Positions 1-64,000 of a DNA stretch of 64,000 nucleotides are shown here, piece after piece; within the stretch, counting starts at the first letter, position 1, and each line of letters opens with the position of its first letter. Both the position numbers and the translations under genes were made by a program. The stretch is taken from contig CM034547.1 of NCBI GenBank assembly GCA_020055645.1, positions 22,530,513-22,594,512 of the forward strand, in the 5' to 3' direction. The stretch is from Tomocerus qinae. Taxonomy: Eukaryota > Arthropoda > Collembola > Entomobryomorpha > Tomoceridae. A model generated the notes under the pieces. That model searched no databases and was not told where the DNA came from. It was given only the letters and a program-made list of their open reading frames with translations.

Positions 1-3000
1 GATGGGTGATGATGCCAATAGTATTGATGATGAGTGTTAATCTGCAAAGTGTTAAGTAGTAAGCGTTGGAAATACGTAGCTCAATTAAGGAAACAGAAAA
101 TAAGTAATTTAATTATCCCAACTCATAATAAAGTCATAAAATTCTTTATTAGCAATGCATAATTGACATTGTATTGGTATTGATTTGGTAGAGTAGTAGA
201 ATAGCGTAAGATAGATGGTTAGTAAACAGAATCTAAAATACAAGGACTCGTTCCAGCATATAAATCTCATTGTCAATGAACTTTTTGGGTCTGTGAAATA
301 ATAGAAGACCTTGGCTGATTGTGATTTGTAATATTGTTAGCTAGGCAAAGGCAAATAAGCGACAGATTTAAATACTTGTAAAGCAACTGATAGTCATTTT
401 GGTAGAAATGCCAGAACCAGGCTCATGGTTGATCACCGTGTCGCATCAATAGTTTTCAATGCTTCAATAGCTTTATATTACGTATATATATGTGTTGGCA
501 CTAGTATTTTAAGGCATCATTCATAAAGTTGTGGCGTGGTGTGGCATATGATGTGGTATATATAAATATAGCATGGCATGACAATGCATGTTATTACTAG
601 TGCTGAGATAGGAATTTTTTTCCGGAGAATTATTTCATTTACAAAAGCCTTGCTTAATAGATGAGAATACATTTAATAAAGAAATCTTATAGTATGATCT
701 AGATCAATATATAGTTGTAATATACCTACATAAGAATACTATATAAACCAAGTGCTACACATACAATGTTAGTGAAACACAGTAGGTTGATACGGTTGAG
801 TTTGGGAATCATTTACAGTGTTGCTGGAGAATAGAAAACTTGATTTGAGTATTGTGTTGCTGTATGAAATGGAGAGGCACCATCTGCAGACACACTATGA
901 GTTGTTATAACTTAACAAGTTTGTGAGACAACCCAATCCGGACAGGATGTTTACTTTTTATTAGGTACATACATTCATGCATATAAAGTTACATGGTTCA
1001 TTTGGGATAAGAAATAGGGGCAGGAGTATCAAAGGAGCCTAATGGTCCACCTCAAAATCAGAACATGTAAATATATTCATCGAACAATTTAATCTTTTCT
1101 TATTGAATGTGAAAACTATGTATCTATACATAATAGTTTCATCTTCCTGGATACATAGAATTCTAATCGTTAGCAAGCAAAAAATTCTAACCAAAATAAA
1201 TGAATTGATCAGAGGATTTTGATAGTCTGTGTCAATCGAAAGCACCTTGACATTGATGCTAGAGATGAGTGAATAAAGATTCAGAATAAATATTCGAAAA
1301 CGTGGCCACATGAGATGAACACACAAATCGGCATCTATCAAAAGAGAATCATTTCTTCCCAACCAGACTCATCATCAGCTCATGTCTTTCAGAAATGTAA
1401 AAGAAGCACAGGATCTTATTTAGCTCCATGATTTTCAATTGTATGCGGTAAATGGCTATTATTGTTACATATTATTGCATCTATACCTACCCATTGAGTT
1501 CCTTATAAATTGATGCCTTGTAACTTTCGGATTCAGTAGACCCTGCCAGATGCTGCTAAACTAAAGGCAACCAGTTCTCCGATTCTTTATTCCATACATT
1601 AAACACATCTTGCGTGCATCAAGAATTACTTATCTATAGTATACTGGGGTAAAATAGAAATACTGTTAGATACTATATAAATAGGTCTTCTGAGGTATGT
1701 TTTACCAAAGAGATGGTTATATTCATATTAATAAACGTATTTAATGTTGTTCACCATATTTCGTAGTGCTGCTGGACTTCTGACACTCCAGAGGGGAGGA
1801 CTTTAATATACAACCGTGGATCCAGCACGATTTCTTGCATTATTTTATTGTGTAAATCGAAAGATTCGACTTTACACTGGACTAACCAAACCACCAGTTT
1901 TAATTTCATCATCAGTAAATCTATTCCATGTTTTTTATCAGCTCAAATTGTTGGTTTTCATTCACTTACTTTCGAAAGGTATTTTCTGAATACCTAGACA
2001 TAGTTAAGTATCCAATAGGTGGATGCGTGATAAAATCCACAATGCTCAGTGTACAGCAACCCTCGTTGTGTTAGTTAGTTATTACACAAGGATCTGGAGG
2101 TCGGTATGTAGTATTTATTATATACCCATCCACTGCTGTATTCATCTCATACGGGTATAAGCAGGTATGAAATAAAATTTAAAGACTCGAGGGATGCTGT
2201 CATGTCACTGCTGATGGTTGTATTATTCTTTGCGTCAAGGTCCCAGAAACACCAGGCTCTGGCTACATTAAAAGGGCTCCGATTTGGTCTGGCCGACAAA
2301 CATACCTTGCCTAACTGTTTTTACTAACGTTATCTTTTACATTTAATCTGGACTCTTCTCCAGATACTTTTATACAGGTGAAATTATGAATTCTAAGGAA
2401 AATATTTTTTGCTCCTAATTACTTTAGTGTTATTGCATTAAATGTATAGCATAAGTATAAAGGTACATCCATTATAGCTAAGGAAATGATAAACTTGTAA
2501 TTCCAAAGATTGAGCAATTTTATTGAACATAGAATGAGTCATTGAGAATTCAGGGAATCAGTATAAATCCTCCGAACTTGGTTTATGACTAGCATGAAAA
2601 TACTCGTTCAATTTAATTATTTGATACGTATAGCAGAAAAGTGAGTCATTCTAGTAGAATTATGGATGCAATCTTTATCAGAATCTAATGGTAATATTTC
2701 ATACCAGACATACCAGTCATATAACTAGCTGAATGAAGGCCCAATATGTTTACATGCCATGTAAATATCATAATACAGGTAATCTGTAGTATTACAAACA
2801 GGAACAGCCAACAACATTTTACATTTTGTTCTGGCTGTAGACAGAATATGCGAATAGGATTCATTGATTCTTGAAACAGGTATGCTACATAGAGAGCTCA
2901 TTTTGTTAGGTACATTAGAATTAGAGGTGGTTCAGATTTTTTCGTAGGATATGTTTTTATTCACCAGAATTGAAGGTGCAAAAATCCTGTTCATGAATTT

Positions 3001-4250
3001 AGATAATAAGAGAATGCCTAACAACAGCAATAGATCACATCACATCCTTTCATTAAGCGCCGGATTCCATTACCAATAGTATGCTCGGGTTAGGTACATT
3101 TCTGCAGGTTCAGAGCTAGAAATACATAAAATAATGAGATAACATCTTTCTGCGGTCCCACCAGATGCAGTCTTCAGAGCGATCGCATTTTTATGCTCAG
3201 ATGATACTACTTACGTACATTTCACCTTAATATTATGTTTGAGGGCAGTTCATCCATGAAATATTAGTGTAATGACATGTATCATAATTACACGGATATC
3301 ATAGCAAAGTGTATTAGAATACACATCTTGTATTTACATGCAACATCATTTTGGTTTTTGCAGAATACCTCCTACGCAAAATCATGAGAAATAACTACAG
3401 TACCTGTCAATTACTACCCTATAAACATTATCAGCTATCTTAATCATTGTTACATTTATATGAACCATTTATCGTGTATTTTTTAAGTCAATAAGCACCA
3501 AATTAGGGATGTAATGGCAATTGCATTAGATCCGCAGTAACAATATAATTACTTGACTAAATGCCGAAATGTAAATGGATTGTGTATTGAATGCTAATAA
3601 TTTGTTGTGAGAATATTTTTTACTAAACATGGTACAGTAGTGTATATTATTTACATGGATTTGCTATTAACGTAGGACATACTAATTAGTAGCATGAGCA
3701 TAAAAAGAACGTAACCTTTCTGATTGTTTATTTCTGGAATAATTTTCCTGCATGTTTGTAGTATTACGTACTAGGTACGCCTATGCATTTTTAGAAGCGG
3801 TCCTAAATAGAGGTACTTGTATAGGTATAGTTGGAGGTAGGGCTGAATACGAAAATGAAGAGTAAATAGTACAGATAGAGACAGATATCACGTATTAAGA
3901 ACATGATTGAGGCATATCGAGTAGGCATTATATGCAGTTAATGTAGAAATTAAGTAGATGTAAATGTGTTGGTTTTTTCTCCATGATACTTCCCTTTCTC
4001 GATCAAAATTCTAACAATGAGGAGTGAATTCAATACGACCAGCATATCTTAAGTTAAGCCTAACTTATTTTATTTCTATTGTAGTACAATCATTTCACCT
4101 AAAGATAAGCTGATGCTGATTGTACATAATATGCCTGGCTCTGGTTTTTTGTTCTTCCAGTCGTGACATAATTTTTTCCCGTAGTTACGTTGGTCTGTTC
4201 ACTGTTCTGTTCTACCATGCATGTACATGTATTATGTATGCATTTATATT
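1..4250. other. Gene-free AT-rich stretch, G-biased on the plus strand
   Basis: No reading frame here resembles a protein family and no exon with convincing splice sites was found on either strand. The longest open frame is about 107 codons on the minus strand at 1,039-1,362 and reads as random sequence. The plus strand is clearly richer in G than C in parts: bases 3,841-3,960 contain 30 G and 11 C. No tRNA, rRNA or tandem array was noticed by eye. It may be distal non-coding DNA of the SoxC neighbourhood, but that is inference. Confidence 0.5.
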
Positions 4251-7200
4251 ATGTGTGATGTGAATGTGCCCACTTTAGTTTACAGAACACACAGAACATA
4301 ATAAGATTCAAGATTCTCTGATGATAATAATATTATTCCTAAGTAACTAACTAAGTAAGCACTGTGTGTACCTAACTTCTTAGCCAGTAACTTATACCTT
4401 GTAACTGGAGGATGAATTTCCCCTCTCGCCCATATAAAATATTTGTACAAAGTACATATCTCCACTATTATGCATTTTATACCTTTTATTTTCTGTGTAT
4501 AGGTATACAGAGAGATACTCCCTAGATACACTTACTAACCATTACCCTATTCTCTATAAGTGTTAAGAGTTCTTTTCTCATTTACTTTTTTAAGCTCCAG
4601 CCTGTGGCTCAGCCTTGGCCTTGTAATGCACACATCCACAATTTCAGTGCAATACAATATAACAAAACATTGCCTGCATTAGCAACTCATGCTATCTTAC
4701 TATAAGGAGTATAATATACAAAAACTATATAATAAACTATTTACCTATATCTATATATAATAAAATATCCTGTACATGAACATACATATATTTACCTGCA
4801 ATACTTTTCCCTACCTACGCCTACTTCAATCCAGTCCATGTCTTCCCTCTAACTCCTTTTTAACTAATTTTAATCCTCACAGAATCCAGCACACCTTCAT
4901 AGTGCACACTCTATAGGTTAGAGTCAACTTTATCAGAAGCTACATACATAGAACAAAAACAGATCTAGTTGCAATATATTTCTATATGGACATATTGTGA
5001 TATTTTGGCTATACTTTATTACTCTATATGTCTATAGGAGGATTTTTATATTTTATACCTACTTGTATGTAAGACGGGTATTCATGGTCCACACAGTTTA
5101 TTACGTGTACTTACATAAATTGTATATGTACTGCTACATAGCTACACTGCACTACTTACCTGCTTAACGTAACCTATGTGTTACACTCCTGCATCTTATG
5201 ATGTAGTATAGTTGTACCTAAAAAGGCACATTGAATTCACAATCCCATTTCATCTCTACCTTTTCGTTCTCACTCAAGTTTTTCAGTGAGACAAACTCGC
5301 CGCCGCAATAAGATGAGAGTTCAAGGTGTTTATTGATTATCACCACCAAATGCCCTCTCTTATTATTATTTTACCTGTCTTATCCCTATATACTTAAATC
5401 TCAACTCTCCTGTGTCTTTTCACTGGAACATTGCATTCGCCAGGGTTGCATACAACAGCGTATAGAGCAAACTAGAAATAATGCATACATTAAAAGACCA
5501 GATCACACGATACATATGTCCATACATCATAGTGAGACTGCAGAGTTGCTGAAGTACAACAGATTACATACCTATAGATAACACATCACATACGTAAATA
5601 GCTCCTAGCTGGATTTCCCTTACCTACATTTACATACATGCACCAACTAATTCTCTTTTACTGTATTTGTTGAACTATGTAATTGCTCCATTCACATACC
5701 ATATTATTACTAATACAAACTACTACTCAGATAACTGATCATGCCTGAAAGAGTCAATTTTACTCTGCCTGGCAGACTTTTAAATTCATTTTGCAGTCAG
5801 AAGAATATTATGCAAGTCTCTATAATCACGAGTATTACATACAACTTGTATTAAACACTCTCTGATGTAAATGCGTCTTTTGATGATGCTCTAGAATACT
5901 CTGGAGAGAGAAAAACGGTTGTGTAGAATAATAAACAGGAGAGTGCACGTCAGTTTTGTATGTTCATAATCATTATATTGCTCTCATTTCCACTTCTGAT
6001 ATTTCTCTTCTCATATCCTCTTTAGGATTACCTTTACCGGTTGGTTTGCTTCGGTTGGTCAGGCTCGACAAGACCCCAACTCAGTATTTTCGTGAGGAAA
6101 TGCTTCGCCATAATTTCCATACCATATGCAATACATTCATAAACTTCCCCTCCTTTAGAAAGAGTGTAAAACGGATATCCAGTGCAGATAACCACACTGT
6201 AGTTGAGTACACATGTCCATGTTATTATTCTTTTGCACCTAAGTAGTTCCAACAGTAGGTAGTAGTAATGACGATAGTAGTAGAATAAAACTCCAGGCAG
6301 CTATGCTACGATTAAAACTCAACTCCAGCTCAAGTTCAAGTCCAATTGTCCAATATGCAACTGTGCAGGATTCCATGTCGACTTAAAAGGTACAGATAAG
6401 GATATCATGAAGGTATGTATGTAAATATCATGAAATGGAGAGGTGAAAAAAGGAGATCTGTAGATTAGTTAGACGTGCAATCGTATCGTAGTAGTGAGCT
6501 GGCTATTATTAAGCAAGAAATAAAAATTCCTGTAGAGAATGGAGAACATATAGGAGGGAGCAAAGTGATGGGATGATAATAATCCCTTTTTAACGGTGGT
6601 TATTACCAAAGTTGATTACAATACTCTTGCATTATTACCTTATTGCACATTACACACGTAAGCCTCTTCCATATTAACACTCGGACAGAACAAAGTCGAC
6701 TAGTTTGATTAGCTGACTGAACTTACCAAACGAGCAAAATATTAAAAATGACATGACATCACTCACTCTCCTCTTCTCGGCCCTTCTACCCTATTCAGCA
6801 CGAAAAGGTGCATCCGGTGACTTCCCAAGAAGCTCTGTCATAAAAACTTAATGTGAAACTGGAATAAGAATTCATGGTATTACTATGTCTGTTCAGTGGA
6901 ATGCCATAGTACCATCCACCATCATCATCAACTCTATAGTAATAAGTAATGCATGCCTCTTTGCCAATCTAATCCGCATTTCCAATCTTTATCTCTCTCC
7001 AATGGACTTTTGCACTTTATCATTTAGCTTTCCTACAAATAGGTTACTTATTACCAACAATAAATAAATATCCATGATTTCCACAGCTTGGACACGAAGA
7101 TATTATTATTGCTTTCCTTTCCTCAATCCTAAATGTAGGTAAAACTACGCGCTTTCTGCTCAAAAGTAAGTCAATCAGAGCAGAGTGCAAGTCGCAAGCA

Positions 7201-7665
7201 TATTGCATATATCAGCGAATTATCTCAGTCCACATGCTACAACTGTTTGTCTACCAAAAGAAGCTACCTTATTTACTTTGCTCTCCGTATGGCTCTACAT
7301 CCCATATCAAAACTTATTTCGCTAAAAAATTATCAGCAGGCTTGCAAAAAAGGTCCTGTCTGTGCTATCCATATGGCTCTTCATCCGAGTACTTTTCCTC
7401 AAATCCTACATACATGCTTGCATTTATAAATACTACTTACGTAGACATAATTATCTAGCTGGCTATATAACCATATGACTTTACAGTCATTAACTAGACA
7501 GCCCTTATTACTCTGGTATGTTTTCTAGTGTTAATGTAATACAACCCTGTCACTACTGCTGTCGTCGGCTCTCTTACATCATCCTAAACCATTGAACTGT
7601 TGTTGGCCTTACAGTCATTAACTATTGGCCCCAGTGTCAACCACCCATATAAGAAACACTCCAAC

Positions 7666-7703
7666 TCGGTTAATAGGAAATCATATGATTTCCTGTTAAC
7701 CGA
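7666..7703. repeat. 38-bp near-perfect palindrome
   Basis: The two 19-base halves are inverse complements with a single mismatch, centred on CATATG. Each half carries the block CGGTTAA next to AGGAAATCAT or its complement. It could form a hairpin in RNA or a cruciform in DNA, or bind a dimeric factor twice. No flanking target duplication is obvious, so I do not call it a transposon. Confidence 0.75.
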
Positions 7704-10700
7704 CTTTGCTTACAAATATTATACCTAGAAATACCCATAGATCTAATAGGCATATTTTTTAATAGTTGAAAAAAGAGCATGTGTATGTATAATTAGTTTT
7801 GCAGAACCCAGTTCTGCGTTTAAAGGTCAAATCTTCCTTCAGACTTGCTCTAATTCTATGGCATGAGGACAGGACCACCCCTGTATGTTTATAACATTAC
7901 CTTTTCTTATATCGGTTATTTCTTAGAGCAGAACTGTCCATGAATAATACTGGCTTATACTGGAACAGCAATTATAGTGAACCTACTTAAATATCTTGTA
8001 TCAGTAAGTGTTGTGTTACGTTGTTTTTAGAGTAGAGATATAAAATGTGCTTATACAACAGAGATAGTGCAGGCAGTTGGAGTTTTTCATTCTTGAATTG
8101 TACTTTAGCATTAAGTTCAGAGAATCCCATATGAGTCGACGGGCAATTTAATGTCAAGTAATGTAAGCCAACATAACAACATTAACATCCGTACCTATAG
8201 TAGAGAGCTGTAGAAAATGTGAATAGTGTATTGTTTGGCTGTACTTATAGTTGACGATCGTTCCTTATTGTTAGCTTAGGTTGAGTTGCTGCAGCGTAGC
8301 CTGCCTCTGTAGAAAATAAATGCTCTTTGAAAGTTGCACAGAAGAGTAACTAACTACAATCGGCCACGGCATATTATTATTATGATCCAAGTGTTTTTGG
8401 AGGTCTAGCTCGGCATAATAGTGAGTGACGAAGAGGATATATGTAATTCAGTGAAAGGAAGGCAGCGAGGAAGAATGGAGACGGCCGGAGACCCACAGAG
8501 GGAAGGAAGGCAAGGCATGCCAGATGTGAGAGGAAGGGAGCCAACCATGCAGAGAACCACAATGCCCGTCTCTACACGATCTAGAAATGAGAAATATACA
8601 TTCAGCCACAGTCCAGGCAAGGGAAACTCAAATCTACCTTGTCGGATATTAGTGTACACATCAGTAACTATATAACTGCTTAAATAGAACACACATAAGA
8701 TACCTATAGAGCTATGCTACTTACTTATTATTATCATATATAGATACTAGGGTGTTAGTGACACGAATATGTAGAGATATGTAGTAGTAAGTACTAGTAG
8801 TGACTGGTCTGTCGATTCTATTTTCTATTCCCAATACACAGAACTAAGTATACAGGACGTTTATGCAAGTTGGCTTAAAAACGTTTACTGAAGCTTACCT
8901 ACTGTCCGTGTGTGTAGTTGGGTTTGATTTGGCTTTGGCATGACTTAACCCAAGTCCGGACATTACACTATTAGACGAAGGCCGACCAGAGAGCGAAAAC
9001 GAAAGGAAATTCATGCAAAGGATCTGAGTCATATTTTTTGGTAATACAACATTCATGGCATGGCACAGACAAGAAAAAGTCTCATAATAATGAATATTAT
9101 AATGAAGCCGTACGTGTACACAGAAGACTAGACTCTTCGTAATATGACAGTGCATATGAAAATCTGAGATAGACAAGCGGTGTATTAGCTGCTTTACATA
9201 ATTTTTACATCCTCTATCTATGAGGTATCATCTCCACATCCCCTGAAATCTCACGGCTGGGATGAATGGTAGGAGCAGTATGTAATACAAATACTAATAT
9301 ATATATAATAAATACCTGAAAAGGTAGGGATTGATATGATATTTTTAGATACCTTTTTCCTGCTAAAAATGATATAAAGGAAACCAGTCAATCTCCCTTT
9401 TTACCTTTACATAACCTGAATTATATGTATTACGTGCTATGCTCACTCTTACTATCAGTTCACATACAAGTTTCACAAACAAGTACTACTACTTATTATA
9501 CAATATGATACCAGTTGCATCCCAACCCAGGTAGGTAGGTTTCTATATTATTTATTATTATAGCGATAATCCAATAGAACGCAATAAAATATCTTTACAC
9601 CAAATCAGCCAAACTACATTGAAAGGGCGAGTTGCCTTTGCCTGCCTAAATTTACACCTGTTACCATTCGATAGATATTACTTTCAGCTACATTGGTTGC
9701 ATTTTAAACAAAAATGGGATTTCGGGAGAAAATAACGTGCATATTTCCATATCAAAAGTTTACTCAGGGCTTCATGTCGTTGTCGTTTACATTACTTTAT
9801 GGCTAGCAAAAACTGCAAAGAGAGCAGACGGAGACGGGAAAGCTTGCTCAAGATAAGTTACTATCGATGTATGTTATATGGACAAGACAGATTCAATATA
9901 TTTTTTTGTATTTTCCAGTTCTCGAGCAGAAGTCATACAAGCCCATTCGATACCAGTGCATACTAATTCCCAAAGTTCTCCAAATGATACCGTGCAAAAA
10001 AGAGATTGTGATGTATTTGCTTTAGTGGATGGAATAGACGGAGGAGGCTTTTGATATAGCTATTATCTGCAACAGTATTATGTATGTTGATTATGTGTAT
10101 AAAGTGCGTAATGCTGCTGTAAGGGATATATGAAGGCATTCCTTCAGGAGGAAAACTGGAGAGTGCAACAGATGGGCTTCGTAAGACAAGATGTAGGTAC
10201 CTACACAGCGACCGTGCATGTACAAAATCACAGACATCAATTATTCACAGGACGGCAAAGCTGAAAGCATCAATAGACAAACCATAGTAAAAAAAATTGG
10301 TCCACAAAATACCGTTCCCAAAGTAGTTGCCCTCGACGATCCCATCCATCCCATTGAGCTCTCTAACGACAAAACTGATGCCATGCCTTTGCCATTATAT
10401 ACCTTCTTCTTTTTCGCTTCTTCAGAACTCTGAAGGGAAGATATATTATTTCGTCCCTTAGCTTTGCATTTGTTTGGTTTAGTTTTGTCGTCTCGTCTCT
10501 TCTCACTACCATGAATGAGGGTCATTCATTATTTTACTATTCTTTTATACACCAACCTTATACAATCTGTCTGCCATCCCTAAGCACGTCTCTCTGCTCT
10601 TAGAATCCCAACATCCTTACCTAATAATAAAAATACATGTATGCCTATAAAAATCAATTGGTATTATTTATAGGTATAAAACTTGGTTGTCTAAAATGAA

Positions 10701-13700
10701 CATTTCTAATATTGTATAATACGATATGGCTATATATTAGTGTAAAATGAGTTCATAAAGACTTTAGACTATGTTATTAAATGCAGAAGAATCTTTTTAG
10801 CGTGTAAGTAACAGAGAGTACGGTTTCAGATTACCTAATATACGTGATTAAGATTCCTGTATCTAAAGAGAGATAGGCAACTGAAAGAAGATCCACAAGT
10901 GGGGAACCACCTAAAATGGTGTGGGTTAGCTACGCCTGGAAAAAAGGACTCCAGTTCAGTAAGATCAGTTTAAGGATGGACGGCTAGGGAAAGAGAGCAT
11001 AGTGGTCCGACCTATCGACCGCACATCATTCGTTATATTGGAAATGAAGCAATGTCATGCAAAGCCAGGAACAACAAATCCCAACCGAAGAGATAGTGGA
11101 CAAGGTTCCTCATGCAACTATATACATCCTTAAGATATATATGCTTGTGCACGAGATTTATTGCTACCTTTCTATATACGTAGGCATGCTCATCGTATAT
11201 GGCAAAACATTAAGTATAGTTGAAGCAGCATGACATACGGTGTATGTATGGATGATAAACCGTTCCATGCCATAACAAACCATCAAAAATATTGTTTCTC
11301 ATGTACTACTTACGGAGAGTACATGTACGCACTTGAAGGACTTCAACATTTACAATCTCTATAACAATGATCCTTTTCCTATATGGCTATTGGGACTCGT
11401 TGTGTTTTATGTATGTTACTGTCTGTATGGCTATATGCAATATGTTACATATTACACGAGAGCATACTAAATCTTTCTTGGAGCAGCAGAAGGAAGTGGA
11501 ATTCATATCCTTATTCTTATTACGTATGATGTTCATACATGGCCTACCCTACATCATTTTTAAGTTACACCGTCGCGTCACTATAATGCAATTCCTCCCT
11601 ACATGTCGCACTTATTGCTAACTAATGGGATATTGCGTATAGACATATCTTAATGGTTATGAGTATGAGGAGTAAAGTATGCCGTCTTGACGTCCTTCCA
11701 CAAGTTGAAGCACTACAGGGATCTAACTTGTTGTTAGCACCGGATTTTGGTGACTTGACACCAACAAACAACCTTGCACTTTACCGGAGAACACCATGCA
11801 ATGCACTTTTCTTCTTCCAAGAAGGAAAACATAACATCCTTTCATTTTCCAAAAATGAGTTCTTGAATATCTAGAAGGTAATAGGGATGAGTAGTGGTGC
11901 TTGAGTACTATTTTGTGTAAAAGACTTATTGTTGATGGAAGCGAGTGTCTTATTGCCAGTGTGTGGTATGCTGAGTAATGCAAACGGAAGATTTCTTGAG
12001 TCTGCATAGAATGTTTAGAAAACATGGAGCAAAAGAAATTCCGTTCCCCTCCACTACAAATGCCCGCATAGGAAAAGTAATTATCTCATTAAAATTTTGG
12101 GCATTTGAGAAACATTCTCGTTGCAGTCACCCTTAATGCCTGGTAATATATTAAGTGTGAAACGAGACTCAAATCTCAAGTCTGGGTTTGGACCCAATCG
12201 GCTCTTAATAAAAGAGATGGGTGACTCTCCCGTAATTTTAAGCTCTTTTTTAAAAGCCATTATGTCTAAATAAGAGACGGGTTCCTTAGCATTCTATCTC
12301 TAATCTTTACACATAGTAATTCACCACTATACATTAGTATGTTTAAATGTTTACTTTCCGAAATCCACTCTTAAGGCTTCACACGATATTCGAAGACACA
12401 AGTTTTTATTGTATAGTATGTTCTACAAAAGAGATAGAAAAATGAATGTACATACGTAGTAATGATAGAGAGAGGAGCATTTTTGACTTTACTGGACGAA
12501 CTCTCTATCTAAATCTGCTCAGCTAACTAACCTAACTAAAAGGAGAGGGTTCATTCTTCTATGAATGCCGTGATTTAAATCTGAGATAAAACTTAGGGAA
12601 CCTTTTCAGTTGAATTGTTTAAAAGAAAGGCAATTTAAAGGGTAGCCGAAGAGGAAAGTTACCCTTCGGAGCACCTTTTTATTTATTTTAAAGAACTGCC
12701 TTCTTCTACACTGAAACAACTCGATCGTGATATGAACCCAAACGAGCTGAGGTTACTTTAAGCATATAGAAACTCCTATTCTTAGAAACTACCAACTTAT
12801 TAGTAATAATACTGCATACCTATGTATAACTATGTATATTTATATCCACTGTGTAAGTAGATATTCTTGTCCATCTTTTCTATTCATTTATTCCGTGCAA
12901 ACAGAATGCAGTACATTCACCATTATGTGAATTGTCAAACACGGGAGTATCAATAAGTACCAGGCTTTTAATTTCACTTTAAAAAGCTCCATAGAAAAGA
13001 TAGAATCAACCACAGCTAAAACATTTCAACTTAAACATAAAGCATGCCATTGATTCGGCCACTACTATAATTGTCACTACGAATACCACAACCATCATAA
13101 ATACATGTTTATACCCTACTCTTAATTTGAAATGTTCCTATCCTTGGTCCTGGTGCTTTATAATTGGAATAATTAGGACACAAGACCTTTTAAGATCGAT
13201 TGTACTTTGCGCTGCTCACCAAAATTAGTTTGCTTCTCAAAAGCAATAGGTTTTCTTTAAATATGCACACCATGTCCAGTATAAGCATATCTATTGGTAG
13301 TACTTTACATTGATATCTGTACTTATCATTATAGGAAATTGTCAATTAGGAATAGTAATTTTGCCGTTTTCTTCTGATACTATTACATTTCTCACTACTT
13401 TATCAATACTTTCTAATACTTTTGAGACTTTAACCTGTGAATGTAAAGTACGGAAATATACATTACTGTATTCAATGGAATCCGCTCCAATATGTATACA
13501 ACTCAAAAATATTACTTCAGTGCGTCATGCAAAAACCGGGAGAGAATGTTTATGTTTGAGCCGTCAGGAAAACAATTGGCATGAAGTAGAGAAACTTTCC
13601 AAAGCGATATAAAAATAGCCGTTGTGTTTATTCCATGTAGCTATAGGTCTAATCTGATAAGAGAATACATGGATAGATACATGCATATTGGTATTTAATA

Positions 13701-16634
13701 TAAAAGTGCTTCTAATTTAGAAGTTATATTGAAATGAGCAGTAACCATAATTTTCAAAGAAAATGCAGAACCTTTCTGCTATTGTATACATAAACATGTA
13801 CCAAACAGAAATGACTTGAAACAAGTTTGTGAATGAAGTTTTTAGATTGTGAGTCCTAAGTATTTGTTCAAGTTCACCGATATCACTAATTTAGCGAATG
13901 GCCAAGCTGCAAATAGATTTTACTGTCCTCTGTTTGATGATATTGTAGCACAAGTATTTTGAGGAGTGGAAATGTTTAAGGCTAGAGGTGGGACAGGTCA
14001 TAAGTATTTAAAATCCTTTCAATTAAAGGATTAAATATTTTGGGCTTAATAAATGTCAATGGTTCACTGTTCATTGCCGTAAGCCCACAGTCCTGCAGTT
14101 CACCATTGAATTGTTAACATTGTTGACACCTTATTGGTTATTGTTATACATGGAAAAGGACAGAAAAGATAATCCTTTGACAGACAAAAATTACGGCTTA
14201 TTTGTGCAAGTACATTACTCTAGATACTCATAGCAATTGTAACTATCATCATGTACACGAAGTGTCTTTCAGATTTAGGCTGAAGATACCTCCATTATTT
14301 TGTAGGCCGAATCACAGTGTTAAAACCCATATAGAAGTAAAGATGTGTATAGGAAGGACGTATTTACACATGATAGTATACATAGGCGGATTATCAGTAG
14401 GTAAATAAAGTTGGCCATAATATTCTTAACTGCAACGGGTAACCTACATAAATGCACAAGTACCTATTCGTGCCCCATAAAAATCCAAACGAAAGTGCCA
14501 GTAGTGTGTATAATACCTTTCGTCAGCATCTTCCAACAACAAGATATAGGTGTACAATATCCGTCGGTAATATATGATGTACCAATATGTCAATTATGAT
14601 TATAGTAGATGTTTATGACCAAGTTAATACCGCACATAAACGGTTCAGTGAACATAGGTGATTAGCAGAGTAGCAATAATGAGCATTAAGAATATGATAG
14701 AATAGAATGAATTGTCAAGAGCTAACAAAACCTTCTTGCTTTACACTCAAGTAGTGTCTCAAGTGTCATCAGAGAAGAAGACTCGTGTAAATGCTCAGAG
14801 GACAATTGATTGAAACTATTTTAAGCTAAGCAGGAAAGGTGAAAAATTATATTTAACTGATTCATTATCTGAAATTCTATTTCTCGGCATTATTTCACCT
14901 TATCATACAAATACACTTTAAAATGTTTACATACCGTATCAGCATGATACAATGCATACGTTAAGTGCACACTGTGTGTGCCTCCACAATTCCCCATGTA
15001 ACATCATTAAGTGTGTATTTGTAAACATCACTATCTCTATTGCTACTGCATGTTATCAGTGGAGTTCCTTGATAAGCATCCACACAACCCTCGACAGGTA
15101 CATTTTAAAATATGGCACAAACCTAAGCTCCATGTAGCTTCTTATTAAACCAACTCTGAGGGAAAGCCGTAAGGAGTTTAAAAGATGGATATTACATCCA
15201 TAGGGAATATCTTGGATAAGAAATTCTTTAGTTTTTCCGGAAAGAGATACAGATGCAGAAAAGTAACCAGAATGATGACATTATTACTCTGTATTTTTAA
15301 AAGTATGTTTTTAAAGGGAATTTCACGTGTATTCCTTTATTTGCATGAGAAAGCAAAGATAGAGTATGTACACGAGAAAGGTATATTTAGCATATAATTA
15401 GATATGCATGACAAAGAGCCAATTCAATTGCACTTTCACACATAATGAGCATTGTAATAAAAGATGAACTAGTGTGTGTCAGATATGCATAGACTACATG
15501 TAGAGCTGTAGAGTGAGATGATTTTTTAACAAGTAAATAAGTGCGACGAATGATTTGGATAAAAGTAAGTAGGCGCCCGTCTTGAGGAATGATTATCTCT
15601 ATAGCTCATAATTTAGTGTTAATAAACAGTTGTAGGGTCTAAAAAGCGCACAGCTTCAGCCCATAAGTCTCATGTGACATGAGAAAAGGTTAAAGCACGA
15701 CCCGGAGTTCCCTTTACAAAGTGTCACTGTGCCATTGTCCATTCCCTTTATACTTTGTAGACATTGAAGCTTAACTAAATGAAACGGATGGGAAAGCTGC
15801 TGGGCAGCAAGCAATACGGGCTTAGCATGAATTTACCTCTTTACAAAGGCTGAGAGTGCATTGGAACTTGCAAGGCACTATAACAGTTTAACAGTACACT
15901 ATACAATAACAAAAATTTATATTATATGAATTTCGTAGAAAAATATTTATCTACCTTTATTATATGTACTTACTATGAAAACCGACATCATGTCAGAGTG
16001 TCTCTAAATACATGGCTATGGAGTGTAAAGGCATTTTGGAAGGAAGCTGATTGTAAAAATGTAGCATGGGTAGGTTCCCTATGGACAAAACTGAATGTTC
16101 GACTCGAGCCAAGAACTAATTCCTAAACATAGATAGGCATAGGCTACAATAATAAGCTAAGCACTAAGGTACACAAGAGGGATAGTAGTTATCCAACAAT
16201 AAATAAGTGTAGGTATTCAGAATCCATTCATTGGGTCACATTGTATTTTCACTAGGAGAAGAATGAGATGAAAATAGCTAATGCAATCAGGAAGCTGTAA
16301 CAGTAGTGTAAGTATATAGCTCGTACTGGACGAACGATTATCAATAAGTTTGTTTGCTGGGTTTTCATTCTGTTTGCCTACACAATGTGTTATTGTAGTG
16401 TAAGTGTATTGAACTGGATGGAGTAGTGGCAAACAGCGACAGTCTGGTTCATCAGATGTATTACGTATTAGATTTATCTGTCAATGAAATCCATGATGTT
16501 TACATTACATAAACTGTGTGCAGAAGGAGCAGATTGGGAAAGGGTTGAATTTTTACTCTGCTCTTGAACGTGATTGTGTTAGGTTTCTGATGAAATGGCA
16601 GACGGGACTGCGGGAGAGAATGAGGTCATGCTAC

Positions 16635-16654
16635 TGCAATGCAATTGCATTGCA
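16635..16654. repeat. 20-bp perfect palindrome of TGCAAT units
   Basis: The sequence TGCAATGCAATTGCATTGCA is its own reverse complement. It contains overlapping TTGCA/TGCAA half-sites of the kind bound by C/EBP or POU-type factors. Binding is inference; only the symmetry is seen. Confidence 0.6.
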
Positions 16655-19600
16655 TATACTAATTCAGTTTTCATTTTCAGTTCACTCATCCAATCAGTGT
16701 ATAAGTTAAATCTAGTAGAACTGAAGATACCTTATTTTTCATCTGAACTCATCAACAATAACTGACCGATGGAATGACCAGAACGAAACCCGACGAACCA
16801 TGAGAGATGCCAAGTCAGCTAGCAAATACAGATTATATATTGTATGACAAGACAGGGTCGGGCAGGACCTACCTACATTCAGATAAAAGCTTTCCATTGA
16901 TTTAGAAAGGAAGAGCCGAGAGGACGAAAGAAAAATTACATACCTAAATCTCTGTTTGTTGTTCTAGTAATGTGCAATACGAGCCGAGAGGGGAGAGAGA
17001 GATTTTTAGCGAGTTTAATGATAATAATATTTTATATACTACGTGTTCATGTCCATGTGGCACGGATACTGAGAAACAGCAGATGTAGCCCTGGAAAACT
17101 AGCTAGGCTAAGGTCGAAGATGTTATGCATTATTATTACTTTCATCTCTCTCTCACACACAGGCAGATAGATAGTGAGAGTGAGTGAGTTGATGATGAGT
17201 TGCATTGAGTACTAGATGAAGCTCCTTACCTCTATCTACATTATCTCTACTCTAGTAAGAATTATGATTACAAAATTCATCCAAATTGATTTCATCCGGT
17301 CCAACTCCGTCATCCCTCACCATTGCTTATTTTTCTTAGAAACAACTAAAGCAAATCAAAGCGTTGGGAAGGTACACACACACACTACAAGGCTAAGGTG
17401 GTTTAACTAGTGAGTAAGTATGTAATAAGAGAGCGTAGCTCCGAGCCAACGGATCCAGGCGATTCTATTTTATGTCTTCTACCCCACTACTTGTGTAGGC
17501 ACAAACCGAAAATCTCAAATGTAGGTAAAAGGGTCTGCTTCTTTTTGCTCCGCCGTCCTTTCCCACTCCTTCGTAGAGTCTGCGGCACGTAGCTCTCTAG
17601 CCTCTCTAGCCTTCATCTCCACTCAAATCAGTCCTGCTCACTGATTCACCGTACTGTGCAACATCATTTTTTGTTTCCATTCTATCATCATCTTCTGGAA
17701 GTGCTGCGGTGCTAGATGAATTTGTAACCACTGCATACATAACACACATTATATTACTACTAATGCATTCCATGACCATCTCTCCTTTTCACATACTTAC
17801 AGTGCATTTCAGAATTCCATCACACTATTCTGCTCTCCAAAAAAAACTTACACATTTTGTTCAGTCAGCAATAAAAAATAATTAACCAAAGTCAATGGTT
17901 CTTCAGCAAAAAAAAATTCAACCTACTAGCATTTTTACCCATCATCTCATCTGCTAACTATCTTAATTTGCTATTAAAATTCTCTAAATATTTAAATATT
18001 TAAAATTCTTATATTTAAAAAATATCCACAACATGATAGTGAGAATTGTATCTATATAACAATTCAAACAATTTAATTTACTAATGGAAAAATGTTTATC
18101 GTCTCAATGTCCCCTAAAATTAGCAAAAATGCTGCAGAGGGAGAAAAGGGATTTGCTCTGCTTGCACAAATCTTTTTAGATAATCCTGTAGATCGGTGTA
18201 GTATTAGGAATGTATCCATAATTGGTATAAAGTGTGTATATAGATTGGGTGGAAAGGGCATTTATAGATAAATAGTTGTTGGATATTATGTATGTATTCT
18301 TATTGAAGGTATTTAATGTGATGGTAAGTGCGTTGGATGTATGCTAAAGGCCAGAAAAGTAGAATGAGTCGCTTTTTGTAAGGAGGGTAAGTGGAAGATG
18401 ACGATAGGTAAGTAGAGACGAAGTTGGAGAAGACAGGCAGGCAGGCAGGATGGCATAAGATAGGGTTATTACAGGTTATGGTTACTTTTGTATAGATGAT
18501 GGTGATGGCTCGATACTTTTAGTGTATACTTGAAGGGTTATTTGGTTTCCCCTCTTGTCTTTTAGTTTTTGTGATTCAGCATCTCATCAGGTTTCGTCTT
18601 AAGGAATTTTTCCCATGGGTGGGCTACTGAGAGCGAGAGCACAGTGTAGAGGAGAGGAGATGTTATGTTATGGCTCTAGTGCAACAGAATAGCTTATTGT
18701 TAGGAAGGGCCGAACGAACCTCTTCAAGGATTTGTCTAAAAGACTGTAAAATTCGAGCCTTACATTTACATCATTCAGCCTAGGTACCTTAACGCTAAGC
18801 AATCTCATCACATAAAACATAGCCTCCTCTTGCTCCTCCATTCTATTTACCAATAGTCATGTACCAAAAGCAAAAGTAAACTACATTTATTTACAGATGC
18901 ATATATAATCAGTTTATTCTATATTGCGCGATTTATATAGCCATACCTATATATGTCTATTTAGATATAGATAATAATTGTATGTCTATATCCATTGGTT
19001 TGGTACAGTGTAATAAAGCTACCAAAACGATAAGGCTTGTACATGTTCTGTGAAGGGAGTAAAAAACAGTAACTTGCCTACTTCATTTGACTCCACTTTT
19101 ATTTTGTCAGGGTTGAGAGATGCATGGAGAGATGCGGTGTTTTTTGGGGCTATGTAATTCAATGGACTAGTTCATAATAAGTATGGAATAAATGGCTGGA
19201 GAGGTGAGTGAGTGTGAATGAGAATGCATTGGATCAAATAGAACAACATGCTATCATACTACTTATCATGAACACAACACTTAAATATGGTAAAAACACT
19301 ACAGAGAATGTCGATTCTATTCGTGACTGTTCTTCCTGTATTTCTATCACATTATTAACGACTGTATTTATCTGCACTGGGATAAAACAATACAAATACA
19401 CCAATACCTATAATATGTAAATACAATAAAACATTCAGACAAATAACTAAGATATTGATGCTAACTCTGCATTATCTCCTGCAGTGGTATTAAAAACGAA
19501 GGAGATATATCAATTGATTATGAATAGATAAGGCTAAAGAATAGACGTAAACAAAATCAATGGAGATGAAACCAATTCATCTATCCTCATAAACTATATA

Positions 19601-22600
19601 ATATACTATATACTTATATATAGATTATATACTGTATTATATAGATAGAACTAACGACCTAGGTAGTAGCAACGTCACAGTCAGAGCAGAGAGAATCAGC
19701 ATTTTAATAATAGTGCGCTAACATTACAGTCAGCAAATTGTTTGATTGTATCTCCTTATGTAACTTACTTATATACTAATAAGTACGTACGCAATATCAA
19801 AAATATTATTCCAGTACCTTGATGACTAACGTGCATCTGAGCTACATTTTTGCTTTAGTTAATATACATGCACAGACGCATAAACTAAAATTAACTGACG
19901 CTCATAAAACAAGCATGCACAATGTTCAAGCATTGGAATCCAAACATAATGTCGTTAGTCGTTGTTATTTAATGATTTCAGCAGGCCTTGATCAGTTCGT
20001 AAATCACTCGAACAGTCTCTGAAATGAAGTCGAAAGAAATTAATGAGACTTTAAAGTTTTTTATGCCGAAACTGATGTCTTCCAGCTATCTACTTTGCAT
20101 TATGTAAATTGAATACATACATTACGTCTTGATTTCCTGAATTTGGATAAACATTTGTATTCTTTAGATGATGACGCTAAATGCTAACGATGCCTTGTAA
20201 TTGCAGTGTAGCTTAGCAAAGCATGAAAATAAAATTTACAAGTCAGTAGGCAACATGTACTTCTTCTTTTCATCAAGATCCAAGAACAGATACATAATCT
20301 CTCCTGTTCCCTCTACTTAATTTATTTACTAATTCGCTAGACCTATACCCATATATGTCCATTCTATCTATATATCATATAGTACTTATATCTCTACCTT
20401 TAATACTATTATTGTTTTATTAACATGTACCTTTTCGTGCAAGAGTCACAGTAGAAAACGAAAACAAAATAGTAGCCATATCCAGATCTGTGGTTTGCCC
20501 CTTGCTAATGATATTCTGATAATCTCCCCATATAAACATTAAATGAGCAGGTATATCATGCACATTTATTTGAGATTATACTAAACACACACACCTATAG
20601 AACAATAGTGTATAGCAGTAGCGTGTATACCTACTTATTTACTACGACGCTGTAGTATATTCATCATGATGAATCTTATGATGATTGAACATCATAGTAT
20701 CTGTAAAGTGGACCCCACTTGTCTCATTACTGAAATCCACATCCACCTTCTCGCCTTATCCACGCCCGAGAGCAGGGCCAGGGCCAATTCAAGTCAAGAG
20801 TCCCACAAAACAGCCTCATCCTCATCTGAATATTATACTACAAGTCAAGATCCACACTACAGATATTCTAATGTAAATTATAAATTGTATACACAATATT
20901 CTTAACTCATTTGGTTTCATTATATCACACTGATTACTCGAATATATTACTACAACTACAATTGTGTATCTGTGCTCACGAAAGTAATGTGTATGTATAT
21001 TTTTCTAAACATTGTAAATTCAACCTTCTTAATCTTTTCCTCCTCCTTGGTCAAGTAATTAATCCCGGACGTATAAATTGCTTCATATGGTATGCAGATG
21101 GGTGAAATTTTCTAGTTTATGCCTCAGACTATTTCTTCCTTATACAATCTGCACTACTCCTATCTCTAACAAGTTATGCACTTATAAAGACACATAATAT
21201 AAAAATGTAATTATTATATGCATTGATTAGGATATAATAACATTCTCCTATATATATAACCAGTAGTATATTTATACAGTAGTAATATACACAGTATATA
21301 ACTACATGTTTAAAAATTACATGTATATAGCATGCTTATAGCCTTAAGTTAAGGGTGGGTGGATAGTAGTATTAAGTTGAACGAAACGTTAGGGCCACGA
21401 TGTAATACCTACTCACAGGCAAACAAACTGCTCTCGTTCCATTGGAAATCTTGTTTACGTTAACATTATGTTAACTTTTAGGTTTACGCCGAGTTGATAG
21501 CGGTTGAATGCATTTTTATTTTCCTTAACTTGAATAGTAAGTATTACTTCGGTATTTAGAAAAGCTGTTGTTTATTGTTTGTCAGTTTCGTCTCCGTCCC
21601 GTTCTCATTCCGGCGATTTGTTTTCCATCAGTCCAATTCCCCTTTATCATCATGCATATGTAAATACATGGCTAAGGTCCGTATCTCGTATTGTATTTCG
21701 ACTCGCCACTAATACTATTGTTAATGAAACAGGAAACTGTTTCACAACTTTTTAATGCTTTTCCAACTTATGGGCGTTTAACTGTCGTGTCAGAGAAACA
21801 ATTAATTATAATTATGATTGTGTTGTTTTGAAGATGCTAAAGGATTGGGGCTTGAGACCGACATGTTCAAAAACACATTAGTGGGAAGATTCGCTATGCT
21901 TTCAGAATCAGATGGTAGTATTCTACTTGTAATCCACACACTTGGATTTGACTTGAAAATAACTTGCACTGTGCTTTTCTACGCATATCCACTACCTCAC
22001 CTTGGTCTAACAGTAATAAAAAGAATAAAAATAGATTGGTTGAGTGAATGAGTGTTAAGATTTTAGGACTGCCTGCGTTTTAGAAAAGCTTTTTCCTAAT
22101 TTCCATTCTGTATGATTAATGCAGTTACTACTATTACATATTGTGCGAGATAAATACGTAGACTACAACCAGATTCAAGTATCGTTGCGAAATATTGCAA
22201 AAAACACTTAACATTCGCGGCCATATCGTTAAATTCTAGTCTGAGAGACAGACAGACGTGCTTATATGAATGATATTGATAGAAGCAAGGATGACACCCA
22301 GACTGCAGCGGCGGAGTTACTTAGTGCAACTTGCCATAAAATATAAAAATTCCAACCAGGTTTGTCTCTGTAGCAAATTAGCAGAATGCCATAACCTGAC
22401 AACACATCATAATAAGTACACTTATGTACAACCTAGTACTAAACTACTAATAATGCATTTCAAAATGTCACAGATAGCTAGCCACAATGCACGGATAACT
22501 GTTGAACAACTATTATTACATTACAAATAGTTAGAAAGGATTAACTCTCTATGCAAAGTAGGAAATGTCGATATTTTTTTAGGCCATGTTGTTGGAAAAA

Positions 22601-25600
22601 CAAAATTTTTACGACTCGACCTCTATAATTTTAATCGTAAAGTCTGTCTCAAGGATAATTTTCTACCCCATCCGTTTTGTTCTCCGTTCTATTCACTTGC
22701 ACTAACTGGGAGGGTTCAGTTCAACCTCACCTTCTTCAGACTAGTACATAGAACAGTCCATTCTTTTACATTGTACTGAATCATCTGCTACCCTGGTATG
22801 GCATTCTCCCATTCCTCCAATGCTATCCTCGTTGTTCTCGTTTGAAGCACTTATGCCTCCAAGTCTCCTCTCTTGTCGTAAACATCATTATCTCCAAGTC
22901 ACTGCATGCTGGTAAAAGTTGAACGAAAAATAAAGTGATAATACAATGATACCTGCACTGCACGACCATAAAATCCAAACAATAAATAGAGTCGAAAGTT
23001 GAAGTATGCTTTCATGTTGACGTACATTTTTCACGGTTCACAATCACATTATAATAATACTATTCTCTACTCTCTTCAAAAATATAATATTCCCTACACA
23101 AAGCGAAAATAAATTCACGCCTAAATGCATGCAAATGGCTATACCTAAAATCTACTTCGTTGTAAAAGACCATGCATGTAGCTATAAAACAAAACGTCTA
23201 TCTCTGTCTTGATTCCTCCAAATTTGAAAAATATTACACATTATGACTAAGATTATGCATTATGTCAGTGCAAAGAAATGGACAAACAATTCGAATTATG
23301 TTTTATATATCCATGAAACAAATATTTATTTCATAACAGTACATGTGTACATATACGGATGTACTTCAAGTATAATATAATATTTATTAAAGGAAATACT
23401 CCACAGTCACTGCTACCATCCGCAGAGACTTGAATGACTGCACCCGTTAATCAGTTAACATAACAGAGACACATATACTAATTTATCAATATAATATACA
23501 GAATCTCTAAATTGTAACCATGTAATAGTATTTTTATAGATATTTTTTCGATGAATTCAATTTTTTAGAAGTTTATTTTCAAATCCCTCATGTCAAGTTA
23601 TCAAAAGTCTTCCGATGCAACTGACAAGAGGGACTATTATATATTTTGTAGAAAACTTAAGAAACTGCACACGATTCAACATTTGAGCATATCCCATACA
23701 TATACAATAATGAGACTATTCCAGATACATATTATTACAAACAGATATATAGAAAAAGAACAAACCTGCCAAACCATATCAATTTATAGAAGAAATTAAG
23801 AATTTATAATGTTGTATCGCAAATATATATTAAGCATATTAAACCCAATAACATACTATATTCATCGACCACTCAATTAAACTTGCTTGTGTAATTAGTA
23901 GTTTTGAAAAACTCTACAAAAGCGTAATGGTTTCAATTACAGTACGTTTAAAAGAGTTTTTAACCTATGATTAAATTAATTAAGCTGGAAAAGTTAGATT
24001 GGAGTTTCCTATGAGTGCCTTCAGCCAGCTTTATAAGAAACAAGGAATATTGCGGCTGACACATTGGATGATGGTATTTTACTCGTACAGGTAGATTAGT
24101 ATTTGTGTTTTCGTTTTGTTGTATTTTTCGTGTGACTTAGACAATGGGTTGAAAAGTTTAAAACTTATTTTATCGATACATTTTCTGTAGCAATTAGTAG
24201 TACAAAGTACAATCGTGTTCCGCAGTTTTGTACACATCAAACCTGCCTTGTGTTACATTTACGATGTATATTATGTAGGTTGTTTGTAATTAGCGAGTCC
24301 TACCGATACCATTTGATAAAGCACCTTGAAAATCATAATCGATGGACACTGCGGCTAACTTAACGACACCGATTGAGTTCGAGCGAAACGAAAGTAATAA
24401 TTAAGCGTGGTAATAAAATGATACACATACATTATAGGTACTACTACACCAGGTTTACATACGAAAAGTTGCACTTTTGACTGAATTTTAGATTTGCTAG
24501 CAGATTAAATTAATTACTACAATAACTATAAGTATAGCAAGTTGATGCATAATATTGTCAAAAAGATAGCTACACAAATTATTTGATAGCTTAAGTAAAC
24601 AAACACAAAGTTTAAACGTTTTCAACTGACATACGACATACCTACTTAACTTAAACTAGCTTGTACTAGGTATATATAATAAAAATTTAATTAGCATAAA
24701 TTGTAAAGGTAAGCACATCGTACATATATATAACATGAGTAAATTAAATTAATTGTTTATATGTATAAACTAAATGTATTATATTACAACCCTTGCCCTA
24801 GAGAAAACCAGAAGGTCACAAATTAATGTCTCAGTTTGTCTCTGAAGAGCGGCTAAATGCATTGTGTCTGGCTCCACGACAGGACAGAGGGTATTCTGAC
24901 AGAATCTATCTCCTCTTCTTCCTCTAAATCTAGGTAATAACTAATAACTCAATAACTAGGTACGTTAATTACAAATCATAATAATATTACGGAAATTCAA
25001 ACCCCACACGAAACTACAATTCTTCCAGCCTGAACAGGTTGTCATCTATTCAAGGTAAACCTACATCAACAGTACATTACATACGAAAAATTCTAGATTG
25101 TTTGCTATTACACTTCCTACTTGTCTTGTGCTCGTGCTTACTCAAATAGCACTTCTGCAAGAAATACCATACATAACCATACGATACGACTACGCCACCC
25201 ATCTAAGGAGTGGATGGAGTAAAAACATGCTATATCGATATATAGATAGATAGACGTATTCCGCATGTATCGTAATTTGCAATCTGCATGCACCTGGTCT
25301 GGCCATTCACTATAATAATACTTAATAGGCACACAGACACAGTAAGGAATCGTAGCAACAGTCAAGAACTGATTGTGTTCTCTTCTGAGCAGCCACAAAT
25401 GTAATATCAAACGAATCTTTAGTAATATACAGGCATACTGTAAGTGAGTAACTCATTTCACCTTTGGGGACAGGTCCCTACCTACATTGGCTATAGGTAT
25501 ATGTATGTCTCTATATAGTAATATATACACAGTATAGTCGTGCTGTGTGTAATGCAACTTCCTGCAAAACTGATTGTGAGCGAATTACATAGTCACTCAA

Positions 25601-28291
25601 AGCTTCAAGTACAAGGTGGCTATTTTGTTAATCATTCTTCTTTGCAGAAAGCACATTACACAAGCGTACGTATTTTACATGGTTTACCTACAATGTCATG
25701 GCCAAAATGGCTTATTCTTCTATACATTCACACAGCACAAATACTCTTGCTTTTTATGTCAAGTATGTACCTCTACCTATTCCTAAGTATCTGGAATCTT
25801 ATCTAAATCTAACTCACATTTTACTTACGTACATTTAAATAATGTACCTACCTACTTATTTCTCATTCTATCAAAAGCGCATCATTATTATTATTATCCT
25901 GGTAATAATATATTAATCTAATACTCCTTTCCTCCCACTCTACATTTCTGCACATAGTAAATAGTACTTAATAAAGTATCGATGTAGGTATATTTTTATT
26001 TAATTATATAGTAAACAGATCCAAGTTGTGGTAGTATTTGCACCTAAAGGTGTTTTGTTATGGGTTTATTTTTATAAGGATCCCTTCGTCCTCGGCTACG
26101 ACGAAACTCTCCCTATTATAGTATGAGTCCCTAGTAGCATTTAGTATTCGAATCTACCTATTACAATATTATGTGTGGCTCTGTTGACATAATCAGACAC
26201 AGAGCCTGAGCCTGACTTCATCTTTCTTTAAATATTTAATCTTAGTGCTAATAATAAAAAACCTGTAAAAACATATAAGCGTATTGAAGAATACAGAAGA
26301 GTCAAAACACATTAAATCACGTGAGCAGCTCATTTGTATCGCACACCTGCCTATGTCTACTTACATTACGACTACGACTCAATTCAAGGTGATGTGAATG
26401 TGAATGACTCTCTTCGGTATTATCTAAACTAACACCTCATACTACGTCGATGTTACCTGTACCTTTATGTGTAATAATATTTATTTTTGTTGCTCGACGA
26501 ACGCTTAAGTGTGCATTAAATACTTTAAATATCCTCTGATTTTTCATTATTCCATGTACCTATGATGCAGATGTTTGTGGAGAGAGAGAGAGTCATTACT
26601 CTTGTACTTGCACTGTCTACCACACATGAAATGTGTCATAATGAAACTTACACATTCAAAGCTACAGATACAATATAATTCATCATTTTATGTTCCATAT
26701 ATACCTTCTTTACCACCTCTGCATGAAAATGAAATATGTCTACTAACTAACATTTTGTAGGTGATGTCAATTTCATTGTATGAAAAGTGCATGATACACT
26801 TCTTACACAAGTATGCAAAATGGTAACGGGGAGAAGTCCCATTCTGCAGAAAAAAAGGGCCAAAAAATGCATTTTAGCAGAAAGACATAAATACTACTAC
26901 AGATTCTTTTTATAATAACGCGTCAAATCACAGATTTTATTTGAACATTCATTCTAAAACCGGCACTTGAATAAATACCATCCAAATTATCATGTCTCGC
27001 TTAGCTCTACTAACATTTGCAATACTCTTTTTGGGAGAGGTGACTATATGAGTCACTCACCTTTAAATAATTCTATGGTTTTGATTTTTCATCATGAGTC
27101 GCATTTATTGTCAGTTTTGTCAACGTCCTGAGCAAATATAACTTTCCATCGTCTAATGTCTATATTTGCGGAGTGGGAAAATGAACTTTAAACGTTTTCA
27201 TAGTGTATGAATATTTAATTTTTTGCAGAAAGACCTCTCGTACTACTCAGTTCCCAATGAATACAAGAACAATATTTTACCGATAAGCAGTACTGATAAA
27301 TATTAAACCAGCCAGGAGAAGATATCTAATAATAATAATAAACCACAGTGTTCCATGACAAAACAGATTACATAAAATTAGCTGACTGGCAAAAAGACAT
27401 TAGTACAGGACAAGAGTCAATGCTAACTATATAAGAGCGACAGATAATATTACAAAACGCAGCACTGTTTTCATATGAAGGTCTTACACGTTTAGATTAC
27501 CACAAATAGAAGGCATGTTGTGAGAAACGCAGAGACTCGAGACATGAAAATGAGGAAGCCATTTCTACCAATATAAAGTTAATCTTAATAGCTTAGTCGG
27601 AAGGGGACATTTATAGATATCTGTACTGTACAAACCATGGTAATCCGTTCTAGTTAAATTTTGATAAGTAAAGGCACCACGTGCTTCATTTCTGTCCCAC
27701 ACAGTCACAAATATATAAAATACTTGTGATTGGTTATAGGAAAGAGTAGTATACTCTAGCTGGTGAAGCTAGAATATAAATAGTAATCATGTTGTGGTTT
27801 ATGCACGAATTTTGTTGTCTAATCATTTAATGTTCACACAAGCAAGAGGAGAGGACAGCATGGTTAGCCCACAAGGCTACGACTTAACGAAACACCACGA
27901 CAGACCAATCGTTCTAGGAGCAAGTTATTACTATAATCACAAATTTGCTGTTATCGACACTGAGGACACTGTATTATTTGTAACATGAAATGTGAAATTT
28001 TTATTTAATGGCCACTGTTGAGACAGATACGCTAAATCCAATTTCATTAATCTGCAGTATATATGCAGTGCTACCCGAGACTTTTTGAGACTACAACTAC
28101 ATGCTAATTTACAAACGAACGAGCTATTATTACAATTTTCAATTTTATCTCCACATAAAATACTCGCAACTTGGTATATTTAGTAAATACTTAGATTTTT
28201 CTGCACTAAACACTAAACGTAAGCGTTTCGAAGGTACTGGATTCCATTAAAGTACTTGGTTCTTGAAGAAGATACTATTATATAGATAGTA

Positions 28292-28297
28292 TTTATT
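28292..28297 (-). promoter_or_regulatory. Candidate poly(A) signal of SoxC
   Basis: AATAAA on the minus strand, about 250 nt after the SoxC stop codon. It is the first canonical hexamer I found downstream of the gene. The implied 3' untranslated region is short; longer forms using later signals are possible. Confidence 0.45.
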
Positions 28298-28550
28298 ATA
28301 AAGTGACAATAATCAATTGAAAATACACCTACCCGAAATCTATAGTTGCTTTATCTTAACATTAACATACTATGGACGAGTAGTTATTAGAAAGTAACGT
28401 AAATAATATGCATACTTATTTCTGTAACTACCTCTGAATCTAAATGACAGTACATCTGAAAACTATAACTATTTGAGAAAGACAACGATTGCTCCCAAGA
28501 GTAACATACGACGACGTTAATATAGCGCTGAATATCGGATCAAGACTAAA

Positions 28551-31500
28551 TTAAATAAAAAAGTTTGGGTTTACGAGTTGGCTTTCTGGGCCATCAAAGT
28601 TAAAGTCCATTGCGCCAGAACCAGAGGAGATGGACTGATCCCAAGGCACAGTGTTCCATGGATCCATAGGGTCTTCCATTACATCGATGTCAATATCACC
28701 AGGTAGTCCCGACTCAATCTTAAAATCAGTCTGCATGTCCAAAAGATCTTCCCAGGATGCTAATTCGGCTCCTAAAACTTCTTCCTGGCCATGCATGCTT
28801 GAAAATAAATCGTCCATATGACCCATTGATGGTGATAAAGGCTCGTTCTTCATCATCATCATTGGCATTTTCAAGCTTGCCTCCACATTGGGCATCATTA
28901 GTTCAGTGCTCGGAACAGCCTCTAAAGCTATAATTGCAAAAAACGCTCTTATCAGTACATGCAGTGATAATGTTACTGTTTTTGAACTCTGGATTATTGA
29001 CTCAGATAAAATGACGAAGTGGTCAAAAGGAGCTTAAATTCTTATGTTATAACTAATATGATCATGATATATGTTTTGATATTTTGTTTGCTAACGCTGA
29101 ATAGTATCATTTGATTGGGAATGAACTGTCTGTCTAGCGTATCCTCCACAACAACTTTGTATCCTCATTTATTGAGTGTAATACATCCAAAGATAATTTT
29201 ATTGCGTAGCAATTTAAAGCAGATATCCGATCAACTAAATCAAATGTGCATAACATTTGGCTTACATGCATTTATGATATAATTTAAACAGGAAGGCTTA
29301 CCAGCATGTAGACTTCGACGTGATGAATCAACAACGGTTACTTTAGGAATTGTTTGCAAAACTGTTTGCCCAGTAGTTGAAGATACGGAGTCATCTTCAT
29401 ACATTGAGGCACTTTCCGGAGAATCGGGTGAGGAGGGAGACTCAGGAACTTTAGCCAGTGGAGGTGTCAAATGAGTCATACTTTCTCCATTCTGTTTTAT
29501 ACTTTCTTTGAACTTCTTGTCAATAGTAAGCCTGAGATTGAAACGAGACGACTCAGGAGGAGTTTTTATAGTTGAGGTTACGACGTGAATTCGATTGCAG
29601 GGAGGAGATCCAGGAGAACTAATGCTTGAGGTTTCGCAAAATACATTTATTGGAGACGTGACTTTCTTTTTAGGAGTTTCGTAAGTACTGGATATTCCTG
29701 GAGATTGACATGCCAGAGATTTGGATCGGCACTGTTTCTTTTTCGGTGTGGACGATGAGGTAGAAATAGTTGCTGGAGGACTTTTCCGAATAATCTTTGC
29801 TGGAGATGGGCCTGGAACAACCGTCTCAGGGCCACTCTTTGCCCTTTTCTTAGGCCGATATTTATAATCAGGGTATTCTTGTGAGTGCAAAATACGGAGT
29901 CTCTCAGCTTCGTCGATGTACGGTTTTCGTTCTCCCTCAGAGAGCAATTTCCATTGTCTTCCTAGTCTCTTACTTATCTCTGCATTATGAATGTCTGGAT
30001 TTTTTTCACAAATCTTTCGTCGTTCTATTTGAGACCAAACCATAAACGCATTCATCGGTCTTTTGATGTGGTTAGGTGGATGTTTCTTTGTCTGGAAAGA
30101 ACAAAACACCTACCAATGAACATATTTTTCGAATTTCGGTTTGTTTTTGCTCTCATTTCTAAAGGTTCTATTATTAAATTACCAGACTCCAGTTCTTTTC
30201 ATTCATCTTACTTTACATAAAATAAATGCTCTCCATTTTGAAGTATTTGTAATTTGTAAGTAATGTATCTCCTTGTACTTTCTTATAACAATGCTTAACC
30301 TTGCACAAAACCATCTACCATTCACCATTCCACAGACTAGCTAAATGTATTAATGCACAACAGGGAGCTTTTGGGAAAAGGAATGCTTGCTTTTATATTC
30401 ATGCAAAACAGTTTGACTACAAATACAACGTTTACGTAAAACCCATGTATGGAAGAAAAATACTTCTCTATTCACTTCAATTTGATATTCATGGCCATTT
30501 AAAAACTCATTCTTTTAAAACATGATCTGCATTTTTCCGTTTACCCACAGACGAGTACAAACGCTAACTTACATTCTTCACAGATAGGTATTACTAGACC
30601 AGCACCTAAGTACTAAGATCCTGTAGGTATTATAAATTTACATTTTGTAGCCAACCACCACTTACATACCTTAGTAATTAAAAACATCACTCCAGCTCAG
30701 GCTCGGTCTCGCCCAATAGCATATTTATAACATTCAACAGAATTCACTGAATTCAAAATCAGTCTTTTTTACCAATATTATGAGACCTGGGACTTGGGAC
30801 CTAGTCTGGTGTAAATTGCATAAAATTAGTGAGCTCTAATTCTAAATGTCTGCCTAGTGTTGTCCCTACATACTACATACCCACAGAGACTACAGGCAAG
30901 CACTCACTCTACTCATACAGTTACAGAGTTGCAGATAATCTCTTCTCTGAAATACCATCGGAAAATGCATCACATTACAAAATTCATGGAAAGTCATAGA
31001 CAAAGTCTGATTTGAATATCCATTTGTATGGAAGTGAATGATAATGCATGAAGCCAAATGAATACGGCAAGGCAGAACCAGCATCAGCTGGAATTTGAAT
31101 TAGCCATTTACTGTAATACGACGTATCTATTCTATTTTATCTGCTCTATGTGACCCAAGAGGGAGGACACATTTCTTCCTTATAAATGGAAAGCGATATC
31201 CAAACAAATCAATCAGATAAAAGTTACTCTTTTCCTTAGGCAAAGAGAAGGACATAATTCTGCAAATAATTCCTTTTCTACGACTTAGGAAACTGAGGTC
31301 TGCCTGAGTGAGTAATAGACAGTTGATTTATTTTTATACTTGAAATTGCATCATCATTGACATGGAGTATAGAGGAACAGCGAGCGAGTACCACCATCAT
31401 AACATACACATAAAAAGAGAGCTAGGTATTCAGTTTGTCAACCCTGTGCATGCAAACCTTGTAAACTGCAGGTTTTACAAATATAACTAAAAGTCACAAG

Positions 31501-32933
31501 TAACTCATAGGTCAGAATAATTTACCCACAGTCCCACATATACAAAAAGATATTAATATTATGAGTTTTATCATCTACATACGACCGAAACGAACGCTAA
31601 ATACATCGAATCAAAATCAGACTACAAGAATCAAGAAGCATGCAAATAAATGCATCAACACCCAGTCATCCTCCTTCTAAGGATATAAACTAACTCCCAG
31701 AATTATCTATAATACAACATGATAATGTTAATGAAATAACACCATGCATGCATACAAAGTTAGGATATACTATACCATTCTATACTGTACGTACAAAAAT
31801 TACATTTATTATACTACATGCCAGAGAGTACGGACAGACATAATACACTAAAAGATATTCCACGAAGAAGTAGAATGTATGCAACTAGAACAGAAATGCT
31901 GTATGACTAGGATAAATTTTCTGGAGAGCTTCTCAATGCACTTCCATGAACCTTAGCTAACAGATTGTAGACGTAAAATAATGTCCAGCAAAAACAACTT
32001 TCTGTTTTTTCAAGCCAGACTCCAGCCATAGAGACCTAAAGCCACCTAAAGCTACATTTATAAACTGCAGTGGAGTAAATACAGGCTGTCAAGGCTGAAC
32101 TAAACTTCAACTGACTGTGACTACACAAGAAGGATATACAGGTCTAGATTCTAGATAGTCTACTCTACGAATTTATATTGTAAAAAATAAACCTTAACTT
32201 ATTGCTTGCTCCTTTCTGTTAATAAACGTAAAAATATATTTTCATATGCACAAGAGCCTATTCAATTACAATAGCAGATACTACACGCAATAATAGTCTA
32301 CTAGTTAATTTTGGAAGCATTGGTGCTGGTATACTTAGCTGGTTGTAGCTAGCAATAAATTTTCATACGCATGCATTAGGTTGTACGTACATTATCATTT
32401 CGATTTAAATTTTTCAAACAACAATTGGAATCCATTATTCATAATATTATGACGTATTGTATTTTAAAGTATGGGCCAATTATTGGCATAATTGGCAATT
32501 GCTTTTTAATGTACATGTAGATATGTAGTATTTCTGAGGCAAGCAAAATAACTTTGTCAACCACAGCGCATTCAAGAGTCAAGGGTAAAGTGAGTTATGG
32601 AAAAAAGTCCCAACTCTTGACTCTGACTGGATGCTTTTCATTTTACATTGACAAATGCCCTATTAGTATTCTGAATCTCGTCATTCGTAGAAAAGATTAA
32701 AATCGCACTACCAACTACAGAAATGAAAAGCTCCTTTGCTACAGATTTGACTTTTATTCTAGAGTTAGCACTAGCAGTAGTAGTTTTGAAAATGATCTTA
32801 CCTGGGTTGCATCCGTGTACGGCGTGCATGAAGATTTTGCGACAGTTTGGGATCCAAAAATTGGTTTAGGATTTTGTTGTGTGGGACGACGAGATCCCTG
32901 GCCAGAAGTACTGGAAAGTATAGGGATCACCAT
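28551..32933 (-). CDS. SoxC: SoxC-group HMG-box transcription factor (Sox14/Sox11-like)
   Basis: Nuclear sequence-specific DNA-binding protein; Sox boxes bend DNA at AACAAT-like sites. I join three minus-strand exons: 32,802-32,933, 29,302-30,091 and 28,551-28,927. Splice ends are CAG|GTAAG with TTTCCAG|ACA (phase 0), and GCTG|GTAAGC with ATTATAG|CTT (phase 1). The sum is 1,299 nt, or 432 aa. The ATG at 32,933 is the first after an in-frame TAA. Exon 1 ends in TDATQ and exon 2 opens TKKHPPNH, followed by the HMG box (about residues 50-128) with [29 protein letters not shown] and [18 protein letters not shown] marks group C, and RRKICE with TDATQTKKH is arthropod-like. The rest of exon 2 is Ser/Pro/Thr-rich with many SP sites. 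Exon 3 is acidic and Met-rich ([10 protein letters not shown]), resembling an activation domain. Insect Sox14 is an ecdysone-response gene; that role here is inference. Retaining intron 2 would give a different C terminus ending at 29,240. Confidence 0.93.
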
Positions 32934-34234
32934 TCTTACTGATAGAAATTATAATAATAAATAACACTTCAACAGCTCAGAGCACTACAACACGCAGCAG
33001 AAGACTGAGAACTCACGGCCCACTGCCTTCTATTTATTACTTCTTCCAGTGCTGTACTATCTAGTACTGAACTGCTTCATGCTGGAAAAGAATACAGCAA
33101 GGTATCTCTTCTGTATTCTCTATTCCGTCTCTATTCTCTTCTTCGGCTTACTACATACACACATACAAGTCAGCCAGTACATGCAGAATACATTTACTCA
33201 CACCCGGCCGATATTTAATCTACAGCCTTATCCCCACTTCGCTTCGTAGTATCGGTATCGGAGTTCGTATTTAGTACATGCATACATGCTTATTATTTTT
33301 ACCTTTTTGCATAGTAGCTATATTTTTAACTTTGCATTTTGCCAGTTGTTGAATTTTGTATCTTGCTAAATATTTGGCTAAGTTAATAACATTATCTTGC
33401 AGGTTAAACAACATTTCTGTCTACTCTGCATTGAATGTTTGTTTCAAACGAGAACGAGAAGAAATCATGCAGAGATATTTTCCGTCATACCAGTAAATTA
33501 CCTTATAATATAATATAATATGATGACACAGAAGACTACTACGTCTGTTGTGCTTTTGGATAAAACATTACAGTCTGTCTGAAAAGCAACGTTTCTTATG
33601 ACTTTCACATTGTGGCCTTAAAGTTTTACATGGAGTTTAAGCCCTAAACTCAGCAAAATCCATGTACAAATTCGTTCGTCACCTATAGTGTAAGTTTATT
33701 ACTAAAAGACTTCAATAGAGAAATCTCATCTACATAAACGTTATTTATTTTTTGAAATTTTAGCACAAACTGTAGATAGTGAACAACGTAGCAATTGCCC
33801 ATTGTTTTACAAAAGAAAGCTATCTTTTTTGCGGAACTGTCCCTGTTCTCTAACGACAGTGGATATAAAGTAACTAGTATAGCATATAACTTTCTCCGAG
33901 TAAATAAGATTTCTTTTTTGAAGCATAAACTCTATAAGACTTGTGTGAATGTTTATACTATGGAGTGTATAGGCTGCACATAGTACATAGTGAAAGTCAT
34001 ACATGAGTATACATGAGTACATATTGTAAAAACCTACAGCAAGCCGTAACAGAAGCTCGCCTGATTAAAGGTTAACGTGTACACATTTTGGTAGACAAAA
34101 AGTACTCGCACACAGCAAAAAACCGAGCGTACGGATTTTGATTAAACTTTTAGAATATGGTCTTTATATATGTAGCTATGACATATTAAAAATTCAGACA
34201 TTGATATTATAGGGAAACGAAGCTGTGTTATTTG
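32934..34234. other. SoxC upstream region
   Basis: Non-coding sequence upstream of the SoxC start codon, likely containing its 5' untranslated region and promoter. TTTCTATCAG lies just before the ATG and could be a splice acceptor for an upstream untranslated exon. No TATA box or other core element could be fixed. Open frames here (up to 71 codons) look random. Confidence 0.4.
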
Positions 34235-35045
34235 AAAAATCAACAAAAAATCAAAGTTGATTAACGTTGACTATGAAAATCAACAGAAAATCAAAATTGA
34301 TTAATGTTGACTATGAAAATCAACAGAAAATCAAAATTGATTAATGTTGACTATGAAAATTAACAGAAAATCAAAATTGATTAATGTTGACTATGAAAAT
34401 CAACAGAAAATCAAAATTGATTAATTTTGAATATGAAAATTAAAAGAAAATCAAAATTGATTAATGTTGACAATGAAAATCAATAGAAAATCAAAATTGA
34501 TAAATGTTGACTATGAAAATCAACAGAAAAACAATAATTGATTAATATTGACTATCAAAATCAAAAAAAAATCAAAATATATTAATATCGACTATGAAAA
34601 TCAACAGAAAATCAAAATTGATTAATATTGACTACCAAAATCAAAACAAAATCAAAATATATTAATATCGACTATCAAGATCAATGCACCAGAAAATATA
34701 TTAATATTGACTATCAAAGTCAATACATAATGAAAATATACTAATATTGACTATAAAAGTCAATACATAATGAAAATATATTAATATTGACTGTCAAAGT
34801 CAATACATAATGAAAATATATTAATAGTCACTATCAAAGTCAATAAATAATGAAAATATATTAATATTGACTATCAAAGTCAATCGTAATGAAAATATAT
34901 TAATATTGACTATCAAAGTCAATACATAATGAAAATTTATTAATATTGACTATCAAAGTCAATACATAATGAAAATTTATTAATATTGACTATCAAAGTC
35001 AATACATAATGAAAATATATTAATATTGACTGTTAAAATCAAGAC
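34235..35045. repeat. 40-bp satellite array, about 20 copies, two subfamilies
   Basis: A 40-base unit repeats head to tail about twenty times. The first part (to about 34.55 kb) uses units with GAAAATCAACAGAAAATCAA and TTGATTAATGTTGACTAT. After a mixed stretch, the last part (from about 34.69 kb) uses units with TTAATATTGACTATCAAAG and TCAATACATAATGAAAATAT. Each late unit contains ATTGACT-ATCAA-AGTCAAT, a 7-bp stem with a 5-base loop. Neighbouring copies are the most alike, as expected from unequal exchange. There is no open frame of note. Confidence 0.9.
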
Positions 35046-35220
35046 AAACTTGAAACAGATTCGTTATTTTACTTTTAAAGGTAGTTTTCCGTTTTAGTTA
35101 TTTTACTATATAATTTCAGTTTTAGTAGAAGCGGCATGATATAGTTTATACTATCCCGCTAACAATCTATAGGAAACGGTATTACAACTTTCAATGCCCA
35201 TTTTTCACTTTAACTATCAA

Positions 35221-35460
35221 AATGAAGACAAAGTGAGCGCGCGGTATCTCAGCAACCTATGGACCGATTTACCCCAAAATCAATAGGGATCGTCAGTGGT
35301 CCATAGGCATTGTTTTTGCCAAGTTTGGTCTATATCCGTCATTGCTTTCGAAAGTTATCGTGGGTACGGACGGACGGACGGACGGACGGACGGACGGACG
35401 TACGGACAGACTGTGCGGTTCTATAAGCTGCCTTATTCAGGCGAGCTAAAACTTGTAAAA
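35221..35460. repeat. Dispersed repeat with an internal (CGGA)n microsatellite
   Basis: This block is less AT-rich than its surroundings, with text such as GGTATCTCAGCAACC and GACCGATTTACCCC, and a run of about nine CGGA units at 35,366-35,408. It starts soon after the satellite ends. The style matches non-autonomous repeats with CGGA runs seen in many invertebrate genomes, but no family can be named without a library search. Confidence 0.55.
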
Positions 35461-38400
35461 AATTAAATACCGCTCATAATAACACTCACAATGTATATTA
35501 AATGCCTTTACGTATATTTATTCAACTTTCTCCAAGACTTTGGTGAAAGTTGTAAAGTTAGTAAACGTTTCATAGGGGGTGATTAGATATCAATAAAGGT
35601 GTGTGTGAAAAGAAATGTCAGTTGCTCTTATTAAAGTGTCCTAAGCACCGAAATAATATTATCCTGTACATAATTAACTTAAAAATTTTGGCATGATTAT
35701 AAGTACAATTACAAACCAAAAGTTTTGATTTGAGCTTTTGTATGTCAATGAAACTCAATTGCATTATTGCCCACCAATTTACACACAGTCTTTAATAACA
35801 TTAATGCAATTACTTTTTCCAACCTATATTCAATACGCTATAGAATTATTTTACGCCTTTTCAATGTCTAACATTTAGGGGTCTTAAAATGCGTAACAAA
35901 AGCAATGCTTTCTCTTTGCTTACACTGGCAACTAGCAACTATAGCCAAAAACTTTCCCCAAACTTTCACCTACAATCAAATGTGGTTTAATGAAGATGCT
36001 AGTATTTTTTGCAGTACGTTTTTGTGGCCATGTATATTTCCATACTAAATAAATTTTTGTTATAAGCTTTTCAAATTTGGCAGCAAAAATTGTATAAAAA
36101 GTTCAATCTAATGAAACATATATTGCAAGGAATTGTGTAAAAAACGTTTTTCACGCAGCATAAACTGCACTGCAGTTATACTTTCCTCGGATTGAATCAT
36201 TGAATTGAATTTAATTTTTACATGTTATATATACAAGTTACACCAAAGAGTTTGAAGAGTGTTTGTAAAATTTCTCTTGGTATATTAAATGATACTATCC
36301 CTGTTAAGGCATCAAATTGTCCTAAGAGAGATTGGAAATTGGAAAAACTTATGCCACAAATATAATGATTGTTGTGTTCAAAATGGTTTACTGTTGAATA
36401 GAAAGGGATTTATTTGAAATGCATAATTTACATTGTGAATCATTAGCCTAGCTATAATTTCAGCCACAACACAAATACAACATTTTCTCCATTATAGATG
36501 ATGATATTGGGATATCATCACATGAGTAAAATATTTTATGATTTAATATTTAATAATTTTAGGAGTAGCTATCGGTATCACAGAGGACAAAAAAGTGCAT
36601 GAGTAAGTACATAAATAAACACCCAATTTCTAAATAGTAATGATATTTATATCATCAATATCAATATTTTTTATGCTTTTCAATGATTTCCGGACTGATT
36701 GCTACTATAAGCCGATTTCTCTAATATCTCTCGGATCTCTGCGATAAATCATGGAAATGGAACACATGATTAACGTTTTCATCAAATTCCATTATACAAT
36801 GTCTCATTTATGGATGCAAGATTATAGGATTTTTTATGTAAATTCATGCATTTCATTTTTTTATTTGTACCCGTTTTGATTAATTGTTTAGTTAGTGTAC
36901 GCAATGGTTTTATTCTTGTACTTGGCCTAGTTTCTCAAGAAAACATAAATATATGACTAGGACCTTCTATAAGGAACCATTTATTATTGTTTTTCTACTA
37001 CTACCTGTGCTAACTTAATTATGACAGTTATGATTATGACTACGGTTACAAGCTTTCTGCTAAAGGAAGTCCTTTTTTGCCAGAATGGGAGCATAGTTAT
37101 TTACGATGGTGAAAATTATAGTACCCCTTTGGCCCTTTACAACTCTATACTTTAGAATGCATATTGAACTAATATCAATGAATCGAAAATTGGCAGAAAA
37201 GGATGGTACCTAAAAGAATTAATTTGCGTAGAGTAAATGAACTTTTTTGAAGTGCATAGGCTGAGGGCTCAAGCAGCTGGTGTTATAAAACTTTGGCTCG
37301 CTTTTGAGCTGCTGCCTGATGAAGAGGTACATTAGATCGGAGGATTGCAAACGTGTTTCATCATCAGCACGTAACAGTAGCCGTGGCCATTGTCATTTAA
37401 GAATCGCATAATATTTTGCGATTGAAATTGAAACACCTGTCTTTCTTTGAGGTGTATAGAATGACTTTCAAAGATCATAAGACTGGCAACACAAGTTTGA
37501 CAAGCTGTAACCAAATGGTGAACTCTGATGAACGGCCGGACGGAGGTAGTAGTTGCGTTTGGGTATTTTTTCCCCAATTGCAACATTGCAAGTCCGAAAA
37601 TCGTCTTAGGCAGTTCTTATAAAGTTCACCTTCGTCAATAATAAAAGCGTGAACAGACAGAGCTATGAACCGAACAAGGCTTTGCATAACATGTAGAATT
37701 GTAGACTAGGGTGCACGCGACAGACACGAGCTTTGAAACATCTGCTCCTTCTATATTGCTCTCATCCTTTCAAACCGGTTACCTGACTTGAATCTAACCA
37801 GACGGACCAAGAGATAGCTCGGTTTCCTTTAGCCAGGGCATGCCAGGTCGAGCTTATTATTGTGTTTAGATAGTTTCATTTCATGAATAACTATTAACTA
37901 TGACTTATACTGTAAAGACATCTGTCTCGTTAAGTCTCTCTGCTTAGGATTAAGATTAAACACTCAGCGTTAGGTATGCATCATGCAAGGTGTTCATACA
38001 ATTCCCCTTTACCCATCTCTCTCACCCAATACACATCCCCATAAAGAAATATTATAGGGAAAAACTGAATCATGTTTACCAATTGCAGGCAGCCTACTCT
38101 ACAACATAATATTATTATTATTTTGTGCATATACTCTCCATATGTATTTAGTATGCATAATTAATTTACAATTTTTTCATAAAAGGAGAATGAGTACTTA
38201 GCACTTATGCCACTTTTATATAACATACTAAAATACCCGTGCGGTTGACATACGGGTAGAAAATAATAATCCCCTTCAGATCTCATTATTTATACACTTT
38301 TCCGTGTTTGCCAATTAATTTCTCACATAAATCTAAAACGAATAACCCTTAAGTATGCACAAATAAAACTTCCATTATCCTTTGCACTCAGTGCCATTGG

Positions 38401-41400
38401 GTAACCACAGATTTAATAGTTTAATATCAGTAGCTAAAATTTAATTTTGCCAAAACTTTTATGAATTTTAGGAAAGGTAGATCATATTTTGTTAGCAATT
38501 ATGTGTATATTCACCGATTTTGACTTCCAGTCGAGATTGCATGTTATTATACTACAAACAAAATAATGGTTCACCCCCACTCTGTACCAGGTATAGTCAC
38601 CCTAAAAATCTTTACAATAAGTACATACATTCTAACCCAAGTACAAATATCCAAGTTTCCGAAATAATCTAAATCACCCTAAAGGGTTCATGGTTCCCGT
38701 CATATCAAGCTCATCCCTATGAATTGTTGTACTATGTACAAAATTGTTTTTGCTAACTAATGGTAAGTAAATTACTAAATGTGCTGGTAAGCAGTCCTAG
38801 CCCTAATGCTATTCATATGAGGGCCCCCACTATATTATCAACATCATCTGTAAATATCGTTATAGCCAACTGCGTGTGCTTAGAATATCCACATTAAGCT
38901 TCTATGTATCTGTATAGAGATAAGTACTCTATGTAGCATTACACACATACGTCGTTTCATTACACAGAGCAAGTTTTTGAAAAGATCCAATGATCCAATC
39001 CAATCTGAAACAGGAGGCAGCTGAATTGGAGAGAGCGAGCGGATGCTTCATGGCAATTTTTTCCTATTTGTTCTCATGTAACACCTGGCCTTTAGCCGTG
39101 CCATGCAACTCTAATGCTAGTGCTCAAATAGGTTTGCCCTACCGATGCCATGTTTCAAACCAACATAACATCACCATGATCTATTATATACTTCAGTATT
39201 GGCAATAGTATAAGTACTTCACCACGGCCGTACATGCCGAACTGTATTCCGAGGATGTTATGCTATGTCTATACCTGAATTAAAGTAAAATACAAGCATA
39301 AAACTTTGGATAACCACCTGGCTACGCATTTCTTGCTCTCTCTCTCTCAATTGCTATCGTAGAGCCATGTCAGACAGGCATGCAGTAGTGGTCCCGTCAT
39401 CAGGAGGACATAACAGGCTACCTGAACCTCAATGTTGCTAATTATATTAAAATGCCCTGAAAGGTGAACATTCATCTGACTCTGATTGCACGGGCATGCT
39501 TATGTCACGGAATTCTAAAAATCTGCTAAAACTGATTTTCAGCATCAACTGCGAGGTGGGAGTACCTGGCATGTGCGAATCCTCAACATGTTGTTATGAT
39601 CTCGGTCGACATAAGGTGTAAAACCATTACATTTGCATTTAAGGCAATTCACAATGCAAATGCAAGACGTAAGTTAAGTTATAGATTCAAAAGACTTTAT
39701 CGATACAGTAGTGGCATATAATATGTTGTTGGTATCACTTAATTTGACAATTAGAACTTCATTTTTCTTTTTCAGGTATTTTCGAATTTATGGATAGATA
39801 ACAATAGATCAAAATTCTTGTAGTATTAGTAAGACAGACTACAGCCAATCTTGACAATAGATGATACCCATTTACGCCTCTTTCATTGCATACCCTTGCG
39901 ATGTTTAAGTCTTGCATATTTTATACATTGATATTTTTTCTATAGATAATATCGAGTTCATGCTGCTTTCTTTTCATGAACTTTCCTGTCTCTTTCTTTC
40001 GTATGCATAAATACGGACACTTAAGCAATTTTATAAACTTCTTCGTACGACAATTACTTCTGGATCTGAAATATGATTACAAATGTCACAACGTACCAAA
40101 GTCCGAAACTCACAACGTACTTGAAATAGATACACATCTTTAGGTTTTGCATGAACTAAGCCATCTAGTCAGTCATAGTTTAATGGAAGGCACATGCACA
40201 TACACCTTTTATACGTATACCATGCAAAGCAAATAAGAATAGACAAATAGAGCAGCAGCATAAAATATGAAACAATGCTGGCTACGCGTCACACGTTGTC
40301 AGTGGCGCCTTTCTTATAAGGTCAATAACTTGTCATTAACATAGTGCTTTAAGGCTTTTAAAACCGCTTACACGTTAAAAACAAACAATTATAACAATAG
40401 TAAAATTAGTCATAGAAGACAATAATGGACAATATTCTAAATTCACAATGCACTGAACTCGTCGTTAGAGTACAAGCGATTCACAGATTCGCACTAAATT
40501 CGCTTGTGCTTTGAGTACGCGATACTACACTAATGGGTGATAATTTAAACAGTCTTAAAATAAATTACTGTTTAATGTAATACAGACTTTAATAATGCTA
40601 CATAATACGAACAATTTAAACTAGTAAGTTATAAACACTACGGGAACTTGCACTAATAACTAGTCTATAGTTTCCTCTAAATAAATACTAAAGATAATGA
40701 GCAATTTATTTTACAGCCGACCGACACTATACCTATTTTAATAATAATGGTTAACGAACATGGCACTGCGCAGTAGTTTATCTACACTACAGCTTACTTT
40801 ATCAGTATTTTGCAGATTTTAAAATGTACTAATCACAAAACTTATCTACTTACCTATATATGAAAACGCGGAATATTAACTATTAAGAATTCTCTTTGCC
40901 GTCAAGCAGTACCTATACTTGCATATTGGCATGTCACATATAACACATTACTATTTTAAATACACCATCTCATCGAGTATACGTTCGCAGAAACTTTATA
41001 GAGTGTATGGTATGATGGTATGTGGTAAGATTTCTGATGATTTTTTTCCTACTCAAGAATGATGTCTTAATGTCTTTACTGATTAATTAAGTATTGATTT
41101 TCCATTGGGCTTCTTTCTTCACAAAACATAACCTCATCATGAAAAGTGGCTATTGGACGTATCTACAATCAGTTGCTCCTTTTTCCAGACTTTTTTTCTT
41201 GGTGCTTTTGTATAAATGTGCATACGCAAAATCATGACTTTGACTTCAACAGTATTAATATCAACATCTTATTCATAATAGAATACTTATGACCATGATA
41301 CTATTTTAACGGGCAATTATAATGTAAATCTGTTATTATCGTAGTAAAAACGTTCATTTGCTGACGAATGTTTTTCTTTCTTAATTACAATTAATTGCTC

Positions 41401-43489
41401 ATTAAAATGTGTACCATCGATTTAAACGATTACCCTTTAATATTAAGTATGTATACAGACAAAACAAATTGTTCCAATAATAGATATGATATTATGATAA
41501 TATGAATCACTTCATTTGGTAAAATTGAGCAAACAGATTTCAAACTTTTACAACATAAGTTTAAAGATGTCTACATCATGTATATCCGTTTTATTCTACG
41601 CACATCACATCATATTTTATAGATGTATAGAGATACGTTCATTATGTTTTATGCATAACTTCAGCCAGTAGATAATTACTTAACAATAATCTTTAATGCA
41701 ATGACGCACCAATTTGCTTCTGACGCCGACATGCATAATAAATGCTTTGGCCTTTGAAATGACATTTGACACTGCAAACCCGCAAGTTGTAGAAAATCAC
41801 ATAAAAATGACTTGATGCCAGATATTGGATCTTAGGGTGATGTGATGAGAAAGATACGGAAACCTCTAAAAGTAAGACAAAAAGTGTACATAGTATATAG
41901 CTACCGAAGCAAATATCAATTTTGACCCCACATCGTCTGTCCATTATGTGCCGTTTTCACACTTATGACTATTAATGAGATGAGTATATGCATGTATAAT
42001 CGTGTATAACTATACGATTGCTGAAATTAAATCCTAAAACTAATGTATGAATAACAAATTACCAGCAAGAAGGGTGACAAAACAACCGTTATATTCATAG
42101 CACAAACACTACAATAAAATGCACGACGACGGGCACGAAACTCACGGAAGAGAGACAGGAATTTAAATTAATACTTATAGTATTATGGTTGATAACTTTT
42201 TTATTCTGTAATAGTTATAATTTGTAGGATTTTTAGAATTGAATTTGACTTTTGAGCTTACTCAGCGATGCGTACAACTCAAAATTTAGTTTGTATTTTA
42301 TCAAACAAAACAATCGAAAAGTAATACTTAAAGTTTCTTGATAAAGTCTATTATTGAGAGAAAGACTCTAGAGGACATGCAACCAATATTATAAAATCGG
42401 CTCTCAACTACAGTCGCACTTAATTGGAAATATAACTTAAGACATATTCACTATTAAACAAGCATTGACAACAAATTAAGTCGGGCAAGATGATTGTATT
42501 GTAGTAATCTATAATAATTGTTGTAGTGTAACTCAAATATTTAAAGTAGGCAGCAATGTTTATAAACGGGATAATTATCTAGATTAAAAAACAAAACAAG
42601 CCGTCACTGGGAAATACACTAAATTGCTGCATCAAATCTGATCGAACACTTTATGTAAAAGATATTTAGAGACAGACACCTATATATTTGCAAATTAAAT
42701 AAAGTTGTACACAAAAACCTACACTTCTGAGAAAGTGGGGATTATAATAATGTTATCTATGTACATAGCTGGAGCTACGTAGTTGTAGTTGGTAATTACT
42801 TTAATGATGAATCTGTTTTATGGAACTTATAACTTACATACTATATATTAGATGGATGGGAGAATATCGGTCGTGTACATTCACTTATTGCTAGATTCAG
42901 TTCTGCTTTTCACAACATCGCATCGGTGCCGGGACTTAGTCATTACACAGAAAGGATCATCATAAAATTTTAAATAATTCCATTAAGGAATTTTAATCAT
43001 AAGTACAAAATACAGCCAATTTAAAACGTTCCCTCTTTTCATTCAATTTAATGAGTTATTGATAACAATTATTAGTACTTACATTACGTATGTAGACGAC
43101 AGACGAGTAGGTAACGGATAAAAATTTCTGACTCTCAGAAGGTTATATGTCATAATTAGGTTGTATTTTATAACGTATTGTATTGTTGTTTTAGATGAAC
43201 ATTACCAATATTTGTTAAGCATTCATCTACGAATGTGAATATGATTACTTTATACATAAATTTAACTTTTAAATAATAATCATTAACAGTATTCAATTTA
43301 ATACGAAAAAAGATCGACACGAGAAATTCTTCAAAAACCGTAACTCAACTGAACTCATAAGACAGATAAAGGTACTCAAATTTCACAGTCCACACAGTTA
43401 TTATTATTTATATTATTAATTTGCTTTTTCGAAGATTTACAGAATTCTAATTAATATAAGTTCCATTCCATTTTCAGGCTCACTGTTCA
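35461..43489. other. Intergenic region between CK2 alpha and SoxC
   Basis: Eight kilobases of AT-rich sequence with no recognisable exon. One minus-strand frame at 41,693-41,944 begins with a hydrophobic stretch (YILCTLFVLLLEVSVSF) that could pass for a signal peptide. It has 83 codons, no family match I know and no support from a second frame or from splicing, so I leave it uncalled. The stretch probably contains the CK2 alpha 3' end and distal SoxC upstream DNA. Confidence 0.45.
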
Positions 43490-43495
43490 TTTAAT
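43490..43495 (-). promoter_or_regulatory. Possible poly(A) signal of CK2 alpha (ATTAAA)
   Basis: The variant hexamer ATTAAA occurs on the minus strand about 340 nt after the CK2 alpha stop codon. I found no canonical AATAAA nearer. In AT-rich DNA this may be chance. Confidence 0.25.
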
Positions 43496-43831
43496 CTTGT
43501 CAAGGAAATTCGGGTTTTCTGGGTCTTACAAATTTTGAAACTTCTCCTTATGCCAAATTGGGGTCCAACTAAATATTAAATAATAACCAGAGCAAATAAG
43601 TATTTATCCGTCTTTCCGGTTATATATCTTGTCTGCTTTCACTTAAAATTCTTGACATTTCAATTTGAAATTTCTGATTACTTATCAAGACAATAAAACT
43701 GAACTAAACACTGCATTGTCACAATTTACATACACATTTTACTTTGTTTACTTCCAATGCATTTAAGACTTTAGATTTCCGCATCTGACAGTTACGTGTG
43801 TGTACCTGATATTTAAGAATTCTCCAATGAC

Positions 43832-48096
<4,265 letters not shown>

Positions 48097-50003
48097 TTTT
48101 TTAATTCTACTAACAGAAGATTTTCCGTTCCAAGTCCCCTTTCCCAACAACTGCTGTTTTAAGAGAGAATATATAAATGTCGGAAGTTTGTACTTGATCA
48201 ACAGTCTCCCACTTTTTCTGTGTAAAAAATAAAGATGAGGAACAAATAGCAAGTGGGCTAACAAATTAATTTTGGTGCCTCTGCCACAAGTGACTGGTGA
48301 CAAGACACCAGTCAGTCATAGACAAAAGATTCGCTAATTGATCTAGTAACTGATATTGATTGGCAACAAAACTAATGACAATAAGAAGAGTCCAATAGCC
48401 TAAAAATAAGGAACGCGATCACACATCACACCGGCTGCCTGGTTTCTTGTCTTGCCCGAGCTTTGTCTTTTTATTTCTACGGCTCGCCTGGCCTGACCGA
48501 GCCTCCTCTTCGCTAAAATGTTGAATGTTCAGTGTTCAAGTGCAGTGCAGTTCAGTCAATCAGTCAGTCACAGTCCTATGCTTTCCTCAACTACTACAAC
48601 TTTTTTAACTTTACACAGATTCGGCTTTGCTTTGCTACAAAATGCTGTATGCGTTGCCCAAATCCTAAGATGGACTCTGCTTTGCCCTATTTACTATACA
48701 AGTTGCTCATTTAAACTATTAACGCCGCCACTTGCTCAGCAAATACGCACACCGCACTCCATCTACCCGTATCATATACCTTACCTCTTCTCCACTCTCT
48801 CCCTCCGTTCTCAACAAAGACCACTTTCATGAAAACAATGTTTTTGACAAAAATTATTTTAGTTTTGCCATCATTTTTAACATTTTTTGAACTTTAAAAA
48901 TAATTTGCAAGGAATAATTGGCACGAACCAAAGACAAGTGTTATCTAACACGACAACAACTTAAACAAAAATAATTACTTTGCAAATGAGGTGAGATGTC
49001 CTATATAAAAAGTCAAAAGTAAGCAATTTATGTGACAATCTTCAAACTTCTAAATTGAATTTATATAATGTAGTCATAAAATTTTGAATAATAATTAAGA
49101 CAGTATATTTAAGATGTCTTTTTCACTCTGGCTTCCATTCGGTATCTCTGCTGAATTTATAGATTTTGGTGGAAAACATTTTTTCATGCTATTTTCACAA
49201 TCACAAGCAAAAAACATGTCAATTCAGATGACTGGTCAGAGAACAGTTCTTACAACAAACTAAAATGAAAATATATTATTGTGTTAGCGGATAACGCCAA
49301 AAATGAGCCAATTCTCAGAAATAGCAATAATTAAACTGTATTTATGCATTCAACGCAGTATTACATATTTAATTACTAATTACCATATACATCATCTTCA
49401 AATTCTTCAGCTTGAGAAAGACATAACATAAATATAATAATGACTTGAACATGGCATTTTGATGTTCTAAAATTAACTTTGGGAAAACAATTAATGATGC
49501 AGTAATGATGTTTGCAATTTAACAATAATAATAATTAATATCATGCAATTATAAACTATTATAAGATATTACTACATTTGCTGTAATAACATTACTTAGA
49601 AATTGTAATAACTTATTACGACAGTGTTTAGTCAAGGTACGTGGTAATAATAATAATACAAAATACATTGCGAAACTAAATTATTCTATTTCAGCTACGT
49701 TACGTTATACAGAAACACGAAAAGAGATAATCAGAAACAGAATCCACAATTACTATAATCATTAAACAGGAGCAAACCATTAAAATGAATTTTATCTAAT
49801 TAATGTTATAATATTGTTATTGTTACGCGGTACTACATTACATATACATAATGTTGATGCCTATATAGACATGAACAAAGGCAAATTATCCAAATGACAG
49901 GTTATAGTTCATTACCCTGGGTATTTTTGATAGAAACAATTTGTAATATTTTGTAGTAACTAGTAATCTTCAGTTCTATGTAAGTAAACATTGAAAAAGA
50001 AAA
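48097..50003. other. Intergenic region between TRAPPC8 and CK2 alpha
   Basis: Holds the presumed CK2 alpha promoter and 5' untranslated region, and downstream of TRAPPC8 its 3' untranslated region. A more GC-rich patch at about 48,420-48,510 is a candidate CK2 alpha promoter area. CTTCTGTTAG some 20 bases before the CK2 alpha ATG could be an acceptor for an untranslated first exon. From 49,000 to 50,003 the sequence is very AT-rich and no canonical AATAAA was found on the minus strand. No coding sequence seen. Confidence 0.45.
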
Positions 50004-53000
50004 TTATGACACAGACACCTGGGATATAATAATAGGACTGTGTAAGGAAAAAGTTTGATGAGCACCCGTTTCAATATTTTTAATTACTACAGTTGGAGCA
50101 ACGTTATAAATCCCCGGTCTGTTTACAACGATTTTGAAGTCTAACGACATTGTTTTATTCGGTTCTGTAGATAATATCCACGTAGTTTTGCCAATCAAAA
50201 ATACATCTTGAGATGAAGCTCGCAACGTTTGAGCTGAGTCCAAGCTAAAATAAGGAAACAATGTTAATTAGATTCAATTATTTTTTACTAAACTTTGAGT
50301 AACATCAAATCTAAAATTTGGATTTATAACGAAAACTTACTCATTATATTGGGCTTTCTCGATTGATAAAGCCATTTTTCCGGCAATTCTTGGGTGCACT
50401 AATAAATTAACGGGAAAAACGAAGGAGGGGAATAAGTTAAAATCATTACAAGTTTTGCTCACATGTTTTACTTGAAAAACAAATGAAACGTTTCTGCTAA
50501 ATCTATAATCGTCTAGATTTAGACTGTAATTGCCAAATATTTTAGATAAGTTGGTCCACTCTGAATTAGCTTCAGAAACATGCCATTTTACTCCTAGAGT
50601 CAGTTGTTCTGAATCTTCAATATTACCCCGGTCATGTAGTCTTACTACTATATTTTTCGACTCCAAAGGAAGGATATTAATTTTACTAAGAATGTCATTT
50701 GGCGACATTGTTTCATTTCCACAAATGATTTCCTCCAACAGGAGCTCCTTAGGCTTCAGTTCCAATTTGTCGATATATATCTCGGTCTATAAGAGGCAAA
50801 ACATTGAACACACTTTTTAGTGACACCGATACAAAATGGAACAATAACATGTGTATTTTATTATAAATGCCCTGTATATAATGGATCTTGATGGATAACC
50901 TGAGTTACGTTGTGAACGCGCAACAAAGCTAATGATGTAACAGCATCAATTAACTTTAGACTGGAATATTCAAGTCTCAAACAAGGTACTAGTGGGACTT
51001 TTATGGAAATTTTTATAACGCGATGCAAACTAGCATTGGAATTTATCACAGTCGACTGAAACTGATACAAAATCAGTATATTCAGATAAGCTATATCACC
51101 AATTTGAGGAACTCTGAATATACACGGTATACGAACACTTGACGATCCATCAAATGTAAGTCTAATTGGACAAAAATTTTTTTCGGTAGTTTCAATTTGG
51201 AAGCCGCTTTCTGAATCAGTATTGGTATTCACTTCCAGAAAATCTTTCATATTTTCACAGGCAACCACCACTCTGGTTATTCGTTTTCTTTGGTCACTAT
51301 CAATTGTTCTGTCTTTAAGATGCAAATTAAAGCATGTATTCTGCGCCTGGAACAATGACTTCGGCAAATCTTCTACTTCAGCCTAAAGATGGAAGTTTAA
51401 AGAAAAAGGTCAATTTGGTAATACGTGTGTGTTGCCGCATGCAGATAAGTAACAATAAATAACTATTATTAATCCACTTACTTGAAGCAGTGGCATCTGA
51501 TCAACTATGTTTATTTTATTTCTATGGTCTTTTCCATAAATTTTTCCACTTTTTTCTGCTTTAGTTGAATTAAGTCGGGGGCCTCTTGTTACTATACTTT
51601 GCTCAAACGGTACTCTTAGCACACCATAATCAATATTATAGTGTAGTTTCAGTATCGTTAAAATTCCTATTGAACTGCTCGCGATTCCAAAACGAAGCTG
51701 TGCAATCGAAATATAATGTTTTATTTATATGGCATAAAAATGTTGGTAAAAAAGATCATTAATTACCATTTTAATCTCTCCTGGATCCATTCGAAGATTG
51801 TCTATCATTGAACAACTAACAGTGGACCATTGATCAAACTTTAAAACAATGTTACTTAGAGAAATCTCAATACTCAGGGGATTTTCAATTGGAAACTCGA
51901 CATAAAACGTTTCTGAATACAAAAAACAAAGTCAAAATTTTCTCTAAATTCAATAAAATCTTGAGAGCAAAATATAAAATATATTTTGCAATTTAATACC
52001 AATCAATCACTTCATACCATTGCAAGGCACTGTAGGGTGCACTGTATTGTCTGTTCCCTGGTGAAATAACAATCTAGAAGGCTTAAAGTGTATCACAGAA
52101 TTAATTCCGCATTCTTTCACGATTTGTTCTTCCAAGATATCCCAACTATAAAAGTATCCATCATTGAATTAGCATTCAACTCAAAACAATTATTTGAAGT
52201 GTCTTATTTAAAGAAAAATTAATTACTTTGACAAAGATGTGTCAGCTTGAACTAACACGTTATTGATTTCTCCAGTTAGCAGATCTGGCACAGCTATTCG
52301 CACCATCATTTCATCAGTAATAACTCTTGGAACACAAAATTCTAGTGGGCAACATTCTTCTTCGTAAAGTTTCTGCACATATTAGATAAAATATCGTAAA
52401 ATATAGTCAAGCAAGTTAAAATCATAACATTATGGATCAAATAAAATTTTAATGCTAAATGAGATATTATAAAAAGGATAACTTACAGCAGTTACGGTTA
52501 GAAATTCTTTAAAAAATATCTGAATTTGTTGAGAAGGTTGTGGCGTTGGTGTTATTAGCAGCGATTTGAGATGGTGTGTTATTCCTGAATATATTTGTAA
52601 ACTGCATTGGTGTCTTGCAATAGTAAAATGCACATGGTCTTCTGCAAAACGCCAGCCTCTGTGACTATAAACTTGTCCAGCTTGTAGATATGAGTTTAGA
52701 GAATGAGATTTTAGCCCTGCTTTAGCGTACCTATGCCCTATTCAAATTGTTTAAATTTTAATAAGTATAAATAATGCTGCCAGGAATAGTAATTCATAAA
52801 ATCGATGAAAGTAAACGAACCTGCTAAAACACTATGTAAAGCGTACTTTCGGGGGGAGGACATTTGTAAGAATGTATAGGCAGCTTGCTCTAACATTAAT
52901 GCTGAGCGTAGATCACAATCCTCGGAAGTCATTCTAATAAAAATAGCAGCGGCTTCTGCATAGTTTTCCATTTGTCGTAGGCACTCACAGCACACAACAG

Positions 53001-55122
53001 CGCATCTTATTGCAGCATCGGTCATGCTGGAAAGCACAAATTGTAAAACATAAATTGCTACTGAGTAAAATCACAATTTTACAAAATTTAGTGAATATAA
53101 GTATAAATACAAAATATAATTTTAAAACTGATTTTGCTTACCGACAATGATCAATGTAATGTCCAATAGCTTCATTAATATAATGAACGGGAAATGAACG
53201 AGCTATTGCCATCGGAGGATTAGATTGGGTCATCATAAAATGTGACAATGCTGCCATTTCTAATGATGATGCATAATGAGTCCATGCACAGTCAGCAGAA
53301 AAGTCTTTCTTAATTTGGTGATAGAACTGATACGCGCCAGAGTAATGGCCAAAAAGAAAATAAATATCCGCCAATTTCCTGCTCATCATTTCTGGCGATT
53401 CTGGAGTATATCTGAGAAAAGAGATTTAAAAAAAATATAATGTCGTACAATAGCCAGCAATAATAAAAACAATGAAATGCATATACAATGTAGCATTTCA
53501 TACATGACAGATGTTGCAGGCTTAGCTCCAGTTCCGGAAAGACGCTTAAAAGCACTAAAAAATGACCTACTCATACCACGCCTATTTAAAATCTGATAAA
53601 CCAAACAAAAGCCAATGTCAAAGTAATTATAATTTCAATTAATAATATTATATGTATATTAATATGATAATAATAAATTTTGGTAAAAGAACATTTACCG
53701 ATTCATGTAAAATCCGGGCTTGTCTTTCTACGTAAGGCAATAGCGCTTTTCCTATAAACTCGTTAATGGCAACTTGAATGTTTTGCAAATCTTGCTGTTC
53801 CAAGCAGCCACCTTTTCTTATTTTATTACTTTGCGAGGCCCCAATTTCTCCATTTTGAGGCAACATAGGAGGGGAAAATTCCGACTCGGGACTCAACGGG
53901 TGAAACAGATCGGTTGTAACTGTTTCTGTTTCGGCATATGGTTTTATTAATTCATTGGATAATTCCCCCTAGACGCAACAAAACATATATCAGAATTAAA
54001 ATTGGTTGACACGTTGAAAATAATTAAAATGGAATTGATGATTAATATTTCTTTTAACATTTTACTGACCATTTCGGCAGTTCTTAGCCCTAGCATCTAA
54101 CTTAAGTATTATCACGTATTATTTTCACTCACTGTTCCCTGCTGAATTATGTCATTCTCTTGATCAATAAACGGAGACCATGGGTCAGGAATAGAGTCTC
54201 TCTGGGTCAGCTCTTGAGGATTTACACTATTAATTTTTAGCATGTAACAAAAATTACCCCCGTAAATTGTGCGCAAACTTTGGTACATTGCTTCGGCTCT
54301 GAAATTTAAGAAAACTATACATATTATACTGGTTAAAGTTATATGTAAGTAATTAACTATAAATAAAATTCGTAATTTATTACTTACGGATTGGAATCAT
54401 CCATGGAATTATCATGCAATATTAGATAAAATTTGATTACTGAAGGAAAAATCCAAGTATGAGGCCACTCTATTTGATGTTGTTGTTGCAATTTACTAAG
54501 TTTTCCTATTATGGAAGACAAATCTTCCGATGATTTGACTTCGGATGAAGATATTACTAATATACATGCCATAAAATGATGAAGAAACTCATGCTGATTA
54601 TTTTGTTGCTCCGAATGAAGCCTTAAGAATGTTTCCCTCCAAACATTGAACCATGCTGTATTCTCTGGCACCGAAACTTTATATTCTGAAATTCCGGTTT
54701 CCAATTTATGTTGCTTAAAAAGATTGGATGATTCCTGGCTAAGACCGTATAAAGGGGGCAATGTCCGAGATACAACATTGTTAAGAATTGTTCTATTTTT
54801 TTGGATATCTTGATCAGAAGGTTTCCACAAAGCTATATCCACAGGAGTTATTCGTAATGGTCTCCCATTTATGCTTTGTCCCGCTGGCTCCTGCCACGAA
54901 ACTATATAAAAAATCCATTTAAAAATCCTTAAACACCAAAATTTCAAAGTATATGTTAAGCTTACGGTCTGTAGTGAGCGAACAAAACGGCTGAACCAAC
55001 TGCGTGAAGGTCAAGTCATTCTTTTTGCAAACACTTTCAGCAACTCTTGAGCAGAGAATTGCCACACGAGGGCTAAATGTGTCGTTCACTAATTCCTTAG
55101 CTGAAGTTTTGCTACCTGACAT
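50004..55122 (-). CDS. TRAPPC8: TRAPP III subunit 8 (Trs85 homologue), vesicle tethering
   Basis: Subunit specific to the TRAPP III complex, which tethers vesicles and activates Rab1 in ER-Golgi traffic and autophagy. Fifteen minus-strand exons: 54,966-55,122; 54,388-54,901; 54,133-54,298; 53,699-53,968; 53,504-53,592; 53,142-53,411; 52,821-53,026; 52,487-52,737; 52,227-52,372; 52,018-52,145; 51,767-51,912; 51,482-51,697; 50,900-51,382; 50,341-50,786; 50,004-50,244. Phases agree at every join; total 3,729 nt, 1,242 aa (human about 1,435). The ATG follows an in-frame TGA. Family landmarks in order: FSPRVAILCS with FTQLVQPFC (N terminus), WFNVWRETFLRLHSEQ, DSIPDPWSPF, MSRSFFSAFKR, TSEDCDLRSALMLEQAA (about residue 520), GWRFAEDHVHFTIARHQ, VEFPIENPLSIE, RGPRLNSTKAEKSGK, and the C-terminal beta-rich part ending SPIIISQVSVS. 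The donor of exon 13 is uncertain by 9 nt (CAG|GTTATC or AAC|GTAACT, both in phase). Confidence 0.95.
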
Positions 55123-56642
55123 TTTCCTTCATTTAAGCCAATACTGTCAACAATATTGTAAATCCAAACTCGGTGGTAACGTGGTAAGCCTGTAAATGGT
55201 AAAAGCTTTTATTCAAAGATGTTTTGATTCCAGGTTTTTATCAAATAATCTCTTATATTCAGTTCTGTATACGTTTTGTACCATCATGATACAAAATTGA
55301 GCACACCCATTTATAATTAATTAGCTATCATTGTTTTAACCTTCTTCAAATGAATTGTGTACAGTTGACAGAGTTGATAGTGTAAGTATAAAGTATATGT
55401 AATGTATTGTAATTGTATAGAGGTTCCGGCCCACAGTTATGACAATTTTACTACCTTCCAGTCTCATTTACATTTTAATTAAAATATTAAAATATTCGAA
55501 ATCTAAGTTACCTAGAATTAGATTAGATGAAATGTTTTGTATTGTTAATTTTATCTTGCATATTATATATTTAAGTTGCACTACCTTAGTATTGTTAACT
55601 CCTATCTATCAATAACTGTACTGTAAAACATGCCCTCGTTATCGTTATAGTCCAATGGAGAATGAAACTTAGTAGGCTGCAAATCTGATGGCCAATTCGT
55701 CTGACGTCTGAAGACCAAGGTTTGCAGTTTGATTAATCAATCCAATCCATCAGACACCGATCGGATAAAATGTGACCATTAATTTTTAACTGAAGTTGAT
55801 TGAATAACACAAACACATCACAAGACTAATAGGTAAGGGATAAGGATGATGAAGTGGTAAATAGCGAACCATCAAATTTTTTCAAATCCTTAATGTACAG
55901 GCGCTGCTTGTTGCAGAATTCGCTAGAAACAGCCTTCAGAAGGTATCCGATCCATTATCCAACCAACGTTCATACTTTCATGCCTGTATTTTTACTTTAC
56001 TGCATAGTGCCTAGATATTGTAGATATACTTATACTAGCTATTTTCACTTTCTATTTTCAATGCCTAAACAAGTACTTTCCCTAATTTTCTCCGCAGTGT
56101 AAAAATGGTATGATTATAAATTATGATATTTCACAGACATATCAGCATCCACACAGCAAGATTGAAGATATTGTTTTTATCAAACGGCAACGTATAGAAT
56201 TCGACAAATTGATGATCGTGTATTGACTGAGTGTCAAAAATGGTCAATTGATTGATTGTTGCTAATTGTGAAAGTTAGACCTTTTTCATAAGATACTAAC
56301 CTTGAAAGCGGGTAAGGAGCTTTCAAGGGAATTTTCGGCTTCGCCGCAATAGGTTTGATACTAAATCTAATAGCATTAAACAGTGAGTAAATGGAGAAGG
56401 AAGAAAGTAATGTTTTTGAGCCCAACGGTATTTTTTTGCTTGGGAGAAAATTTTTTCCCTAGTGTATGATACAACCATAAAATGATTATTTATTTCCTTG
56501 AAAGTTATCAATCACTTCTACATTCACAATTCAATCCTCATTGACATCCATTGAGCTAACCTTAAGAAAAACATTAAAAATGTTAAGGCTGATAGAGATT
56601 TTGGCTTCACAGATCTTCCTTTACATCAATCAATTACAACTA
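55123..56642. other. Intergenic region between selenocysteine lyase and TRAPPC8
   Basis: About 1.5 kb with the presumed TRAPPC8 promoter at its low-coordinate end. Short frames of up to 82 codons on both strands have no family resemblance. No repeat or RNA gene was noticed. Confidence 0.4.
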
Positions 56643-56648
56643 TTTATT
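56643..56648 (-). promoter_or_regulatory. Poly(A) signal of selenocysteine lyase
   Basis: AATAAA on the minus strand begins only four bases past the TAG stop codon at 56,652-56,654. If used, the 3' untranslated region would be only tens of bases. A second AATAAA on the same strand lies about 160 bases further on (near 56,487). Confidence 0.4.
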
Positions 56649-56651
56649 GTA

Positions 56652-59600
56652 CTAATGATGAGAAATGCACTTCAAAATGCTGATAACGACAATATCGATT
56701 TCTTTTTTCGTTGTACTTCTACCCACGCTAAAACGGACAGTTCTTTCCGCTTCATCAATAGATAGACCAGAAGCTAATAGGATTGCTAACGATTACGATA
56801 AAAAAGATATTTCTTTATTGTTATTATGTGTTATGTTTTAAGAAATTAAATACTAACCAAAACGTATACTCGTACCTGATGGCTTAAGTTGACCTGAGTG
56901 ACAAGCAGCTCCCAAACTGGCATAAAATTTGGTTTCACAAGTTTTCAAAATATCCGATCCTTTGAAACCTTTCGGTAAAGTGACGCTTAAAGTGTTCGGT
57001 AGTCTGTTACACTGAGTGAAGTTGCAAGATATGTTTGGTATTTTTTCCTTAATATAGACGAAAATGTTTTGTACACAAATTTGAAAGAAATGATAATGAT
57101 TATCTTGCATAAAATGACACATGCATATCGGGTATCTATAGTGTGCTTTAATAAGTGTATTATATGTAAATAAAAGTATACTAACATATAGAAGACTTTG
57201 AAAGTAATTACGGTGGTCCAACATTGTACTCTCGTAAACAATTATGTTTTCAGCAACAAGTTTGGAAGCAAGACCCAGCCCAGCTATCATAGCGGTATTT
57301 TCTGTTCCCGGCCTTAGTCCTCTTTCTTGACCACCTCCGAAGATTATTGGGAAAACATTTTTTCCCTTTTCAAGATCTCTAGCATATAGAGCACCAATAC
57401 GAGGAGCGTAAAACTTAAATCCAAATATAAAATATCATTCATACATATATATGTTAACGGCAATAAGTAAATTCAGGCATTAAGCTTAATGCCTAGGCAA
57501 TAAGTAAAATTTTTGAAGAATTATAGTTTTTAGTATTTGAAAGGGGAGTACCGGGTTTCGCTGGACACATTGGCCTAGGTCAATTGAATTTTTAAAAAAT
57601 CCCATGAAAATCAATTGTGACATGGGTGGGCCTGAGATTCTTGGCAAAAATTGTCGTAGTAACTAGATTTTTAGCATAAATGGTAGAATAAAATGATAGG
57701 ATCTCTACAAGATGATACTCCTCCGCTAATGACTCCAAGGTGATTATGAATAGGAGTTAACACAAAGGTATGTCAGTAACCCTGACTGTGACCCGACTAT
57801 CATATTCCCCACTAACTTTTATTGAAAAAATTTAAAAGTTACGCCCGCGGTTTTGAAAAGTGAGTGTCAAAACAAATCAAATTATCGCAAAATTGAAAAA
57901 AAGGAACGGTTGAGGCTGACAAGGAAGAATTTAAGCAGCAGAGACAAGGGAAGAAACGAAGAAGAGGGAGGAGGATAAAAAGGTTCAGCAGAAGGAGAAA
58001 AAGGATCAGCAGGAGAAAAAGGATCAGCAGAAGGAGAAAAAGGATCAGCAGAAGGAGAAAAAGGATCAGCAGAAGGAGAAAAAGGACAAGTACTGCGAGT
58101 GTTTTGACAAAGTCGCCGAAGATACTCTGCCTCAACGGACATTTCTTTAGGTAATTTTAAATAATAAATACTTAAATAATATTAAATACTTAAATAGATT
58201 AAATTCAAAATTAAAAAATATTTTGCAGTGAGTGGATTTCTGGACAGCGTGGAAGAGCCTGCCAAAGCGATTGTGAGGAACCCGTTTCAGCCATTCCAAG
58301 AGAAAGAAGCCTACTACTAAAGGGCAGACTACAAACGTCACTACCGTTTTCACTGTGTGAGTTTTAATTTTAATTATTATATGTCAATAGTAAAGCAAGT
58401 GTCCGTAAAAGCGACCAAAAAAATTGATTTAAGCCTACATTTTTAAATCATAAAACATGCACTTTTCATTGGCAACACAATAAGTTTCCGCCCTAGCCGG
58501 CTTTCAAGTGAGTAATCCTTGATGTTATTTGGGTCGGGTACCGGTAAAGCCACTGGCAATGGTCAAGAATGTCAACCTTTACTTGGTACCTTTTTCCTAA
58601 TAGCTTGTCTTTGGACTTGCGTTTGAAGGAAGCCCATAGACGGTAGGCGATGGCTTACACACTCTCTGCTCGCATTGAACCTCTGATGTTCTGGCAAATG
58701 TATGAAACACAATGGTTTGTGATTCTATGCCACATCAGTTGGGTAGGATTCCTGTTGTTTTAGGTTCAAAAATAGAACAAAAGCCTTAATTGAAGCATTT
58801 GCCAAACCATGTTAGAATGATGGTATATTTGGACAAGTGCAAAGCCTGATGGGCAGGTGGAAAGGAAGACAGTGATGAATTGGTTCAACCAAGGCGGCCA
58901 TTGTCTTAAAAGAAATACTTACCAAACCATGTTAAAATGGTGGTATATTTGGACAAGTATGAAGCCTCTGCAAACCCCGTCATGCCTCTTAGCACGCCAG
59001 ATTTATGCCGAAAGGTATATAGTAAGCCGATGGAGGTAGATGGAACAGTGGCAGAGGGGACAAAAGAAGCATATATTGAACCAATTATAAGAAAATAAAT
59101 TAAAAAAGCAAAATGTATAATCAATTAATAGGTATTTCAGGTAAAAAAAGGTAGCTAAATGTTTTGTTATACCAATTACTTTTATAATACTCATTTAAAT
59201 CTTAAACTATAACATTACAAAGTTCTAACGTGACAATATTATTTGTATTAAAAATTACAGAAACTAACAGATCTTGTGGGGCCAACAAATGTAAATTATG
59301 CCGGGACTTTTTAAATATTGTCGTGTGTGCTTTCGTAAAATTACTAAGAAAGGACGCAAGAATGAATGTGATTCTGTTTGGATACCACTTCAAAAGTACG
59401 CTACTTTTATGCAACAAACTTCTGGTGTGGAATTGGTTTATAAAAAAGGTGATGGTTACGTGTGCGGCGACTGCTACCTAGCTATGAAAAACAATCAATT
59501 TCACCTTATTGTACCACTAAATAGCTTGAAAAGAACTTTAAGCACTATGGAAAATGACTTAATGGACATTGATTCACAATCTCAACAGGAGGATGACATC

Positions 59601-62600
59601 TCATCTTTGCAAAATGATTCAATGGATTACTCAACTCAGTCTTCCCTATCGAGTGTTTCAAACACATATTGTTCAAACTTCTCCGTTGATTCACAGGCAT
59701 CGACAGTGAGTTTTGATTCTCAAAGTTCGATAGTCTCAGCCGGTTTTAGTGGTAATTCTTTAAACTTAACTTCAAGCTTCAACAGTGTCAACAGCAATAA
59801 CTCTGGTGAAGAGAGTGCAGTTTTGGAAAATAGAAGTTCGATTTCTGAAAGTTCAATAAGTGACTCTACTAGATTTAAGATCCCCAAAGTCAAGAATGCG
59901 ATTCAAATTGATATCCCAGCTTGTGCTAGCACAATGAGCAAGTGCTTCCTTTGCGGCAACAAAGGTAAGGAAGGAAGATTGAGAATTCCAAAGAGGGCTA
60001 TTGCTTCTATATGGTATCATAAAAAAGTGTTTATCCCAGTGAATAATAGATGCTGTACCACCCATTTAAGTGATAATGGATATTTTAATGATGACGCAGA
60101 AAAGAAAATCATTGCTTCCCAAAGTTCCACTTTGTTAACTGGAAAGGACATAAAAGTATTACTGTCATCTTTAAACGACAAAGTCTTTTCTACAGTGAAA
60201 ACAGTAACTTTTGATGAGAATTCTCAATACACCACTTATGACTATGAGTTGTTAACGGGTTTATCCAAAAAGGACTTCGACCACACTTTTGGGCTAATTT
60301 CATCGGAACTACGTAATAGCTGTAACAGAACTAAAAGGAACGCTCTTGGCCTTTTTCTCATGAAATTAAGGACAAACTTATCTCAAGAGGTACTCTCCAT
60401 ACTTTTCAACATGAACTGTCAACAACGTGTCAGTGAGACATTCGAAAGTGTGAGAGTAGCGTTGGAAAAACACTTTGTTCCTCGGTATCTTGGATATGAA
60501 CACCTGACAAGAGAACAGGCTAAAGTACATCAATCCACCTTCGCCCATTCTCTTTTTGGAGCAGACGAAGAATCACTATGCCTTATTGCTGATGGAACAT
60601 ATTTATTCATCGAACAGCTATCGGACCATGATGAACAGAAGAAAACCTATTCGAACCACAAACATGGGAACCTTGTAAAGCCAATGATGGTCATTCACCC
60701 AAAGGGTTATATTCAGAATGCTGACGGCCTTTACTTTGCAGACAATGGGAACAATGATTCGAACATTTTGAAAGCTATGTTACTTGATGTTAATGGAATT
60801 TCCTCTTTCTTGCGCCCTAATGATTTTATTTTGCTTGACCGCGGATTTCGGGACGTTATACCAGACCTTACCGAGAAAGGATATAAAACTTATTCTCCTA
60901 GCTGTTTGCAGAAAAAACAGCCACAATTCACTACTCTTCAGGCAAATGAAACCAGAAAAGTGACTATGATTCGTTGGACAGTGGAAGCAAAAAACGGGCA
61001 CGCAAAACGATTTCGGTTTCTTAAAGAAAAAATAGAAGCTACCTATCTGCCCAAACTCTCTTCTATCTTCAGAATAATATGCGGATTTCTCAATGCGTAC
61101 TCTCCACCGCTCTTTCTAGACGATGAAGAGCACTTGGAAATGGCTAAAAACGCTGTGTTGAGAACACAGCAAGAAAATGTACTACAGCGTCGAGTAGAAA
61201 CATTGAACTTAGAACTTCGAAGAAAGAATTTAATACCAGCCTCTAAAGCAACTCTTTTGAACTTCCCTGTTTTGACTGAAAAGGATATTAAAAATATAAC
61301 AATTGGAATGTATCAACGTAAAAATGCTCCCTTATACACTCGACGACACCTAAAGAAGGATTCCAATTACTGCTTTTGGACTTTTGAAGAACTAGAACTG
61401 GCTGATATGATTCGAGTGAATATGGAATCAAGATTCGGGCAAGGGATTCACAAGCTATGGATATCATTTGACAACTCTAAAGCAGGAGAAGAAGCAATTA
61501 CTGGGTGGTATTGCCGCTGTAAAAACGGTGCACGTACAGTTGGCTGCTGCAGTCATGTCACGTCTGTAATTTGGTACCTGGGTCTTGCTCGACATGAAGA
61601 AATTGATTTGATTTCAAACAAGCGCAAATTAGCGGACAACATACTCGACGCGGCAAAAATACTGCAAAACCACATGGAGGAAAGTCAAGAAGATGTCGAA
61701 GACGTTTAACCGTATCTACCGAGTGCCAAATTAACCATCCTATTTAATTTCAATTTAAACATTGCCATATTATCGAGTTCAATAGAGTGTTATTCAGTAT
61801 TATTGAGATGTGTTTATCAGTACCTTAGTAAATGGTATAATTTAAGCTTGTTGTAAAGTGAAATTGAAATGTTTTGTAAAGTAAAGAGTGAATTCGTTAA
61901 TACAGAAATATGAATAATTTTAAACTGTCAATTTTAAATTATAGATAGCATGATTATAGATTTTAGATAAATAGTGTTTTCTTTCCCATACAATTTAACT
62001 AACCAATTTCTTCGAAACTACTCGAATTCTTTCGAAACTACTCGAATTCTTTCAAAACTACTCGAATTCTTTCGAAACTACTCGAATTCTTTCAAAACTA
62101 CTCGAATTCTTTCGAAACTACTCGAATTCTTTCGAAACTACTCGAATTCTTTCGAAACTACTCGAATTCTTTCGAAACTACTCGAATTCTTTCGAAACTA
62201 CTCGAATTCTTTCGAAACTACTCGAATTCTTTCGAAACTACTCGAATTCTTTCGAAACTACTCGAATTCTTTCGAAACTACTCGAATTCTTTCGAAACTA
62301 CTCGAATTCTTTCGAAACTACTCGAATTCTTTCGAAACTACTCGAATTCTTTCGAAACTACTCGAATTCTTTCGAAACTACTCGAATTCTTTCGAAACTA
62401 CTCGAATTCTTTCGACACTATTCGAATATTGATTTAGTATTATTCAAAGATTTTTAATGCTGATCTTATTCTGGACAGTGCCTTATTCCGTACAGTGCCC
62501 CGGCACTGTGATAATTGAAGAGATACTGCTCTTTATTCGTAGGCTGACAATCCCCATCTGCAGTTTGTGGGCATTTGACATCGAATTACCTTGGTTGAGT

Positions 62601-63975
62601 TAGTAACTAATATACATACTGCTAGTGTTAACTTACAGGGGGTCAAAAATAGTTTAGACATTTTTTCCTTTCATCAATTAATAAAAGTACTATTGGTTTA
62701 GATGTACCCTGTATCGTCATGAACACTTATGACAACACAAAATGCCATAAAAATGTAATTTTAACCATTTCTTAATATTCAAAAATGAATTCCTCCTGAA
62801 CAAAAAAGAACCCATTTTTGAGATTTATACAATAAATTCAGGTAATGGTCATCTTCTTATCATAAAAATATGGACTTCCTAAGTTTATGAGCCATGACCG
62901 TTTTCATTAAAAAACTTTGACGAAAACAGTTTGAGTATGTAAATAGGTGTTAAAAGTACCAGTGGTTGCAATCGAATATCTGCCGAACGGAAAAAAACCC
63001 ATTTTCAAAACTGATGTATGACCTTCATCACTTATTAACCTATGGGTGTACTGATTATGGAGGCTCTATTTCTATGAGCCATCGGTCAAATGTCCACTTG
63101 CAATATGGGTCCTTAAGCGGTACTCCCCTTTAGAAGACCATTTATATAGTCCAATTATATTCTTTTTCCTAAATAAGGACATTGTAACGAATTTAAAATG
63201 CCGCATATGAATAGTGTGCAACTAAGACTTAAGAAGTTGTAGTGGTTTTTATGCAAAAGTTTTAAGGTCTAAAACTCGGTCCTTATTCATGACACAGTAA
63301 ACATCTTTACCTTTTTGGACGTCTAAAATTGTTCTTATTCACATACAAATACGAAATAATGGTATATGAATGTTCTTTCAAATTATAAGTACGGAAAACT
63401 AAAATCTTTCAAAATTTTACTTAATGCCTAGGCATTAAGCTTAATGCCTGAATTTACTTATTACCGTTAACATATACATTACACACATATTGGCATTATA
63501 AAGATAATAAACACTAACTACTAAGACAAAAGAGCGATCCAAAAGTCATGTAACATAGTTTATATTTTCCCTATTATCAAACTAACTTTTAAAAAACTTT
63601 TTATCGGGAGGAAAAGAGCCTAAGGAATTATTACAAACTTTATATATTATATTATTTATAATTTTAGTCAAAAGAATGTCTGTACTTTATGCCCTACAAT
63701 GGTGAGGTAGTCAACGCACAATTCATCCACATCAACCCTGATTTTTCCAATAGTCTGAGCTGCATCCGAATGAAAAAGTATAGGAATATTATTATTTGCT
63801 TCCCGGTTTGTGTTTATGTTACGCAACTTGCTACCGATTTCCGAAATTGGCATTAGCACACCCGTTTCATTATTAGCATGCATTATTGTTACGAGGCAAG
63901 TATTGTCACAAACAGCGGTCAAAACTGAATCGACATCAACTTTCCCAATTTCGTCAACTTCTACAACGGAGAGAT
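56652..63975 (-). CDS. SCLY: Selenocysteine lyase, 3' part (partial)
   Basis: PLP enzyme of the NifS/class V aminotransferase family that splits selenocysteine to alanine and selenide. Four minus-strand exons lie in the window: 63,686-63,975; 57,186-57,413; 56,876-57,047; 56,652-56,785 (273 aa plus stop; human about 445). The 5' exons lie past 64,000. Seen in order: HANNETGVLMP, HSDAAQTIGK (PLP-binding Asp), TIVGHK (Schiff-base Lys), FYAPRIGALYARD, GGGQERGLRPGTENT, RLPNT, GAACHSG with the catalytic Cys, and VRFSVGRSTT. FYAPRIGALY and GGGQER fit SCLY better than a mitochondrial NFS1. The join 57,186/57,047 uses TAT|GTTAGT and ATTAAG|GAA and is the least certain, because the intron stays open in frame. 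The intron 57,414-63,685 contains a whole DNA transposon in the opposite orientation. Its acceptor, GGATTTAAG, is weak. Confidence 0.9.
57449..57515 (+). repeat. Left terminal inverted repeat of the 6-kb transposon
   Basis: Pairs with 63,410-63,475 with two substitutions and one single-base indel. It contains GTTAACGG and the perfect 20-bp palindrome AGGCATTAAGCTTAATGCCT, so each TIR can also fold on itself. It lies 35 bases from the selenocysteine lyase exon that begins at 57,413. Confidence 0.88.
57977..58087. repeat. 21-bp purine-rich tandem repeat
   Basis: About five copies of a unit containing AAAAAGGATCAGCAGAAGGAG; one copy lacks three bases. Because 21 is divisible by three, frames stay open on both strands: Lys/Glu/Gln-rich or Arg-rich on plus, and a PFSPSAD repeat on minus (58,142-57,882). 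On the plus strand GTAATT at 58,151 and TTTTGCAG before 58,237 could splice the array to a following open stretch. I cannot decide whether it is coding. Confidence 0.7.
58802..58968. repeat. Pair of 47-bp direct repeats 120 bp apart
   Basis: The segment 58,802-58,848 (beginning CCAAACCATGTTAGAATGAT) recurs at 58,922-58,968 with a few substitutions, keeping GGTATATTTGGACAAGT and AAGCCT. They lie upstream of the transposase gene. They may be remnants of a subterminal repeat, possibly transposase-binding, which is inference. Confidence 0.65.
59298..61709 (+). CDS. DDE transposase with zinc fingers and a C-terminal SWIM finger
   Basis: Intact, intronless 803-aa frame that should cut and move the surrounding element in the nucleus. 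Residues 8-59 hold two CxxC pairs (CRVC, CGDC), a zinc-binding module. Residues 85-195 are very rich in Ser, Asn and Gln and probably disordered. A second Cys/His cluster spans 216-256 (KCFLCGNK, RCCTTHL). Residues 312-385 match the helix-turn-helix that precedes DDE_Tnp_4 domains (LLTGLSKKDFDHTFGLI). The catalytic triad is probably Asp432 (ADGTYLF), Asp514 (LLDRGFRD) and Glu563 (RWTVEAKNGHAKRFRFL), an IS4/IS5/Harbinger-like layout. The C terminus has a SWIM finger CxC...CxH at 739-753. The ATG at 59,298 precedes the first CxxC pair. AAAATTACAG upstream could be an acceptor for an untranslated exon. It lies antisense to SCLY. A domesticated host gene is the alternative, but the inverted repeats argue for a transposon. 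Confidence 0.9.
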   Translation: MPGLFKYCRVCFRKITKKGRKNECDSVWIPLQKYATFMQQTSGVELVYKKGDGYVCGDCYLAMKNNQFHLIVPLNSLKRTLSTMENDLMDIDSQSQQEDDISSLQNDSMDYSTQSSLSSVSNTYCSNFSVDSQASTVSFDSQSSIVSAGFSGNSLNLTSSFNSVNSNNSGEESAVLENRSSISESSISDSTRFKIPKVKNAIQIDIPACASTMSKCFLCGNKGKEGRLRIPKRAIASIWYHKKVFIPVNNRCCTTHLSDNGYFNDDAEKKIIASQSSTLLTGKDIKVLLSSLNDKVFSTVKTVTFDENSQYTTYDYELLTGLSKKDFDHTFGLISSELRNSCNRTKRNALGLFLMKLRTNLSQEVLSILFNMNCQQRVSETFESVRVALEKHFVPRYLGYEHLTREQAKVHQSTFAHSLFGADEESLCLIADGTYLFIEQLSDHDEQKKTYSNHKHGNLVKPMMVIHPKGYIQNADGLYFADNGNNDSNILKAMLLDVNGISSFLRPNDFILLDRGFRDVIPDLTEKGYKTYSPSCLQKKQPQFTTLQANETRKVTMIRWTVEAKNGHAKRFRFLKEKIEATYLPKLSSIFRIICGFLNAYSPPLFLDDEEHLEMAKNAVLRTQQENVLQRRVETLNLELRRKNLIPASKATLLNFPVLTEKDIKNITIGMYQRKNAPLYTRRHLKKDSNYCFWTFEELELADMIRVNMESRFGQGIHKLWISFDNSKAGEEAITGWYCRCKNGARTVGCCSHVTSVIWYLGLARHEEIDLISNKRKLADNILDAAKILQNHMEESQEDVEDV
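62009..62427. repeat. 20-bp satellite, about 21 copies
   Basis: The unit TTTCGAAACTACTCGAATTC repeats head to tail with almost no variation; early copies 3 and 5 have CAAAA for CGAAA and the last copy is degenerate. It carries two palindromes, TTCGAA and GAATTC. Since 20 is not a multiple of three, all three frames are read in turn and an artefactual 152-codon frame runs through it (61,974-62,432). It lies between the transposase gene and the right TIR. Confidence 0.93.
63410..63475 (-). repeat. Right terminal inverted repeat of the 6-kb transposon
   Basis: Inverse complement of 57,449-57,515. It carries the same 20-bp palindrome and ends in CCGTTAACATAT. It lies 210 bases from the selenocysteine lyase exon at 63,686. 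Confidence 0.88.
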
Positions 63976-64000
63976 CTGCAAAGGAAAAAATAAAAAAACG

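Follow-up and report, generated by a model that had tools for sequence, protein, structure and literature searches.

DNA transposons of the Spy type insert at AAATTT, produce no target site duplication (TSD) and carry one ORF (PMC4482050; PMC11304231). Published members are 1165-5910 bp in length with terminal inverted repeats (TIRs) of 5-691 bp (PMC11304231; PMC4482050), and native activity is reported for Spy elements of two species (PMC11304231). Harbinger elements are described as having a TWA TSD and, in an ORF of its own, a Myb/SANT domain (PMC4482050). Here, we describe an insert in an intron of the selenocysteine lyase (SCLY) gene of the collembolan Tomocerus qinae that bears on both the Spy group and the MITEs. 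The window, that is, the whole stretch of DNA that we analysed, comprises 64,000 nucleotides (GCA_020055645.1, contig CM034547.1, positions 22,530,513 to 22,594,512), and copies were sought in a genome of 334.4 Mb in 115 contigs. In all probability, the insert consists of two nested elements, a Spy-type transposon lodged inside an older 435-bp MITE. Both are elements of known kinds, of which these are further, nested members. The near-perfect long repeats and the open transposase between them invite the misreading that they form one element; the comparison of copies corrects it, the two being unrelated.

The host gene and its interrupted intron

SCLY is encoded on the minus strand of the window, and two of its exons, joined K|F, flank the interrupted intron. 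The upstream exon (63685..63975, minus strand) was located by its match to SCLY, with the 5' edge taken from the AG, and the downstream exon (57243..57413, minus strand) by the same match, its 3' edge being approximate. The joined exon peptide aligns with mammalian SCLY over 134 residues on both sides, query 2-135 to 3a9x 170-303, that is, over equal lengths (E 3.8e-49), the weaker matches including an SspA-complex protein (5.8e-27, the best other) and a cysteine desulfurase (2.4e-23, the best of these), and Pfam places Aminotran_5 in 63668-63985 (E 5.1e-17). The intron itself (57414..63684, minus strand) has a length of 6,271 nt, is in phase 0 and runs from GT to AG; it is presumably still spliced out. 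When both elements and one TSD copy are deleted, 246 nt remain by computation. A sequence-only reading of this DNA had described the two SCLY exons with their phase-0 splice sites and had predicted an empty intron of about 245 nt, and both statements hold, as does its unbroken transposase of 803 codons in antisense orientation within the intron (see below).

Elsewhere in the window, exons of an HMG-box (Sox-like) protein gene (29243-30109), of a protein kinase gene (47039-47446) resembling CK2 alpha, and of a TRAPPC/Trs85-like protein gene (54387-55010) were found, and with SCLY the HMG-box and Trs85-like genes point to an animal. A tandem array with a 40-bp unit, repeated about 20 times (34236-35048), lies outside the insert. 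Rfam, at gathering thresholds, gave no match in the window.

Boundaries and targets of the two elements

The inner element spans 5,586 bp (57543..63128, plus strand), with boundaries taken from other copies. Its left end is the 11-bp GGGGAGTACCG (57543..57553, plus strand) and its right end is the same word inverted (63118..63128, minus strand), so that a short inverted repeat, GGGGAGTACCG / CGGTACTCCCC, marks the edges; immediately outside lie AAA (57540..57542), one half of the target AAATTT, and TTT. A second full copy, at C1:87.63 Mb, aligns to window positions 57538-63132 and no further (98.8% identical). The ends of copy E31 correspond to 57540 and 63131; E35 has its left end at 57540, with no right end found at 63131/63132, and E32 and E34 have right ends at 63132 and 63131, respectively, with no left end found at 57540. 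The second copy and the ends of E31-E35, with GGGGAGTACCG and CGGTACTCCCC at the edges, fix the element that carries the transposase at 57543-63128. The exact 23-bp left end occurs at 12 places in the genome and the exact 18-bp right end at 2, the window and C1:87.63 Mb, in a search that would miss diverged right ends. The bases before GGGG at the left end are AAA in nine and AAT in one of the 10 (of 12) places with fetched sequence, and TTT follows the right end in all five examined, two of which read CTCTCC rather than CTCCCC. Within its 5' part, the element contains a 21-bp tandem array (57972..58086, plus strand), of which the second copy has 39 bp less.

The outer element is split into a left part of 91 bp (57452..57542), comprising a long TIR that starts TGTTAACGG, and a right part of 344 bp (63129..63472), which opens on the other half of the target, TTT, and ends CCGTTAACA; copies of a TATA TSD adjoin it on the left (57448..57451) and on the right (63473..63476). 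The long inverted repeat around the transposase extends over 78 nt with 92% complementarity. If up to three mismatches are allowed, an 18-bp core of this repeat has two occurrences in the window, where 0.04 would be expected, and a 24-bp core has 296 occurrences in the genome. From 100 of the 296 core places listed, 20 pairs of facing cores were taken with their flanks for comparison. Once the 5,586 bp are removed and the outer sequence is rejoined, it aligns ungapped over 448-451 bp, at 91.7-92.6% identity, to three of these loci (L012, L019 and L021); in five others (L011, L013, L018, L022 and L028) the alignment has between a few and 15 gaps. The interrupted L024 apart, the remaining fetched loci share mainly the end repeats with it. 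When the genome was searched with the right part of the MITE, 536 candidates were obtained, of which 40 copies, window included, were scored (91-100%). The best other copy, L082, is uninterrupted, aligns without gaps and is identical at 428 of 435 positions; with a sister only 1.6% away, the MITE in the window need not be old.

A TSD of 4 bp adjoins the TGTTAACGG ends in 17 of 20 copies, where mispaired flanks would lead one to expect 7.2, this being the best signal of 160 combinations of end position and length. The set of 20 consists of 19 fetched pairs and the window, without L027, whose flanks duplicate those of L026, and includes longer elements with the same TIR. In a separate set, an exact 4-bp TSD is found in nine of 11 non-window MITE copies; the two without it, L083 and L084, have left ends that are not fully aligned. 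The exact duplication is missing, then, in 3/20 and 2/11 MITE-type copies. Small, non-coding, present in many copies and equipped with TIRs and a TSD of fixed length, the 435-bp element has the properties of MITEs. Its TGT..ACA ends may be like those of Ginger elements. Ginger TSDs are 4-5 bp (PMC4482050). No facing pair of cores spaced 2-10 kb, as might be expected of an autonomous partner, was present among the matches listed (100 of 296). Eleven loci (L009, L010, L014-L017, L020, L023 and L025-L027) have the long TIR of the MITE around other interiors, with 0.4-1.9 kb between cores, and these other element types carry extra copies of a palindromic half-site.

The MITE family provides natural empty sites, and these display, base by base, a Spy insertion at AAATTT without duplication. 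The hexamer occurs once in uninterrupted copies; the window reads AAA-[5,586 bp]-TTT, with nothing duplicated or lost. Ten of 11 non-window copies preserve the AAA|TTT junction, the other reading AAA|TAT; in a second set it is preserved in five of nine copies, where the others read AAA|-TT, AAG|TTT and AAT|GTT or, in L024, contain an insert. The L024 insert (~363-1660), of about 1.3 kb, was considered as a second Spy at the same hexamer; this was rejected, given a near-duplication of about 18 bp, beginning at the AAATTT, and a TGAA-repeat tail that look non-LTR retroelement-like.

Since the Spy element lies nested inside the MITE, the MITE was inserted first, and at the level of sequence comparison the boundaries of the two elements, their order and both target patterns are established. 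Most probably, the MITE (TGTTAACGG..CCGTTAACA, with its 4-bp TSD) entered the 246-nt intron of SCLY 34 nt from the 3' splice site, and the 5.6-kb Spy-type element was later pasted between AAA and TTT inside it, without target duplication. In this scheme, the transposase would cut at the GGGG ends and rejoin them into AAATTT.

Two other histories have to be weighed. The sequence-only reading took the insert to be one autonomous 6-kb transposon, with TIRs of 66-67 bp that the 803-aa transposase would recognise. The inverted repeat that it noticed is real, an open transposase does sit between long inverted repeats and in the right places, and further copies, for which it had suggested a genome search, do exist (296 occurrences of the core of the long repeat, 66 transposase matches). 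The repeats, however, are the TIRs of the MITE and not of the transposase element: the core is absent from five of five Spy copies (the second copy, E31, E32, E34 and E35) within the stretches fetched around them, these copies end inside the repeats, and the long-repeat element exists ungapped without the transposon at L012, L019, L021 and L082. A 6-kb element with an AT TSD, as drawn from the TIR edges, was dropped on the same ground, the second copy stopping inside the supposed unit. Because the TIRs belong to a separate MITE, intact TIRs and an open frame say nothing about a single element. The single transposon, refuted by the two kinds of empty copies, we regard as exceedingly improbable. 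It could also be imagined that MITE and Spy element travel together, the transposase of the MITE carrying the Spy element along, and that the pair reached SCLY already loaded. Around the whole insert, the MITE does retain both ends, with TATA matching on the two sides; yet no other loaded copy is found among the MITE copies listed, and the Spy copy at C1:87.63 Mb is without the MITE core in the fetched stretch. Such joint transport seems improbable, and separate insertion, with the Spy element arriving in a MITE already in place, is the history that we favour.

Nesting also alters what can be said about splicing. The sequence-only reading placed the element 35 bases from the 3' splice site of SCLY, which is close (the MITE starts at 38 nt, made up of 34 nt of host sequence and the 4-bp TSD), although the adjoining element is the MITE. 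Its further proposal, a branch point inside the TIR, is reasonable by a scan of the last 90-110 nt of the intron with the loose consensus YTNAY, except that the site would be carried by the MITE and not by the ORF-bearing element. At distances of 15-49 nt from the 3' splice site, TTAAC at -40, in the end of the MITE, is the single match; one more lies in host sequence at -14, and the MITE contains a further five at -50 to -91. For the empty intron, as reconstructed, the last 90 nt contain matches at -14, -60 and -69, and the insertion displaced those at -60 and -69 from the splice site. Possibly, then, the branch point of SCLY now lies in the end of the MITE; if so, SCLY would exemplify the takeover of a splicing signal by the end of a MITE.

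The transposase and the assignment to Spy

The transposase is encoded by an unbroken ORF of 803 aa (59298..61709, plus strand), antisense to SCLY, with a DDE_Tnp_4 match (E 7.5e-16) at aa 432-599 and an HTH_Tnp_4 match at aa 350-393 that, at 26.3 bits, falls just below the 27-bit cut-off of Pfam. Among the 18 aligned members, and with E up to 10, Pfam detects DDE_Tnp_4 in 18 and HTH_Tnp_4 in 17. A candidate catalytic triad, D432/D514/E563, is invariant across the 18 aligned sequences. Near the C-terminus lies a SWIM-like CxCx9CxH (C739/C741/C751/H753); both the triad and the motif were assigned by us from the alignment, and Pfam reports SWIM weakly, in two of the 18 members (best E 0.079). A Cys/His cluster at about aa 219-256 is also largely conserved. 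It seems plausible that the transposase has zinc-finger-like clusters beside its HTH and DDE domains. A search of PDB for sequence relatives returned a single chance-level match (E 0.64), and relatives in viral contigs were found neither by pattern nor by tblastn.

No ORF of comparable length lies beside the transposase in the inner element. The longest other stop-to-stop frame, leaving aside the frames through a 20-bp tandem array, which reach 153 aa, is of 105 aa, and no Pfam match (E up to 0.1) was obtained for three frames in the 5' part. There is good reason to call the element a Spy, because AAATTT, no TSD and one ORF are the published signature of the group: it is flanked by AAA and TTT without TSD, has one ORF with DNA-binding and DDE domains and, at 5.6 kb with a short TIR, falls within the published ranges. 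It differs in the size of the protein, 803 aa as against about 700 aa for five tested Spy proteins (PMC11304231).

That the inner element is an ISL2EU and not a Spy we consider very unlikely, even though the two are close. Their transposases are related, ISL2EU and Spy forming sister groups in published trees (PMC11304231), Spy is filed under ISL2EU in Repbase (PMC12730594), and the GG at the ends of the present element is a feature of ISL2EU termini as well (PMC4482050). ISL2EU elements, however, have an AT TSD, a THAP domain and a YqaJ ORF. Here, the empty sites read AAATTT once, with no AT duplication, no second ORF of YqaJ size is found, and THAP is not among the 17 Pfam families matched by the 18 members; because of the target pattern and the complement of ORFs, ISL2EU identity was rejected. 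The DDE_Tnp_4 and HTH_Tnp_4 domains are a likeness to PIF/Harbinger, but the TWA TSD of that group was seen neither at the empty MITE sites nor at the Spy flanks, and a separate ORF of Myb/SANT size was not seen in the inner element, where the three 5' frames lack a Pfam match.

Age, arrays and mosaic structure of the Spy copies

There are 66 transposase matches in the genome. Identity falls as low as 41% among those of nearly full length, and many frames are open. Between the two full copies there are 21 substitutions in 5,547 aligned bases (0.38%) and four indels, and because the second full copy differs at only these positions, the element moved recently, a conclusion that comparison of the copies supports. 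The sequence-only reading had suggested recent or current mobility; the recent part agrees with the 21 differences, whereas its argument from intact TIRs falls, the TIRs belonging to the MITE. Our confidence in present activity is low. The 803-aa protein would have moved the element, which could still move, and an element in two copies, 0.38% diverged and with an open transposase, makes a plausible recently mobile Spy. In the ORF, the two youngest copies differ by six non-synonymous and two synonymous changes, too few to show constraint. Over longer distances the transposase is constrained, with a dN/dS of 0.10 in comparison with an 83% copy and of 0.06 at a dS close to saturation.

Downstream of the ORF lies the 20-bp tandem array (62011..62427, plus strand; 20.9 copies, 98% matches). 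A period-20 array 3' of the transposase ORF is present at 16 of 30 loci examined (L029-L058 of the 66 matches, window included), namely the window, L030-L034, L036-L040, L042, L044, L046, L048 and L050. It is absent from the other 14, for some of which the fetched stretch may be too short, and at three loci (L043, L045 and L058) 43-bp arrays take its place. Downstream of a complete ORF, the period-20 array starts 257-388 bp past the stop codon, with the exception of L040 (+1255); where the ORF is truncated or broken, it lies farther from the stop. The units vary among subfamilies, a TACT.GAA-like word being common to most and absent from the L044/L046 unit. Array length can differ greatly between close relatives, with at least 62 units at L044, where they run to the limit of the locus, versus about 24 at L046, the two proteins being 99.4% identical.

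Copy E31 (L031 with L061 and L062; C1:137848600-137855250) is a mosaic. Over its first 1.7 kb, identity to the window element, taken in intervals of 100 bp, is 91-100%; in the coding and 3' parts it is 54-89%, for the most part not above about 80%, a pattern that suggests recombination or conversion between subfamilies. In the main texts of the two Spy papers (PMC11304231; PMC4482050), the words tandem and zinc, with which a 20-bp 3' array and a SWIM-like motif might be described, are absent, and recombination, with which a mosaic might be, occurs only within a reference; under these words, then, none of the three is described there. It is the array and the mosaic, more than the SCLY insertion itself, that make the Spy set of this genome of interest. 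Speculatively, this set may be read as unusually diverse, recently moving and modular: the 20-bp array would keep its period while its unit is rewritten between subfamilies, whole 5' modules would be exchanged between subfamilies through recombination, the array would have a function in the element, perhaps as a multivalent site for the transposase or a host factor, subject to concerted evolution, and the SCLY branch point would have been taken by the end of the MITE. Taken as a whole, this picture is rather unlikely.

At four loci (L069, L070, L074 and L075), the first ~215 bp of the Spy 5' end are held in common (84-85%), the interiors differ, and the loci resemble one another over longer stretches; they are probably non-autonomous relatives of Spy.
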